A stretch of 46,199 nucleotides of DNA from a virus. Location: the IMG/VR virus record IMGVR_UViG_3300023174_000268, positions 1-46,199 of that record, one strand, 5' to 3'. A program made the translations under genes and the position numbers. The stretch's first letter is position 1. The number at the start of each line of letters is the position of its first letter. The notes beneath the pieces are model-generated. The model did no database searches, was not told where the DNA came from, and was given only the letters and a program-made list of their open reading frames with translations. Positions 1 through 46,199 of the stretch are shown here, piece by piece.

Positions 1-124
1 CTCTTTGAATACCAGCAGGAATATCTGTGATTGATGTTGTTCCTGTTGCAGTAATTGTGCGTTGCAATTTAAGCCCATAAGGAGAATCGGTAAACGATGA
101 ATTGCTATAAATTGATGCGCTCAT
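1..124 (-). CDS. Tail-tip protein, N-terminal fragment (runs off the window)
   Basis: The leftward frame starts at an ATG at 124 and is cut by the window edge after about 41 codons. Its PYGLKLQRTI, then TTSITDIPAGI pattern matches the N-terminal part of the two glycine-rich proteins just upstream in the transcript (PYGLRLQQTINAG, TTSVTIPAGI). It is therefore probably a third copy of that tip-protein module. Whether a glycine-rich region follows cannot be seen. Confidence 0.6.
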   Translation of the reverse strand, partial: MSASIYSNSSFTDSPYGLKLQRTITATGTTSITDIPAGIQR

Positions 125-155
125 AATAACTCTATTCTATCATAATAAATATTCA

Positions 156-1058
156 TTAGTAGAAAAGGTAAAGTATTCCTGCGCCGCCAGCGCCTGCTGT
201 TAAACCTTGTCCACCGCCACCACCGCCTAAACCGCCAGTACCGCCTATTGTTCCTGAAGCGTTAGAACCGTTACCAGCAATACCACCACCACCACCGCCT
301 GCACCGTTTGTTGCGGTTCCAGTTGTTCCTGTGCCGCCAGTTGTAACTGCGCCAGTCAAAATGTTTATTCCGTTACCGCCATTACCGCCAGTACGAGTAC
401 CAGTACCTGCCTCAACAAATCCACCGCCACCACCTGCTAAACCGTTACCACCATTACCGCCAGTATTTGTTTGTGAACCTGTTGCTCGTGATGCACCACC
501 ACCTCCGCCTGAAATTCCATTACCACCATTACCGCCAGTAACTATTGTAGAATTTGAAAAACCACCACCTGCGCCACCGCCGTTTCCACCATTTACAGAT
601 GTTAATGTTCCAGCAACACCGCCTGGTATTCCATAATAATTTGTTGAACCAGCACCAATTGCAGTATAACCGCCGCCACCTGCTGAACCTAAAATTCCAT
701 TACTTTGTGCATTACCGCCACCGCCAGCGATTATGTTTCCATAACGAGTATAACCGCCATTACCTATACTAAAACCAGTACCACCAGCACCAACAATGCA
801 ACTAGAAGTTGCAATAGTCCAACCCCAAGCGACTCCACCTGCTCCGCCGCTGTGAGCACCACCACCACCAACTGCAATAGCATAAACAAATGTAATTCCA
901 GCAGGAATTGTGACTGATGTAGTTCCAGCGTTGATTGTTTGTTGTAAGCGCAAGCCGTAAGGGAGAATAAAATGAGTATTTGCAAATGGAGTTACAGTAG
1001 AAGCCTGCATACCAATAGATACTGGATTGCCTGCTTGACCTTTGCGGTTTGGGTTCAT
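156..1058 (-). CDS. Glycine-rich tail-tip / fibre protein, copy 2
   Basis: A 300-residue protein. Residues 1-65 form a non-repetitive head (ILPYGLRLQQTINAG, then VTIPAGITFVYAIAVGGGG). From about residue 65 to the end it is a run of GGxGGNG and GGGGG tripeptides with interspersed N, T and A. Such domains, as in polyglycine-II tip adhesins of phages, often contact the host receptor; that role is inferred. It is paralogous to the gene at 1068-1970, with the same head, the same ILTGAVTTGGTG segment and the same GAGILYLFY ending. The ATG has an AGGAG Shine-Dalgarno sequence that abuts the stop of the upstream copy, so the two are probably translated in tandem. Confidence 0.75.
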   Translation of the reverse strand: MNPNRKGQAGNPVSIGMQASTVTPFANTHFILPYGLRLQQTINAGTTSVTIPAGITFVYAIAVGGGGAHSGGAGGVAWGWTIATSSCIVGAGGTGFSIGNGGYTRYGNIIAGGGGNAQSNGILGSAGGGGYTAIGAGSTNYYGIPGGVAGTLTSVNGGNGGGAGGGFSNSTIVTGGNGGNGISGGGGGASRATGSQTNTGGNGGNGLAGGGGGFVEAGTGTRTGGNGGNGINILTGAVTTGGTGTTGTATNGAGGGGGGIAGNGSNASGTIGGTGGLGGGGGGQGLTAGAGGAGILYLFY

Positions 1059-1067
1059 AATTATCTC

Positions 1068-1970
1068 CTAGTAAAACAAATAAAGTATTCCAGCGCCGCC
1101 TGTACCGCCAGCAGTACCGCCACCACCGCCACCACCGCCAAGACCACCAGCACCACCAGTAGTTGTTACAGCGTTTGAACCATTACCTGCTATACCGCCA
1201 CCGCCACCTGCGCCACCCACAACACTTGAACCCGCAGCCACGCCAGTTCCACCTGTTGTTACTGCACCAGTCAAAATGTTTATTCCGTTGCCGCCGTTAC
1301 CGCCAGTGTTTGATGTTGTTGAATTCTGTGCTCTACCACCACCACCGCCTGCTAAACCATTACCGCCGTTGCTGCCAATATTAGACCCACTTCCTGCGCC
1401 TGTACCACTACCACCACCAGCACCTGAGATTCCATCGCCGCCATTAGCAGCAACAATTCCAGCAACTGTACTACCGCTACTGCCACCTGCACCTGAACCT
1501 GAGCCACCTTTTGTATTACTAGCACCAATAGCACCACCAGGGATTCCATAATAATTTGTAGCACCTACTGCTGCCGCACCGCCAGCACCGCCAAGTATTC
1601 CTGCTACAGTTGAATTACCACCACCACCTGCAATTATATTTCCATATCTTGTATAACCACCAATAGAGTTAGAACCACCAGCACCAACTACGCAACTAGA
1701 AGTTGCGATAGTCCAACCCCAAGCAATACCGCCCGCACCGCCGCCACCAACATTTGACCCACCACCGCCACCACCGCCAACGGCTATTGCATAAACAAAA
1801 GTTATGCCTGCTGGGATAGTTACCGAAGTTGTACCAGCGTTGATAGTCTGACGAAGTTGTAAGCCGTAAGGTAAAATAAAATGTGTATTAGAAAAAGGTG
1901 TATCTTCATCGCCACGCATTTGTCCTGATACTGGGCCAGTAACCTGTCCTCTGCGACTTGGATTAGCCAT
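1068..1970 (-). CDS. Glycine-rich tail-tip / fibre protein, copy 1
   Basis: A 300-residue paralogue of the neighbouring gene, with the same length, a nearly identical head (ILPYGLQLRQTINAG) and the same C-terminal GAGILYLFY. The middle is a diverged glycine-rich stretch with GGGGG, GGAGG and GSGSGAGG patterns. Conserved ends with a variable glycine core are expected of receptor-binding tip adhesins that change host range by recombination; this is inference from composition. Start at ATG 1968-1970, with AAGG 9 nt upstream inside the end of a 25-codon gene. Confidence 0.75.
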   Translation of the reverse strand: MANPSRRGQVTGPVSGQMRGDEDTPFSNTHFILPYGLQLRQTINAGTTSVTIPAGITFVYAIAVGGGGGGGSNVGGGGAGGIAWGWTIATSSCVVGAGGSNSIGGYTRYGNIIAGGGGNSTVAGILGGAGGAAAVGATNYYGIPGGAIGASNTKGGSGSGAGGSSGSTVAGIVAANGGDGISGAGGGSGTGAGSGSNIGSNGGNGLAGGGGGRAQNSTTSNTGGNGGNGINILTGAVTTGGTGVAAGSSVVGGAGGGGGIAGNGSNAVTTTGGAGGLGGGGGGGGTAGGTGGAGILYLFY

Positions 1971-2040
1971 TCTTACACCTTGCGTGATTCCATACCAAAA
2001 TAACTAAAACAGTTGCTAGATAAAGGGCAAGCCACTTCAT
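1963..2040 (-). CDS. 25-residue single-span membrane peptide
   Basis: A tiny frame between two tail genes. Its ATG overlaps the stop of the upstream gene (TAATG), which suggests translational coupling, and its end overlaps the start of the next gene by 8 bp. The product has a Lys-Trp start, about 16 hydrophobic residues (LALYLATVLVILVW) and a short basic tail. It could be a small membrane factor or just a coupling peptide that carries ribosomes to the next gene. No family is recognised. Confidence 0.45.
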   Translation of the reverse strand: MKWLALYLATVLVILVWNHARCKNG

Positions 2041-2402
2041 TAAGAAATCCTGTTGATATAACCTGAAATTGTAATTACTGAAGCGGTTGCGGCAAAGGCT
2101 GCAACTGTATTTGCGGCTGAACCTGTTCCTGTTAGCGGAAGTCCTGCAACGATTAGAACATCACCTGATTGTGGAGCAAGAGTAATTGGCTTGGCGTGTT
2201 GTACTGCGCCTGTGCCACCGAATTGAACGGTAAGTAATACTGGAGAGGTTGATGTGTTATTTGCGTATAACCAAACCTCATCAATTATTGTATCTGATGT
2301 GCCAGTTGAGTGAATAGTTGTGCCAGTTGAGGCAGTAGCTACGACTGTGATCGGCTGGCCTTGTGTTGAACCTGAAAGTAATACTTTGCTATATGTTGCC
2401 AT
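2040..2402 (-). CDS. Small tail structural protein
   Basis: A 120-residue, Thr/Ser/Gly/Val-rich protein with predicted beta structure. It begins MATYSKVLLSGSTQGQPI and has no cysteine or membrane segment. It resembles a type of short structural protein found near fibre genes of aquatic phages, but the exact family is not recognised. It lies between the 1212-residue fibre (20 bp upstream in the transcript) and the membrane peptide that overlaps its stop. A head-fibre, tail-fibre connector or baseplate role is inference. Confidence 0.6.
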   Translation of the reverse strand: MATYSKVLLSGSTQGQPITVVATASTGTTIHSTGTSDTIIDEVWLYANNTSTSPVLLTVQFGGTGAVQHAKPITLAPQSGDVLIVAGLPLTGTGSAANTVAAFAATASVITISGYINRIS

Positions 2403-2422
2403 GATTATATTATACCATTTCC

Positions 2423-5400
2423 TTATCCGAAGATTTGAGAGGCAAGTACCAATTGGTCCCCGTCTCCCTTTGTTAAATTACCTGCTTTATCTATTGCTGA
2501 TAATAGTGTACCGCTAGAGTTTTGCCACTCTTGCAAATTAGCAGTTTGTGAGGCTGCACCTTTGACTACTAAACCAACAGTTCCAGTTGTTTGCGAGGTA
2601 ATAGTTGCGTTACCAGCAAATGTGAGTGTCTTAGCAGAAAAATCTCCACCAATAAGTGGGGTAGTCGTATTAGTATTTGCTATATAAAGTTTGTTAGAAC
2701 CTGTTTCATAATATCCTGCTTCACTTCCTAAGAAAATATTACCAGAACCAGTTGAATTTGAAAATCCAGCATTCTGTCCTATTCCTACATTGTTACCACC
2801 CGAACTATTTAACAGTAAACTTTGAATTCCAACTGCTGTGTTTCCACTACCAGAAACATTAGATATCATCGCTGCAGTACCAATTGCAGTATTACTATAT
2901 GCATAATTATTGTTTTGTAATGCACCTTGACCAAATGCGGTATTATACCAACCAGTTCTATTGTTATATAATGCATTTTGACCAAATGCAGTATTTTGAG
3001 TTCCAGATGTATTAAGTTGAAGAGATTGATTTCCAAATGCAGTATTGTAAGTACCAGTGGTGTTTGAAACAAGTGAATTAAGTCCAACAGATGTATTACT
3101 TGAAACCGAGCCAGCACCCATACCAATAACAACACCATTAATGCTTGCATCAACTGCAGAGGTTAATTTACCTGTTGGGGATATGGATGCAAGCACCGTT
3201 CCAGCGCTGTTCTGCCATTGTTGAAGGTCACCAGTTTGACCTGACGTTCCCCGAATTTTAACAACGTTCATTCCTGTTGAACCAGGATTAGAGATAAGAA
3301 AACCCTGAGTAAAAGGTTCAAGTCTTGTTTCATTTGTTCCACCGTCTAATAATCTAAGTCTTCCATATCCAGACGCACCACTATTAGAGATATATTGATT
3401 TCCAAGAATTAAATTACCATCAGAATCAACTTTAGCAAGCACCGTACCAGCAGAGTTACGCCACTGAGTTAAATCACCAGTTTGGGATGTTGCACCATCT
3501 ATTACCGCTACTATTGCGCCAGCACTACCTGATTTAACTCTAAAATAAGATAAACCAAAACTTGATGCTTGAATACCTAAATTATTTAAAACATTGTCAC
3601 CGCCAGCATAACCACTGGTTAATCCATTATTAATAAATCCGCCAGCAAAAACATCAAAATCTTTTGTTACTTTAGCATATACAGTACCAGAACTATTCTG
3701 CCATTCTTGAAGATTGGCAGTTTGAGAGGCTGCGCCTTTTACAATTAAAGGTTTAGTGGTTGCAGATTGAGAATTAAAATTTGCCGAACCGTCATTTTTT
3801 AATTGCCAATAGTTAAGATTATGGTATACATTGTTTGCATAAAGAGTGGTGTTTGTAATAATCTGTCCGTATTGGTCTATGTATGCACCCTGGAAATCAA
3901 CTCGCCCATTGGCTTGAACGCTTACAAGAGAAGTACCAGCAGAGTTCTGCCACTCTTGCAGGTTAGCAGTTTGGGATGTATTTGCTTTTACAATTAAAGT
4001 TGTGGTTGTTGTACTGTTTGTAACAGTTGCAAGAATTGAGCGAGCATTTGCTTCGATATTAAAAACACTACTATATGCTCCTAGAGTTGCATAATTATTG
4101 ACTGTTGCAGGTATGCCAAAATGAAGTTTTGCTCCAGCGGCTGTTGCATCTAACTTAATATTTGTTGTTGCAGGAGTACCTGTTGTAAAACCGCCAGCAG
4201 GGTCAAGTTTAGCAATTACCGCACCTGTTGAATCCTGCCACTCCTGGAGATTTGCAGTTTGACCTGATGCGCCACGAACAACTACGGGAACAACCGTAGC
4301 ATTTCCACCACTACCAAAGGCAGTTAATACGCTTGAAATTGTTCCAATACCAAAACCGTTTGAGTTGCCACCAATTTGACGATAGGCACTGCCATTTACA
4401 AATCCAGCACTATCAACATTTGCAAGTACAGTTCCAGAACTATTCTGCCACTCCTGAAGGTTGGCTGTTTGGGATGAACGAGCACGTACTATAATTCCAA
4501 TATTTGCAGCACTGCCTGTATCGAAATATGCGGTTCGCTTTACTTCTAATGCACCTTGGCCAGCAAGACCAGTCGGTGTTCCATTGCTGCTATTTACGGA
4601 TATTGCTCCACCTGAGCCTACCGCAGATAAAACGGCTCCGCCACTATTCTGCCACTCCTGAAGATTAGCAGTTTGGGAGGCTGCGGCTTTAACAACCATA
4701 GTTGCAGCAGTTGTAGAGCGACCAATAAATGTGGCCGAGTTAGTTGCTACTGTATCCCAATATGTTCCAGATATATTAATTCCATCAAAATATCTAAAAC
4801 GAATTGCGGTTGAAGAACCACTTCCTGCTGTAACATCTCCATCTTTAGAAACACTTAATAAAGTAAAACCATCACTTCTCTGCCATTGTTGAAGGTCGCC
4901 TGTTTGAGATGCCATTCCTTTAATAGTAAATAGTACATTTGATGTTGTATTTCTATTTTGCAATAATACATTTGTACTTGTCATATTAAAATATGGACCA
5001 TTGTCATCATAATTTACAATAAAATTATTCCAAAGAACTGATGCTTTAAAATGGTCGGCTGTCATACGTCCATTTGAATCAATTTGTGCAAGTATGGTCC
5101 CAGCACTGTTCTGCCATTGTTGTAGGTCGGCAGATTGGGAGGCTAGTCCTCTAACAATTAGTCCAATACTTGATGTAGAAGATGGAACAATTCTACCTTC
5201 TAGGTCCATCTTAAATACAATAGTATTTGATGAGTTTTGTAATTGAATAGCATGTGCGCTTGTAGCGGTAGATTTCATTGTTATAATACCGCTACTACCT
5301 GCACCTATAACATAAAGGGAGTAACCATTTGGTGTTGAAGTAGGTGATATATTAAATGCTCCACCAGACTCTACGGAAGCAAGCACAGTCCCACTAATAT

Positions 5401-6061
5401 TTTGCCATTCTTGGAGATTAGCAGATTGTGAAGCAATAGATTTAACTATTAAATTTGGTCTTGTTATTGAATTTGTATTTACAATTAATGGTTCTGATGA
5501 AGTAAATGAGCCTGTTGATTGTACCCAATTAAGAGTTTTATCTGTAGCACCCTTTATTGTAATTCCCGCTCCATCGGCGGTGGTATCAGTAGGTGTAGCA
5601 ACATCAGCAATAATAATATTCTTGTCTTCTATAATTAAATTAGTTGAATTAAGATTTGTAGTGGTTCCGTTTACAGTTAAATTTCCAGATAATGTCAGGT
5701 CTACTGCAGATATTGAGCCAGATGCGCTTACGCTTGCAAGTACCGTCTCATTAATATCTCTCCACTCTTGTAAATTAGCAGTTTGAGATGGGAGTCCTCT
5801 TATTATTAAACCCTGAGCAACTGTTTGGGCACTATAAAATCTAACATTATAGGCTACAAGACTTTGAGCAGAAAATGAACCATCATTTCCAATTGATAGT
5901 CTTACTGTTCCGTCTGGTCTTTTAACTTCAAGTAAATTTGAACCTGTAGCAAGGGTGTTTGCTAAAATTGTTAATGGAACGGTAGAGGTAGTTGGCTGCG
6001 TAATTGTAACTGCGCCATTGGCATCTAGACCATTTTTTACTTTAAAATTTTTATCGCTCAT
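2423..6061 (-). CDS. Giant tail-fibre protein with 12 repeated modules (1212 aa)
   Basis: The product is a beta-rich, Ser/Thr/Asn/Gly-rich fibre with no signal peptide. At least twelve copies of a consensus close to ASQTANLQEWQNSSGT followed by LAxVDxxG occur at roughly 50-110 residue intervals, separated by unrelated inserts. Near the C-terminus (about residues 985-1120) is a block of NTAFGxxAL / GSGNTAVG repeats like the left-handed beta-roll head of YadA-type trimeric adhesins. It shares NKLYIANTNT and GGDFSAKTLT with the 1875-residue fibre encoded upstream. A trimeric side or tip fibre that determines adsorption is the likely role. The repeats are ready substrates for recombination. Confidence 0.8.
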   Translation of the reverse strand: MSDKNFKVKNGLDANGAVTITQPTTSTVPLTILANTLATGSNLLEVKRPDGTVRLSIGNDGSFSAQSLVAYNVRFYSAQTVAQGLIIRGLPSQTANLQEWRDINETVLASVSASGSISAVDLTLSGNLTVNGTTTNLNSTNLIIEDKNIIIADVATPTDTTADGAGITIKGATDKTLNWVQSTGSFTSSEPLIVNTNSITRPNLIVKSIASQSANLQEWQNISGTVLASVESGGAFNISPTSTPNGYSLYVIGAGSSGIITMKSTATSAHAIQLQNSSNTIVFKMDLEGRIVPSSTSSIGLIVRGLASQSADLQQWQNSAGTILAQIDSNGRMTADHFKASVLWNNFIVNYDDNGPYFNMTSTNVLLQNRNTTSNVLFTIKGMASQTGDLQQWQRSDGFTLLSVSKDGDVTAGSGSSTAIRFRYFDGINISGTYWDTVATNSATFIGRSTTAATMVVKAAASQTANLQEWQNSGGAVLSAVGSGGAISVNSSNGTPTGLAGQGALEVKRTAYFDTGSAANIGIIVRARSSQTANLQEWQNSSGTVLANVDSAGFVNGSAYRQIGGNSNGFGIGTISSVLTAFGSGGNATVVPVVVRGASGQTANLQEWQDSTGAVIAKLDPAGGFTTGTPATTNIKLDATAAGAKLHFGIPATVNNYATLGAYSSVFNIEANARSILATVTNSTTTTTLIVKANTSQTANLQEWQNSAGTSLVSVQANGRVDFQGAYIDQYGQIITNTTLYANNVYHNLNYWQLKNDGSANFNSQSATTKPLIVKGAASQTANLQEWQNSSGTVYAKVTKDFDVFAGGFINNGLTSGYAGGDNVLNNLGIQASSFGLSYFRVKSGSAGAIVAVIDGATSQTGDLTQWRNSAGTVLAKVDSDGNLILGNQYISNSGASGYGRLRLLDGGTNETRLEPFTQGFLISNPGSTGMNVVKIRGTSGQTGDLQQWQNSAGTVLASISPTGKLTSAVDASINGVVIGMGAGSVSSNTSVGLNSLVSNTTGTYNTAFGNQSLQLNTSGTQNTAFGQNALYNNRTGWYNTAFGQGALQNNNYAYSNTAIGTAAMISNVSGSGNTAVGIQSLLLNSSGGNNVGIGQNAGFSNSTGSGNIFLGSEAGYYETGSNKLYIANTNTTTPLIGGDFSAKTLTFAGNATITSQTTGTVGLVVKGAASQTANLQEWQNSSGTLLSAIDKAGNLTKGDGDQLVLASQIFG
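2505..5800 (-). repeat. Twelve-copy SQTANLQEW module array in the 1212-aa fibre
   Basis: The protein-level repeat is also visible in DNA: TTCTGCCACTCTTGCA-like blocks followed by AGCAGTTTG recur along the plus strand of the gene. The core is S-Q-T/S-A/G-N/D-L-Q-E/Q-W-Q/R. Variation is concentrated in the spacers. Confidence 0.85.
2790..3150 (-). repeat. YadA-like head repeats (NTAFG motif)
   Basis: Successive 14-residue units such as NTAFGQNALYNN, NTAFGQGALQNN and NTAVGIQSLLLN lie in the C-terminal part of the 1212-residue fibre. This periodicity is typical of the trimeric beta-roll of YadA-type adhesin heads. A second block occurs in the 1875-residue fibre. Confidence 0.75.
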
Positions 6062-6095
6062 ATTGGTTCACATTTCCCCATAATAGATAACTTAA

Positions 6096-9000
6096 TTATA
6101 ACATTGTTTTAATTAGTTTAACTGTGGCATTTGTAGTAGCCGCATCTGTAATTGTTACTTCAAGTATGCTATTTGTGCTAGATACTGATGCTGTTACTAG
6201 GATTCCTGTGATTCCTCCCCCCATTTCCATAATTCCGTATTCTGTAGAGTCTATTGAAGTTCCGTCGGTGTGGACAAGGACCTTTGAGCTTCTAACTTTT
6301 GAACCTTGCTTAATTGAAATTGTATATTCAATTGTAGTAAATGATGAAATTGCAACTGTATCCACAGTTGTTGCGGTATTTGCAGAGATTGTAGAAGAAT
6401 TTCCACCTTTAAGTGATCCATCACTTGTAATTGTAAGTTTTACTGTACCACTATTATCAAATTTAGCTATATCTCTTGTAGTGCTTCCAGAATAAATATA
6501 TAAAGCTACTCCTGATCCGCCAGAAGATGGTGCGGATATAGATAATGCAGTATTATTATTATTTGAATCATTTTGTATATTAGCGCCATATTTAGTAGTT
6601 GTGCGTGTAAGAGACTCTCCTGCTGAATTTATACCCCATAAAGCAGTTCCAGCAGAGTTTCTTATTTCAAAATAACTTGATGTTGGAGAAGCGGTATGTT
6701 GAATAATTAATGGAATAACTCCAGCTGCAGGAGATGTAAATTTAACTGATCCATCTGCTCCCACAATTTGTTGCGGTACATTTGAAGTACCCATATAATT
6801 TAATGCGCCAGATCCTACATATAAATATCCAGCGGATGTCGGATTAACTGTAGGAGTTGCAGCATTTCTCATGCGTACCCATGCGCTATATCCATCAGCA
6901 TTAGCAGATACTGAATAATCTGGAACTATTGCAAATATTGAATCTGACCCACCAGACTTATAAATATAATTTCTAACATCTAGTACCTCTGCAGTTTGAG
7001 CAGATCTTCCGTACATTCTAATTGCTGCTGAAGATGTAAGGTTTGGTTGAATTGATAAGCCTGCTTGCTGATATCCAACATTTGCAACAGACATAACATC
7101 TGCCATTGCAAATCCACCAGAACCACCGATTGTGAATAGCGACATTCCATCTGATCTATACGCTTGTAGTATGTTAGATGGATATTCTGCATTTCTTACA
7201 TACCCGCCTGAAGTATATGTTTGTGTTGATGTATTTGGTACCGTAAATGTATATGTAGTTACTGCAGATACAGTATTTCCACCTGGTATATTTAAATTAC
7301 CAGATCCGCCTGAATAACTAATTCCATTAATAATTACATAATCAGATGTTGTAAATCCATGTGCTATAGACGTAGTATATGTTACAGATGTTCCATTTCC
7401 TACTGCTCCTGTAATAAAAGCATCTTTTCCATATGCCCAAAGTTCAATTAAGTTTTGTCCTGATTGAGTTCCACGTACAAATAAAGGAGAAGTATTTTGC
7501 GTTACTACCCCTGATCCATTTACTTGACCACTTAAACCAGTTTGTGTTGCTCCTACATAAATATTACCTTTGGGAGCAACTCTAGATAAAGCCGTGCCGC
7601 CGCTATTCTGCCATTCCTGAAGGTTTGCGGTTTGAGAGGCTGCGCTTTTAACGGTAAGAGGAACAACTGCTGCTCCGCCTGCAGTTGCTTGCATTAAATA
7701 TGAAGAATAAATTCCTGGTGCATAAAAACTTCCACTGCTATCAATTGCTGTGCCAGCATACCCAGCAAAGTTCTGCCATTCCTGCAGATTGGCAGTTTGT
7801 GAGGCAGCGCCCTTAACAACTAATCCAACTTTTGAAGCTGAATTGCTATTTAATACTGCTGAAGTAGCATATACATCTTTCCATCTCTGTCCAGAAGTAC
7901 CTAGATCTGATGTTGCATCATTTACTGGTCTCCATCGTCCCGCCGCATTTGCAGGAGCAAACAATCCATCAAAATATGGAGAAAATGCTAAATCATTGCC
8001 ATTTGCAGATATTTGATTTGTTCCAGATGTTGACGGACCAGATATCCATGCTGTATTTGAATTACCAACTACATATAATGAACCATCTGGTTTAATATAA
8101 GATAATGCTGTTCCAGCTGAGTTTTGCCATTCTTGCAGATTAGCGGTTTGGGAGGCTGCGCCACGAATGATTGCGCCCTTTTGTCCTGCTCCGCTTGTAA
8201 ATACGCTAAGTCTTGGTAATGTTCCACCGTCAGTATTGTAATAATTTCCAAATGTAGAATTCGTAGAGTTCCAAGATTGACCATATTGATTTATTTCAAA
8301 TACTGTTGAACTGTTATTTACAATTGATAATGCAGTATTTGAGTATCCTGTTGAATTTGTTGTCAATCCACCAGTAGGACCTACACTTGCCAACACAGTT
8401 CCAGCACTATCCTGCCATTCTTGAAGGTTGGCAGTTTGAGAGGCGAAGCCTTGAACTTTAAATACTAAATTAGCTGGATTTGTGTTAAATGCAGTAGTCG
8501 TAACATCATTAAGATAAAGTCCACTACCTCCGCCTAGACCTTGAAGATTTTGAACATAATTATATGTATTTCTAAATATACCTTGATTAGTAATTTCTCC
8601 AATAGTAGACCCGCTAGAATTTTGCCATTGAATTATACTACCAGCCTGTGATGCGGCGGCTTTTACAAGTAAAACGCTAGATGAAGCATTTTGTGAAATA
8701 ATAGATGTACTACCTGCAACGGTTAAAGTTTTAGCAGAAAAATCTCCACCGATTAATGGGGTAGCTGTATTAGTGTTTGCAATGTAAAGTTTGTTGGAGC
8801 CTGTTTCATTGTAACCTGCGTTGTATCCAAGAAATACATTTGAGCTACCAGTTACGTTTAAATAGCCAGCGCCCTGTCCTATTGCAGTATTTCTAAATCC
8901 TGTAGTAGTAGACGTTAATGAACTAATTCCTATTGATAAGTTTTCATAACCAGTTGTTGCACCACTTAATGCACCGTATCCAATACCAACATTATAAGCA

Positions 9001-11723
9001 CCAGTTGTAAGATAATACATAATACCACTGCCAAGTGCCATATTTAAATCGCCTGTAGTAGAATTTATTAATGAGTTAGCGCCTAAAGCAAAATTGTTGT
9101 TTCCAGTAGTATTAGACTGAAGTACTCCAACTCCAATTGCAAAGTTTCCAGAACCAGTTGTGTTACTAGCAAGAGCTAGTTGACCAAAAGCAATGTTACT
9201 GGTGCCAGTTGTAGCAGCACCTTTACCTATTACATATCCATTAATTGATACATCAACCGTAGAAGTTAACTTGCCTGTTGCGTCAATCTTGGCTAACACA
9301 GTCCCAACAGAGTTCTGCCATTCTTGTAGATTAGCGGTTTGAGATGCTACACCACGTATAACTGCACCCACAGTTGTTGTTGCACCAGTATTTACACTTA
9401 GTCTTCCATAGCCAAGCGTTGTACCTCCTGCATCAAGATTTGCATTTGATGATATACCATACCCACCTGTTGTTACAAGTGCACCATAAAGTTCCCACCC
9501 TGATCCATACGACTTAGTAAGAGAACCATCTCCTAAATATAATGTTCCAGTCTGTCCTGCTCCAGTAATACCATTCCAAATACGTGCAGAACCTGTAAAG
9601 ACATCTAAACCATATGATAATGCAGTAGTTCCTGCACCAATTCCAATATTACCAGCAGCATTAACCTTAGCAACTACTGTGCCGCTTGAATTCTGCCATT
9701 GAGTTAAATCTCCAGTTTGAGATGGATATCCTCTAATTATAGAGACGGTAGTTACAGCACTCCAAGGGGATGCGGTTAAGCTTGCTCCTCCTATATTATT
9801 TCCTGCGCCTATAGATGCGGCATTTAAATTTGCTTGAAAATATCCATTACCTTCTACGCTGGTCCATGCAACGACATTACCAGCAGAATTTTGCCATTCC
9901 TGAAGTTTGGCAGTTTGTGAGGCTGCGCCACGAATTACTGCACCAACAGTTGCGGCAGAGGCTGAAACAACACCTAATTGATGAGTTGCAGAACTTGAGC
10001 CAAGAGTTGAGGAGGTTGAGTTTATACTTGTATAGCCACTATTAAAGATTTTAAATTTTGGATTCCAAGCACCAGACTGATATTGAAAAACTGTAAACCC
10101 GCCAGTACCACTGTTTTCGCTGCTAAATACAAATTCTGCTCCACCTCTTTGACCAGGAGTAGTCCAGTTGTCTCCGAACACTTGAAAGTACGCCCCGCTT
10201 TGCATACCTATTGAAGTACGACCAATAGCGCTTGGATTATAAATTGAGCCGTTTTGTGTTACAGCTAAAAGAATGTTAGATGCAGAATCTTGCCACTGCT
10301 GTAAGTCTGCAGTTTGAGATGCGGCACCCTTGACGATTAAACCAACAGTAGTGGCGGCTTGAATTAAATTCTGTTGCCCACCATTAGCGTCAAAACGATT
10401 AGTTAAAACATCCGACGCATTACGCCAATCGTGACTTGTATAAGTTTTGTAAATGCTTGCGCCATCTCCAGCATACAATAGTCGTTGACGAGTATCAGTA
10501 CTTAAATGCCACACATCTTTTGCTGCGGTAACTACTCCACCTGAGCCAATACTCGCCAACACAGTTCCAGCAACATTTTTCCACTCAGTTAAATTTGAAG
10601 TCTGTGCATTAATTGCTCTAATTACAAGAGAACCACCAGTGGCATTATTATCTTGATTTAAATATAACTGTATTCCAAGACCAGAAAGCAAACCAAGTGT
10701 GCCAGTTTTATATATATTATTATTGCTTCCATCAGAACCATCTAGCCTAAGACCATTTCCAAATATTTTTCCAGCTGAATCTACATAACTTAAAACTGAA
10801 CCAGCGCTATTCTGCCATTCCTCAAGATTGGCAGTTTGAGAGGCAACACCACGAACTTTAACTGCAACACCAGTAGTACTACCTGATTCAACAGATAACG
10901 CAGCACTAAAAAAAGTTCCGTTTACTCCAATAGCAACATTTCCAAAAGACTTAATGCCACCAGCTGTGGCAAAAAGTCCATAAGGACTCATACTTGCATA
11001 ACCAAAACCACTACTATCTTGCCACTCCTGAAGGTTTGCAGTTTGTGAGGCTGCGCCTTTTACAATTAAACCTTTGCTTGCTGCATCAAATCCATTTACA
11101 GTAACAGTTCCACTGTTTGCAATTATCATTTTACTTGTATAAGTTATTGCATTTCCAGCAGTTCCAGATGGGGCAGTACTAAAATTAAATCTTCCGTTAC
11201 CAAAATTTATAAGAGTTGAGCCAGAGCTTTCAAAATATTTCCATCCTGAATTATAATAAGTATTTGTCCCTAAGTTATAGTCACCGCCAGTTTGACTATT
11301 TATAAAAATCATTCCTTGGCTTAAATGTATTATATTATAGGCAGATACGGCGACAGATGAATATGCACCAGAAGTTCCAACAAAACCTACAATTGGTGAG
11401 GCAAAAGTATTATTACCAGTAAAAGTATTGGCAGTAGCAAGATAAGGAACACCAGTAATTGCTGAACCTGATGGAATTGTTACTGTGCCAGTAAATGTAG
11501 GGGAAGCAATGGGAGCCTTGGTAGCAATTGCAGTATCAACATCATCAAGACGAGCTTTAACTGTTGCTTTTGCACCCTTTGGACTAGTTCCTAATTCACC
11601 TTCAATAGCTTCTATTGCATCATTAGCATTTGCATGTTGCTCTGAATGAGATGGACTATTTATTGGGCTGGCAGAAGTTGGATTTGTAAAGTTATCTAAT
11701 GAGTTAGGGTAATTAGTAGCCAT
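6096..11723 (-). CDS. Giant tail-fibre protein with at least 12 repeated modules (1875 aa)
   Basis: The longest gene of the window. The first 60 residues (NSPSHSEQHANANDAIEAIEGELGT, read in parts) resemble the attachment region of phage fibres. Next come about twelve clear copies of the ASQTANLQEWQNSAGT module and three degenerate ones towards the C-terminus. One YadA-like block (GSGNFAIG, NTAIGQGAG) lies near residues 830-950. The last 250 residues lack clear modules. It starts with ATG at 11723, overlapping the stop of the 80-residue gene before it. It is paralogous to the 1212-residue fibre, and the pair may form successive segments of one long fibre (inference). Confidence 0.8.
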   Translation of the reverse strand: MATNYPNSLDNFTNPTSASPINSPSHSEQHANANDAIEAIEGELGTSPKGAKATVKARLDDVDTAIATKAPIASPTFTGTVTIPSGSAITGVPYLATANTFTGNNTFASPIVGFVGTSGAYSSVAVSAYNIIHLSQGMIFINSQTGGDYNLGTNTYYNSGWKYFESSGSTLINFGNGRFNFSTAPSGTAGNAITYTSKMIIANSGTVTVNGFDAASKGLIVKGAASQTANLQEWQDSSGFGYASMSPYGLFATAGGIKSFGNVAIGVNGTFFSAALSVESGSTTGVAVKVRGVASQTANLEEWQNSAGSVLSYVDSAGKIFGNGLRLDGSDGSNNNIYKTGTLGLLSGLGIQLYLNQDNNATGGSLVIRAINAQTSNLTEWKNVAGTVLASIGSGGVVTAAKDVWHLSTDTRQRLLYAGDGASIYKTYTSHDWRNASDVLTNRFDANGGQQNLIQAATTVGLIVKGAASQTADLQQWQDSASNILLAVTQNGSIYNPSAIGRTSIGMQSGAYFQVFGDNWTTPGQRGGAEFVFSSENSGTGGFTVFQYQSGAWNPKFKIFNSGYTSINSTSSTLGSSSATHQLGVVSASAATVGAVIRGAASQTAKLQEWQNSAGNVVAWTSVEGNGYFQANLNAASIGAGNNIGGASLTASPWSAVTTVSIIRGYPSQTGDLTQWQNSSGTVVAKVNAAGNIGIGAGTTALSYGLDVFTGSARIWNGITGAGQTGTLYLGDGSLTKSYGSGWELYGALVTTGGYGISSNANLDAGGTTLGYGRLSVNTGATTTVGAVIRGVASQTANLQEWQNSVGTVLAKIDATGKLTSTVDVSINGYVIGKGAATTGTSNIAFGQLALASNTTGSGNFAIGVGVLQSNTTGNNNFALGANSLINSTTGDLNMALGSGIMYYLTTGAYNVGIGYGALSGATTGYENLSIGISSLTSTTTGFRNTAIGQGAGYLNVTGSSNVFLGYNAGYNETGSNKLYIANTNTATPLIGGDFSAKTLTVAGSTSIISQNASSSVLLVKAAASQAGSIIQWQNSSGSTIGEITNQGIFRNTYNYVQNLQGLGGGSGLYLNDVTTTAFNTNPANLVFKVQGFASQTANLQEWQDSAGTVLASVGPTGGLTTNSTGYSNTALSIVNNSSTVFEINQYGQSWNSTNSTFGNYYNTDGGTLPRLSVFTSGAGQKGAIIRGAASQTANLQEWQNSAGTALSYIKPDGSLYVVGNSNTAWISGPSTSGTNQISANGNDLAFSPYFDGLFAPANAAGRWRPVNDATSDLGTSGQRWKDVYATSAVLNSNSASKVGLVVKGAASQTANLQEWQNFAGYAGTAIDSSGSFYAPGIYSSYLMQATAGGAAVVPLTVKSAASQTANLQEWQNSGGTALSRVAPKGNIYVGATQTGLSGQVNGSGVVTQNTSPLFVRGTQSGQNLIELWAYGKDAFITGAVGNGTSVTYTTSIAHGFTTSDYVIINGISYSGGSGNLNIPGGNTVSAVTTYTFTVPNTSTQTYTSGGYVRNAEYPSNILQAYRSDGMSLFTIGGSGGFAMADVMSVANVGYQQAGLSIQPNLTSSAAIRMYGRSAQTAEVLDVRNYIYKSGGSDSIFAIVPDYSVSANADGYSAWVRMRNAATPTVNPTSAGYLYVGSGALNYMGTSNVPQQIVGADGSVKFTSPAAGVIPLIIQHTASPTSSYFEIRNSAGTALWGINSAGESLTRTTTKYGANIQNDSNNNNTALSISAPSSGGSGVALYIYSGSTTRDIAKFDNSGTVKLTITSDGSLKGGNSSTISANTATTVDTVAISSFTTIEYTISIKQGSKVRSSKVLVHTDGTSIDSTEYGIMEMGGGITGILVTASVSSTNSILEVTITDAATTNATVKLIKTML
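6630..11070 (-). repeat. SQTANLQEW module array in the 1875-aa fibre
   Basis: Twelve clear and about three eroded copies of the 16-residue core lie at irregular spacing. Intact copies occupy the N-terminal two-thirds, and eroded ones such as SAQTAEVLDVRN lie near the C-terminus. The intervening sequences are largely unique, as if modules had been shuffled. Confidence 0.8.
8850..9240 (-). repeat. YadA-like head repeats in the 1875-aa fibre
   Basis: Units such as NIAFGQLALASN, NFAIGVGVLQSN and NTAIGQGAGYLN recur about every 14 residues and end in NKLYIANTNTATPLIGGDF, a segment almost identical to one in the 1212-residue fibre. Confidence 0.75.
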
Positions 11724-11965
11724 TATGGAGTACCGCCGTCAATTACAGGATCCATTGGATAGGTTATATTGCCCACTGAATAAATTGCACCGTCGTATGT
11801 GTGAAGATGATCGGCCAACTCACCTGCTACTGGTGTCCATGTTGTACCATCATATACTCTAAGTTCTTCTACAGCAGTATTATAATAAATATCTCCACGA
11901 CGTGCACCCGTTGGGTTTGTGGATAATTCTACTGCATTAAGAGGGACTAATCTTTTTACAGACAT
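11723..11965 (-). CDS. Small fibre-associated protein (80 aa)
   Basis: Contains ARRGDIYYNTAVEELRVYDG and TTWTPVAG. The GDIYYNT..ELRVYDGTTW pattern is common at attachment or hinge regions of phage fibres and recurs in the 437-residue neighbour (GQIYYDTSNNTMYYYNG). It is probably an adaptor between fibre segments (inference). The 1875-residue fibre begins at its last base, so the two are translationally coupled. Confidence 0.6.
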   Translation of the reverse strand: MSVKRLVPLNAVELSTNPTGARRGDIYYNTAVEELRVYDGTTWTPVAGELADHLHTYDGAIYSVGNITYPMDPVIDGGTP

Positions 11966-11976
11966 CTACTGCCCCC

Positions 11977-13290
11977 TTATCCTACAATTACTACCGTATA
12001 TGCTCCAGCTGCTGGTGCGACTGTGAATCCTAGCGTTACAACAGAAGTTGAAGTTCTAACTACATCGCACTCTACTGTATCAAATGTTGAAGTGTCATAA
12101 ACCTGAACTGTAACAACCCGTGTACCTAAATTATGTGTAACGGGTACCTGTGTTAAAGATCCATTTCCTACTGTTGTTGTATACTTTCTTGCAATTGAGT
12201 GGTAGTTAGTGCCATCATTTGTAAGTCCCCATGTTGCTGCAGCCTGACTTGAGCCTGCTGATTCTCTCCATAGGATTTCTACGTCTGAAGACGTACCACG
12301 CTCTACTCTTACTCCAGCATCTACTGTTGGAGTTCCTGTAAAGTCGGTATTAAGATTAATCTTATTATCAACAATATTTACTTGAGTAGTATTTACTGAG
12401 TTAATTGTTCCTGTTACATTGAGGTTTCCACCAACTGTCAAGTTGTTAGTAACAGTTACATCATCTGGGAGACCAATTGTTACTGTAGTTCCTTCTCCAG
12501 ATGTTGGGCTAACAGTTACTTCATTTGTTGTACCTAAAATGTTTTGTACATAATCGCCAGTTGTATCTGTTCCAAGTGCTACAGAGTTTGGCTGTACTGT
12601 TGTGGCAATTGAAACACTGCCAAGATTTGTCATTGTGCCAGAACCAGTTACATCTCCTGTAAGAGTAATTACTGGATCTTTATTAAGTGTTACTGCTCCT
12701 GCTGTTACTGTAAAGTCTGTTGAATCAAATGAAGCAACACCCTTTACTGATGAAGTTGCATCTTTTGCAGTAATGGTAATAGTATTATTTGTTACCGCTG
12801 TATCAATTGCGGCATCTCCTGTTACAGTTAATGTATCTGTAAGAAGATTTACTGTATCTGTGCCAGTTTCTCCAGCAATAGAAAGTACAGTTGCTACTGT
12901 TACTGTTCCTGCTGCAGTTAATTGACCTTGAGCGTTAACTGTAAATGTTGGAATTGCTGTTTGCGATCCATAAGAACCTGCAGTTACTCCAGTATTTGTA
13001 ATAGAAATTGTTTCAGTACCAGCTGGGTCCCCGTAGGTTGCTGTAATACCTGTTCCGCCAACAATTGTTGATCCAATTACATCTTGAATAACTTCTGTGG
13101 AGCCAGACATTGGCATCCATGGACCATTAGGTGATGTTAGTCCATTGTAGTAGTACATCGTATTGTTCGATGTGTCATAGTAAATCTGTCCAGTTACAGG
13201 TGCCGATGGAGCTGAAGCTAATCCCTGGATTCTGGCGTTCTGAAGCTCATTCTTATTAAGATTGATATCAGTTACAAATAATCTTGCCAT
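11977..13290 (-). CDS. Tail-fibre protein (437 aa)
   Basis: The N-terminus (DINLNKNELQNARIQGL, then GQIYYDTSNNTMYYYNG) is typical of the virion-attachment part of fibres in AT-rich aquatic phages. The middle is Thr/Val-rich beta structure (GDVTGSGTMTNLGSVSI, NLTVGGNLNVTGTI). The C-terminal 80 residues (TVGNGSLTQVPVTHNLG, VTVQVYDTSTFDTV) look like a small beta-sandwich that recurs as an end domain in phage fibres. The start has an AAAGGAGAA Shine-Dalgarno sequence. Confidence 0.7.
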   Translation of the reverse strand: MARLFVTDINLNKNELQNARIQGLASAPSAPVTGQIYYDTSNNTMYYYNGLTSPNGPWMPMSGSTEVIQDVIGSTIVGGTGITATYGDPAGTETISITNTGVTAGSYGSQTAIPTFTVNAQGQLTAAGTVTVATVLSIAGETGTDTVNLLTDTLTVTGDAAIDTAVTNNTITITAKDATSSVKGVASFDSTDFTVTAGAVTLNKDPVITLTGDVTGSGTMTNLGSVSIATTVQPNSVALGTDTTGDYVQNILGTTNEVTVSPTSGEGTTVTIGLPDDVTVTNNLTVGGNLNVTGTINSVNTTQVNIVDNKINLNTDFTGTPTVDAGVRVERGTSSDVEILWRESAGSSQAAATWGLTNDGTNYHSIARKYTTTVGNGSLTQVPVTHNLGTRVVTVQVYDTSTFDTVECDVVRTSTSVVTLGFTVAPAAGAYTVVIVG

Positions 13291-13303
13291 TTTCTATTCT
13301 CCT

Positions 13304-13741
13304 TTAGGATAGGTAAGCTATCCCACCGAATGGTTGAGCCATTGTCAGTGTTATTTTGTTAATACTATTATAGTCTATTCCAGTTTCTAATATATCGCCT
13401 GCGCTGTTTTTAACAGTCACATTTGGGTTATACCCCATATTATGAGTTATTTCAAGAGCCCAGTAGGATCCTTGATTTGTGACTTGGCCAATTGAAAATG
13501 GATAAGTAATAGTGCTTGTAGTTAAAAGAAAACTAGTTGCTCCGACCCAGGTTAAATCTGTTGCTTTTGGACCATAGAATCTTGTTGTTACCTTATCGTA
13601 ATAAAAATCTCCTTCAAGGCCTAGATTTTCTGCGGGAGTGCCATTACCATTTAATATTGTTTTTCCTCTAGGGCCTTGCGGTCCAGGAGAAGAAACAATT
13701 ACATCATTTACAACTTCCGTTACTATAACTGTATCTGTCAT
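13304..13741 (-). CDS. Fibre/baseplate protein with collagen-like segment (145 aa)
   Basis: Begins with a beta region, then a short collagen-like GPQGPRG, then GLEGDFYYDKVTTRFYGPK, the hinge-like pattern seen in fibre proteins, and a C-terminal domain (ALEITHNMGYNPNVTVKN) resembling the end domain of the 437-residue fibre. A small trimeric fibre is likely. Its start overlaps the stop of the 116-residue gene by one base. Confidence 0.6.
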   Translation of the reverse strand: MTDTVIVTEVVNDVIVSSPGPQGPRGKTILNGNGTPAENLGLEGDFYYDKVTTRFYGPKATDLTWVGATSFLLTTSTITYPFSIGQVTNQGSYWALEITHNMGYNPNVTVKNSAGDILETGIDYNSINKITLTMAQPFGGIAYLS

Positions 13742-14091
13742 TATATTGTTACCGATCTGTTAAGTGTTAAAAAACCTTCTAGCAATTTAGTTTTGTTTAA
13801 ATTTGAGTCAGTTATCATAATGTCATATGATGATTTTGGATAGAATAGCTTATTAGTTTGAGTTGGAGTCATCTTAATAGATAGTTTACCAAGCAATGGG
13901 GTTACTGTAATTCCTCCAGTTGACGGTGAATTTAAAGTAAATGCTAACTTTGATCCGCCTTTTTGATCACGAACTTGCATTTTAACTGTTGATCCTGTTA
14001 AGTCAATAGGTAATCCACTATTGTCTTTATATTCAACAATAAATGAAAAAGTAACATTTTGATCTACTTCGAAATTCTTTTGTCCTGCCAT
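13741..14091 (-). CDS. Baseplate-like beta-sandwich protein (116 aa)
   Basis: The sequence FEVDQNVTFSFIVEYKDN, then SGLPIDLTGSTVKMQVRD resembles the Ig-like N-terminal domain of phage upper-baseplate proteins that anchor fibres. It has no membrane segment or cysteine. It is the first gene of the fibre cluster after a terminator, so it may open a separate transcription unit. The family assignment is by pattern only. Confidence 0.55.
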   Translation of the reverse strand: MAGQKNFEVDQNVTFSFIVEYKDNSGLPIDLTGSTVKMQVRDQKGGSKLAFTLNSPSTGGITVTPLLGKLSIKMTPTQTNKLFYPKSSYDIMITDSNLNKTKLLEGFLTLNRSVTI

Positions 14092-14114
14092 TTGCTAAAT
14101 CTCCTAAATAGGAA

Positions 14115-14144
14115 AACTCCTATGCTTATTTTAGCACAGGAGTC
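14115..14144 (-). terminator. Terminator-like hairpin after the holin-like gene
   Basis: On the minus strand ACTCCTGTGC and GCATAGGAGT pair with one mismatch around an AT-rich loop and are followed by TTTTCC. It lies between the holin-like gene and the fibre cluster. Confidence 0.6.
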
Positions 14145-14164
14145 GTCCTAATTGATTTTAAGAA

Positions 14165-14389
14165 CTACTTCTTTGTGAAACCGAAAGCTGGCTCGTTACT
14201 ATTAAGTGCTTTAAGAATAACTGGCAGGCATGCTGCTATTCCGCCCTTAATTAAATCTGATGGGTCAGTGTTTCCAGTCATATAAAGAGCAATAGATGCT
14301 CCTAAAAAGTGGCGACCATAACTTGCTAGTGCTGCTAGAATTTTTTCTTGCATTTCTACTAGTCCATTCTTCTTTAGATCTTTTGTCAT
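14165..14389 (-). CDS. Holin-like small membrane protein (74 aa)
   Basis: After a charged start (MTKDLKKN) comes one strong and one weak hydrophobic stretch (ALASYGRHFLGASIALYM and GGIAACLPVILKAL), with a short charged tail. The ASYGRHFLGA..ALYMTGNTDP pattern is familiar from small holin-like proteins of aquatic phages, but no biochemical role is certain. A strong AAGGAGG precedes the ATG, and the leader holds two perfect hairpins. A second holin-like gene sits beside the endolysin at 43894, so this one might serve another purpose. Confidence 0.5.
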   Translation of the reverse strand: MTKDLKKNGLVEMQEKILAALASYGRHFLGASIALYMTGNTDPSDLIKGGIAACLPVILKALNSNEPAFGFTKK

Positions 14390-14406
14390 TTAGATCCTCC
14401 TTATTT

Positions 14407-14444
14407 CTGGGTATTGTACCCAGTAATTTTGGGTTTTACCCCAA
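14407..14444 (-). terminator. Pair of hairpins between the reductase and holin-like genes
   Basis: CTGGGTA-TTG-TACCCAG is a perfect 7-bp stem. Beside it, TTGGG and CCCAA form another around TTTTAC. They follow the reductase stop and precede the next Shine-Dalgarno sequence, so they may end the reductase transcript or stabilise an mRNA end. Neither has a long U tract. Confidence 0.45.
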
Positions 14445-14460
14445 TTACATTATATACCTA

Positions 14461-16395
14461 TTAGGCGGAAATGTCTACAATCTCACAATTTCCGTCTGAC
14501 GTACAGGCTAGAGTCTGTGTTCCGCTTGTTCCGTCCTCTGTCTCATAGAAAGACAAATCTTCCCAACGAATTTCCTTGGGCATCTTGGCAACCAAAGATT
14601 CGTACTCTTCTTTTGTTACTTCTTGATATGGAGCTTGCTTATAGGAGTGATCTGAATGCGGCAAGAATGAGATACCAGAAACTTCATCAAAGTTCTTGTA
14701 TACCCAGGCTCCTACCTCCATCCATTCATCCTCTTTAACTGAAACTGTAATTGATGGCTTATGCTCACACCAAGCACGTTGGTAAACTAGCCAAATATTT
14801 AAATGCTCAATAGCTGTTAAGTCATTTCTAACAATTGCACCCTCTGGTGCTTTTACTGGAAATGAAAATACGTAAGTTTCGTTTGGCTTCATTACGTCAT
14901 CTTCTACTGGAATACCAACTTCCTTTAAGAATGTAGAAATTGGATCTCCTTTAGAGCCACGAACTGTACGAATATAATATGGAGAATGCCATGCATGCAT
15001 TCCTGAAGACACCCCGACCAATTGAGATACTGTTCCTGATGGCTTTACGCATGTAATAGCGGCAGACTCTGGAATCCCAATTTTCCCAGCCTCATCTTTA
15101 TTCTTTGCTCTTGCTGATTCTCTAAGAGTCATCAAAAATGCTTCTAGTGAAACTAAGTCTTCTTTGCCTGACATAAACTTATGTCCAAATTGTCCAGTAA
15201 GAGATACCCCTAGTAGGCGTTCTTCTTCTGTATTGTCTTTCCAGATTTTGCGAAGATATTTAAAGTCTGTAAGCGTTGACTGCCACGTTCCAAGAATAGT
15301 TGCCAATTCAACTTTGCGTTCAATATCTTTCTTTGTATCATTTTCACGTAATACGACTTCTGAAAGGTTACAAAACTGATAAGGACGTAAGATGATCTCT
15401 GAACAAGGGTTAGTTCCGTAGTGTATATCTGGATCTCTTCTTCCGAATTTTGCAGCCTGTGCTTGAGCTGCCGCAACGTTATAGATTCCACGTTCTCCAG
15501 ATTTGGAGTCATATAGAGATTTCCATTCTGCAATAAATTGCTCCATGTCTGGCTTGCGTGAATACGCAACAGAGTTATTAGATAGTGAACGCTGGGTATT
15601 ATTTTCCCACCAGTTGCCAGATTTTGCTGCGGCCATTTCAATATCATTAATATTAGAAAGAGAAATCATGGCTGAGCGACGAACTCCTCCAACTACAACA
15701 ACTTCACCAATCTTGCACATAATGTCATGCGCTTCAATAGGCTTTAGATTGCGTCCTGCTGCTGATTTAAATTTTGCAATAGTAAAATCAAATAAATTAA
15801 CTAATGGTTGTGGTCCAGAAGATCTGCCACCCATTGTTTTAAGTCTTGCGCCTGCGGGACGTACCTTAGATACATCGATTGCTGGAATTTGTCCCGACCA
15901 AAGTAATGCTAGAAGCTCACGGTATGCTTTTGCCCAACCTTGTTTAGAATCTTCTACTAAAATAGTTGTCGTTGATTTTTCAAATGATTCTGGAACGGCA
16001 GGAAGTTTATTAACATACTTATACTCAACAGAGAATCCTACACCTGTGCCACACATAAGGATATACATAGTCTCATCAAATGATCTTGGATTATCTACTG
16101 GTACAAATGAACAATTATATCCTGCTACGTGATCTCTATCTAATGCGGCACCTGCTGTCATTACTGATCGCATTGATGGCATAACATTTCTGTTAAAGAC
16201 TGCTAACTTAAGTTCTTCTATTAATTTTGATTCTGGTTCATATGCGTGTTCTTTAAAAAGATGGTTTAACATAAAGTCAAAGTATCTATCTACTGTTTCT
16301 CCCCATGTCTCACGACGGTTTTCTTCTGACAGCCATCTTGCATAACGAGACAACGCAATAAAATTTTCGTATGGGTTTTCAATAGTTCTTGACAT
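14461..16395 (-). CDS. nrdJ: Adenosylcobalamin-dependent (class II) ribonucleoside-triphosphate reductase
   Basis: A single-chain enzyme reducing ribonucleotides to deoxyribonucleotides with a B12-derived radical. The monomeric Lactobacillus leichmannii type fits: MSRTIENPYENF start, YNCSFVPVDNP with the first redox cysteine, and NPCSEIILRPYQFCNLSEV with the radical and second redox cysteines exactly 11 residues apart. A C-terminal pair (ACTSDGNCEI) is the likely shuttle, spaced CX5C rather than the usual CX4C. I chose ATG 16395 because MSRTIENP opens the conserved protein; a TTG frame extends 22 codons upstream. It raises dNTP supply during infection without a small subunit. Thioredoxin at 38195 could recycle it. 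Confidence 0.9.
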   Translation of the reverse strand: MSRTIENPYENFIALSRYARWLSEENRRETWGETVDRYFDFMLNHLFKEHAYEPESKLIEELKLAVFNRNVMPSMRSVMTAGAALDRDHVAGYNCSFVPVDNPRSFDETMYILMCGTGVGFSVEYKYVNKLPAVPESFEKSTTTILVEDSKQGWAKAYRELLALLWSGQIPAIDVSKVRPAGARLKTMGGRSSGPQPLVNLFDFTIAKFKSAAGRNLKPIEAHDIMCKIGEVVVVGGVRRSAMISLSNINDIEMAAAKSGNWWENNTQRSLSNNSVAYSRKPDMEQFIAEWKSLYDSKSGERGIYNVAAAQAQAAKFGRRDPDIHYGTNPCSEIILRPYQFCNLSEVVLRENDTKKDIERKVELATILGTWQSTLTDFKYLRKIWKDNTEEERLLGVSLTGQFGHKFMSGKEDLVSLEAFLMTLRESARAKNKDEAGKIGIPESAAITCVKPSGTVSQLVGVSSGMHAWHSPYYIRTVRGSKGDPISTFLKEVGIPVEDDVMKPNETYVFSFPVKAPEGAIVRNDLTAIEHLNIWLVYQRAWCEHKPSITVSVKEDEWMEVGAWVYKNFDEVSGISFLPHSDHSYKQAPYQEVTKEEYESLVAKMPKEIRWEDLSFYETEDGTSGTQTLACTSDGNCEIVDISA

Positions 16396-16486
16396 TTTTA
16401 AGTAGCACCTTTTCTCCGCCTTGCGGTTATATAATTTTTGATTGAAGTCTAATTCTACCAAAGTTTAATTCAAAGGGGAAGGGGTA

Positions 16487-17473
16487 TTAGAATTTTTCTG
16501 TTAAATGACTAAATGCATTCTTGGTCAACTCAACCCAATTATATTCTTTATGAATCTTAGTTGACTGAGCAAAGTAATAACCAGAGTATACTTTAAAATT
16601 ATTAGCAGCATCTGCCATAACCTTTACTAAATGTTGATAGTCTGGTTCAAATACTTGTCCTTCATGTGCATATTCCCATGGAGAGTCTATTAGATCTGAT
16701 TTTAACTTAAGGGGACCAATGTAATCTTTATACTGTGCCCAATCATAAGTAGATATTGTTGGCATACCGCTTGCAAGTCCTTGAAGCGGAATAAAACCAA
16801 AACCTTCTCCATAACTTGGGTATACAAGAATGTCATGGTCATGGTAAAGCTTTACTAGAGACTTATCGTCTAGCTCATCTGTTATCAATTTGATATTGCT
16901 ATATAAATCGCCAGGAACCCCAATAATGTTTTTATCTAATCTATTATCATAAATACGAGTAGTATTACTTTTATGTGCTTTTATAGTTAAAGAGTACTTA
17001 GGGTTATTGCCATAAAGTTCTACAAATGCATCCACTACCATTTGTCCCGCTTTTCTTGGAGCAGGTTCTCCAACATGCAAAAATTTTATAGTGTTAGATT
17101 CTAATCTCTGTTTTGGCGTCCAGATATCTTCAATGCCATGTGAATAAACTTTAACATTTTTATATCCATTATCTGTAAATACATTTGCACACCAATCTGA
17201 CGTAGCCCATATCTCATCACAAAGATTTAGCTTTTCTCGCCAGCGTTCTGGTATAACTGTTGACTCCCATGGAGTATATGCAATCTGATATTGACCTCTA
17301 TGTAATTTATAATTACTAGGCTGTGTAAAATTTAATTGAACATCGGCTTTTGGATCAGTCCAATTTACTGTGTGTCCTAAAAGTTGTAATGATTTAACGA
17401 TATGTTGCGCTGCATATCCATATCCTGTTGCAGGATTTAGTCCTAATCTGGGCATTCCAAGCGATATATTCAT
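16487..17473 (-). CDS. GT-B glycosyltransferase, group 1 (GT4-like)
   Basis: About 328 residues. The C-terminal half has the donor-binding pattern of GT4 enzymes: FLHVGEPAPRKAGQMVVDAF, then VYPSYGEGFGFIPLQGLASG. The usual E-x7-E is E-x7-Q here, so the second acidic residue is replaced. It may glycosylate phage DNA, virion proteins or host surface polymers; the sequence does not say which. It is the first leftward gene at a divergent control region. The ATG at 17473 (MNISLGMPRLGL) is preferred because longer starts overlap the operator palindrome. Confidence 0.8.
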   Translation of the reverse strand: MNISLGMPRLGLNPATGYGYAAQHIVKSLQLLGHTVNWTDPKADVQLNFTQPSNYKLHRGQYQIAYTPWESTVIPERWREKLNLCDEIWATSDWCANVFTDNGYKNVKVYSHGIEDIWTPKQRLESNTIKFLHVGEPAPRKAGQMVVDAFVELYGNNPKYSLTIKAHKSNTTRIYDNRLDKNIIGVPGDLYSNIKLITDELDDKSLVKLYHDHDILVYPSYGEGFGFIPLQGLASGMPTISTYDWAQYKDYIGPLKLKSDLIDSPWEYAHEGQVFEPDYQHLVKVMADAANNFKVYSGYYFAQSTKIHKEYNWVELTKNAFSHLTEKF

Positions 17474-17494
17474 ATTTGTCTTCTGGTCAACTAG

Positions 17495-17528
17495 CTTGAC
17501 ACCCGCTGTCAAGTAATGCTACTATTAT
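17495..17528 (+). promoter_or_regulatory. Palindromic operator and TGTCAA-N10-TATTAT promoter
   Basis: CTTGACA-CCCGC-TGTCAAG has perfect 7-bp arms and sits between the divergent glycosyltransferase and lysozyme genes. Its right arm, TGTCAA, lies exactly 10 bp before TATTAT, the spacing of the phage's other rightward promoters. The left arm read leftward is a consensus -35 sequence. A regulator bound here could control both directions. Confidence 0.6.
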
Positions 17529-17552
17529 AGTTCGTTATCTCTAAAGGAGGAA

Positions 17553-18119
17553 ATGCCAATGGAGAAAATCAAAGAACGTTTGAGCGATGTTGCTCATAAC
17601 TGGTCTTACATAGTAATGATAACATTATTTTTGTTTACAGTCCAGCCTGGTCCAACATCAAGTCAAGCGTTAACTACATTACCTGTAAAGGTAATAAAAA
17701 CCGAAAAACAACTAAAAAGAGAAATAATAGATAAGTTCAGCAATGATACTTATAAGCATTCAGAAATGCTTACAGCCTCGGATTTAAAAGATTTATTATG
17801 GGCTGTAGGATTTGAAGGAACTGCTTTAAAAACAGCTTGGGCTGTTGCTCGTGTAGAGTCTAATGGGAGACCGCTAGCTTTAAATGACAATGTCAAGACT
17901 GGAGATAAATCTTACGGGATTTTTCAGATTAACATGTTGGGAGACCTAGGTGTGAATCGTAAAGAAAAATTCGAATTAGTTTCAAATAAGGAATTATTTG
18001 ATCCAGTAACAAATGCAGAGATAACGTACTATATGACCAAAGGCGGCAAAGATTGGTCATCTTGGCCTAACTCGATAGATAAGGCCAGGAACCTCATACC
18101 AGAGTTTCCAAAAAATTAA
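17553..18119 (+). CDS. Secreted or anchored lysozyme-like / lytic transglycosylase protein
   Basis: 188 residues. A hydrophobic segment (about 17-31, WSYIVMITLFLFTV) serves as signal anchor or signal peptide. The C-terminal domain has the lysozyme-superfamily pattern: AVARVESNGRP with likely catalytic Glu102, then GDKSYGIFQINMLGDLG (about 118-133). It would cleave peptidoglycan at the membrane-wall interface. It is separate from the CHAP endolysin at 43322, so it may act in a different step such as a late spanin-like role, entry priming or wall remodelling (inference). AAAGGAGGAA before the ATG is the strongest Shine-Dalgarno sequence of the region. Confidence 0.8.
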   Translation: MPMEKIKERLSDVAHNWSYIVMITLFLFTVQPGPTSSQALTTLPVKVIKTEKQLKREIIDKFSNDTYKHSEMLTASDLKDLLWAVGFEGTALKTAWAVARVESNGRPLALNDNVKTGDKSYGIFQINMLGDLGVNRKEKFELVSNKELFDPVTNAEITYYMTKGGKDWSSWPNSIDKARNLIPEFPKN

Positions 18120-18131
18120 GGAGGAGTTAGA

Positions 18132-18341
18132 TTGCAAAAGATACAGCTAGTATCTAAATACCTAACTCTCGCAGAGGAAGGCCTTGTTCCTAGGATTGAT
18201 TGTCCAATGGATCAGGGCCTTCTGATGCCTAACCTGTCAGAAGAAAATGAGATATACTTATATTGCCTTTCATGTGATTTTAAGAAAACTATTGGGACGG
18301 AATATTATGCAAAACTTAAAGAGTGCGTCGATAGAAACTGA
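18132..18341 (+). CDS. Small cysteine-containing phage protein (69 aa, TTG start)
   Basis: Starts at TTG after AAGGAGGAG. The pattern IDCPMDQGLLMPNL, then YLYCLSCDFKKTIG gives one cysteine, then a CxxC, like a small treble-clef or zinc-ribbon fold common in actinobacterial phages. It lies 12 bp after the lysozyme gene in the same operon. Function unknown. Confidence 0.65.
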   Translation: MQKIQLVSKYLTLAEEGLVPRIDCPMDQGLLMPNLSEENEIYLYCLSCDFKKTIGTEYYAKLKECVDRN

Positions 18342-18423
18342 CGGCGGTCAAATAAAGGAAACTGACTCTATGGGTAGAGAAAAGTTCTGGGAAGACTTGG
18401 GGCGGCCTAATGACGGAGAATGA
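18307..18423 (+). CDS. Overlapping miniprotein (38 aa, or shorter from 18370)
   Basis: The frame overlaps the previous gene by 35 bp and the next by 14 bp. A later ATG at 18370 after AAAGGA gives the more natural start MGREKFWEDLGRPNDGE. Acidic, with no cysteine. The tight nesting fits neighbouring genes, but coding evidence is limited to continuity and position. Confidence 0.4.
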   Translation: MQNLKSASIETDGGQIKETDSMGREKFWEDLGRPNDGE

Positions 18424-18625
18424 AAAACCACAAAATTTAGAAGATAACCTACCTATGGTTAATTACATTATGCTACACAGAATATACGACCTTCTGACTC
18501 TAATTGCTAATAAGATGGTTGGGCCAGAGGATGTATCCAAGATGGTTGAATATCATAATCAAGGCTACCTATTAGGACCTGCCCCCTCATTTACCCCCAG
18601 CGAACAGGAAAAAGACAATGCATAG
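18410..18625 (+). CDS. Unknown phage protein (71 aa)
   Basis: Acidic start, helical middle (LPMVNYIMLHRIYDLLTLIANKM) and a disordered, proline-containing end. No family recognised. It overlaps both neighbours by a few bases, as in a compact phage operon. Confidence 0.6.
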   Translation: MTENEKPQNLEDNLPMVNYIMLHRIYDLLTLIANKMVGPEDVSKMVEYHNQGYLLGPAPSFTPSEQEKDNA

Positions 18626-18818
18626 TGTTCACAGCATTAATGTAGTGGAGTCCTATTTAAACAAATGCCTTAATGTAGAGAACGGTAGATGTAACCTAAC
18701 CTGGAAGCATGAAGAATGCAGGGTACTCATGGAGATACTCTACGAAATGACAGAGGACAACAAGTACAAAGAAGAAGAATGGCTATTTGACCCAAATCAA
18801 AAACTTCTCTGGGAATAA
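18618..18818 (+). CDS. Unknown phage protein (66 aa)
   Basis: Contains CLNVENGRCNLTWKHEECR, a C-x8-C-x8-C arrangement with a histidine that could bind a metal, then an acidic helix. It is the last gene of the rightward operon; an independently transcribed RNA follows it. Function unknown. Confidence 0.6.
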   Translation: MHSVHSINVVESYLNKCLNVENGRCNLTWKHEECRVLMEILYEMTEDNKYKEEEWLFDPNQKLLWE

Positions 18819-18822
18819 ATGC

Positions 18823-18851
18823 TTGACATAGAATTTAAGTTATTTTATACT
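18823..18851 (+). promoter_or_regulatory. Consensus promoter of the small RNA
   Basis: TTGACA (18823-18828), 17 bp, TATACT (18846-18851). It is a strong housekeeping-type promoter placed after the operon's last stop, and no coding frame follows before the terminator. Confidence 0.8.
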
Positions 18852-18857
18852 TTATAT

Positions 18858-18957
18858 GTACTGGTTGTAGCATCCCACAAGATTAAGCTCCCAGTATAAC
18901 GTGTAGCAATACACTAGGAAAACCCAATCGGATCCGCCTCTGATTGGGATTTTTTCT
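18858..18957 (+). ncRNA. Candidate structured small RNA of about 100 nt
   Basis: Between a strong promoter and an intrinsic terminator lies a non-coding transcript with three nested or serial stems. TACTGG pairs with CCAGTA (18859-18864 and 18891-18896), enclosing TTGT and ACAA. A perfect GTGTA-GCAA-TACAC hairpin with a GNRA tetraloop follows (18901-18914), then the terminator stem. No open frame with a Shine-Dalgarno sequence is present. It does not match tRNA, tmRNA or another RNA class I recognise. It might regulate host or phage mRNAs, or act as an RNA decoy. It faces the leftward HNH gene, which ends 14 bp away. Confidence 0.65.
18923..18956 (+). terminator. Intrinsic terminator of the small RNA
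   Basis: CCCAATC pairs perfectly with GATTGGG and is followed by ATTTTTTCT, a classic hairpin plus U tract. It can also help end leftward transcription weakly. Confidence 0.85.
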
Positions 18958-18970
18958 GCTGTTTTATATT

Positions 18971-19366
18971 TTAAGGTTTGCCAGATCTTTGATAAGTTCT
19001 TATTCTGTGGCAATTAGCACAAACAACTTCACATTTAGCAATCTCCGCTTTTATGATCTCAATATCGTGGGTATGATTTCTATAAGCAGAAACACTAAAG
19101 TCTTTATTATCTGATATATGATCTAGATCAAGCATGTAATACGGATACTTTTCTCCACAGTCAATGCAACCAAAGGATTCTTTGTATTCTCTAATGTGTT
19201 TATCAATAACTCGCCTATAACTTCTTCGACGGGTATTATAGTTAACCTTTACGCTTTCGCTTAGATGATATGCAATAGTTCCCTTAGAACAACCTAGTAT
19301 TTCTACTATCTGATTGTATGTCTTACCTTCAGCCCTAAGCTTAATAATGTTTTCTTTATGTTTCAT
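18971..19366 (-). CDS. HNH endonuclease with N-terminal HTH
   Basis: 131 residues from the ATG at 19366. The N-terminus has a helix-turn-helix (IIKLRAEGKTYNQIVEILG). The C-terminus is an HNH/treble-clef nuclease: CIDCGEKYPYYMLDLDHI, then CEVVCANCHRIRT, with two CxxC zinc knuckles and the catalytic D-H. It resembles free-standing homing endonucleases. The start is chosen because TATAAT lies 6 nt before it, so the mRNA is leaderless. It lies directly beside tRNA genes, a common home for such elements, and a related HNH gene sits on the other side. Confidence 0.85.
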   Translation of the reverse strand: MKHKENIIKLRAEGKTYNQIVEILGCSKGTIAYHLSESVKVNYNTRRRSYRRVIDKHIREYKESFGCIDCGEKYPYYMLDLDHISDNKDFSVSAYRNHTHDIEIIKAEIAKCEVVCANCHRIRTYQRSGKP

Positions 19367-19372
19367 AGTTCG

Positions 19373-19401
19373 ATTATACAAAATGGATCGAATCATGTCA
19401 A
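19373..19401 (-). promoter_or_regulatory. Leaderless promoter of the HNH gene
   Basis: On the minus strand TTGACA (19401-19396), 17 bp, TATAAT (19378-19373), then 6 nt to the ATG. It is a perfect housekeeping promoter placed 3 bp from the 3' end of the neighbouring tRNA gene. Confidence 0.85.
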
Positions 19402-19404
19402 TAG

Positions 19405-19478
19405 TACACCAGGAAGGACTTGAACCTACGATAACCGAATTATGAGTTCGGGGCCTTAACCAACTTGGCTACTGGTGC
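19405..19478 (-). tRNA. tRNA with CAT anticodon (Met, or Ile2 if modified)
   Basis: The minus strand folds as GCACCAG/CTGGTGT acceptor (first pair G-U), GCC..GGC D arm, CCGAA-CTCATAA-TTCGG anticodon arm and GTAGG..CCTTC T arm with one mismatch. The anticodon is CAT. Elongator Met and lysidine-modified Ile cannot be told apart by eye. No CCA is encoded. Confidence 0.85.
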
Positions 19479-19482
19479 TAAG

Positions 19483-19555
19483 CTGACCCACCAGGCCTCG
19501 ATCCTGGGACATTCGAATTAACAGTTCGACGCTCTACCAACTGAGCTATGGGTCA
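19483..19555 (-). tRNA. tRNA-Asn (GTT)
   Basis: Perfect acceptor TGACCCA/TGGGTCA, D arm GCTC..GAGC, anticodon arm TCGAA-CTGTTAA-TTCGA and T arm CCAGG..CCTGG, with G as discriminator. Anticodon GTT. Only 4 bp separate it from the CAT tRNA, so both are probably processed from one leftward transcript. Confidence 0.92.
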
Positions 19556-19628
19556 ATAATTCTATTATACTAAATAAAGTGCGATATGAAAAGTGAGTCC
19601 GAAAAAAGTGCGGCGGAGATAGAAGACC

Positions 19629-19910
19629 CTATTTAACTTTAGCTATCCTTCTCATATAAGTCCTAATACGATGACAATTAGAACATACTATCTCACATTT
19701 AGCTATTTCTTCATCAATCTTCTTCTTAGATAAACTCTTGATCAATTCCATAACATTTGCCTGTTTGCGACCTCTGACGTGGTCAAAGTCCATAACATAG
19801 TATGGGTAGATCAATTTGCAGTCCATGCAAGGAGTTGTGTTCTTAAGGTCTCTAATGTATTGGGCCAAATAAGCCTTCTGCTTGGCTATAGAGAGCTTTT
19901 CAGCCTTCAT
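19629..19910 (-). CDS. HNH endonuclease (93 aa)
   Basis: The nuclease core matches the C-terminal half of the larger HNH gene: PCMDCKLIYPYYVMDFDHV, then CEIVCSNCHRIRTYMRR, with two CxxC zinc knuckles and the D-H active-site motif. It lacks the N-terminal HTH, so it may be a minimal or truncated relative. AAGG lies upstream of the ATG. The two nucleases bracket the tRNA pair. Confidence 0.85.
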   Translation of the reverse strand: MKAEKLSIAKQKAYLAQYIRDLKNTTPCMDCKLIYPYYVMDFDHVRGRKQANVMELIKSLSKKKIDEEIAKCEIVCSNCHRIRTYMRRIAKVK

Positions 19911-19972
19911 TGGTACCTTGTACCCGAAATGAGTCTCATATGGCTTAAGTATAGCAAGTAGAGTTTCTTAGG

Positions 19973-20089
19973 TTACCCGTTTTTATTTGAATTTAATTTA
20001 GATATACACTCTACACAATAATTCTCTAGTACACCTTTATTGTTTAATCTATCTACATATTTAGCATTGTCACAGAAATTACATTTCAT
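19973..20089 (-). CDS. Zinc-ribbon miniprotein (38 aa)
   Basis: Two CxxC pairs (CNFCDNAKYV and YCVECISKL) 16 residues apart and a short lysine/asparagine tail. It starts at ATG 20089. It is probably a zinc knuckle that binds a nucleic acid or host protein; no family recognised. Confidence 0.6.
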   Translation of the reverse strand: MKCNFCDNAKYVDRLNNKGVLENYCVECISKLNSNKNG

Positions 20090-20103
20090 ATTTATATATA
20101 TCC

Positions 20104-20153
20104 TAGTCGACTACAATATTAGATTTAACAAAATGTTAATAAATATTTTTTTT
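20104..20153. repeat. 50-bp direct repeat, copy 1
   Basis: Shares 37 of 50 positions with 20594-20643, centred on AAAATGTTAATA. Copy 1 lies just upstream of the 38-residue zinc-ribbon gene; copy 2 lies in the divergent spacer. It may be a duplicated promoter or protein-binding region. Confidence 0.5.
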
Positions 20154-20261
20154 CTACTTACAGCTCTTATAATGATTAGATAGTGTTAGATGTGCAAATC
20201 CAGATCTTACTTCTATTTCCCGCCCACATTTATCACAAGTTACTAATCTAGTTGATGCCAT
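20154..20261 (-). CDS. Zinc-finger miniprotein (35 aa), leaderless
   Basis: The pattern CDKCGREI, then H-x5-NHYKSC gives C-x2-C and a distal H/C pair, like a small C2HC finger. TATAAT ends 6 nt before its ATG and a -35 box lies 17 bp further, so it is the first gene of the leftward unit starting in the divergent region. A small regulatory or host-modifying protein is likely; no target can be named. Confidence 0.65.
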   Translation of the reverse strand: MASTRLVTCDKCGREIEVRSGFAHLTLSNHYKSCK

Positions 20262-20267
20262 TGTTTT

Positions 20268-20296
20268 ATTATATACTATCTATATATTCTAGTCAA
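20268..20296 (-). promoter_or_regulatory. Leaderless leftward promoter
   Basis: TTGACT (20296-20291), 17 bp and TATAAT (20273-20268) on the minus strand; the ATG follows 6 nt later. The -35 box is embedded in CTAGTTGACTAG, a near-palindrome. Confidence 0.8.
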
Positions 20297-20593
20297 CTAA
20301 GATATATATCTAAGTATAGAAGTATGTGGATCCATCTGCATTATAAAAGTATTTAATTGTGTACTAGCAAGTAACATAGAACTGTGTATAGCTAAAGATA
20401 AAATTTTAGATGTTAAAGATATTTTTTTCGCTGATGATAGTATTGTGTTAATATGCTACACTCTTCCTATATATACTATATATGTTATATTTTGTATTCG
20501 TTGTATTTCTTGTATTTCCTGACCCCCCGACCCCCCTATGGAATTATAACATTAACTATTTTCGTATGTCAACGATAGCTGTAAAAATATTTT

Positions 20594-20643
20594 TAGTTGA
20601 TTAGGAATTTAGGTTTACTAAAATGTTAATAGAGTTTTATTTT
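20594..20643. repeat. 50-bp direct repeat, copy 2
   Basis: Imperfect copy of 20104-20153, same orientation, with TAGTTGATTA in place of TAGTCGACTA. Confidence 0.5.
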
Positions 20644-20770
20644 GTATGATCCAGTATTTAAAAATGTCCGATTTGTCTATATAGCGAGCCCATAGATTAT
20701 TAACCTTGAGCGTGAGTGTGGTCTATATCACAAAGATTTATTTTTATACTAGCGAGTAGCCCCCCCTAAA

Positions 20771-20792
20771 TGTCAGTCCCCCCTGCTATGAT
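20771..20792 (+). promoter_or_regulatory. TGTCAG-N10-TATGAT promoter
   Basis: TGTCAG, 10 bp, TATGAT with TGC just before it (extended -10). It is the first promoter of the rightward small-gene block. AAAGAAAGG follows in the leader. Confidence 0.65.
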
Positions 20793-20842
20793 TATTATAT
20801 AAAGAAAGTAAGAAACTCTTACTAAAGAAAGGCGGTAATCTA

Positions 20843-20947
20843 ATGAACGATTATCTAGACTATATGGACGAAATCTACGAGGAACTCGTAGAGGAATATG
20901 GACACGATATAGAGTCCAAGTGTGAGCATAATCACACTAACGCCTAA
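20843..20947 (+). CDS. Acidic miniprotein (34 aa)
   Basis: Mostly acidic and tyrosine-rich (NDYLDYMDEIYEELVEEYG), then CEHNHTNA. AAAGAAAGGCGG precedes the ATG. No family recognised. A perfect CRP-type palindrome is embedded in its last codons. Confidence 0.55.
   Translation: MNDYLDYMDEIYEELVEEYGHDIESKCEHNHTNA
20921..20936. promoter_or_regulatory. CRP/GlxR-type palindrome TGTGA-N6-TCACA
   Basis: TGTGA-GCATAA-TCACA matches the cAMP-receptor/GlxR consensus exactly. It lies in the end of the 34-residue gene and 31 bp before a weak TGTCAG-N10-TAGTCT element. Confidence 0.5.
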
Positions 20948-21104
20948 CGGCGTGTCGCTTGATAATGTCAGTCTAATCTGATAGTCTTACGACATACAAA
21001 TTAAATAAAGAATTAGAGCGTGAGCCTAGCAAATAATCCGAAAGGTGAGCCTAGCAAATAACCGCTCAATAACCAACTAACAACTAACGAAAGAAGAAAA
21101 GAAA
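20948..21104 (+). other. Intergenic leader with stems and a 17-bp direct repeat
   Basis: TGTCG and CGACA flank an inner TGTCAG/CTGATA stem (about 20953-20994). GTGAGCCTAGCAAATAA then occurs twice (21020-21036 and 21045-21061), 25 bp apart. TAACGAAAG leads into the next gene. The repeat could be a protein-binding pair or a local duplication. Confidence 0.45.
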
Positions 21105-21197
21105 ATGGATAAACTAAACGAGGCACTAGAAGCCTTACAACAAGCAAACAAGATTTTTGCTGAAATGTTCGACATAGATGAGAGCGAGGCTAACTAA
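21105..21197 (+). CDS. Small helical acidic protein (30 aa)
   Basis: One amphipathic helix (KLNEALEALQQANKIFAEMF) with an acidic end. Its stop overlaps the next ATG (TAATG). It is the first of five tightly coupled tiny genes. Function unknown. Confidence 0.5.
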   Translation: MDKLNEALEALQQANKIFAEMFDIDESEAN

Positions 21198-21370
21198 TGA
21201 TGACTAAATGGGACACTATCCAAGCGGATATAGCAGACGCTTATGTCTATCTAGATGAAGAAGAGGCGTTAGATAAGATTAACGCTGAGGCGATTAGCGA
21301 TAGCGATATCGTAAGCCTTGATGAAATAATCGAGAAAGAATTAACACTAGATTGGGAGGATAGCGAATAA
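21197..21370 (+). CDS. Acidic protein (57 aa)
   Basis: Strongly acidic, alternating alanine, aspartate and glutamate; no cysteine. It starts and ends with TAATG overlaps, so it is coupled to both neighbours. A DNA-mimic-like role would fit the charge but is only a guess. Confidence 0.55.
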   Translation: MMTKWDTIQADIADAYVYLDEEEALDKINAEAISDSDIVSLDEIIEKELTLDWEDSE

Positions 21371-21510
21371 TGATTTATTTTGATTTAGAGGTAAGCAATT
21401 TCGGATTAACAATTTCTACAGAGTGGTTTTATACAGAGTTTAATTGGCTAAGTATTGCTACCGCCCTAATTGTTATAGTTGGCGTTAAATTGTGGAGAGG
21501 TCGTAAGTAA
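21370..21510 (+). CDS. Single-pass membrane protein (46 aa)
   Basis: The last third is hydrophobic (LSIATALIVIVGVKLW) and ends in RGRK, giving an N-out, C-in orientation by the positive-inside rule. Coupled at both ends by TAATG. It may alter host membrane functions during infection. Confidence 0.55.
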   Translation: MIYFDLEVSNFGLTISTEWFYTEFNWLSIATALIVIVGVKLWRGRK

Positions 21511-21644
21511 TGATTAGATTATCCTTAGCCCTAGTAATAGGGCTACTTACCTTCTCCGCCTTCTCAGAGCCTATCTATGCTAACTGCAAGAACACCGCAG
21601 ACGGATACGCTTGCGATCTAGTAGGATATAAGTGGGGTAGATAG
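21510..21644 (+). CDS. Small secreted cysteine-pair protein (44 aa)
   Basis: A signal-peptide-like start (IRLSLALVIGLLTFSAFSEP) with possible cleavage after IYA, leaving about 20 residues with two cysteines (NCKNTADGYACDLVG) that could form a disulphide. It may be an exported toxin-like or superinfection peptide; this is speculative. Confidence 0.55.
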   Translation: MIRLSLALVIGLLTFSAFSEPIYANCKNTADGYACDLVGYKWGR

Positions 21645-21742
21645 TGGCTAATCCTGCTGGTTTCTACACCTGCCCTAAATGCGGTAGGCTCAACGCTGGC
21701 GCATATACTAAATGCGTGTGTGAGCAAACTAACAAAGAATAG
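21644..21742 (+). CDS. Zinc-ribbon miniprotein (32 aa, GTG start)
   Basis: GTG overlaps the previous stop (TAGTG). The pattern CPKCGRLN, then CVC is a small zinc knuckle. It is the last gene of the coupled set; an operator palindrome follows 13 bp after the stop. Confidence 0.5.
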   Translation: MANPAGFYTCPKCGRLNAGAYTKCVCEQTNKE

Positions 21743-21754
21743 ACGGCGTGTCGG

Positions 21755-21769
21755 CTTGACATTGTCAAG
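21755..21769. promoter_or_regulatory. Perfect operator palindrome CTTGACA-T-TGTCAAG
   Basis: Fifteen base pairs, perfectly palindromic, with the same 7-bp arms as the operator at 17495-17513 but a 1-bp spacer. It stands between the end of an operon and the first copy of the intergenic cassette. TGTCAAG is also the core of the stoperator of mycobacteriophage L5, bound by its repressor. Confidence 0.6.
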
Positions 21770-21772
21770 ATC

Positions 21773-21845
21773 GGCCCCTAGCTTCTGTGCGGGGTCGGGC
21801 GTGTCTTACGAGTGTGATTAAAAACACCCTGAAATCTGTGGATAA
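21773..21845. repeat. Intergenic cassette copy a (TTACG-N16-CCCTGAAAT) with DnaA box
   Basis: GC-rich pairing segment (GGCCCC..GGGGTCGGGC), GGCGTGTC-type link, TTACG, 16 bp, CCCTGAAATCTG. A perfect DnaA box (TGTGGATAA, 21837-21845) is fused to the end, and a CRP-like TGTGA-N6-ACACC lies inside (21813-21828). The next 100 bp hold another TGTGA-N6-ACACA. Confidence 0.65.
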
Positions 21846-21947
21846 CTTTGGGCGTGTCGTGGCGTGTCGTCCACAGCCCAAATGTGATTAACAACACACC
21901 ACTTGAGCGTCTCATTATTTGGAATTACTGGCTAGTAGGTAGAGAAT

Positions 21948-21969
21948 TGTCGGTGGCTTCCGCTATAAT
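21948..21969 (+). promoter_or_regulatory. TGTCGG-N10-TATAAT promoter
   Basis: TGTCGGTGG, 10-bp spacer ending CCGC, perfect TATAAT. TATAACGAAAGG follows in the leader of the next gene. Confidence 0.75.
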
Positions 21970-21998
21970 TGCGGTATAACGAAAGGAAGTGGCTAACA

Positions 21999-22202
21999 AT
22001 GGCTAACTTATACACAATACAAGATTTACTAATTGGTAAAATCTATAACTCAAAAACTTTGCGTGGAGAAATTATCTCAGCAGAGAAATCTAATCAACCA
22101 ATTTGGTATGGAGAAAATACGGAAGCGTATTTGGTAGAAGTTTATTCTGCTCATACTTTGCGTAATAAATATCGCACAATTGCGGTGAAGGTTGGTGAAT
22201 AA
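21999..22202 (+). CDS. SH3-like small beta-barrel protein, paralogue 1 (67 aa)
   Basis: Starts at ATG 21999, because upstream bases are promoter and leader. LLIGKIYNSKTLRGEIISAE, then YLVEVYSAHTL and YRTIAVKVGE read as a five-strand small barrel. It resembles genes at 25248 and 25972 in its G-x2-Y/F-x2-KS/TxxG opening and ending. They may be nucleic-acid- or protein-binding paralogues. Function unknown. Confidence 0.6.
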   Translation: MANLYTIQDLLIGKIYNSKTLRGEIISAEKSNQPIWYGENTEAYLVEVYSAHTLRNKYRTIAVKVGE

Positions 22203-22204
22203 TA

Positions 22205-22327
22205 ATGGGATACATTGAAATTTTTCGCCTAGATAATGAGGGTGCTGGCTGGGTAGATTTATCCGAAGCCACTCCCGATGAATTATTTAACATTGAAATT
22301 GGATTACTAAATGAGGGGGCTCTCTAA
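22205..22327 (+). CDS. Acidic miniprotein (40 aa)
   Basis: IEIFRLDNEGAGWVDLSEAT, then PDELFNIEIGLLNEG. Coupled to the next gene by a TAATG overlap. No family recognised. Confidence 0.5.
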   Translation: MGYIEIFRLDNEGAGWVDLSEATPDELFNIEIGLLNEGAL

Positions 22328-22449
22328 TGAACCTAGATGAATTTAAGGCGCATGTTCAAGCAACACGCCAAGCAAGCAAAGCGGAAGCCTTGTCGGTGCT
22401 ATCTGCTACAATTACAATTCAACCAAACGAAAGGGAAAACCTAAAATGA
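22327..22449 (+). CDS. Miniprotein (40 aa) whose 3' end holds the next promoter
   Basis: The codons for EALSVLSATITI contain TGTCGG-N10-TACAAT, and QPNERENLK encodes the AACGAAAGG leader of the following gene, which it overlaps by 4 bp (ATGA). The C-terminus is therefore constrained by regulation. No family recognised. Confidence 0.45.
   Translation: MNLDEFKAHVQATRQASKAEALSVLSATITIQPNERENLK
22391..22412 (+). promoter_or_regulatory. Intragenic TGTCGG-N10-TACAAT promoter
   Basis: Lies inside the 40-codon gene at 22327. Extended -10 (TGC). AAACGAAAGGG follows 12 bp later. Confidence 0.6.
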
Positions 22450-22610
22450 GCAAAATGAAAGAATACATAGAAATAATCGCAGCGAATTGCGATGAATGCG
22501 GTGGCGCAGGATTTTTATTTTTCGGAAACGAAAATAATTATGATGTAGAGCCTTGCGATTGTATCGCAGATTTATCCGATGAATTAAATGTAGATTGGGT
22601 AAATAAATAA
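22446..22610 (+). CDS. DnaJ-like zinc-knuckle miniprotein (54 aa)
   Basis: NCDECGGAGFLFFGN, then EPCDCIADL. CxxCGGxGF is the zinc-repeat pattern of DnaJ and of many small phage metal-binding proteins. The end is acidic. It overlaps the next gene by TAATG. Confidence 0.6.
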   Translation: MSKMKEYIEIIAANCDECGGAGFLFFGNENNYDVEPCDCIADLSDELNVDWVNK

Positions 22611-22810
22611 TGTATAGACTAGATACTTACTATGACGGCAAATTAGAATATACATTCCAATTTGCTGACGCATTACAAGCGTTTGAAGCATTTTCAAAAT
22701 GTTATGATGTTGGTTTTGCTAATGAATTAGCAACATATAATTTATCAATGCCTAATGGCAAAATGTATACTAAAAACTTTAATCGGATTGGATTGGTGTC
22801 GCAGAAATGA
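22610..22810 (+). CDS. Unknown phage protein (66 aa)
   Basis: MYRLDTYYDGKLEYTFQFAD reads as two beta strands, then a helix and NLSMPNGKMYTKNF. Predicted compact alpha/beta. It overlaps the next gene by 4 bp. Function unknown. Confidence 0.55.
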   Translation: MYRLDTYYDGKLEYTFQFADALQAFEAFSKCYDVGFANELATYNLSMPNGKMYTKNFNRIGLVSQK

Positions 22811-22998
22811 TGACCCGTAAAGATTATATTGCTACCGCTGAAATATTAAAGTATATTAGCAATAAAACTCACCCCGCTGTTTTTAGTAAAACCGTTCATG
22901 ACTTTGCGGAAATGTTTGCGAAAGATAATGAGCGATTTGATGTAAAACGATTTCACGAAGCGAGTGGGTATCATGTTCCTAACTTCACTTCAAAATAA
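22807..22998 (+). CDS. Conserved phage-type helical protein (63 aa)
   Basis: TRKDYIATAEILKYI, then FAEMFAKDNERFDVKRFHEASGY. The pattern (DYxxxAxxL..FAxMFAxDNxRFDxxRFxxAsG) is common in actinobacterial phage miniproteins of unknown function. Confidence 0.65.
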   Translation: MMTRKDYIATAEILKYISNKTHPAVFSKTVHDFAEMFAKDNERFDVKRFHEASGYHVPNFTSK

Positions 22999-23104
22999 AG
23001 TAAAACGAATTCAGGAATTGCGTCGCAGTAATGCGGCGCAACCTGTTCGCAATAAAAAAAAATATAATAGAAAAATAAAACATAAAAATAAAATCGATCA
23101 ATAA
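22973..23104 (+). CDS. Possible basic miniprotein (43 aa)
   Basis: Overlaps the 3' end of the previous gene by 26 bp in another frame and then runs through the AT-rich gap. Very basic (RIQELRRSN, then KKKYNRKIKHKNK). No clear Shine-Dalgarno sequence. It may be a nucleic-acid-binding peptide or a chance frame. Confidence 0.35.
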   Translation: MFLTSLQNKVKRIQELRRSNAAQPVRNKKKYNRKIKHKNKIDQ

Positions 23105-23125
23105 TTAATTAGAACAGATGTTCGA

Positions 23126-23193
23126 GGCCCGCCCACAGAGCTGCGGAGTCGGGCGTGTCGTTACGGGTGTGATATAAAACACCCTGAAATCTG
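23126..23193. repeat. Intergenic cassette copy b
   Basis: GGCCCGCCCACAGAGCTGCGG-type stem, TCGGGCGTGTCG, TTACG, 16 bp, CCCTGAAATCTG. GGGTGT and ACACCC flank GATATAAA, giving a CRP-like TGTGA-N6-ACACC. The promoter follows 18 bp later. Confidence 0.7.
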
Positions 23194-23210
23194 CAGCGTG
23201 TTGCGTAAAA

Positions 23211-23232
23211 TGTCAGTCAACCCTGATATACT
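23211..23232 (+). promoter_or_regulatory. TGTCAG-N10-TATACT promoter
   Basis: Extended -10 (TGA). AAACGAAAGG follows 12 bp later, before the 47-residue gene. Confidence 0.75.
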
Positions 23233-23260
23233 ATCAACTCACCAAACGAAAGGTCAACTT

Positions 23261-23404
23261 ATGAATATGTGCGAAGACTTCCCATGCTGCGGTCATGAAA
23301 TGAATGATTGTGATGGATCTCTTTATGGATCCGATAATGTTATTAAGCAAGATATGTGGCGCATGATGTCACGCATGGCTGATGCAGAAATGGGGGATTT
23401 ATAA
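23261..23404 (+). CDS. Cysteine-rich miniprotein (47 aa)
   Basis: Starts at ATG 23261 after AACGAAAGG. MCEDFPCCGHEMNDCDG has four cysteines and a histidine in 16 residues, a likely metal site, then a helix. This CEDFPCCGHE pattern recurs in actinobacterial phages and often precedes small regulatory genes. Confidence 0.6.
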   Translation: MNMCEDFPCCGHEMNDCDGSLYGSDNVIKQDMWRMMSRMADAEMGDL

Positions 23405-23426
23405 TGTCGGACCTATCCGCTATAAT
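23405..23426 (+). promoter_or_regulatory. TGTCGG-N10-TATAAT promoter overlapping an upstream ATG
   Basis: The promoter begins one base after the ATG at 23404. Seven bases after TATAAT comes ATG 23434, so transcripts from it would start at or near that codon. Confidence 0.7.
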
Positions 23427-23433
23427 TGCCCCT

Positions 23434-24153
23434 ATGAAATTAAAACGTTCTAATGATAGAAAGGTGGCTAACCTTGTCACAAAAAATGGAAAACAAGCAG
23501 CAATTGCTAACACGTTCGGATTACCCGCAGGAAAAGATTTTTCATGTCCTGGTGCAACGTCTATCTGCGAGACTGTTTGCTATGCAGGCAAATTGGAAAA
23601 ACTATACAAGGCAGTAAAGGCTAATCTTTTGCACAACTGGGAATTGTTACGCAATGCAGACAATGACACAATGGTGAGATTATTGGATGAAATGATCGTT
23701 GATTTTGTTTCTGATTGTAATAAGAAGAATGCGCCTAAGTTATTCCGTATCCACTGGGACGGAGATTTTTTCAATGATACTTATACCTATGCCTGGAAGA
23801 CCGTTATCGAAAATCATTCCGATATTCAATTCTGGGTTTACACCCGTGTAAAGTCTGCAGCGCTTATTCTAAAGGATGTATCTAATCTATCTCTTTACTA
23901 TTCCACCGACGATGAGAATAAAGAAATCGGTCACGAATTAAAAGTAAACGAAGGTATTCGCCTTGCATACTTAGGAAAAACATTTGCCGTAACCGAAAGT
24001 ACAATGAAAGAATTAACGGGCAAGCCTGGGGCTAAGTGTCCTGAGAATATGAAATCTATTCCGTTAATATCAAGTTCAGGTAGTGCATGCGTGTCATGTG
24101 GATTATGTGTTTACGGTAAAGCAGATATTAGATTTTCTGCGAGTAAAAAATAA
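23434..24153 (+). CDS. GP88-family protein (about 239 aa)
   Basis: The middle and ends match the actinobacterial phage family called GP88: AIANTFGLPAGKDFSCPGAT, then ICETVCYAGKLEK, LFRIHWDGDFFN, FWVYTRVKS, and CVSCGLCVYGK. The cysteine-rich start and the HWDGDF/YTR core recall a metal-cluster TIM barrel related to DUF5131 proteins. The catalytic role is unknown to me; radical-SAM-like chemistry is sometimes suggested for such folds. I prefer ATG 23434 (leaderless); ATG 23404, coupled to the upstream stop, adds ten residues encoding the promoter. Confidence 0.8.
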   Translation: MKLKRSNDRKVANLVTKNGKQAAIANTFGLPAGKDFSCPGATSICETVCYAGKLEKLYKAVKANLLHNWELLRNADNDTMVRLLDEMIVDFVSDCNKKNAPKLFRIHWDGDFFNDTYTYAWKTVIENHSDIQFWVYTRVKSAALILKDVSNLSLYYSTDDENKEIGHELKVNEGIRLAYLGKTFAVTESTMKELTGKPGAKCPENMKSIPLISSSGSACVSCGLCVYGKADIRFSASKK

Positions 24154-24275
24154 TGGCGGACCTAAAATTTTATAATTCGCTAATGCTTTTAATTACTGGT
24201 GATGAATCTGAAAAAAAAGCTGCTAAAGAATATTTAGCGGAGGTAGACCCCGACATATGGGGCCAGGAGGAGTAA
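24153..24275 (+). CDS. Small helical acidic protein (40 aa)
   Basis: MADLKFYNSLMLLITGDESE, then KKAAKEYLAEVDPDIWG. Coupled to GP88 by TAATG. No family recognised; it may be an accessory of the GP88 protein by position. Confidence 0.5.
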   Translation: MADLKFYNSLMLLITGDESEKKAAKEYLAEVDPDIWGQEE

Positions 24276-24277
24276 AA

Positions 24278-24341
24278 GGCCCGCAGTACTACGGGGTCGG
24301 GCGTGTCGTTACGGGTGTGACCGAAATCACCCTGAAAACTG
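24278..24341. repeat. Intergenic cassette copy c with CRP-like site
   Basis: GCCCGCAGTACTACGGGG stem, TCGGGCGTGTCG, TTACG, 16 bp, CCCTGAAAA. TGTGA-CCGAAA-TCACC (24316-24331) is within one base of the CRP/GlxR consensus. The first half is nearly identical to copy b. Confidence 0.7.
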
Positions 24342-24358
24342 GGGCGGGTTGCCTAAAA

Positions 24359-24380
24359 TGTCGGTGGCATACGCTATAAT
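24359..24380 (+). promoter_or_regulatory. TGTCGG-N10-TATAAT promoter
   Basis: TGTCGGTGG-N7-TATAAT, then CAACGAAAGG before the next ATG. Confidence 0.75.
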
Positions 24381-24409
24381 TGCAACTATCCAACAACGAA
24401 AGGCTATAA

Positions 24410-24616
24410 ATGAAAATAGTAAAACACTCTTTACAATTCATAACTGAATTAGATGAAACTAATCCAACTGCACAACAATTACTTGCGCTACCTGAGACAA
24501 TGCAAATTGCTATGCTAGAAGGTATGCTAAAGTCTTTAATTGCGCCTGCATTAAAACCAATTATAGATGAGTGCAACGCAGGCAATTCTTTTGCAACACT
24601 AAAGGTCGTTCTCTAA
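24410..24616 (+). CDS. Unknown helical protein (68 aa)
   Basis: Mostly helical (AQQLLALPETMQIAMLEGML, then KSLIAPALKPIIDE). ATG after AACGAAAGG. The next gene begins at its stop (TAATG). No family recognised. Confidence 0.55.
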   Translation: MKIVKHSLQFITELDETNPTAQQLLALPETMQIAMLEGMLKSLIAPALKPIIDECNAGNSFATLKVVL

Positions 24617-24891
24617 TGTTATCAACTGCCCTCGGTATCCTTGACGCAACCAAAGACAGTATTTTTGATGAGGAAATTATGGGGTTAGCAGGCGAACTCC
24701 ATGAACGCAGAAATGAGCTATCAGATGAAACTTTTGCTAAGTATTTATTTATGTATTCCACAGCCCTATCTAGCAAAGTAGCAGACCTTGTAACTAAGGT
24801 ATGTTTAACTAAAGAGGAAATGTCAGACCTATGCGCTACAATAGATGAAATGGACAACCTATCAGAAACTATACTAGAGGAGAATAACTAA
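24616..24891 (+). CDS. Unknown helical acidic protein (91 aa)
   Basis: Helical and acidic; no cysteine except two C-terminal ones (KVCLTKEEMSDLCATIDEM). The start at 24616 is coupled to the previous stop. It is followed directly by the next gene. Function unknown. Confidence 0.6.
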   Translation: MLSTALGILDATKDSIFDEEIMGLAGELHERRNELSDETFAKYLFMYSTALSSKVADLVTKVCLTKEEMSDLCATIDEMDNLSETILEENN

Positions 24892-25161
24892 ATGGGAAGT
24901 ATAACAGCACTAGGTATTCAAGATAGCGTGTTAGATTTAGAAACACAATTAGCCTATCACTTACAGGGTAATCATTACCCACCCGTTCCACTTTCTATGG
25001 TGCAACCTTGCATAGATGCTATTGACGCATACTATGATGAGGATTTTGATCGACAGATAAAGATGCCTGAAGGCGTATCGTATAAAGGATTAGATACAGC
25101 ACCCGCCTCCGCAATTATTGACCAACACCACCTAGAGTTTTGGCTACCTGAGTGTGATTAA
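24892..25161 (+). CDS. Conserved actinophage-type protein (89 aa)
   Basis: PPVPLSMVQPCIDAIDAYYD, then the end HHLEFWLPECD. This PPVPxxMVxPCIxAIDA pattern recurs in actinobacterial phage small genes of unknown function. Its last codons contain the start of a perfect CRP-type palindrome. Confidence 0.6.
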   Translation: MGSITALGIQDSVLDLETQLAYHLQGNHYPPVPLSMVQPCIDAIDAYYDEDFDRQIKMPEGVSYKGLDTAPASAIIDQHHLEFWLPECD

Positions 25162-25168
25162 CCTCACA
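25153..25168. promoter_or_regulatory. CRP/GlxR-type palindrome TGTGA-N6-TCACA
   Basis: GTGTGA-TTAACC-TCACAC is a perfect 6-bp-arm palindrome and an exact consensus match. It overlaps a stop codon and lies 28 bp before a TGTCGG promoter. Confidence 0.6.
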
Positions 25169-25196
25169 CGACACTCCCCTCAGAAATGAAGGGAAA

Positions 25197-25218
25197 TGTC
25201 GGTGGTATCCACTATAAT
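25197..25218 (+). promoter_or_regulatory. TGTCGG-N10-TATAAT promoter
   Basis: TGTCGGTGG-N7-TATAAT, leader AAACGAAAGG. Confidence 0.75.
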
Positions 25219-25247
25219 ACTACTAACAAACAAACGAAAGGAAACAA

Positions 25248-25406
25248 ATGACCAACTCAACACTAGAGGTAGGCACGACCTACACAACAACTCAAAGCGG
25301 TATCACAGGAATAATCAAGTCGGTAGATACTCTGCCTAACGGCACAAGTCGTATCCTGCTTGATGTAGAAGGCAAAGACCGCTGGACAAGCGCAACTGCT
25401 AACTAA
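25248..25406 (+). CDS. SH3-like small beta-barrel protein, paralogue 2 (52 aa)
   Basis: LEVGTTYTTTQSGITGIIKS, then SRILLDVEGKDRWTSATAN. The G-x-T/F-x-TT-xSGxTGxI motif is shared with the gene at 25972 and loosely with 21999. Likely a small five-strand barrel. Function unknown. Confidence 0.6.
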   Translation: MTNSTLEVGTTYTTTQSGITGIIKSVDTLPNGTSRILLDVEGKDRWTSATAN

Positions 25407-25412
25407 ATAAAC

Positions 25413-25454
25413 ATATAGCAGGGGCTACTGCTTGTCGGTAGTCCCTGCTATACT
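25413..25454 (+). promoter_or_regulatory. 14-bp inverted repeat overlapping a TGTCGG-N10-TATACT promoter
   Basis: ATAGCAGGGGCTAC (25413-25426) and GTAGTCCCTGCTAT (25436-25449) form a 14-bp stem with one G-U. The promoter (TGTCGG 25433-25438, TATACT 25449-25454) lies in the loop and right arm. The structure could terminate the upstream RNA or be an operator in DNA. CAACGAAAGG follows. Confidence 0.65.
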
Positions 25455-25481
25455 AATCAACCAACCAACGAAAGGAAACAA

Positions 25482-25907
25482 ATGGCAACAAGAGGTAAAG
25501 CAATACAAGTAAAAATCCCTACTGCTAAGGTTATCAAAGCCTTAGAAACAAGATTAGCCAAACTAGAGGCTGATTACACAAAGCAAGACGAAAACGAAGC
25601 CAAATACCAAAAGGCTTTAGAGAAGTGGCGTAAGGAAATTGGCAAGTGGGCTATTGCTAATTTTACTAAATCAGAAAACCTACGCACCAACTATCGCAAC
25701 TGGAATAAAACTCTCAATGTTGATTTTGATATAATTATTGACGAGAAAGATTTTCCTGCTGAACCAACTAAGGACTACGAACAACTACATCAGCACTCTT
25801 ATCGTGAGATGAAAGATGAGATGGAAAATGCTATTCGTATTCTTAAAATGACCGATGAGGAAACTGTAAATGCTTCCACATACAACGCTATTGCTCGTTA
25901 TCTCTAA
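25482..25907 (+). CDS. Coiled-coil protein (141 aa)
   Basis: Begins with a basic region and a long charged helix (VIKALETRLAKLEADYTKQD, then KYQKALEKWRKEI), followed by an acidic, helical end. No cysteine or membrane segment. It resembles a conserved actinobacterial phage protein of unknown role. The gene has its own TGTCGG promoter and is followed by a pseudoknot. Confidence 0.6.
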   Translation: MATRGKAIQVKIPTAKVIKALETRLAKLEADYTKQDENEAKYQKALEKWRKEIGKWAIANFTKSENLRTNYRNWNKTLNVDFDIIIDEKDFPAEPTKDYEQLHQHSYREMKDEMENAIRILKMTDEETVNASTYNAIARYL

Positions 25908-25913
25908 ATAACA

Positions 25914-25946
25914 AGCAACAACCTGAGCATGTTGCTAAACTGCTCA
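25914..25946 (+). ncRNA. Candidate H-type pseudoknot before the 25972 gene
   Basis: Stem 1 is AGCAACA/TGTTGCT (25914-25920 and 25930-25936). Stem 2 is TGAGCA/TGCTCA (25924-25929 and 25941-25946). Loop 1 is ACC, the stems meet without a gap, and the stem-1-crossing loop is about four nucleotides (AAAC). The geometry fits a compact H-type pseudoknot. It lies 15 nt before the AACGAAAGG leader, so it could control translation or protect an mRNA end. Confidence 0.55.
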
Positions 25947-25971
25947 ACCACCTACTAACGAAAGGAATAAA

Positions 25972-26154
25972 ATGTCACCAATACTAGATACTGCTAAAGG
26001 TAGATTTTATCGTTTAGGCGATACTTTCACCACAGGCAAAAGCGGTGTTACTGGTGCTATTAGCGAAATCATCTCTATCCGTCCTAATCTAACTAAACTA
26101 AGATTAGATACAGGTAGCGGTATCCGTTACGCTATGGTTAAAATCGGTAAATAG
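25972..26154 (+). CDS. SH3-like small beta-barrel protein, paralogue 3 (60 aa)
   Basis: YRLGDTFTTGKSGVTGAISE, then KLRLDTGSGIRYAMVKIG. Closely resembles the 52-residue gene in the SGVTG motif and the 67-residue gene in its VKxG ending. Has an AACGAAAGG leader and an upstream pseudoknot. Confidence 0.6.
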   Translation: MSPILDTAKGRFYRLGDTFTTGKSGVTGAISEIISIRPNLTKLRLDTGSGIRYAMVKIGK

Positions 26155-26158
26155 TTTT

Positions 26159-26187
26159 ATGGGGGCTAGACAAAACCTAGCCCCCTA
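26159..26187 (+). terminator. Strong hairpin between two small genes
   Basis: GGGGGCTAG-ACAAAAC-CTAGCCCCC forms a 9-bp perfect stem with further pairing outside. No U tract follows; TTAAAAT with TG before it may be a promoter for the next gene. Confidence 0.55.
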
Positions 26188-26223
26188 TGTTAAAATAGTA
26201 ATCCCTACTAACAAAGGAACAAA

Positions 26224-26466
26224 ATGAAAAATCGTTATCGTGTAGAAATATATGACGAAAACAAAGCAAATGATTTAACTATCTACTCTGAGCAGGGTGT
26301 TGATAAGGAATACTTAACTGAATTAGTATTTTCTAATCTCCGCCGTTTTAACGGAACAATTCGTGCTTATGTTTATGACAATTTAAAGAAAAAGAAAACT
26401 ACGGCGCTACTGCTGCCGACAGAATTTATTCCTAAGAAAACAAAATTAACTAAACTCCTTGGCTAA
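26224..26466 (+). CDS. Unknown small protein (80 aa)
   Basis: Beta-rich start (NRYRVEIYDENKANDLTIYS), basic end with KKKKTT and KKTKLTK. ACAAAGGAACAAA precedes the ATG. Probably a compact alpha/beta protein with a basic tail. No family recognised. Confidence 0.55.
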   Translation: MKNRYRVEIYDENKANDLTIYSEQGVDKEYLTELVFSNLRRFNGTIRAYVYDNLKKKKTTALLLPTEFIPKKTKLTKLLG

Positions 26467-26500
26467 AAAGTTGCAGCGATCTTCTCTTTTGCTGCAGCTG

Positions 26501-26577
26501 GCCCGCAGAGCTGCGGGGTTATCCACAGGTTTAAGAGAGTTATTCACAATCCCTGGAAATCTGTGAGAATGATCACA
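26501..26577. repeat. Intergenic cassette copy e: palindromic stem, two DnaA boxes, CRP site
   Basis: CCCGCAG-AG-CTGCGGG is a perfect palindrome. Then TTATCCACA (26519-26527) and TTATTCACA (26540-26548) match the DnaA-box consensus in the same orientation, 12 bp apart. CCCTGGAAATCTG follows, and TGTGA-GAATGA-TCACA (26562-26577) matches the CRP consensus exactly. The outer TTACG is degenerate (TTAAG), and the spacing is 15 rather than 16. Confidence 0.7.
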
Positions 26578-26615
26578 TCGCCCAATTCGGACATATTATA
26601 ACTAATCCTAGACAA

Positions 26616-26637
26616 TGTCAGTGGCAGATGTTATAAT
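26616..26637 (+). promoter_or_regulatory. TGTCAG-N10-TATAAT promoter
   Basis: TGTCAGTGG, extended -10 (TGT), TATAAT, then AAACGAAAGG before the DUF932 gene. Confidence 0.8.
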
Positions 26638-26667
26638 AAATCTAACAACAAACGAAAGGAAATAAAA

Positions 26668-27675
26668 ATGGCTCATAATCTAGAAATGGAAAATGGCGAA
26701 GTTGCATTTGCGCTTCGTGGTGCTCCTGCTTGGCACAATCTTGCCAATCGTATCTTTACTCAAGATGAGGAAGTTACAACACAATCAATGCTTGAAGAAG
26801 CAAAGTTGTCTAATTGGAATGTTCGCCTATCTCCAATTACTGAATATATCCCAGAAACATTTAACGATGTATCTGAGGCTTCTCTAGTCTTACGCACAAA
26901 TCCATTCAATGGCGGAACCGATGTTCTTGCTACTGTTGGAAAGCGTTACAAGCCAGTTCAGAATGAAGAACTGTTTGCATTCGCTGATGCAATTCACGAT
27001 GCAAATTCCGATTGTCGTTGGGAATCTGCTGGCTCATTAAAAAAGGGCAAAGTAGTATTTGGAACTGTAGATATTCCACGCACAATGGTATTAGACCCAC
27101 AAGGCGCTAATGACCAAACAAAACTATACTTAATTGTATGGACTTCACACGATGGTTCTGTTGCCGTTCAAGCAGCCGTTACTCCTGTTCGTGTTGTATG
27201 CCAAAACACTCTTAATCTTGCGATGAAGAATGCTAAGCAATCATTCAAGATTCGTCACACACAATCTGTTGAAGGTCGCATTCAGGTTGCTCGTGAAACT
27301 CTTGGGCTTGCTCTAGGTTACTTTGATGAATTTGAAATTGAGGCTAAGGCTTTATTTGCTCAGGCAATTACTGATGCTGAATTTTCTAAACTTATCAAAA
27401 CAATTTACCCAAAGCCTGCCGATGATGCTTCAAAGGTTGCGCTAACTAAATGGGAGAATAAGGTTGTGCTAATTGATGACCTATATCATAACTCTCCAAC
27501 TAACGCTAATGTCAAGGGAACTAAGTGGGGTGCGTTCAATGCACTAACTGAGCGCCTTGATTATTTCCGTTCAGGTCGTGGCAATTCCGAAACACTTATG
27601 GCTGGTGCTTCAGGATTTGACCCAATCCTTACTGCTGAGAAAAATAAACTTCTCAAGTTAGTAAAAGCATTCTAA
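26668..27675 (+). CDS. DUF932 / phage-plasmid-like protein (335 aa)
   Basis: The start FALRGAPAWHNLANRIFTQD and the LGYFDEFEIEAKALF, NTLNLAMKNA and RVVCQNTL segments are characteristic of DUF932 proteins, found in many phages and plasmids. The domain spans nearly the whole length. The molecular role is unknown; proposed functions in DNA metabolism or defence are not established. It is the longest gene of the small-gene block and is flanked by a strong TGTCAG promoter and a terminator, so it is a single-gene unit. Confidence 0.85.
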   Translation: MAHNLEMENGEVAFALRGAPAWHNLANRIFTQDEEVTTQSMLEEAKLSNWNVRLSPITEYIPETFNDVSEASLVLRTNPFNGGTDVLATVGKRYKPVQNEELFAFADAIHDANSDCRWESAGSLKKGKVVFGTVDIPRTMVLDPQGANDQTKLYLIVWTSHDGSVAVQAAVTPVRVVCQNTLNLAMKNAKQSFKIRHTQSVEGRIQVARETLGLALGYFDEFEIEAKALFAQAITDAEFSKLIKTIYPKPADDASKVALTKWENKVVLIDDLYHNSPTNANVKGTKWGAFNALTERLDYFRSGRGNSETLMAGASGFDPILTAEKNKLLKLVKAF

Positions 27676-27688
27676 ATAAATGCTAACT

Positions 27689-27720
27689 AACGGGGGGGGA
27701 TAAAATCTCCCCCGTTTTTT
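27689..27720 (+). terminator. Intrinsic terminator after the DUF932 gene
   Basis: AACGGGGGG and CTCCCCCGTT form a stem around an AT loop and are followed by TTTTTT. Confidence 0.9.
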
Positions 27721-27724
27721 ATTT

Positions 27725-27797
27725 GGTTCGTTAGCTTAGCGGTTAAAGCGCTACCCTGTCACGGTAGAGATCGTGGGTTCAAATCCCATACGAATCG
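27725..27797 (+). tRNA. tRNA-Asp (GTC)
   Basis: Acceptor GGTTCGT/ACGAATC (one G-U), D arm GCTTA..AAGC, anticodon arm CTACC-CTGTCAC-GGTAG, T arm GTGGG-TTCAAAT-CCCAT. No encoded CCA. It follows the terminator directly and must be transcribed through it or from its own promoter. Confidence 0.93.
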
Positions 27798-27814
27798 CAT
27801 CTCAAGATATGAGA

Positions 27815-27878
27815 CGCCCGCAGACCTGAAGGCGAAATGTCCGTTTTACGGCTTTTATAAAAAAACCCCTGAAATCTA
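27815..27878. repeat. Intergenic cassette copy f
   Basis: CGCCCGCAGACCTGAAGGCG stem, TTTTACG, 16 bp, CCCTGAAATCTA. The internal CRP-like motif is lost. The promoter begins 8 bp later. Confidence 0.65.
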
Positions 27879-27885
27879 TTGTATA

Positions 27886-27907
27886 TGTCAGTGGGGACCG
27901 CTATAAT
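27886..27907 (+). promoter_or_regulatory. TGTCAG-N10-TATAAT promoter, leaderless
   Basis: TATAAT is followed by AGCGAC and ATG 27914, so the transcript probably starts on the ATG. Confidence 0.75.
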
Positions 27908-27913
27908 AGCGAC

Positions 27914-28549
27914 ATGTTCAAATCATATTGGTATGTATGTACATCTTGCGATGCATCTATTGAGATCGTATCTAAGGGGATACATTTTCAGGACCCGTCC
28001 TGTAATTGTTCAGACCCAGCAGTTGTATGGTGTCAGACCAGTGTGGTAGAATCAACCCCTAACCAAGCGAAAGAGGATAAAATGGAAGATACAAACTACG
28101 GCGCTACAGTAACACCTGTAGTACCTGAATCATATAACGCTAATCTATTGGTGACTTATAAAGTTATCCGTGGATATTCGGATGCAGAATATACTACAGA
28201 CAAAGTTTCTAGTATAGAGTGGGACCTGCATAATGGACGTGAATATAATAAAAGAGTTACTGAACTTAATAACAAGATAGACACAGTTAAAGAAATTATT
28301 TCTGAAGCATATCCTGATTCAGAAGACCAAGATACACTCCGTGCAATTGCTGAGGCTCTTGATATTGAGTTGACTAGAACAGTTGAATTTACTGCAACTG
28401 TTGAAGTTACTGGAACTGTTGATATAGACCTACTTGCTAACTATGGCACAGATGTAGAATCAGAAGTTACAGAAAATCTTTATGTTGAAACACAAAGCGG
28501 AAACATTCAGGTTGATGAGCAATATGTAACTAATGTAAGAGAGTGCTAA
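27914..28549 (+). CDS. Two-start protein: zinc-knuckle long form (211 aa) and internal short form
   Basis: The long form starts leaderless at 27914 with CTSCDASIEIVSK, then PSCNCSDP, a four-cysteine zinc knuckle (residues about 9-35). A second promoter (28031-28052) with its own GCGAAAGAGG leader lies inside, and the in-frame ATG 28082 gives a 155-residue form with a charged helical middle and a beta-rich Thr/Glu end (TVEFTATVEVTGTVDI). Both reach the same stop. The zinc part may be a separate gene whose stop was lost, or a true long isoform. Function unknown. Confidence 0.6.
   Translation: MFKSYWYVCTSCDASIEIVSKGIHFQDPSCNCSDPAVVWCQTSVVESTPNQAKEDKMEDTNYGATVTPVVPESYNANLLVTYKVIRGYSDAEYTTDKVSSIEWDLHNGREYNKRVTELNNKIDTVKEIISEAYPDSEDQDTLRAIAEALDIELTRTVEFTATVEVTGTVDIDLLANYGTDVESEVTENLYVETQSGNIQVDEQYVTNVREC
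28031..28052 (+). promoter_or_regulatory. Intragenic TGTCAG-N10-TAGAAT promoter
   Basis: Inside the long form of the 27914 gene. Extended -10 (TGG). AAGCGAAAGAGG precedes the internal ATG 28082. Confidence 0.65.
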
Positions 28550-28752
28550 TGTATTTTGAGTTGACTGCTCCCGATAGGCTATCTTTAGAGATGGCTTATT
28601 GGGATGCACAAATTACTGGACTTGATCCTGAGTTCATGCCACCGTTGACATTCAATGTTGGAACTGGTAGTATTGAGAAAGTAAGTCGCATTCGTGACAA
28701 GTATAATTTAAAAGAATCATACTGGTCAGACAAAGAATCAACAGGATACTAG
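28549..28752 (+). CDS. Unknown small protein (67 aa)
   Basis: Coupled to the previous stop by TAATG. MYFELTAPDRLSLEMAYWDA, then KVSRIRDKYNLKESYWSD. Predicted alpha/beta. No family recognised. Confidence 0.55.
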   Translation: MYFELTAPDRLSLEMAYWDAQITGLDPEFMPPLTFNVGTGSIEKVSRIRDKYNLKESYWSDKESTGY

Positions 28753-28760
28753 GAGATAAA

Positions 28761-28919
28761 ATGGATTACAAAGACGGGTTTGAAGATGGTGTTAAATTTG
28801 CACGAGAAGTTATTATACTTAACTTAAGATCTTGGGCAGAGACAACAGCAGATGACGGACAGGTAATGGACGACATCGCTGACCGCCTAGAATTTGGAAC
28901 TGTTGACTATGACCTCTGA
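28761..28919 (+). CDS. Acidic helical miniprotein (52 aa)
   Basis: AGGAG lies upstream of the ATG. DYKDGFEDGVKFAREVIILN, then DDIADRLEFG. The DGFxDGxxFAREV pattern is common in small proteins of aquatic phages. It overlaps the next start by 11 bp. Confidence 0.55.
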   Translation: MDYKDGFEDGVKFAREVIILNLRSWAETTADDGQVMDDIADRLEFGTVDYDL

Positions 28920-29118
28920 GGATCTAAATCTAATCTATTATTGTGATGCTTGCAGCGTAGCTCGTGCTTCACATCTGATTAAACTATTAGATGGTGACTT
29001 AGCTTTCTGTGGACACCATTATAATAAATATAAAGAGGCCCTTGACAAAAAGGCCTACGAAGTGATAGAATTAAATAAAACGGAAGAAGCAATACCTATA
29101 CTAGAAAAGGCGGAATAA
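28909..29118 (+). CDS. DUF7455-like zinc-binding protein (69 aa)
   Basis: YYCDACSVARASHLIKLLDG, then DLAFCGHHYNKY. The CxxC..CGHH pattern matches small zinc-binding proteins (DUF7455 type) found in actinobacteria and their phages, where they are candidates for RNA-polymerase or nucleic-acid binding. The latter is inference. Confidence 0.65.
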   Translation: MTSEDLNLIYYCDACSVARASHLIKLLDGDLAFCGHHYNKYKEALDKKAYEVIELNKTEEAIPILEKAE

Positions 29119-29119
29119 A

Positions 29120-29524
29120 ATGGGAGACAGAGCAAACTTCGGATTCGTTCAACCGAACGGACACACAATTGTATTATACGGACATTGGGCAGGCCATAAC
29201 ATGCTAGCAAATCTAGCAGAGGCCGTCTTTAAAGCACGTCCACGCTGGAATGACCCTTCATATGCAACACGTATCGCAATCAGTCAAATGGTTGCAGATG
29301 ACTGGAATTCAGAAACAGGATGGGGACTTAGTGTAAATCAGATTAATGATAACGAGCACAAGATTGCTATCGTTGATTTCAAGCAGCAGACATTTAGTCT
29401 TCACGAAGAGGCGCCACACAATGACTTGGACAACAAGGTTCGAGGGATGAGCAATGACGCAATCTTTACTATGGACCTAAGCAACTTTGTTGAGAAGTAT
29501 GCGGACGCCGTAGTATCAGTTTAG
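29120..29524 (+). CDS. Conserved phage protein (134 aa)
   Basis: MGDRANFGFVQPNGHTIVLY, then GHWAGHNMLANLAEAVFKAR. The MGDRANxxF..ILYxHWxG pattern is widespread in phages of diverse bacteria. It forms a small alpha/beta fold of unknown role. It is the last gene before a structured trailer and terminator. Confidence 0.7.
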   Translation: MGDRANFGFVQPNGHTIVLYGHWAGHNMLANLAEAVFKARPRWNDPSYATRIAISQMVADDWNSETGWGLSVNQINDNEHKIAIVDFKQQTFSLHEEAPHNDLDNKVRGMSNDAIFTMDLSNFVEKYADAVVSV

Positions 29525-29645
29525 TTTAAAGGTGCCCCTATAGTCTACGGGCCAGGGGTTAAATAAAGCGTTGGTCTTTACTTTCGTTGGTTACCGACTG
29601 CAGCCCTCTTAAGATCCCCTGGAAGCTAACACCAGGGGATTTTTT
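29525..29645 (+). ncRNA. Structured trailer RNA with terminator
   Basis: CCCCT (29535-29539) can pair with AGGGG (29554-29558); CGTTGGT pairs with ACCGAC around a U-rich loop; ATCCCCTGG (29614-29622) pairs with CCAGGGGAT (29632-29640), then six T. The first CCAGGGG could instead pair with CCCCTGG and break the terminator. It may be a simple 3' end, a small processed RNA, or an attenuator. Confidence 0.5.
29614..29645 (+). terminator. Intrinsic terminator
   Basis: Nine-base-pair stem ATCCCCTGG/CCAGGGGAT with TTTTTT. Confidence 0.9.
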
Positions 29646-29648
29646 GAT

Positions 29649-29710
29649 GGCCCGCAACAGCTGAGGGGAATAATTTCTATTTACGGGTAACATATATAAA
29701 TCCTGGAAAT
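29649..29710. repeat. Intergenic cassette copy g (degenerate)
   Basis: GGCCCGCAACAGCTGAGGGG, TTACG, 16 bp, CCTGGAAAT. The next 80 bp contain GTGTGAATCACAC, a palindrome with CRP half-sites one base apart. Confidence 0.55.
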
Positions 29711-29789
29711 TGGACATATTAGACATATATCTATTTAATCATAACATATGGGCAATGTGGTGTGAATCACACGATATAGCATAGACAAA

Positions 29790-29811
29790 TGTCAGTGGTC
29801 CATTATATAAT
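29790..29811 (+). promoter_or_regulatory. TGTCAG-N10-TATAAT promoter
   Basis: TGTCAGTGG, then TATAAT, leader CAACGAAAGG, before the Api92-like gene. Confidence 0.75.
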
Positions 29812-29838
29812 TAGAACATATCAACGAAAGGATATCAA

Positions 29839-30597
29839 ATGCCAAATTGGGTATATAACACTTTGACCATACAAGGTCCAAAGTCAGAAGTAGATTATAT
29901 CAAAGATAAGTTAAATCAGCCATACAAGGTATTACATGATAGTTGGAATCCTAAGACTAATGAAATGGAAGTATCTGAAACTGTTTATTCCGCCCCTGTT
30001 TTTGCATTTTGGAATATCCACTCTCCATTAGAAGACGGTATCACAATGGAAGAATATGTTCAGCAACCTGACCGTTCAGGTGTTGATACAAATGACCCTC
30101 AGTGGTTTGCTAAGTCTGTTGCTTTTGCTAAAACTCAGAAAGATTGGTATTCATGGAATACAACTAACTGGGGAACTAAATGGGATGTAGCCGTATCAGA
30201 CGGTGATGAGTATCCTGATACTGAATTACTTGAATATGAATCAAAAGGTGATGATAACTGGCTAGTATATAAATATAATACTGCATGGTCTCCTGCTGTA
30301 ACTATCTTAACTAAACTATCTAATCTTGTTCCTAACTGCCTGCTTACATTAGAGTTTGAGGAAGAGACAGGTTGGGGTGGGGAATATGAGATTGTCCGTG
30401 GTGAAGTAAAGGAACTCTTAGAATATGAGAACCGTTGTTCTGAATGTGACTCATATAACACAGTAGAGTATTGCGAAGATGACTGCGGTGAATTCTGCTC
30501 AGAATGTAATTATGGTTCTTGGCAGGATGAAGAGGCTATGGCAAAATGTCAGACCCATAAGATATACTTAAAGACTACAGAAAAGGCGGAAGTATAA
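29839..30597 (+). CDS. Api92-like protein with ferredoxin-like domain and zinc tail (252 aa)
   Basis: MPNWVYNTLTIQGPKSEVDY, FAFWNIHSPLE, WYSWNTTNWGTKWDV, WSPAVTILTKLS and EEETGWGGEYEI are typical of the Api92-like ferredoxin-fold family of phages and plasmids. Its C-terminus adds a cysteine-rich zinc segment (RCSECDSYNTVEYCEDDCGE, then FCSECNYG), with seven cysteines. Role unknown; an anti-defence or replication-associated role is only speculation. Confidence 0.8.
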   Translation: MPNWVYNTLTIQGPKSEVDYIKDKLNQPYKVLHDSWNPKTNEMEVSETVYSAPVFAFWNIHSPLEDGITMEEYVQQPDRSGVDTNDPQWFAKSVAFAKTQKDWYSWNTTNWGTKWDVAVSDGDEYPDTELLEYESKGDDNWLVYKYNTAWSPAVTILTKLSNLVPNCLLTLEFEEETGWGGEYEIVRGEVKELLEYENRCSECDSYNTVEYCEDDCGEFCSECNYGSWQDEEAMAKCQTHKIYLKTTEKAEV

Positions 30598-30815
30598 TGG
30601 CGGAACTATTTATAGATACGGTAGCAGAGCACATTACAGGTGCAATGCAACAGGAAATTGGCGAAGAACTATTTGACCAATGGTCCAATAAAAATTGTGA
30701 TGAGGGTCCTGAATATGCTGAATATGAATTTATGCAGTATGCTTCACCTGAGTTAAAGCAACAGTACAACGTGTACTATGGATATACAGAAAAGGATGAG
30801 TACTACTTATGTTAG
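30597..30815 (+). CDS. Unknown small acidic protein (72 aa)
   Basis: Acidic and tyrosine-rich (DEGPEYAEYEFMQYASPELK). Starts at the last base of the Api92-like gene's stop (TAATG). Function unknown. Confidence 0.55.
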   Translation: MAELFIDTVAEHITGAMQQEIGEELFDQWSNKNCDEGPEYAEYEFMQYASPELKQQYNVYYGYTEKDEYYLC

Positions 30816-30991
30816 GATATACTGAATCAGATCTAAATAGAATGATTAATGCTGTACATGATTCAAAGCTTTTTTATCTTCGGACCCCGTCCGATTTAAT
30901 GGATAAGACAGAACTAAGGAATGATTTAGAAATGGCTGTTAGTTTCTTACAAGGCCTATGGGCGGAGGGTTATTTTGACCACACCGACTAA
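30809..30991 (+). CDS. Unknown small helical protein (60 aa)
   Basis: YTESDLNRMINAVHDSKLFY, then LRNDLEMAVSFLQGLWAEG. Overlaps both neighbours. No family recognised. Confidence 0.55.
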   Translation: MLGYTESDLNRMINAVHDSKLFYLRTPSDLMDKTELRNDLEMAVSFLQGLWAEGYFDHTD

Positions 30992-31190
30992 ATCATCTTA
31001 TTTTATAGAATATATGAAATTACATAAGTTATCTTTAATCCAAGATATTGAATCAATTGAGGAGCATGAGGTAACAAATGAGGGATATCCAAAAGAATAT
31101 CTTCAAGGAGCAATTGCTTGTATGGACCATTTATTGTCAGTGGCAACTGATATAATGAATGAAACTAACGAAAGGTATAACAATGAATAA
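30975..31190 (+). CDS. Unknown small helical protein (71 aa, TTG start)
   Basis: Starts at TTG after GGAGG. Its last 19 codons encode the next promoter and the AACGAAAGG leader (LSVATDIMNETNERYNNE), so coding and regulation overlap. Function unknown. Confidence 0.5.
   Translation: MTTPTKSSYFIEYMKLHKLSLIQDIESIEEHEVTNEGYPKEYLQGAIACMDHLLSVATDIMNETNERYNNE
31135..31156 (+). promoter_or_regulatory. Intragenic TGTCAG-N10-TATAAT promoter
   Basis: Lies in the last codons of the 71-residue gene, extended -10 (TGA). CTAACGAAAGG follows. Confidence 0.7.
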
Positions 31191-31488
31191 TGAAGACATT
31201 GGGCTCCCGCCCCATTTGCAACGCATGGTAAACCTTGACATGGACGGAGCAGACATAATGCACGGCGAACTAAAGGTCCTTATGCTAGAAGCAGAACAAG
31301 AACTAGAACGTGCCCAACAAATTGAAAAAGAATCAGGCGAAGCCATAGATTCTATGGAACGCAAATATTGGGAAGGCGTCCTTGAAACATATGGAGAACT
31401 ATATGGTCTTACGTATGACATAGCATTTGCTAAGAATGATAAGATACTTAGAGATATTAAGGAGAACCTAAATGAAGGCAGAGGATAA
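31183..31488 (+). CDS. Helical acidic protein (101 aa)
   Basis: ATG 31183 after AACGAAAGG. LMLEAEQELERAQQIEKESG and the following helix predict a coiled coil. The end overlaps the next gene by 17 bp. Function unknown. Confidence 0.6.
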   Translation: MNNEDIGLPPHLQRMVNLDMDGADIMHGELKVLMLEAEQELERAQQIEKESGEAIDSMERKYWEGVLETYGELYGLTYDIAFAKNDKILRDIKENLNEGRG

Positions 31489-31789
31489 AGATAAACTAAA
31501 CGAATGTTTAAAGATTCTTGATACCACCGACCTTGGGTTATCCATGGTATGGCTATGGACATGGTCGACTATTAATAACATAATGGAAGATGAGACCTAC
31601 AAGGTCAAAGTAACACAGGACCAGATGTGGGACAACCTCTGTGAGGCCGTGCAGGCGGGCCAGGGCTTCTCTCTGGAGTACGGGGCGGAACAGCACCAAG
31701 AAGAGGTACAAGACTGGATGTTAAGCAGGGACTACATTGTGGATACAATGTTTGAGGATGACGAGGAGGACGAAGATGCAACAGACTGA
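31472..31789 (+). CDS. Acidic protein (105 aa)
   Basis: Begins KAEDKDKLNECLKILDTTD; the end is highly acidic (MFEDDEEDEDATD). Tryptophan-rich middle (MVWLWTWSTINN). No family recognised. The charge could suit a DNA-mimic role, but this is a guess. Confidence 0.6.
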   Translation: MKAEDKDKLNECLKILDTTDLGLSMVWLWTWSTINNIMEDETYKVKVTQDQMWDNLCEAVQAGQGFSLEYGAEQHQEEVQDWMLSRDYIVDTMFEDDEEDEDATD

Positions 31790-31928
31790 TAATCATATCA
31801 ATACAGAACTTAGTAAGGCCCAAGCCTTGCTATGGTCTGGATCTTTACATGAGGTAGATGAAGCACATAATATTATATCTAATCTAATTAAAGATCGTAT
31901 GGGGAAGGCTGAGGGGACAAATGTCTGA
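31776..31928 (+). CDS. Small helical protein (50 aa)
   Basis: ATG 31776 after AGGAGG, within the acidic end of the previous gene. NTELSKAQALLWSGSLHEVD, then NIISNLIKDRMGK. Function unknown. Confidence 0.55.
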   Translation: MQQTDNHINTELSKAQALLWSGSLHEVDEAHNIISNLIKDRMGKAEGTNV

Positions 31929-32154
31929 TTACGTACCAAGTTTAGAAATCCTGGAAGTTAATTACTCATGTTCACCTGGAGGTATAGATATGTTTGAAGT
32001 ATATGATAAATCTAATATACCTTTAGATATCCCAATATATGAGACAGAGTCATTGACTGAAGCAGTCCTATTCTGTTACAATCTAGGTAAGGACTTTACT
32101 GTTCGCACATATGCTGAATGGGAAGAAAGGGAATCCTTATATGCCTCTGTATAG
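31921..32154 (+). CDS. Unknown small protein (77 aa)
   Basis: YSCSPGGIDMFEVYDKSNIP, then EAVLFCYNLGKDFTVRTYAE. Predicted alpha/beta. Overlaps the previous gene by 8 bp and the next by 14 bp. Confidence 0.55.
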   Translation: MSDYVPSLEILEVNYSCSPGGIDMFEVYDKSNIPLDIPIYETESLTEAVLFCYNLGKDFTVRTYAEWEERESLYASV

Positions 32155-32341
32155 AGTGTTTGGTACCAAGTTTACAAATTACTACACCATTGTTTCCGCC
32201 ACCGACGAATACCAGGCAGCGGAGCTTGCTAATGCACGTCCACTGATCGAATGGGATGAAATCCCAACCGATGATGTGGTTGAAGCTACAGACGTATTCT
32301 TAGATGAAGATACGTTGATCAATCTAGAAGGCGGACTGTAA
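32141..32341 (+). CDS. Unknown small acidic protein (66 aa)
   Basis: PLYRVFGTKFTNYYTIVSAT, then DEYQAAELANARP; acidic end. The start is ATG 32141 after AAAGGGAA. Function unknown. Confidence 0.55.
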   Translation: MPLYRVFGTKFTNYYTIVSATDEYQAAELANARPLIEWDEIPTDDVVEATDVFLDEDTLINLEGGL

Positions 32342-32342
32342 G

Positions 32343-32389
32343 GGCCGAGCTTGGCCGTTACGGGGGTATTTACAAAATCGTGGGTATCC
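32343..32389. repeat. Intergenic cassette copy h (degenerate)
   Basis: GGGCCGAGCTTGGCCG stem, TTACG, 16 bp, then CGTGGGTAT in place of CCCTGAAAT. ATCCGATATACT follows and may be a promoter for the Lsr2-like gene without a clear TGTCAG. Confidence 0.5.
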
Positions 32390-32430
32390 GATATACTGAA
32401 TATAAAGATCTCTTGAAAGGGGATAATCAA

Positions 32431-32577
32431 ATGGCAACAAAGCGTGAGTTCTTAAAGTCACAAGGCATTACTGTTGGTAAGCGTGGTCGCTTCTCAGCTG
32501 CAGCAGTCAAGGCAATCTCAGATGCCCAAACAAGTGGGGTAACATTCGAGGCGGAATCAAAGGCACCAAAGAAGTAA
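32431..32577 (+). CDS. Lsr2 C-terminal-domain-like DNA-binding miniprotein (48 aa)
   Basis: REFLKSQGITVGKRGRFSAA, then AVKAISDAQ aligns by eye with the DNA-binding domain of actinobacterial Lsr2 (xxWARxxGxxVxxRGRIPxxVxxAYxAA), including the RGR minor-groove hook (residues 18-20). The N-terminal oligomerisation domain of Lsr2 is absent. It may bind AT-rich DNA without bridging and so relieve host xenogeneic silencing, or coat phage DNA; this is inference. GAAAGGGG precedes the ATG. Confidence 0.65.
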   Translation: MATKREFLKSQGITVGKRGRFSAAAVKAISDAQTSGVTFEAESKAPKK

Positions 32578-32611
32578 CTAATCTATTGTATGATCATGAG
32601 GGGCTGGCGAA

Positions 32612-32633
32612 TGTCAGCCCTTCGTGCTATAAT
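32612..32633 (+). promoter_or_regulatory. TGTCAG-N10-TATAAT promoter
   Basis: Last promoter of the rightward series, extended -10 (TGC). CATAGGAAAGG leads into the 135-residue gene. Confidence 0.75.
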
Positions 32634-32657
32634 CAAAGGTCATAGGAAAGGCGGAAT

Positions 32658-33065
32658 ATGAAAACCAAAGAAGAGCAAATCGGAGAACTTCTAGCAAACT
32701 CAGTAGAAGACCATTTCTTCAATCCTGCCGCTTTAGGCAGGTATCTGGCAGACCAACCTACATACACCCTAGACCGTATTATGGAGGTAGTAGCGTGGGT
32801 AATCGAAAAGCAGGCAAGACGATATGACCGTGAGGTAGAAACAGGCGGTCAGGTATCAGAGGGTCTAGCAATAGCCCATAAACTAGATACAGTTATTGAC
32901 AAGATAAAGATAAGTAATGACTTCAAAAATATCAATCTACCTATCACACCAAAAGAACGGGCGGAATTCATAAAATCCCTACCCAAAGAACAAGAGAAAT
33001 CATATAGATACTCTTGGCTACATGAAACTAATAATCAATCTAATATAGTCCAAGCAACTATCTAA
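32658..33065 (+). CDS. Unknown helical protein (135 aa)
   Basis: Helical throughout: EEQIGELLANSVEDHFFNPA, DRIMEVVAWVIEKQARRYD, then KSLPKEQEKSYRYSW. No cysteine. Last gene of the rightward block, right before the DnaA-box region, so a replication-linked role is possible by position only. Confidence 0.6.
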   Translation: MKTKEEQIGELLANSVEDHFFNPAALGRYLADQPTYTLDRIMEVVAWVIEKQARRYDREVETGGQVSEGLAIAHKLDTVIDKIKISNDFKNINLPITPKERAEFIKSLPKEQEKSYRYSWLHETNNQSNIVQATI

Positions 33066-33082
33066 TCTAATATAGCCCAAAG

Positions 33083-33125
33083 TTATCCACATCCTAATCC
33101 ACAGGGTGTGGATATTTTTGTGGAA
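33083..33125. promoter_or_regulatory. DnaA-box cluster
   Basis: One perfect box (TTATCCACA), two boxes with one mismatch (TAATCCACA; TGTGGATAT on the other strand) and a partial fourth. Boxes of this type bind bacterial DnaA. Confidence 0.55.
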
Positions 33126-33131
33126 AAAATG

Positions 33132-33179
33132 TGGGCCGAATATCCCCTTTACGGAGCTATATAAAAAATCCCTCAAATT
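33132..33179. repeat. Intergenic cassette copy i
   Basis: GGGCCGAATATCCCC, TTACG, 16 bp, CCCTCAAAT (one mismatch). No TGTCRG promoter follows, so this copy is not tied to rightward transcription. Confidence 0.6.
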
Positions 33180-33300
33180 CTAGAATAAAGTATATCTAAT
33201 CTAATATAATGTATATGGAATTATATAAAACATATATCTAATCTGGCATAATATACCCAGAATATAGGCAAATTTTCTCTATAAAATCTATTGACAATGT

Positions 33301-33349
33301 GGGCAAAATATGCCATTTACGAGGCTATTGACAGAATCCCTGAAATATG
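33301..33349. repeat. Intergenic cassette copy j
   Basis: GGGCAAAATATGCC stem, TTACG, 16 bp, CCCTGAAAT. Like copy i it lies in the candidate origin with no promoter after it. Confidence 0.6.
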
Positions 33350-33576
33350 ATAGGCATATGGGGTCTATGTGGGGCAAAATGGATTACGATGGGGCAAAGT
33401 GGAGGGCTGTCCAATTACACATATAATTAATTAGATATAATATAGTAATAATTAGTAGTAAATTAGTAGTATATATTCTGCTACATCATCTCTAGAATAT
33501 GCCAAATAAGGCTCTAGGAGGCTATTAGAGAGATGTTTAAACGAGGGGGGATATAGGAGGTAATACCTATTGTGCT

Positions 33577-33759
33577 CTATTTACAGGAGATGCAGTAATA
33601 TGGAGCACGTAGGTTATCTTGACTGACATATCCTGATCTAGCACATTTGGAGCAAGTAACTTTAATTAGATCTGACTCTGCTATATCAAGCTTAAATGAT
33701 CTTGTATAGTATAGCTTGGTTATATACCATGTAATGGCTATTAGTGATAGTTCTATCAT
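33577..33759 (-). CDS. Membrane-anchored zinc ribbon (60 aa)
   Basis: N-terminal hydrophobic helix (IELSLIAITWYITKLYY), then CSKCARSGYVSQDNL and YCISC, two CxxC pairs. AAAGGCGGG precedes the ATG. It is the last gene of a leftward unit with the SpeD-like gene. Confidence 0.6.
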   Translation of the reverse strand: MIELSLIAITWYITKLYYTRSFKLDIAESDLIKVTCSKCARSGYVSQDNLRAPYYCISCK

Positions 33760-33771
33760 TGTTCCCGCCTT

Positions 33772-34263
33772 TCAACAATTATGAGTGCATCCACAATCTG
33801 GACACTCTCCACCTGGAGCAGCATTACAATCATCGCACCAGTCTGGTGGATTTTGCTTATATCCTGGTATTTTTGCTTCAGTCATAATTTGCCCTTCCGC
33901 CTCTATCTTGAATCCGTTTTCTCTATCAAATAGTATGTAATCTAAGGTATCTACATCAAAGGTTTCTTTGAACTTGGATAATACTTTATTTAATTCTAGT
34001 TGACCACAAGTATATAGATCAAATTGGATTAACCCTGGTCTTACCTCATCCCATATATGGAAAGCTATATGGCTAGTTTCTATCATTACTATTCCTGTTA
34101 GCCCTCGATTCCCCTCCACATTTACATATGAGGCAAATGGTCCTTTAATGATCTTCATGTCGATGGAATCGACTAAATTGATCAGGAAGTCTATGCCTTC
34201 TTTTTCGGACTTCACTGGGTTATGTATCTTAGCGTTAACTAGTAGGTGTTTATGGTATATCAT
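33772..34263 (-). CDS. speD: SpeD-like S-adenosylmethionine decarboxylase homologue (163 aa)
   Basis: The core GNRGLTGIVMIETSHIAFHI, then WDEVRPGLIQFDLYTCG aligns by eye with bacterial SpeD (ESHIAIHTWPE, DVFTCG): Ser64 would become the pyruvoyl group, with His65, His69 and Cys86 in place. The residue before the serine is Thr instead of the usual Glu. After the about 125-residue fold comes a cysteine-rich tail (WCDDCNAAPGGECPDCGC, then THNC) with seven cysteines, absent from ordinary SpeD. It may make decarboxylated SAM for polyamines; some phage and CPR SpeD homologues are instead arginine or ornithine decarboxylases. It overlaps the upstream gene by ATGA. Confidence 0.75.
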   Translation of the reverse strand: MIYHKHLLVNAKIHNPVKSEKEGIDFLINLVDSIDMKIIKGPFASYVNVEGNRGLTGIVMIETSHIAFHIWDEVRPGLIQFDLYTCGQLELNKVLSKFKETFDVDTLDYILFDRENGFKIEAEGQIMTEAKIPGYKQNPPDWCDDCNAAPGGECPDCGCTHNC

Positions 34264-34481
34264 TTAATTGGTCCCCTAAATGGAGTTATTCTACTTCTTG
34301 GACTATCTTTATAGCCCATGTCAAAATCTTTTAGTTCATCGTAGCCGTAGCCAGATTGATTTAGATCAGGTTGGGGATTGGGCATATCATCACCCATAGA
34401 TCTACATACTATGCATGTAACTTGACCATCAAGGTCTAGTTGAAAGTCGCAGCCATAATTAATGCATAGAGGATGAGTCAT
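34260..34481 (-). CDS. Cysteine-containing small protein (73 aa)
   Basis: THPLCINYGCDFQLDLDGQV, then TCIVCRSMG: two cysteine pairs (C-x4-C and CxxC) as in a zinc ribbon, followed by a disordered acidic, proline-rich end. The ATG 34481 overlaps the previous stop (TAATG). Function unknown. Confidence 0.6.
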   Translation of the reverse strand: MTHPLCINYGCDFQLDLDGQVTCIVCRSMGDDMPNPQPDLNQSGYGYDELKDFDMGYKDSPRSRITPFRGPIK

Positions 34482-34690
34482 TAGTACCCTCCCAGACATT
34501 CATTACGAGTATGATATAGCCTTATCTTAGTTAGCATCTTCTTACTGAAAGCGTTTAATTCTTCTTCACATGCCCCGCATTTCATATCCCATTCCCCGCT
34601 AAAAAAGTCATACTTAGCACCCTTAAAATTGGCATACTTACGTGCCACAAAAGTAGCAAATGGATCAGGGATTTCAAGGCTCTGTATCAT
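34481..34690 (-). CDS. Small zinc-binding protein (69 aa), leaderless
   Basis: FFSGEWDMKCGACEEELNAF, then YHTRNEC gives CxxC and H-x4-C, a likely treble-clef-type zinc site; VARKYANFKG suggests nucleic-acid contact. TATAAT ends 6 nt before the ATG. First gene of the SpeD operon. Confidence 0.6.
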   Translation of the reverse strand: MIQSLEIPDPFATFVARKYANFKGAKYDFFSGEWDMKCGACEEELNAFSKKMLTKIRLYHTRNECLGGY

Positions 34691-34696
34691 ATAATC

Positions 34697-34725
34697 ATTA
34701 TACTATATCTGTCAGGTACTGACAA
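34697..34725 (-). promoter_or_regulatory. Leaderless promoter with overlapping TGTCAG palindrome
   Basis: TTGTCA (34725-34720), 17 bp and TATAAT (34702-34697) on the minus strand. TGTCAG-GTA-CTGACA (34710-34724) covers the spacer and part of the -35 box, so a regulator binding the TGTCAR half-site could block it. Confidence 0.65.
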
Positions 34726-34753
34726 GGGTGGGTTCTTACCGCCGACGGCTTCA

Positions 34754-34936
34754 CTATTCGTGCAATATATCATCATTCATCCATAGATTACCATGTATAA
34801 TACTGTATCTTAATTCTAGTTGACTAGAATGACATGATAGGCATTTAGGCTCAAAGTCTATCTCTCTAGATATCTCTACATAGAGTTCAGCTTTACATTT
34901 ACAAATAAAACTATATGTATAGTCTAGAACGGAACT
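34754..34936 (-). CDS. Zinc-ribbon frame without a canonical start
   Basis: An open frame on the minus strand reads FICKCKAELYVEISREIDFE, then PKCLSCHSSQLEL, a convincing CxC..CxxC ribbon, and ends in MNDDILHE. No ATG, GTG or TTG lies between the upstream in-frame stop and the motif. It overlaps the end of the previous gene. It could be a pseudogene, use a rare start, or hide a sequence error. Confidence 0.4.
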   Translation of the reverse strand, partial: SSVLDYTYSFICKCKAELYVEISREIDFEPKCLSCHSSQLELRYSIIHGNLWMNDDILHE

Positions 34937-35295
34937 TCACCTTTTTGTTTAGATATAGCAATCTCTTCTTTTGCCCACTCATTGATCTTATGCTCTGGGT
35001 CTTCTCTAAGCCATTGATCTTCCCATAAGCCCATAATAGACTTATTGCCAATATCGTCAAAATAATAACGTTTCTTCTCTGGGCTATATGTCCATCCATA
35101 CCAAGTATCACCCTCAGACCATGTTAGATTAGTTGGTTCTTCTTCCTCATATTCTTTCAATGCCCGTAGTAATTCATCATTTTCCCTTACGACGGTCTGG
35201 ATCGCCTCTCTGAGGCGCTTGGGACGCATAAGGTATTTCTCTACAAAATTAAATAACATGTTCTCTCTTTTCGCCGCACTTTTCTTCATCGTCAA
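34924..35295 (-). CDS. Unknown helical protein (121-123 aa)
   Basis: Basic helical start (RENMLFNFVEKYLMRPKRLR), then a charged coiled-coil-like helix and a Trp/Tyr-rich acidic middle (WSEGDTWYGWTYSPEKKRYY). No cysteine. The ATG at 35295 or 35289 lies inside the end of the upstream membrane-protein gene. Function unknown. Confidence 0.6.
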   Translation of the reverse strand: MTMKKSAAKRENMLFNFVEKYLMRPKRLREAIQTVVRENDELLRALKEYEEEEPTNLTWSEGDTWYGWTYSPEKKRYYFDDIGNKSIMGLWEDQWLREDPEHKINEWAKEEIAISKQKGEVPF

Positions 35296-35419
35296 TATCT
35301 TCCTCTAAATCAAAGTCATAATCAATATCTTTTAATTGATTAAAGGCATTATATGCAGCATACGCTGCTGCGCCAAGGGTAGCCAAAGCTGCTATAAATA
35401 CGATCATTTTTTTACTCAT
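35249..35419 (-). CDS. Single-pass membrane protein with acidic tail (56 aa)
   Basis: MSKKMIVFIAALATLGAAAY is one membrane helix; then a highly acidic segment (DYDFDLEEDIDDEE) and a charged end. GAGG precedes the ATG. Function unknown. Confidence 0.6.
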   Translation of the reverse strand: MSKKMIVFIAALATLGAAAYAAYNAFNQLKDIDYDFDLEEDIDDEEKCGEKREHVI

Positions 35420-35420
35420 G

Positions 35421-35651
35421 TTATTCCTCAAACGATGTTTGGGTAGTTGAAAGCAGATTATTGTATCTACGTTCCCAGGTCTCAGCCCTTTGTTCTGCAT
35501 CTAGCCATTTAGATTCTGACAAACGTGAATCTTCTTGAGCTTGAGTTAAAGACAAATGTATTAGATCTATTTCATCTTTTGGTCTTACGGTTGATTTGCC
35601 AAAAGTCATTCCTATAAAATATGCTGTCAAAATTAATAGTATATCCCACAT
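35421..35651 (-). CDS. Membrane-anchored coiled-coil protein (76 aa)
   Basis: N-terminal membrane segment (WDILLILTAYFIGMTFG), then a long charged helix (SLTQAQEDSRLSESKWLDAE, QRAETWERRYNN). The layout recalls inner-membrane spanin-like or lysis-accessory proteins, but a host without an outer membrane makes that uncertain. Confidence 0.6.
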   Translation of the reverse strand: MWDILLILTAYFIGMTFGKSTVRPKDEIDLIHLSLTQAQEDSRLSESKWLDAEQRAETWERRYNNLLSTTQTSFEE

Positions 35652-35675
35652 ATACACTTCTTTCTCTAGATACTA

Positions 35676-35705
35676 ATTATATAACACTGTCTAAGGTTTT
35701 GTCAA
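35676..35705 (-). promoter_or_regulatory. TTGACA-N18-TATAAT promoter
   Basis: Minus-strand TTGACA (35705-35700), 18 bp and TATAAT (35681-35676), embedded in the last codons of the 28-residue gene; drives the membrane-protein genes. Confidence 0.7.
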
Positions 35706-35763
35706 TAGCTTCGTCTAATGTAGTTGTGTGCTCTTTTGAACAGTTCCCGCAGTCTTTGCACAT
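35677..35763 (-). CDS. Cysteine-knuckle miniprotein (28 aa)
   Basis: MCKDCGNCSKEH gives CxxCxxC plus His at the very N-terminus, then a helical end that also encodes a promoter. TTGGAGAAGC precedes the ATG. It resembles other MCxxCGC-type starts in this window (36034-36189). Confidence 0.5.
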   Translation of the reverse strand: MCKDCGNCSKEHTTTLDEAIDKTLDSVI

Positions 35764-35780
35764 GCTTCTCCAATAAGGAT

Positions 35781-35813
35781 CCCCACCAACCCTGCGTTTG
35801 CAGGGTAGTGGGG
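35781..35813. other. 12-bp interrupted inverted repeat
   Basis: CCCCAC-CAA-CCCTGC-GTTT-GCAGGG-TA-GTGGGG folds into one 12-bp stem with a small internal loop. It lies between the 72-residue gene and the 28-residue gene, with no U tract. It may stabilise RNA ends or cause pausing. Confidence 0.5.
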
Positions 35814-35822
35814 AATACTTGA

Positions 35823-36041
35823 TTAATCTTTCTTTGGTCTACCAGTTTTCTTTTGACCTAAAACAGTCTCTCTTCGAATGCCATGTTTGTTTGTATCTAT
35901 TTTTGTTGGCGGTCTTGGAGTTGTTATTCCAGATCTGAATTTACCTTGTGTAGGTTTCTTTCTTGCTGCTTCTTGAGATGTTACTGCGCCAGATGGTTGA
36001 TTATTTGGCGGAGTGGCCATACCTGTGCCATTTTCACTCAT
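35823..36041 (-). CDS. Basic, proline-rich protein with AT-hook-like tail (72 aa)
   Basis: Disordered N-terminus (MATPPNNQPSGAVTSQEAAR), then basic KKPTQGKFRSGITTPRPP and the end KKTGRPKKD, where GRPKK is an AT-hook-like motif. It may bind DNA. Coupled to the upstream gene by ATGA. Confidence 0.55.
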   Translation of the reverse strand: MSENGTGMATPPNNQPSGAVTSQEAARKKPTQGKFRSGITTPRPPTKIDTNKHGIRRETVLGQKKTGRPKKD

Positions 36042-36189
36042 TAATGAATTGTCTTGTCTGCTCAGGTGTTGAAGTCATGTTTAATGTTAAACCTGCTTCA
36101 CCATCTCTTGAAACATCAAGGATACCGCCAGGAATATTAGATATTCCTGTTTCGCTTCCTAATGATTCGCAACCACATTCAACGCACAT
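36034..36189 (-). CDS. Cysteine-knuckle miniprotein (51 aa)
   Basis: MCVECGCESLGSETGISNIP: three cysteines in the first seven residues, then a beta-rich region (DVSRDGEAGLTLNMTSTPEQ). Small MCxxCGC proteins are common in aquatic phages. Function unknown. Confidence 0.55.
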   Translation of the reverse strand: MCVECGCESLGSETGISNIPGGILDVSRDGEAGLTLNMTSTPEQTRQFINE

Positions 36190-36191
36190 TA

Positions 36192-36353
36192 TTACTTACC
36201 GCCGTTGCCAAGTCCTGCGCCATCTTGTGATGACTTGTCTGCTGCTGGAAATGCTGCTGCAGGTGCTTCTGTGTATGACTCTACTGGCCATGTTGATGCT
36301 GCTTCTACTTTTGAGGCTGTAAAGCCGTCTAAGTTAATTCCTTCTGTTGTCAT
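36192..36353 (-). CDS. Small Ala/Gly-rich protein (53 aa)
   Basis: MTTEGINLDGFTASKVEAAS, then an Ala/Pro-rich end with DGAGLGNGGK. ATAGGAG precedes the ATG. No family recognised; it could be a small structural or scaffold peptide. Confidence 0.5.
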   Translation of the reverse strand: MTTEGINLDGFTASKVEAASTWPVESYTEAPAAAFPAADKSSQDGAGLGNGGK

Positions 36354-36413
36354 TTTGTTCTCCTATAGGTTGTATTTAGATGGGTCTAGAAATCCATCCA
36401 TCCTACTATTGTA

Positions 36414-36536
36414 TCATTTTTTATATTTCTGGTGCCAACAATCGTCACAAACCATAATATATTTGCTTTCGGTAGTTGTCATGCGGGACGCTGGTTTATC
36501 ACATCCCACTATTTCACAAATTTCTTCTTTAGACAT
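36414..36536 (-). CDS. Zinc-binding miniprotein (40 aa)
   Basis: ICEIVGCDKPASRMTTTESK, then VCDDCWHQKYKK. C-x4-C and CxxCxxH give a likely zinc site. It starts at the last base of the lysine-rich gene (TAATG). Confidence 0.55.
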   Translation of the reverse strand: MSKEEICEIVGCDKPASRMTTTESKYIMVCDDCWHQKYKK

Positions 36537-36691
36537 TACTTCTTTTTAGTAGTCTTTTTAACTGCGGTCTTCTTGGCTGAGGCCTTCTTCTTGGCTGGGG
36601 CCTTTTTCTTGGCTGGGGCCTTCTTAGGCTCTTCTCCAAGCATTACCTTTACTTGTTGCTCTAGCAACCATAATCTTAGCTTATTAAACAT
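36536..36691 (-). CDS. HupB/histone-H1-like lysine-rich protein (51 aa)
   Basis: A short amphipathic start (FNKLRLWLLEQQVKVMLGEE) followed by a tail of repeated K-A-P-A-K-K units (PKKAPAKKK, APAKKK, ASAKK, TAVKKTTKKK). This matches the lysine/alanine/proline tails of actinobacterial HupB and histone H1. It probably binds DNA and could condense phage DNA or compete with host nucleoid proteins; inference. Coupled to the next gene. Confidence 0.65.
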   Translation of the reverse strand: MFNKLRLWLLEQQVKVMLGEEPKKAPAKKKAPAKKKASAKKTAVKKTTKKK

Positions 36692-36844
36692 TTATTCCCT
36701 ATCTATTTTATAAGTAATATAATCTATTACTTGTTTTGGTGTCCAGTCGTCTGGAAACTCAAAGTTTTTTATTTGATCTACTATTAACTTAGTATATTTT
36801 CTTTGAAAATATCCTTCTAGTTTATAGATCTCGTCTTGTTCCAT
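36692..36844 (-). CDS. Small helical protein (50 aa)
   Basis: EQDEIYKLEGYFQRKYTKLI, then FPDDWTPKQVIDYITYKID. The stop abuts the next ATG. A TAGAAT with TGC before it lies 5 nt upstream of the start and may give a leaderless mRNA. Confidence 0.55.
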   Translation of the reverse strand: MEQDEIYKLEGYFQRKYTKLIVDQIKNFEFPDDWTPKQVIDYITYKIDRE

Positions 36845-36868
36845 ACCTTATTCTAGCATTTATATGGT

Positions 36869-36900
36869 AAAGGGGCAAGACCCTTGGGCCCTGCCCCTTT
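36869..36900 (-). terminator. Terminator after the secreted coiled-coil gene
   Basis: AAAGGGGCA and TGCCCCTTT pair perfectly across a 14-nt loop. A/T tracts on both sides make it usable in both directions. Confidence 0.75.
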
Positions 36901-36911
36901 AACTGAATTAA

Positions 36912-37922
36912 TTACTTAATCCAATTTACCTTTAGCTTAGGGAACTTTGCGTTCCACTTTTTAGCCAAAGCATTGAACTTTGTCTTTAGATCTTCAATAG
37001 TTTTCTTTAAGGCTTCGTTCTCTGCCTTTAAAGTTGCTGTTGCTGAATCTGCTGCTGCTTTATCTGCTACACGACCAGCTTTTTCTGCTGCAAGTGCTGA
37101 GTTTGCTGCTGCTAACTCTGCATTCTTTGCTGCTAGTTCTGATAAAACGTCACGGACTACAATTGTAGCGCTTACAGAACCTACTGGCGCTGCTAAGCCT
37201 GTTACGGCTGTTGCTACTGTTGCATACGCAACTACTGTTACTGAACCAGTTGCAGGAATTGTTACTGTCTGCTCTTTTGTTCCAATTGTTGCTGTTACTG
37301 TGTCAGTTGTTAGCGCTGTTGATAGTGCTGATCCAGAGCTTGAAACCAAAGTATTAATTGTGGCTCCGCCCTTTAGATTACCAAACACGTCAAATCCAGA
37401 TACCTTAAGTACCTGTGATGTTCCCGCTGCTGCTGATGCAGGAGCAGTTAGTGTAATTGAGTTCAAAGCACCTGCGGTACCTTGTACATAGTAAACTGTT
37501 GTAGTTCCAGCACGAGTAATAGATACTGATCCTACTGCTGTACTTTTAGTATATACATAAAAGTCTGCTGATGTTCCAGTTCCTGTTGCAATTGATAGCG
37601 TTGATGTTCCAGATGATGCTGTTACTGCTGAACCAGTTGCTGCAAGAGCAGGTACAAGAGTTGCATTTACTGCAACTGCTGTTATTACTGTTCCTGTGTC
37701 TACTGATGTTACAGCAATCTTTAATGCATCTGCTGCATCAATACTGTTATCTGCTGGCACTGGTAGTGATACAGGAGTTGTTACTACTGTTCCACCCGTT
37801 GCTGCAGATCCCGCCACCGTTAATGTGACAGTTCCAGCATTAGCGTTAGCTGCTGGCGATACAAGCATTGTGCTAGTCAGGGCTGCAGCGATGATTAGCG
37901 ATACTTTCTTAAATGAGTTCAT
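36912..37922 (-). CDS. Secreted beta-rich protein with C-terminal coiled coil (336 aa)
   Basis: A signal peptide (MNSFKKVSLIIAAALTSTML, then VSPAANANA) with likely cleavage near residue 28. Residues 30-255 are Ala/Thr/Val/Ser/Gly-rich beta repeats (TVTLTVAGSAATGGTVVTT, SITLTAPASAAAGTS) like Ig-type or surface-layer domains. Residues 260-325 form a coiled coil (ELAAKNAELAAANSALAAEK) and the end is basic (KWNAKFPKLKVNWIK). An exported, wall-associated role is likely, for example masking receptors. It resembles host surface proteins, so it may be acquired. Confidence 0.65.
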   Translation of the reverse strand: MNSFKKVSLIIAAALTSTMLVSPAANANAGTVTLTVAGSAATGGTVVTTPVSLPVPADNSIDAADALKIAVTSVDTGTVITAVAVNATLVPALAATGSAVTASSGTSTLSIATGTGTSADFYVYTKSTAVGSVSITRAGTTTVYYVQGTAGALNSITLTAPASAAAGTSQVLKVSGFDVFGNLKGGATINTLVSSSGSALSTALTTDTVTATIGTKEQTVTIPATGSVTVVAYATVATAVTGLAAPVGSVSATIVVRDVLSELAAKNAELAAANSALAAEKAGRVADKAAADSATATLKAENEALKKTIEDLKTKFNALAKKWNAKFPKLKVNWIK

Positions 37923-37967
37923 TTATTTTATTCTCCTTCTTACTCTAATTCTTTCTGAATTAGAATT

Positions 37968-38207
37968 CTAGTTTATTATGTATGAGTTCCGCCATTGAGA
38001 CGGAGAGTGATTATTCTCTATTTCTTTTTTCGTATCAATGTCATCATACATTCGAACAACATGAACACAGGGATCTTGGCCTTCACCAAATTCTGTATCT
38101 TCTTGCTCTGACATTGGTAGTCCGTCATGTGTATAACATACTGGAGGTCCGCACCAACCTTTTTTAATTCCGTATGCCATCCATTCATCAAAATCTAACT
38201 TAGCCAT
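37968..38207 (-). CDS. Conserved actinophage-type protein (79 aa)
   Basis: DEWMAYGIKKGWCGPPVCYT, HDGLPMSEQED, and the end NNHSPSQWRNSY. This pattern is common in phages and some actinobacteria next to thioredoxin genes; function unknown. Overlaps the thioredoxin stop by 13 bp. Confidence 0.65.
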   Translation of the reverse strand: MAKLDFDEWMAYGIKKGWCGPPVCYTHDGLPMSEQEDTEFGEGQDPCVHVVRMYDDIDTKKEIENNHSPSQWRNSYIIN

Positions 38208-38500
38208 TCCGCCAACTCCTTTAAGAGTTTGTGTTTGGGCATTGCGCCAAGCACAGTATGGACAGGCTTTCCATTCCTAAATAATACCATAGTTGGTATT
38301 GATTGTACAGAGTATTCCTGAGCTTTTTCTGGATTCTCATCAACATTTAACTTACCTACGGGTAAACCATACTCATTTGATATCTCATCCAGGATTGGTG
38401 AGATCATTTTACAAGGGCCACACCATTCAGCCCAAAAATCAATCAAAATGAGATCATTAGACTCTACCTCTTGATTAAAAGTTTGATCTGTTAATATCAT
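38195..38500 (-). CDS. trxA: Thioredoxin
   Basis: 101 residues, a complete thioredoxin fold: IDFWAEWCGPCKMISPILDE with the active site WCGPC (26-30), the cis-proline SIPTM, and FRNGKPVHTVLGA. It reduces disulphides and can feed electrons to ribonucleotide reductase; the phage class II enzyme ends in a cysteine pair that would use it. No fused domain. Confidence 0.93.
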   Translation of the reverse strand: MILTDQTFNQEVESNDLILIDFWAEWCGPCKMISPILDEISNEYGLPVGKLNVDENPEKAQEYSVQSIPTMVLFRNGKPVHTVLGAMPKHKLLKELAEWLS

Positions 38501-38718
38501 TTTTCTTCTGGCTGAGCTTTCAATTGATCTGCTGCTTCATTAAATTTATCCATAAACATTTTAACAACAAAGTATGTTGACTCTGTGGCATTTTTGTTTA
38601 AAGCTGCGAGACTTTCCTCTGTACTCTGATCTTGAGGAAGAGCATTAGCCCACTTTTGAAAAAGGGCCGTCCCTACATCCTGAATTATTGACTCAAGTAC
38701 TGTCATTCTTTTATCCAT
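38497..38718 (-). CDS. Unknown helical protein (73 aa)
   Basis: ESIIQDVGTALFQKWANALP, then ESLAALNKNATESTYFVVKM. Helical and acidic. It overlaps the thioredoxin start by ATGA and the subtilase end by 8 bp, so the three are one translational unit. Confidence 0.55.
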   Translation of the reverse strand: MDKRMTVLESIIQDVGTALFQKWANALPQDQSTEESLAALNKNATESTYFVVKMFMDKFNEAADQLKAQPEEK

Positions 38719-39646
38719 TTAAAGATTTCTCCAATTCAAAGAAGTTGCCAAAATATTTTGGAAACTTTTTACCTCTATTAATTTTTTTAGAGGTCTTATT
38801 AATTAAATCAGTTATTTGTTTAACTGTATAATCTGGTTTAGCCTGTTTTAAAACAATCCATTGGGATGCTGCAATTTGAGTAGATACAGAGGTTCCAGAA
38901 ATTTTTTCAACAACGTTTCCTGGAGAAATAGCTTTAGATTTTCCTAAAGCATAAAAATCTGTTAGTAACTGGTCTGAATTACTGTCTATATCTATTCCAC
39001 TTCTAGAGCCAGCGCCAATGGCAAATGACTCTGGAATACAAGAAGGCCAGTCAATCATGTTGTAATCACCATCGTTTCCTGTAGGAAAAAACGCTGGAAC
39101 TCCAACAGATAACAAATTTTTAATTAACTGCTGTGTGCTTTCAACAACTGAACAATAGTGTCCAATCTTTGAATGATTATTGTCTCCAAAAGACATAGAA
39201 ACTGCTTTAATATTAAACTTATCTTTGTTAATATAAACCCAATCTAAAGCAGCGTCTACTGTTTTTTCACCAGCGGATTGTTTACCTAAGTTAGTGTTTT
39301 GTCCAATAATTCTAATAAAAACAATATTCATGTTAGGGTTTGTAGCAATTGCTACTGAAGCCATTTGAGTTCCGTGTTCAAATCCATTTTTTGTAATAGA
39401 TGATAATGGCAAGTGAGCAGACCCTGGGCCTTCCATAAAAGATTCACCATTAGGACAGGTTTTCCATTCTAATATACAAACTTCATATATAAGCTTTTCC
39501 TTAATAGATGGAATAGAAGTGTCTAACGCTGTGTCAAGGATTGCAAGGGTAGGAATTGTTTCTGTCTTATTTTTTATACCAGCTTGTGATGTTGAAGGTA
39601 TAGCCATTGCAAAGACTAATGCGCCTACTGCTATTTTTTTATTCAT
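38711..39646 (-). CDS. Secreted subtilisin-family (S8) serine protease, leaderless
   Basis: 311 residues. The signal peptide (MNKKIAVGALVFAMAIPSTS) ends near QAG. The S8 triad is visible: Asp38 in LAILDTALDTS, His91 in GFEHGTQMASVA and Ser253 in ISGTSVSTQ, with oxyanion Asn191 in PTGNDGDYN. Two cysteine pairs may form disulphides. No long pro-domain is seen, so activation or folding is unclear. A phage-made exported protease could process host surface proteins or other secreted phage proteins such as the 336-residue one; inference. TATTAT ends 6 nt before its ATG. Confidence 0.85.
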   Translation of the reverse strand: MNKKIAVGALVFAMAIPSTSQAGIKNKTETIPTLAILDTALDTSIPSIKEKLIYEVCILEWKTCPNGESFMEGPGSAHLPLSSITKNGFEHGTQMASVAIATNPNMNIVFIRIIGQNTNLGKQSAGEKTVDAALDWVYINKDKFNIKAVSMSFGDNNHSKIGHYCSVVESTQQLIKNLLSVGVPAFFPTGNDGDYNMIDWPSCIPESFAIGAGSRSGIDIDSNSDQLLTDFYALGKSKAISPGNVVEKISGTSVSTQIAASQWIVLKQAKPDYTVKQITDLINKTSKKINRGKKFPKYFGNFFELEKSLNG

Positions 39647-39652
39647 ATAGAA

Positions 39653-39681
39653 ATAATACTAAATGTGGGCAATCTTGTCAA
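39653..39681 (-). promoter_or_regulatory. Leaderless promoter of the subtilase gene
   Basis: TTGACA (39681-39676), 17 bp and TATTAT (39658-39653) on the minus strand; 6 nt to the ATG. Confidence 0.75.
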
Positions 39682-39685
39682 TAGC

Positions 39686-39856
39686 CTAGTTATCTTTATT
39701 TAGTTTAGCTGTATACCATTTACCAGCATCTAAGTCTGGGCCTTTTAGTTTATTTTCCTGCAATAAAATATCTATTGCCCTACTTAAGTATTCAATTTGA
39801 AATTGCATTCTAAGCATTTCCATTTCAAGCAATCTAATTCTTTCAGATTTTCTCAT
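39686..39856 (-). CDS. Small coiled-coil protein (56 aa)
   Basis: A heptad-patterned helix (RKSERIRLLEMEMLRMQFQI, EYLSRAIDILLQEN) followed by WYTAKLNKDN. Likely a dimeric coiled coil. Coupled to the upstream gene by TAATG. Confidence 0.6.
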   Translation of the reverse strand: MRKSERIRLLEMEMLRMQFQIEYLSRAIDILLQENKLKGPDLDAGKWYTAKLNKDN

Positions 39857-40215
39857 TAATCCATTCCATTTATATCTATAGGGGTAGGAGCTGTTGCTAA
39901 ACTACCACAGTTTGCACATTCCATGTCTAAAAAGTAAGTTGCAATTTCTCCATGTTCAAAAATTGCTTTTAAATCCCAAACAATGCTTCCACAGGGGCAC
40001 ACATGAGTTGGTGTCCCACGAAGATCCATTGCGTGATTATAATTTTGAGGCCTCAAATTATTTATATTTTTAGGTCCCTCTTCATCATCTTCATCTTCAT
40101 CATCTTCGTCTTCATCATTAATTACAAGGACTCTGTTTCTTTCAAGGAGATCTTTAATTACTCCTAAAGTAAGTAATCCAAACATAAGGGCAGAAAAACG
40201 GGAAAACCATTTCAT
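39856..40215 (-). CDS. Membrane-anchored acidic zinc-ribbon protein (119 aa), leaderless
   Basis: Membrane helix (FSRFSALMFGLLTLGVIKD), acidic linker (NDEDEDDEDEDDEEG), then CPCGSIVWDLKAIFEHGEIA and CANCGS, a CxC..CxxC ribbon. TATAAT (40227-40222) is 6 nt before the ATG with TTTACA 17 bp further. Function unknown. Confidence 0.6.
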   Translation of the reverse strand: MKWFSRFSALMFGLLTLGVIKDLLERNRVLVINDEDEDDEDEDDEEGPKNINNLRPQNYNHAMDLRGTPTHVCPCGSIVWDLKAIFEHGEIATYFLDMECANCGSLATAPTPIDINGMD

Positions 40216-40221
40216 AAATCT

Positions 40222-40250
40222 ATTATACTCTACACTTCAATAATTGTAAA
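40222..40250 (-). promoter_or_regulatory. Leaderless promoter TTTACA-17-TATAAT
   Basis: TTTACA (40250-40245), 17 bp, TATAAT (40227-40222) on the minus strand; embedded in the end of the Ntn-hydrolase gene. Confidence 0.7.
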
Positions 40251-40796
40251 GGGAGGTCTAACTGCCATATTAAATTTTGCAGCAGCCTCTAAAGCCATTC
40301 TTACACGTTGACGAGGTGTCTTTACTGCAGATGTAGAGAATAATGAGCCTAAAGCTAACTCTTGTCCAGCACCTTCAGCCATGTAAGGAACATCTGCTTC
40401 ACCAATATGAAAATCGCTATCCATTACAAATATTCTACCTGAGCCTTGGACTGTAATAATAAACACTCCACCTTCATCTCCGTCTTCAGTTCCTGGAGCT
40501 TGATTACCATATCCGTTATCTTTAAAAGTTTCTTTAACTGATTCTACAAATTTAGTACGCAAAAACTTATCTAGATTCTTGTACCCAGCAGTAGGCTTAT
40601 AAACTGGAGGGGTCCAGTTGTATTGTAATATTTGACCCATTCTAAAACTATCTACAAATCCTATGCCGTATTGACCAACTTTAAAAACCTTTGGATCCAC
40701 CCTTTGAAATATTATTCCGCTTTTATCTTCTGACGCAGCAGAATCGCCCCCTAACAGGACCTTGTTTTCATGGATTAAAGCTACTATAGCAGTCAT
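40230..40796 (-). CDS. Proteasome/HslV-like Ntn hydrolase
   Basis: 188 residues. After Met removal the N-terminus is Thr (T-A-I-V-A-L-I), the nucleophile position. NKVLLGGDSAASEDKSG, then RVDPKVFKVGQYGIGFVDSF follows the beta-type proteasome/HslV pattern (GGDSA, a lysine near residue 36, a G-rich strand). DKFLRTKFVESVKETF and the MDSDFHIGEAD and MAEGAGQELALGSL segments fit the family. No partner ATPase is seen nearby. A capsid-maturation, host-proteome or cell-wall role is possible; none is proven. It is leaderless (TATACT 6 nt before the ATG). Confidence 0.75.
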   Translation of the reverse strand: MTAIVALIHENKVLLGGDSAASEDKSGIIFQRVDPKVFKVGQYGIGFVDSFRMGQILQYNWTPPVYKPTAGYKNLDKFLRTKFVESVKETFKDNGYGNQAPGTEDGDEGGVFIITVQGSGRIFVMDSDFHIGEADVPYMAEGAGQELALGSLFSTSAVKTPRQRVRMALEAAAKFNMAVRPPFTIIEV

Positions 40797-40802
40797 ACAC
40801 CT

Positions 40803-40831
40803 AGTATACTAAATTTAAAATTCTGTGTCCA
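40803..40831 (-). promoter_or_regulatory. Leaderless promoter of the Ntn-hydrolase gene
   Basis: TGGACA (40831-40826), 17 bp and TATACT (40808-40803) on the minus strand; 6 nt to the ATG. Confidence 0.7.
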
Positions 40832-41129
40832 GCTCGTCAATATGGTGCTCATAATGGGCTAATTGCATTAATGATTCCTCAAGCTCAGCCTTTATGCGTA
40901 TAAGCTCCTGAAGGGCATTATAATATTTATCTTTCCACTCAGTTAATTCTTTTTCAATCTTATATAACTCAATTTTAAGGTCTTTTAAATCTAACTTAAG
41001 ATGATCCTGATCACGCTCAATACGCCTATTTTTTTCTTTGGCCATATCTCTTATTCCAGCAACTATGGCAGTTCCTATACCGCTTAATACAGCGGCACAA
41101 ATAGCAATAATGATAGCAGAGGATTCCAT
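40815..41129 (-). CDS. Membrane-anchored coiled-coil protein (104 aa)
   Basis: N-terminal membrane helix (SAIIIAICAAVLSGIGTAIV), then a long charged coiled coil (DLKDLKIELYKIEKELTEW, ELIRIKAELEESLMQLAHY). TATAAT lies 9 nt before the ATG. It resembles lysis-accessory or structural membrane proteins; no family recognised. Confidence 0.6.
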   Translation of the reverse strand: MESSAIIIAICAAVLSGIGTAIVAGIRDMAKEKNRRIERDQDHLKLDLKDLKIELYKIEKELTEWKDKYYNALQELIRIKAELEESLMQLAHYEHHIDELDTEF

Positions 41130-41157
41130 GATAAACTAATTATACCGTGAAATTAGT

Positions 41158-41394
41158 CTAAACTAATAGCTCCGATGCTGTGATTTCGTTACCAATATAT
41201 CGTCTTTTTACAATATATTCTTTGACGTGGTCTGATCCATTAGATCTGCCAGATAATATAATTACCCATCTAGGCTCTAATTTAGCAGATATGCATGTCT
41301 CGCATATTAAAAGATTAATTGGAAGCAGGAAAGATTTCTTTGCCTCTAATTTGTTTTTAGATTTGTTGCAACTGTAACATAATATTTTTTCCAT
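41158..41394 (-). CDS. Zinc-ribbon protein (78 aa)
   Basis: ILCYSCNKSKNKLEAKKSFL, then ICETCISAKLEPRWVIILSG: CxxC pairs about 25 apart. The CYSCNKSKxxLxxxxSxLLPxxLLxCExC pattern with PRW..ILxGR recurs in actinophage proteins. Coupled to the upstream gene by one base. Confidence 0.65.
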   Translation of the reverse strand: MEKILCYSCNKSKNKLEAKKSFLLPINLLICETCISAKLEPRWVIILSGRSNGSDHVKEYIVKRRYIGNEITASELLV

Positions 41395-41591
41395 TAAATT
41401 GAATCCTCAACGTGAGTAAAAACTATCTCATCTACAACTGTAAACTCTTCATTTTCCATAAGTTCGTTATACTCTATTCCGTTTTTGTTATAATTAACAA
41501 TTGATGCGTATGCACCAAGTTTCTCAACTGTTCCATGAAGATCTTCTGCGTGAATAAAAACAACATGGGTGATATCATAGTACTCTTTCAC
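41394..41591 (-). CDS. Unknown small alpha/beta protein (65 aa)
   Basis: EYYDITHVVFIHAEDLHGTV, then VDEIVFTHVEDSI. Two beta strands and one helix. Overlaps the upstream gene by 17 bp. Function unknown. Confidence 0.55.
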   Translation of the reverse strand: MKEYYDITHVVFIHAEDLHGTVEKLGAYASIVNYNKNGIEYNELMENEEFTVVDEIVFTHVEDSI

Positions 41592-41901
41592 TAGGCTTGC
41601 CCTCCAGCTCGCATCTTACTCCATATGATTCAAGCAGTCGCTTGACCTTTGTTACATAATCAATAACCATTTCTTTCTTGGTTCCCTCAAACTGTAAAAA
41701 ATTATCTTCATATAGTCGTAGTGCTAAAAACTGTGGATACATTACTATGTCCATCAAAAGCATTGATGGCTTCTTTATTTGATGAACCGCCTTCTTCATC
41801 TCAGGAGTATAAAATACTGGCTTATTGGGTTCGCCAGTCCATTCATTAACCCCGTATTTAAAATGCTCTTTGAGTCTATCTTGGCCTTTATCAATAAACA
41901 T
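41575..41901 (-). CDS. Unknown helical protein (108 aa)
   Basis: EHFKYGVNEWTGEPNKPVFY, then MKKAVHQIKKPSMLLMDIVM, ALRLYEDNFLQFEGTKKEMV. It resembles a conserved actinobacterial phage protein, role unknown. Overlaps the WhiB-like gene by 11 bp. Confidence 0.6.
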   Translation of the reverse strand: MFIDKGQDRLKEHFKYGVNEWTGEPNKPVFYTPEMKKAVHQIKKPSMLLMDIVMYPQFLALRLYEDNFLQFEGTKKEMVIDYVTKVKRLLESYGVRCELEGKPSERVL

Positions 41902-42202
41902 TTTTCTTCTTTAACTTCTTCCATAAGTCCTGCTCTTTGTGCAAATTCTTGGACTTATCAATTGATCCAGATGTTAGGTATACACCGCCCCATACGCCAG
42001 ATTCATTGCCCTCTACTCCAGATTCATAGCACATGCTAATTACTGGACAACTTAAACACATTTCGTCAATATTTTTTGCTATATTAGAATCAGATTCATA
42101 CTTTTCATAAAATAAATTAGTATCCATACCCCTACATATTGCAAGGTGAAACCAATCTAAATCATCTGAGTCTATGCCTAAATTATTTAAAATGTCTGAC
42201 AT
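41891..42202 (-). CDS. WhiB-family iron-sulphur regulator
   Basis: About 103 residues from ATG 42202. Four cysteines in the WhiB order: Cys23 (AICRGM), Cys49, Cys52 and Cys58 (CLSCPVISMC), then GVWGGVYL (about 69-76), the turn that binds region 4 of the primary sigma factor, and a basic end (DLWKKLKKKNVY) that can touch DNA. WhiB-like proteins bind sigma-A and change promoter choice; phage ones can repress host whiB targets. Longer starts add about 35 unconserved residues. The phage may use it to redirect host polymerase (inference). Confidence 0.88.
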   Translation of the reverse strand: MSDILNNLGIDSDDLDWFHLAICRGMDTNLFYEKYESDSNIAKNIDEMCLSCPVISMCYESGVEGNESGVWGGVYLTSGSIDKSKNLHKEQDLWKKLKKKNVY

Positions 42203-42410
42203 ACTTAGTGGGCAGCTTCCATATTCCGTTGTTGGCAACTGCAATTCGTTCTGCTGTTCCCCAGGTGTTCTCTTTGAACATTCCTTTAATACTGGTAAAA
42301 CCGCCACTATCTTTTTTCCAAATAATAAGATCGTAATTATCCCAATAAGGGGTTACACTCTTAGCCTTCTTAATAAAGACTTCGACACCTAGTTCTGTTA
42401 GATTTAACAT
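42183..42410 (-). CDS. Unknown small protein (75 aa)
   Basis: NLTELGVEVFIKKAKSVTPY, WDNYDLIIWKKDSGGF, then WGTAERIAVANNGIWKLP. Predicted beta-rich. Overlaps the WhiB-like start by 20 bp, so they are coupled. Confidence 0.6.
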   Translation of the reverse strand: MLNLTELGVEVFIKKAKSVTPYWDNYDLIIWKKDSGGFTSIKGMFKENTWGTAERIAVANNGIWKLPTKYVRHFK

Positions 42411-42449
42411 CGTTCCCTAAACATAAACCGCAGCATCCCACTGATATAT

Positions 42450-42479
42450 ATTATACAGCAAAACCTGCGGCTCTGTCAA
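42450..42479 (-). promoter_or_regulatory. TTGACA-N18-TATAAT promoter of the WhiB unit
   Basis: Minus-strand TTGACA (42479-42474), 18 bp and TATAAT (42455-42450). CCGCAG and CTGCGG flank the -10 region and could form a hairpin in the leader or a regulatory repeat. Confidence 0.7.
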
Positions 42480-42482
42480 TGA

Positions 42483-43175
42483 CTATTTAAGAAAAGCTCC
42501 ACCCCATATGGACTTCTTTACTTCTTTTTCTGCTTCGTTAATTGGAGCCTCATCTGTAGACTTTTTAATAGGAACACAATTAGGAACCTTTCGGCCACCC
42601 TTGTCTTTCATACCTTGCTGCTCATATCCTGACCAGCATGCCTTTTCCATATTACTCCATTTGTCTTCATCTTCATTATCAGATTCGTAAGACTTTGAAA
42701 TCTCTTCATCTGTAAGATCTTCTGGCTTTGGATCGATTGATTTTGTTAAATCGTCCTCTGCAATTTCAACAACTGTGTCGATAGGGCTTACTGCCTCTGT
42801 CAACATATCCTTAATTTCTTCTACTACTTCTTGCATTTCTAAGTTCTTTTTCATATTTTTCTCCCTTGTTGCTATTTTTCTAGACCATGAGAACCCTGCG
42901 TCCCCACCCCAGGCCAACCACATAATCTTACCATTAGATGGGTTTTCTGCGTTATTAAAATCTTTACCTTTTTTATCTACTTCATGACGTGAGAAAAATG
43001 AGTACATTCTTTTAACTGTTGATAAGCTTAAAGTTTCTCCACGGGCTAACTGACCCGCTCTTGTCCAGCCAACCATAGTTCCAGCGCCTTTAGCCTTACC
43101 CTCTTCTTTTAATTTAATTGCACGACGGGCCGCTGCTTGCATTCCTGCTGTAGGTTTGTATCCTTCGGTTGCCAT
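42483..43175 (-). CDS. Phage structural/morphogenesis-type protein (230 aa)
   Basis: The N-terminal part (MQAAARRAIKLKEEGKAKGA, TMVGWTRAGQLARGETLS, TVKRMYSFFSRHEVDKKG, IMWLAWGGDAGFSW) and the end (ACWSGYEQQGMKDKGGRKVP, NCVPIK) are two modules often found attached to phage prohead or portal-region proteins. The middle is acidic. It probably belongs to head morphogenesis; the exact role is unclear. A small gene follows its upstream side with a TAATG overlap. Confidence 0.65.
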   Translation of the reverse strand: MATEGYKPTAGMQAAARRAIKLKEEGKAKGAGTMVGWTRAGQLARGETLSLSTVKRMYSFFSRHEVDKKGKDFNNAENPSNGKIMWLAWGGDAGFSWSRKIATREKNMKKNLEMQEVVEEIKDMLTEAVSPIDTVVEIAEDDLTKSIDPKPEDLTDEEISKSYESDNEDEDKWSNMEKACWSGYEQQGMKDKGGRKVPNCVPIKKSTDEAPINEAEKEVKKSIWGGAFLK

Positions 43176-43318
43176 TACTTCTCCTTCACGCTAACTACTT
43201 TAACGTTTTTAATTTCATCATCTACACCAAATATGTCATTAGCATAGTCCAAAGCATCACTCTCATCAAAAGCTTCAACTTCAGCCATAACTTCAAGTTT
43301 AACTTTGTATGTGTTCAT
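43175..43318 (-). CDS. Small phage protein (47 aa)
   Basis: MNTYKVKLEVMAEVEAFDES, then DALDYANDIFGVDDEIKNVK. A beta-alpha-beta fold common in small phage proteins. It lies between the endolysin and the structural-type gene, overlapping the latter's start. Confidence 0.6.
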   Translation of the reverse strand: MNTYKVKLEVMAEVEAFDESDALDYANDIFGVDDEIKNVKVVSVKEK

Positions 43319-43321
43319 GTA

Positions 43322-43891
43322 TTACTTACCGCAGGTTGGGCAAACTTTTGTCTTAGTCTTAGAAAGCTTTTGCTCTGCTGGCTTTGCTGTTGCACCAAAC
43401 TTTGGGCGACCAAATCCAACAATAGATATTAGAACCCCTGCTTTGTTTTTCTTGTAAGCACGGAGTTGTTTGCAAACTTCTCCGCCATTTCTTTGGCTTC
43501 CAGTCTTCTTTGAAGATGTGTTTCCTTCAATACACCAAACGGTTCCGTCTTCATTATCTTTAACAACAATACCTACGTGAGACACCCTATCTACGCCATC
43601 TGAAGGAAAATCAAAATAGGCAATATCTCCTGGTTCTGGATCTGCAATATCTCCATCAATCCATGCGTTAGCTTTCTTAAATGCTGTTACTCCTGCTGGA
43701 GTATAAACTGTATTAGGAATCTTTACGCCAGATTCATTCCCACACCAGTTGACAAAACTTCCGCACCATGGTTGGAAGTTAGCTTTTGTGTAAGCACCGT
43801 ACTTTGTTTCGTTATCTTTTGGACCTTCAATAGTCCCAATTTCTGCTGTAGCAACTTCAATAAGACGTGCTGCTGTTCCTTGATCTGCCAT
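43322..43891 (-). CDS. CHAP-domain endolysin
   Basis: 189 residues. An N-terminal amidase-like helix leads into a CHAP domain: Cys43 in FQPWCGSFVNWC, His105 in RVSHVGIVV and EGN near 122-124. The end (KVCPTCGK) adds a CxxC. It cleaves peptidoglycan cross-links or amide bonds to release virions; no separate wall-binding domain is visible. The holin-like gene follows upstream in the transcript, and a lipoprotein comes before it. Confidence 0.9.
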   Translation of the reverse strand: MADQGTAARLIEVATAEIGTIEGPKDNETKYGAYTKANFQPWCGSFVNWCGNESGVKIPNTVYTPAGVTAFKKANAWIDGDIADPEPGDIAYFDFPSDGVDRVSHVGIVVKDNEDGTVWCIEGNTSSKKTGSQRNGGEVCKQLRAYKKNKAGVLISIVGFGRPKFGATAKPAEQKLSKTKTKVCPTCGK

Positions 43892-43893
43892 TT

Positions 43894-44301
43894 TTATTTA
43901 TCCCAATCTGTATCAACTGGTTGTTCTTCTGGCATTGCTCCGTCTGGCTTTGCTGCTAAACGTGCAGCTGTTGCATCAATCTCTGCCTCTAGCTTTTTAT
44001 CCGCCTGAGTATTTTTTGCATCTACTTCTTTATTTTGTATTTGGGCCGCCATAATATCCTTGGCTCCAGAATTGCCGATCAAAATTCCTGCAAGTGTGCC
44101 TGTAATAAATGTTGCAATACTACCTAAAACATTAAAAAACATCTTGTCATTTTCTGACTGAGCTCCGATGGGCTGTGTTACAAACAATAGTCCATAAATA
44201 ATTCCGACTGCTGTTAGAAACAGGATGCTTCCAAGAGTTATTCCTAGAATAAACTTTAAACGAGCATCTAAGTCTGCTGGGGTTAGCTTTTGTTTAGCCA
44301 T
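43894..44301 (-). CDS. Holin-like two-span membrane protein (135 aa)
   Basis: Two hydrophobic helices (ILGITLGSILFLTAVGIIYG, and VLGSIATFITGTLAGILIGN) and a charged C-terminal helix with DATAARLAAKPDGAMPEEQP. It lies directly before the endolysin in the transcript, which fits a holin. The 14165 gene is an alternative holin. Confidence 0.65.
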   Translation of the reverse strand: MAKQKLTPADLDARLKFILGITLGSILFLTAVGIIYGLLFVTQPIGAQSENDKMFFNVLGSIATFITGTLAGILIGNSGAKDIMAAQIQNKEVDAKNTQADKKLEAEIDATAARLAAKPDGAMPEEQPVDTDWDK

Positions 44302-44509
44302 TTGTTATTTCCTGTTCTGGTGTTGTAGGTGTAATTTTTATTACATCCTTTGTGCAAGTCTGTGTAGCTTCACATACTGGAGGATTACATTCTCCAATTT
44401 CCCAATTTTTAGGATCTTGACATGGGTATCTATAGAATCCACTATAGCCACATCCACTTAAGGATAGCATTAATATGCCTGATAAAGCAATAGGGATTAA
44501 TTTCTTCAT
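44294..44509 (-). CDS. Small lipoprotein (71 aa), leaderless
   Basis: Signal with lipobox LSLSGC (lipidated Cys20), then YSGFYRYPCQDPKNWEIGEC, NPPVCEATQTC. This CGYSGxYRYPCQDPKNWxxxxC pattern recurs in aquatic phages next to lysis genes. It may be a spanin-like, Cor-like or exclusion lipoprotein. TATAAT with TGA before it lies 6 nt upstream. Confidence 0.7.
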   Translation of the reverse strand: MKKLIPIALSGILMLSLSGCGYSGFYRYPCQDPKNWEIGECNPPVCEATQTCTKDVIKITPTTPEQEITNG

Positions 44510-44528
44510 AACCCTATTATATCATTTA

Positions 44529-44717
44529 TTACTCTTTATCGGATCTCTCTCTTATTCCTATAGTCAAAAACCATAGGGCCACTGAAGCTAGAGTTACATA
44601 GCCTACTACTGTTTTTGCGCTGCCCTCAAGTACCACCCAGGCTACAAAAAATCCTAGGAATGTAAAGTTTTCATTTAGGGCCGCAAAGCCCCATTTTTTT
44701 AACCAGTTCATATTCAT
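44529..44717 (-). CDS. Two-span membrane protein (62 aa)
   Basis: ATG 44717 after GGAAGG, one base beyond the previous stop. NFTFLGFFVAWVVLEGSAKT, VVGYVTLASVALWFLTIG, ending in RERSDKE. It could be another holin-type or anti-holin protein; the family is uncertain. Confidence 0.6.
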   Translation of the reverse strand: MNMNWLKKWGFAALNENFTFLGFFVAWVVLEGSAKTVVGYVTLASVALWFLTIGIRERSDKE

Positions 44718-44718
44718 A

Positions 44719-46199
44719 TTATACCTTCCTTCTGTATGCTGTGCCAAGAATTATCTGGCCAGCTATTATTGTTACAACTACTATATCTTCTGCTTTTTCA
44801 CGTTCTGGGATAGACATATCGGCACCTATGTTAATCAGTGCCTTGCCTAATTCACATTTTTGCTCTTCCGTCAAACCTTCAATTGCTTCATCTGGATTGA
44901 AACAGCTGGCTATTGCATTTGCTAAAGCTGCTGGGCTTTCTAGAACAAGCAATGCTGAGGCTACCTCTGCTTGAATTACTACTGGGTTTCCGTTTGCATC
45001 TTCTCTTACCTCTACTGGAATTGTTGGAGGAAGATCTCGATACTCAAGTCCAGCTGCTTCTATGTTTGCAGCAGTTACTGGTGCTCCTTCTGCTGATGAC
45101 ACTAATACTTCTGCAACTAAATCTTTTTCTACTAAAGTAAACTTACCGTCTTCGTTTAATGCCTCTGATAAATTAACAACTTCAGCAGTAGTTATTTCTC
45201 CGTCTGCAGAAAGCATTTCTGTAATAAATTCTGCTTCTGTTTCTGTTAATCCACCTTCTGATAAAGATGCAGATACTTCAGCAGCAATTGCTGCAGACAC
45301 TTCTCTACCTTCAGAGATTGCTTCTAGTACTGCAGAAACCTCAGATGCATCTAAACTACTATTGCTAATTAAATCAGTAATAACTTCTTGAATATCTTCT
45401 ACAGAAAGATTTGCACTACTTTCTGATATTTCTTCAATAGAAACTTCACTTTCTTCAAATACAGCCTCTGCCTCTTCTGCAGGAGTATCTATTGGCTCTG
45501 TATCTACTGGAGTTGTATCTACTGGTTCTGTATCTACTGGATCTGTATCAACTGGCTCTGTATCTACTGGAGTTGTATCTACTGGTTCTGTATCTACTGG
45601 ATCTGTATCAACTGGCTCTGTATCTACTGGGTTTGTGTCAACAGGAGTTGTATCTATTGGAGTTGTATCTATTGGGGAACTATTGCCACCAGTAGTTAAA
45701 TTGGAGCCTTGTGGTGTGGGTAAAGAAATAACAGTCTCAGTATATTGACTTACAGGTCCAGACCAATTAGCAACTCTAACTGTATAGGTAGCGCCTTCTG
45801 TCAAACCAGTTAATTGAATAGACGCTGGTGCACCATCTGTATTATATGTTCCACCTTCGTATGGATTTTCTGCATCTGGATCATCTGTTACTACTTGATA
45901 AAACCAAGTGTTTGCTGTGTATCCTTCAGGTAAAGACGGTGTAATAGTTGCAGTAGTTCCTGCAACAATTGGAGTTAAAATTATTGGGGCAGGGGTTGGA
46001 ATGTTGTTATTAATTGCAGTTGTTAATTGACCTGCTTTGGTATTTAGTGTTGATTGTAAAGATGTTTTTGTCGATACCGCTGAGTTTACGGTGTTGGTTA
46101 AAGATGTTGTGTTAATTGCATTTATGTTAGAAGTATTTGTAGTATTTTGAGCAACAACTGGGGTAAGGCTTGAGTTTAATTGTGCAATAGTTGCATTTG
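44719..46199 (-). CDS. Large surface protein: FN3-like domain, PVDT repeats, C-terminal membrane anchor (runs off the window)
   Basis: The frame is open from the right edge (46197) to 44719. In order: a Thr/Asn-rich region (TTSLTNTVNSAVSTKTSL), one fibronectin-type domain (about 45,700-45,980, ending LTGLTEGATYTVRVANWSG), a tandem repeat of PVDTx, a Ser/Glu/Ala-rich helical region with EF-like loops (SADGEITTAEV, EDGKFTLVEKD), and a C-terminal hydrophobic segment (DIVVVTIIAGQIILGTAY) with RRKV. It may be a virion fibre or an exported, anchored protein; the anchor is unusual for a tail fibre. Confidence 0.7.
   Translation of the reverse strand, partial: NATIAQLNSSLTPVVAQNTTNTSNINAINTTSLTNTVNSAVSTKTSLQSTLNTKAGQLTTAINNNIPTPAPIILTPIVAGTTATITPSLPEGYTANTWFYQVVTDDPDAENPYEGGTYNTDGAPASIQLTGLTEGATYTVRVANWSGPVSQYTETVISLPTPQGSNLTTGGNSSPIDTTPIDTTPVDTNPVDTEPVDTDPVDTEPVDTTPVDTEPVDTDPVDTEPVDTTPVDTEPIDTPAEEAEAVFEESEVSIEEISESSANLSVEDIQEVITDLISNSSLDASEVSAVLEAISEGREVSAAIAAEVSASLSEGGLTETEAEFITEMLSADGEITTAEVVNLSEALNEDGKFTLVEKDLVAEVLVSSAEGAPVTAANIEAAGLEYRDLPPTIPVEVREDANGNPVVIQAEVASALLVLESPAALANAIASCFNPDEAIEGLTEEQKCELGKALINIGADMSIPEREKAEDIVVVTIIAGQIILGTAYRRKV
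45486..45680 (-). repeat. 15-bp tandem repeat encoding P-V/I-D-T-x
   Basis: Fourteen or so units of GTATCTACTGGATCT-like DNA (plus strand), with a higher-order 60-bp pattern, encode P-V-D-T followed by E, D, T or N. A short, acidic spacer of adjustable length results. Slippage would vary its length. Confidence 0.9.

Follow-up and report, generated by a model that had tools for sequence, protein, structure and literature searches.

A small structured RNA encoded by a low-GC phage would act in trans to repress a regulon of the phage's own mRNAs, pairing the loop of its terminator hairpin with their ribosome-binding sites (RBSs), and we consider this mechanism fairly probable. That the element is a genuine structured small RNA we hold to be close to certain. 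The part that matters most, missed in the initial annotation of this stretch of DNA, is the terminator hexaloop UCCGCC. Genes of the phage carry the complement of this loop, (A)GGCGGA, as a conserved, nonconsensus RBS. The existence of an RNA family, its structure, the invariance of the loop, the complementarity, and the conservation of the target sites are all computational observations, and we lay them out below.

The stretch that we analyzed, hereafter the window, is the whole of the 46,199-base IMG/VR virus record IMGVR_UViG_3300023174_000268, with a low GC content of 38.7%. Its ribonucleotide reductase has 66% identity to the enzyme of Streptomyces phages, and its adjacent glycosyltransferase and ribonucleotide reductase genes are arranged as in Streptomyces phage Anedea; by these two sequence features, the phage is a low-GC relative of the actinobacteriophages. 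Freshwater actinobacteria are the probable hosts of this virus family; a host among freshwater Nanopelagicales is our guess. As the initial annotation had described, the element (Table 1) follows the last gene of an operon and lies next to a tRNA/HNH cluster. The operon is one of short open reading frames (ORFs) at 17553-18818, and the element faces an HNH gene, tRNA-Met, and tRNA-Asn, all on the opposite strand. The two minus-strand tRNA genes lie between two HNH endonuclease genes (18971-19910), and the equivalent slot right behind the RNA holds different tRNAs and insertions in relatives. A region of ~2.6 kb with few long ORFs (20000-22600) carries strong promoter-like sites on its minus strand, TTGACA-18-TATAAT at 20572 and TTGACT-17-TATAAT at 20296. 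The leader of the neighboring transglycosylase gene, TTATAGTTCGTTATCTCTAAAGGAGGAAATGCC (17513-17553), is near-identical in the very divergent relatives L531, L533, G036, G037, G038, and G040, a conservation so far beyond the needs of an RBS that the leader may be another regulatory element.

Table 1. Features of the small RNA and its proposed target sites in the window
Feature	Position	Strand	Description
Sigma-70-type promoter	18823-18851	+	TTGACA-17-TATACT; 11 of 12 matches, spacing kept in relatives
Predicted small RNA	18858-18956	+	~99 nt; covariance model R1 match, 95.9 bits
Hairpin H1	18858-18897	+	7-bp basal stem GUACUGG/CCAGUAU, two-base bulge, inner stem, UCCCAC-containing loop
Hairpin H2	18901-18914	+	GUGUA-GCAA-UACAC, GNRA-type loop
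Hairpin H3 (intrinsic terminator)	18923-18948	+	CCCAAUCGGA-UCCGCC-UCUGAUUGGG; found by terminator scan
Hexaloop	18933-18938	+	UCCGCC, proposed pairing seed
Terminator tail	18949-18956	+	U-rich
Proposed target site, family B	29109-29114	+	GGCGGA, RBS of ORF 29120-29524
Proposed target site	30585-30590	+	GGCGGA, RBS of ORF 30597-30815
Proposed target site, family A	32650-32655	+	GGCGGA, RBS of ORF 32658-33065

The initial annotation had read from the window a structured small RNA with its own strong promoter and a noncoding segment of three stems closed by an intrinsic terminator, and our analysis bears out each part of that description. The promoter match in the window is weak evidence by itself, the region containing 50 promoter-like matches against 47.2 expected, few of which reach 11 or 12 matches; its weight comes from conservation in relatives. 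Most of the 126 distinct copies carry TTGAC[TA]-17-TANNNT, with TTGACT or TTGACA followed by TATAAT, TACAAT, or TATACT, and the spacing is 17 nt in 123 of them. H1 begins 7 nt past the -10 element, a spacing shared by 41 of 58 relatives, which places the probable start of the RNA near position 18858; with its 3' end in the T-run, the RNA would be ~99 nt long. The segment has a folding energy of -34.3 kcal/mol (z = -4.95), and none of 200 shuffles folded equally well. The sequence signals of an independent promoter and an intrinsic terminator are thus both present. Four divergent copies (L137, L140, L176, and L181) have no recognizable TTGAC promoter; processing of the mRNA upstream may produce their RNAs. 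A short open frame at the 5' end of the RNA, ATGTACTGGTTGTAG, was rejected for want of conservation.

That the element could not be a leader had been argued from the terminator that ends it. The reason is unsound, because attenuators also end in terminators, but the conclusion is favored on other grounds. A cis-acting leader or attenuator of a downstream gene would be expected to end in this way, and 75 of 155 relatives do have a same-strand ORF downstream; these downstream ORFs, however, vary in both identity and strand (75 same, 61 opposite, with downstream tRNAs all opposite), the next genes in the window lie on the opposite strand, and no conserved same-strand gene directly follows the element. 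We regard a leader function as scarcely credible.

The RNA had also been called an orphan, a label that no longer fits, since over 100 IMG/VR contigs from related phages carry the same RNA, with essentially a single copy in each genome. We gathered 80 loci from relatives, whose contigs are fragments, by way of the neighboring transglycosylase (17553-18119), leaving the RNA itself out of the search. BLAST located the terminator end of the RNA in 74 of 83 loci, and several of the loci lacking a match, such as L030, L050, and L059, break off too soon for the presence of the RNA to be judged. A pattern search for the terminator hairpin returned at least 120 contigs. Ten contigs of 77 to 115 kb hold one exact copy each, and the sole second match, in G008, has one mismatch. 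We rejected a generic terminator reused across the phage genome on the basis of this essentially single copy per genome, the exceptions being L007 and a second copy in L155. The L007 hairpin (5057-5190) directly follows a gene, has the UCCGCC loop, and lacks the promoter and H1, apparently through deletion of the 5' part of the RNA; the second L155 copy (1374-1399), likewise a UCCGCC-loop hairpin after a gene without promoter and H1, appears to be a duplicate terminator.

No known RNA family had been recognized in the element, and Rfam agrees: no non-tRNA family reached its gathering score in the window or in ten divergent relatives, and at the locus itself the only match with an E value of 10 or less was a chance one to NsiR1 (15 bits, against a gathering score of 39). 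Searches of cultured phages returned no similar DNA for the structured part of the element, and the covariance model found nothing significant in three Streptomyces phages that are among the closest ribonucleotide reductase relatives (best E value, 0.29). Four matches to the terminator core in bacterial and archaeal genomes all lack the rest of the element and were judged to be chance. The RNA looks widespread in metagenomic phages, in a group with very few cultured members.

Covariation robustly supports the fold. Across 61 distinct sequences aligned to the covariance model, 95.0% of cells are paired, both partners have changed in 18 of 29 pairs, and covariation scores 0.483 versus 0.030 to 0.109 for controls with slid partners, although such an alignment leans toward the structure to which it was fitted. 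In a free RNAalifold prediction from the first MAFFT alignment, 14 of 23 pairs varied at both positions. Relatives contain many compensatory changes in the helices that had been put forward for a covariance check, TACTGG/CCAGTA and GTGTA/TACAC: at all seven pairs of the H1 basal stem (98.1% of cells paired) and at six pairs of H2 (86.2%). The two-base bulge of H1 is conserved, and its UCCCAC loop is found in part of the family only. A GNRA-loop hairpin does exist in the window, in the GCAA loop of H2, but it does not define the family, since H2 varies in loop and length, carries UUCG- or UUAG-type loops in other copies, and is absent from L085.

Judged across the copies, the most conserved part of the RNA is not a stem but the terminator hexaloop. 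H3 reads CCCA-N-TYGGATCCGCCTCYGA-N-TGGG in the main group, and a search by H1 pattern yielded 70 true members, 67 of them with GGATCCGCCTC and the other three being L226, L238, and L051. A set selected by pattern is biased by its selection, so we rechecked the invariance of the loop on loci found by the neighboring protein, the H1 pattern, DNA polymerase III alpha (DnaE), and gene family B; a pattern that excluded the standard stem recovered further members, with GAA-UCCGCC-UUU stems. The closing stem is rewritten and the hexaloop kept in L226, L238, L508-L511, L513, L518, and G040, the pairs around UCCGCC varying among GGA/UCU, GGA/UCC, GAA/UUU, and CGA/UUG, and the outer H3 stem is wholly different in G040, which has the same loop, and in G011. 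Exceptions to the loop are UCAUCC in L051 and CCCGCC in G036. The computed probability that the hexaloop is unpaired is 1.0. Dimerization via the palindrome GGAUCC was rejected because L226 and L238 break the palindrome yet keep UCCGCC.

Such a loop might be a protein-binding or scaffold site, for RNA polymerase, the ribosome, or a phage protein, in which case the RNA would be a decoy or a structural molecule that acts without base pairing. All 61 of 61 main-group sequences keep the outer H3 stem CCCA/TGGG unchanged, which suggests sequence-specific recognition beyond the loop, and the conserved bulge in H1 is in keeping with this. Divergent copies, however, rewrite the stem and keep the loop only, and a decoy would match the same sequence in its targets rather than the reverse complement, so that we think a protein site decidedly improbable.

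The reverse complement is what the phage genomes hold. At ribosome-binding positions, GGCGGA recurs across genomes in the same gene families: in 15 of 15 distinct upstream regions of family A, down to 36% protein identity; in 41 of 49 of DnaE, within two unrelated upstream contexts; and in 25 of 44 of family B. The site before ORF 30597-30815 is conserved in G003 and, by similar sequence, in G040 and G042. Some RNA-bearing phages are without the site in a given target, namely, G003 for DnaE and G034 for family B. The transglycosylase gene, our control, has a conserved consensus AGGAGG and GGCGGA in none of 14 upstream regions, and other one-mismatch variants are not conserved at RBSs (GGTGGA, one family; GGGGGA, none). 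When all 95 hexamers of the RNA were scanned against the RBS positions of seven RNA-bearing genomes, the loop window CCGCCU ranked first (AGGCGG seen 23 times, 4.8 expected) and UCCGCC ranked third. The computed loop-RBS duplexes have energies of -13.3 to -18.9 kcal/mol versus -9.7 kcal/mol for an ordinary Shine-Dalgarno (SD) site. By sequence and computed accessibility, then, an accessible, conserved seed is complementary to conserved target sites.

Other measures of the RBSs were set aside or stand apart. GGCGGA is the most overrepresented hexamer in two relatives against a dinucleotide null, but we rejected its genome-wide excess as evidence of targeting, since most of it is the Gly-Gly codon pair GGC-GGA in frame 0. 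Ranking RBS hexamers by the raw count of conserved families was uninformative, as A-rich and SD hexamers dominate, and GGCGGA (rank 48) is not singled out. Ahead of genes in G001-G004 and the window there is strong enrichment, beyond plain AGGAGG, of an extended RBS, (A)ACGAAAGG; 60 of 146 occurrences of GAAAGG are at RBS positions. Family B members without GGCGGA (L346, L349, L353, L362, and others) often start GTGGGA, the exact complement of the H1-loop UCCCAC, and members with GGCGGA start ATGGGA; this is possibly a second pairing site, or chance.

Relatives without the RNA offer a natural control. Downstream of the transglycosylase in G037, G038, and G039, the syntenic position is occupied by a plain AATAAAAAGCCCC...GGGGTTTTTTTATT terminator that lacks the promoter, H1, and the UCCGCC loop. 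The family B site is AGCAGA in these three genomes and GGCGGA in the RNA-bearing G040, a genome of similar distance. At RBS positions, AGGCGG and AGGTGG occur 25 and 14 times where the RNA is present and 3 and 14 times where it is absent (Fisher P = 0.003), counts that are phylogenetically nonindependent because the genomes lacking the RNA are one sister group. One of these, G038, still has GGCGGA before DnaE. That exception accords with a reading in which the small RNA is real, its loop binds host mRNAs or another host RNA, and the GGCGGA of the phage is a tolerated weak SD variant: a C-rich, anti-SD-like loop could also pair with host RBSs, and GGCGGA sites such as AAAGGCGGA retain computed pairing with the 16S tail. 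The conservation of GGCGGA in specific genes, which other one-mismatch variants do not share, and the shift to AGGTGG in genomes lacking the RNA nevertheless make host targets unlikely as the explanation.

The element might instead be a device of DNA and transcription, with a bidirectional terminator shielding the upstream operon from a convergent tRNA array and the transcript as a by-product. In favor of this, the opposite-strand tRNA arrays do run toward the element, L007 retains its terminator alone, and the plain terminators of the control genomes are bidirectional. In G037-G039, however, such a terminator is sufficient, and insulation leaves the conserved promoter, the covarying H1 and H2, and the hexaloop unexplained. 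Moreover, H3 pairs that vary as C-G/G.U or U.G/G-C on the plus-strand RNA would be A.C mismatches on the other strand, so that the hairpin is selected as plus-strand RNA and not as the terminator of an opposing tRNA transcript. We consider insulation very unlikely.

We thus favor translational repression of phage genes through loop-to-RBS pairing, the transcription, in-cell pairing, outcome, and timing of which we infer. Host RNA polymerase would transcribe the ~99-nt RNA from its own promoter and stop at its own terminator, as the conserved signals suggest. The terminator hairpin would present an accessible UCCGCC, which would pair with the (A)GGCGGA RBSs of DNA polymerase III alpha, family A, family B, and a few small genes, block 30S binding, and lower the translation of these mRNAs. 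The position of the sites points to repression rather than activation, and, most simply, replication and early genes would be turned down after early infection. By sequence, the RBS and the loop deviate in matching ways, the SD core from GGAGG to GGCGG and the anti-SD-like sequence from CCUCC to CCGCC, and this matched deviation would constitute a private pairing code to which ordinary RBSs are a poorer fit. With an anti-SD-like loop and SD-like sites, some of the complementarity is to be expected; the specific extra match is, on the sequences, essentially one central base pair, and chance could supply one such pair between two SD-like partners in perhaps one case in four. The odds of loop-RBS pairing are raised by the conservation of both loop and sites and by the genomes lacking the RNA.

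Several known RNAs invite comparison. In the accounts cited here, the C-rich intrinsic-terminator loop of the actinobacterial 6C/B11 small RNA pairs with G-rich, RBS-adjacent sequence (Mai et al. 2019; PMC12395582, PMC8628891), the targets of 6C in M. smegmatis include the DNA replication gene dnaB, and the RNA acts without RNA chaperones (PMC12395582, PMC8628891). The C-rich terminator loop of B11 from Mycobacterium marinum is reported to bind G tracts next to RBSs and to impede translation (PMC12395582); in M. abscessus, both C-rich B11 loops bring about repression by way of the eccB4 leader, where a G tract is present (PMC10470900). The phage RNA, with a different loop and no Rfam match to 6C, lies outside this family yet would work likewise, sharing small size, an actinobacterial setting, and the proposed pairing of a terminator loop near RBSs. 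6C is chromosomal and has loops of cytosine runs, whereas the phage RNA has UCCGCC with a central G in its terminator loop and UCCCAC in H1 in part of the family, neither a cytosine-run loop; its H1 and H2 are also unlike those of 6C, and its proposed targets, carrying the matching GGCGGA, lie in its own genome.

PreS (LPR1) of phage lambda is a trans-acting small RNA that targets host dnaN and depends on Hfq (PMC12197685). It shares with the present RNA a phage origin, action in trans, and a link to DNA replication; the present RNA differs in that it appears to target phage genes, its own polymerase among them, and belongs to a different host group. The c4 RNA of P1/P7 and the sar RNA of P22 block the translation of phage mRNA, c4 around the RBS and probably via loops, each serving immunity and lysogeny through a single antirepressor mRNA (PMC12197685). 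We propose the same kind of block here, but with one site shared by several unrelated genes. The stable RNAs C and D of phage T4 are small structured RNAs that lie beside a tRNA cluster and are cotranscribed with the tRNAs. The present RNA is likewise small, structured, and close to tRNA genes but lies on the strand opposite the tRNAs and has its own promoter.

Few cases have been documented of phage-encoded, multitarget small RNAs that control the phage's own genes. Here the seed and the targets are named and relatives lacking the RNA serve as a natural control, which makes this mechanism directly testable with reporters. The paired deviation of GGCGG and CCGCC recalls the orthogonal ribosome-binding pairs made by engineering and might be put to the same use. 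That it constitutes a private translational code, in which a variant anti-SD loop, CCGCC, serves a regulon that includes the replicative DNA polymerase and has the matching RBS GGCGG, is a proposition to which we give an even chance. If it is true, the phage would adjust many of its genes in concert while leaving ordinary RBSs largely unaffected, and the loop and its regulon would have been kept together over large divergence, eroding together where the RNA is absent.
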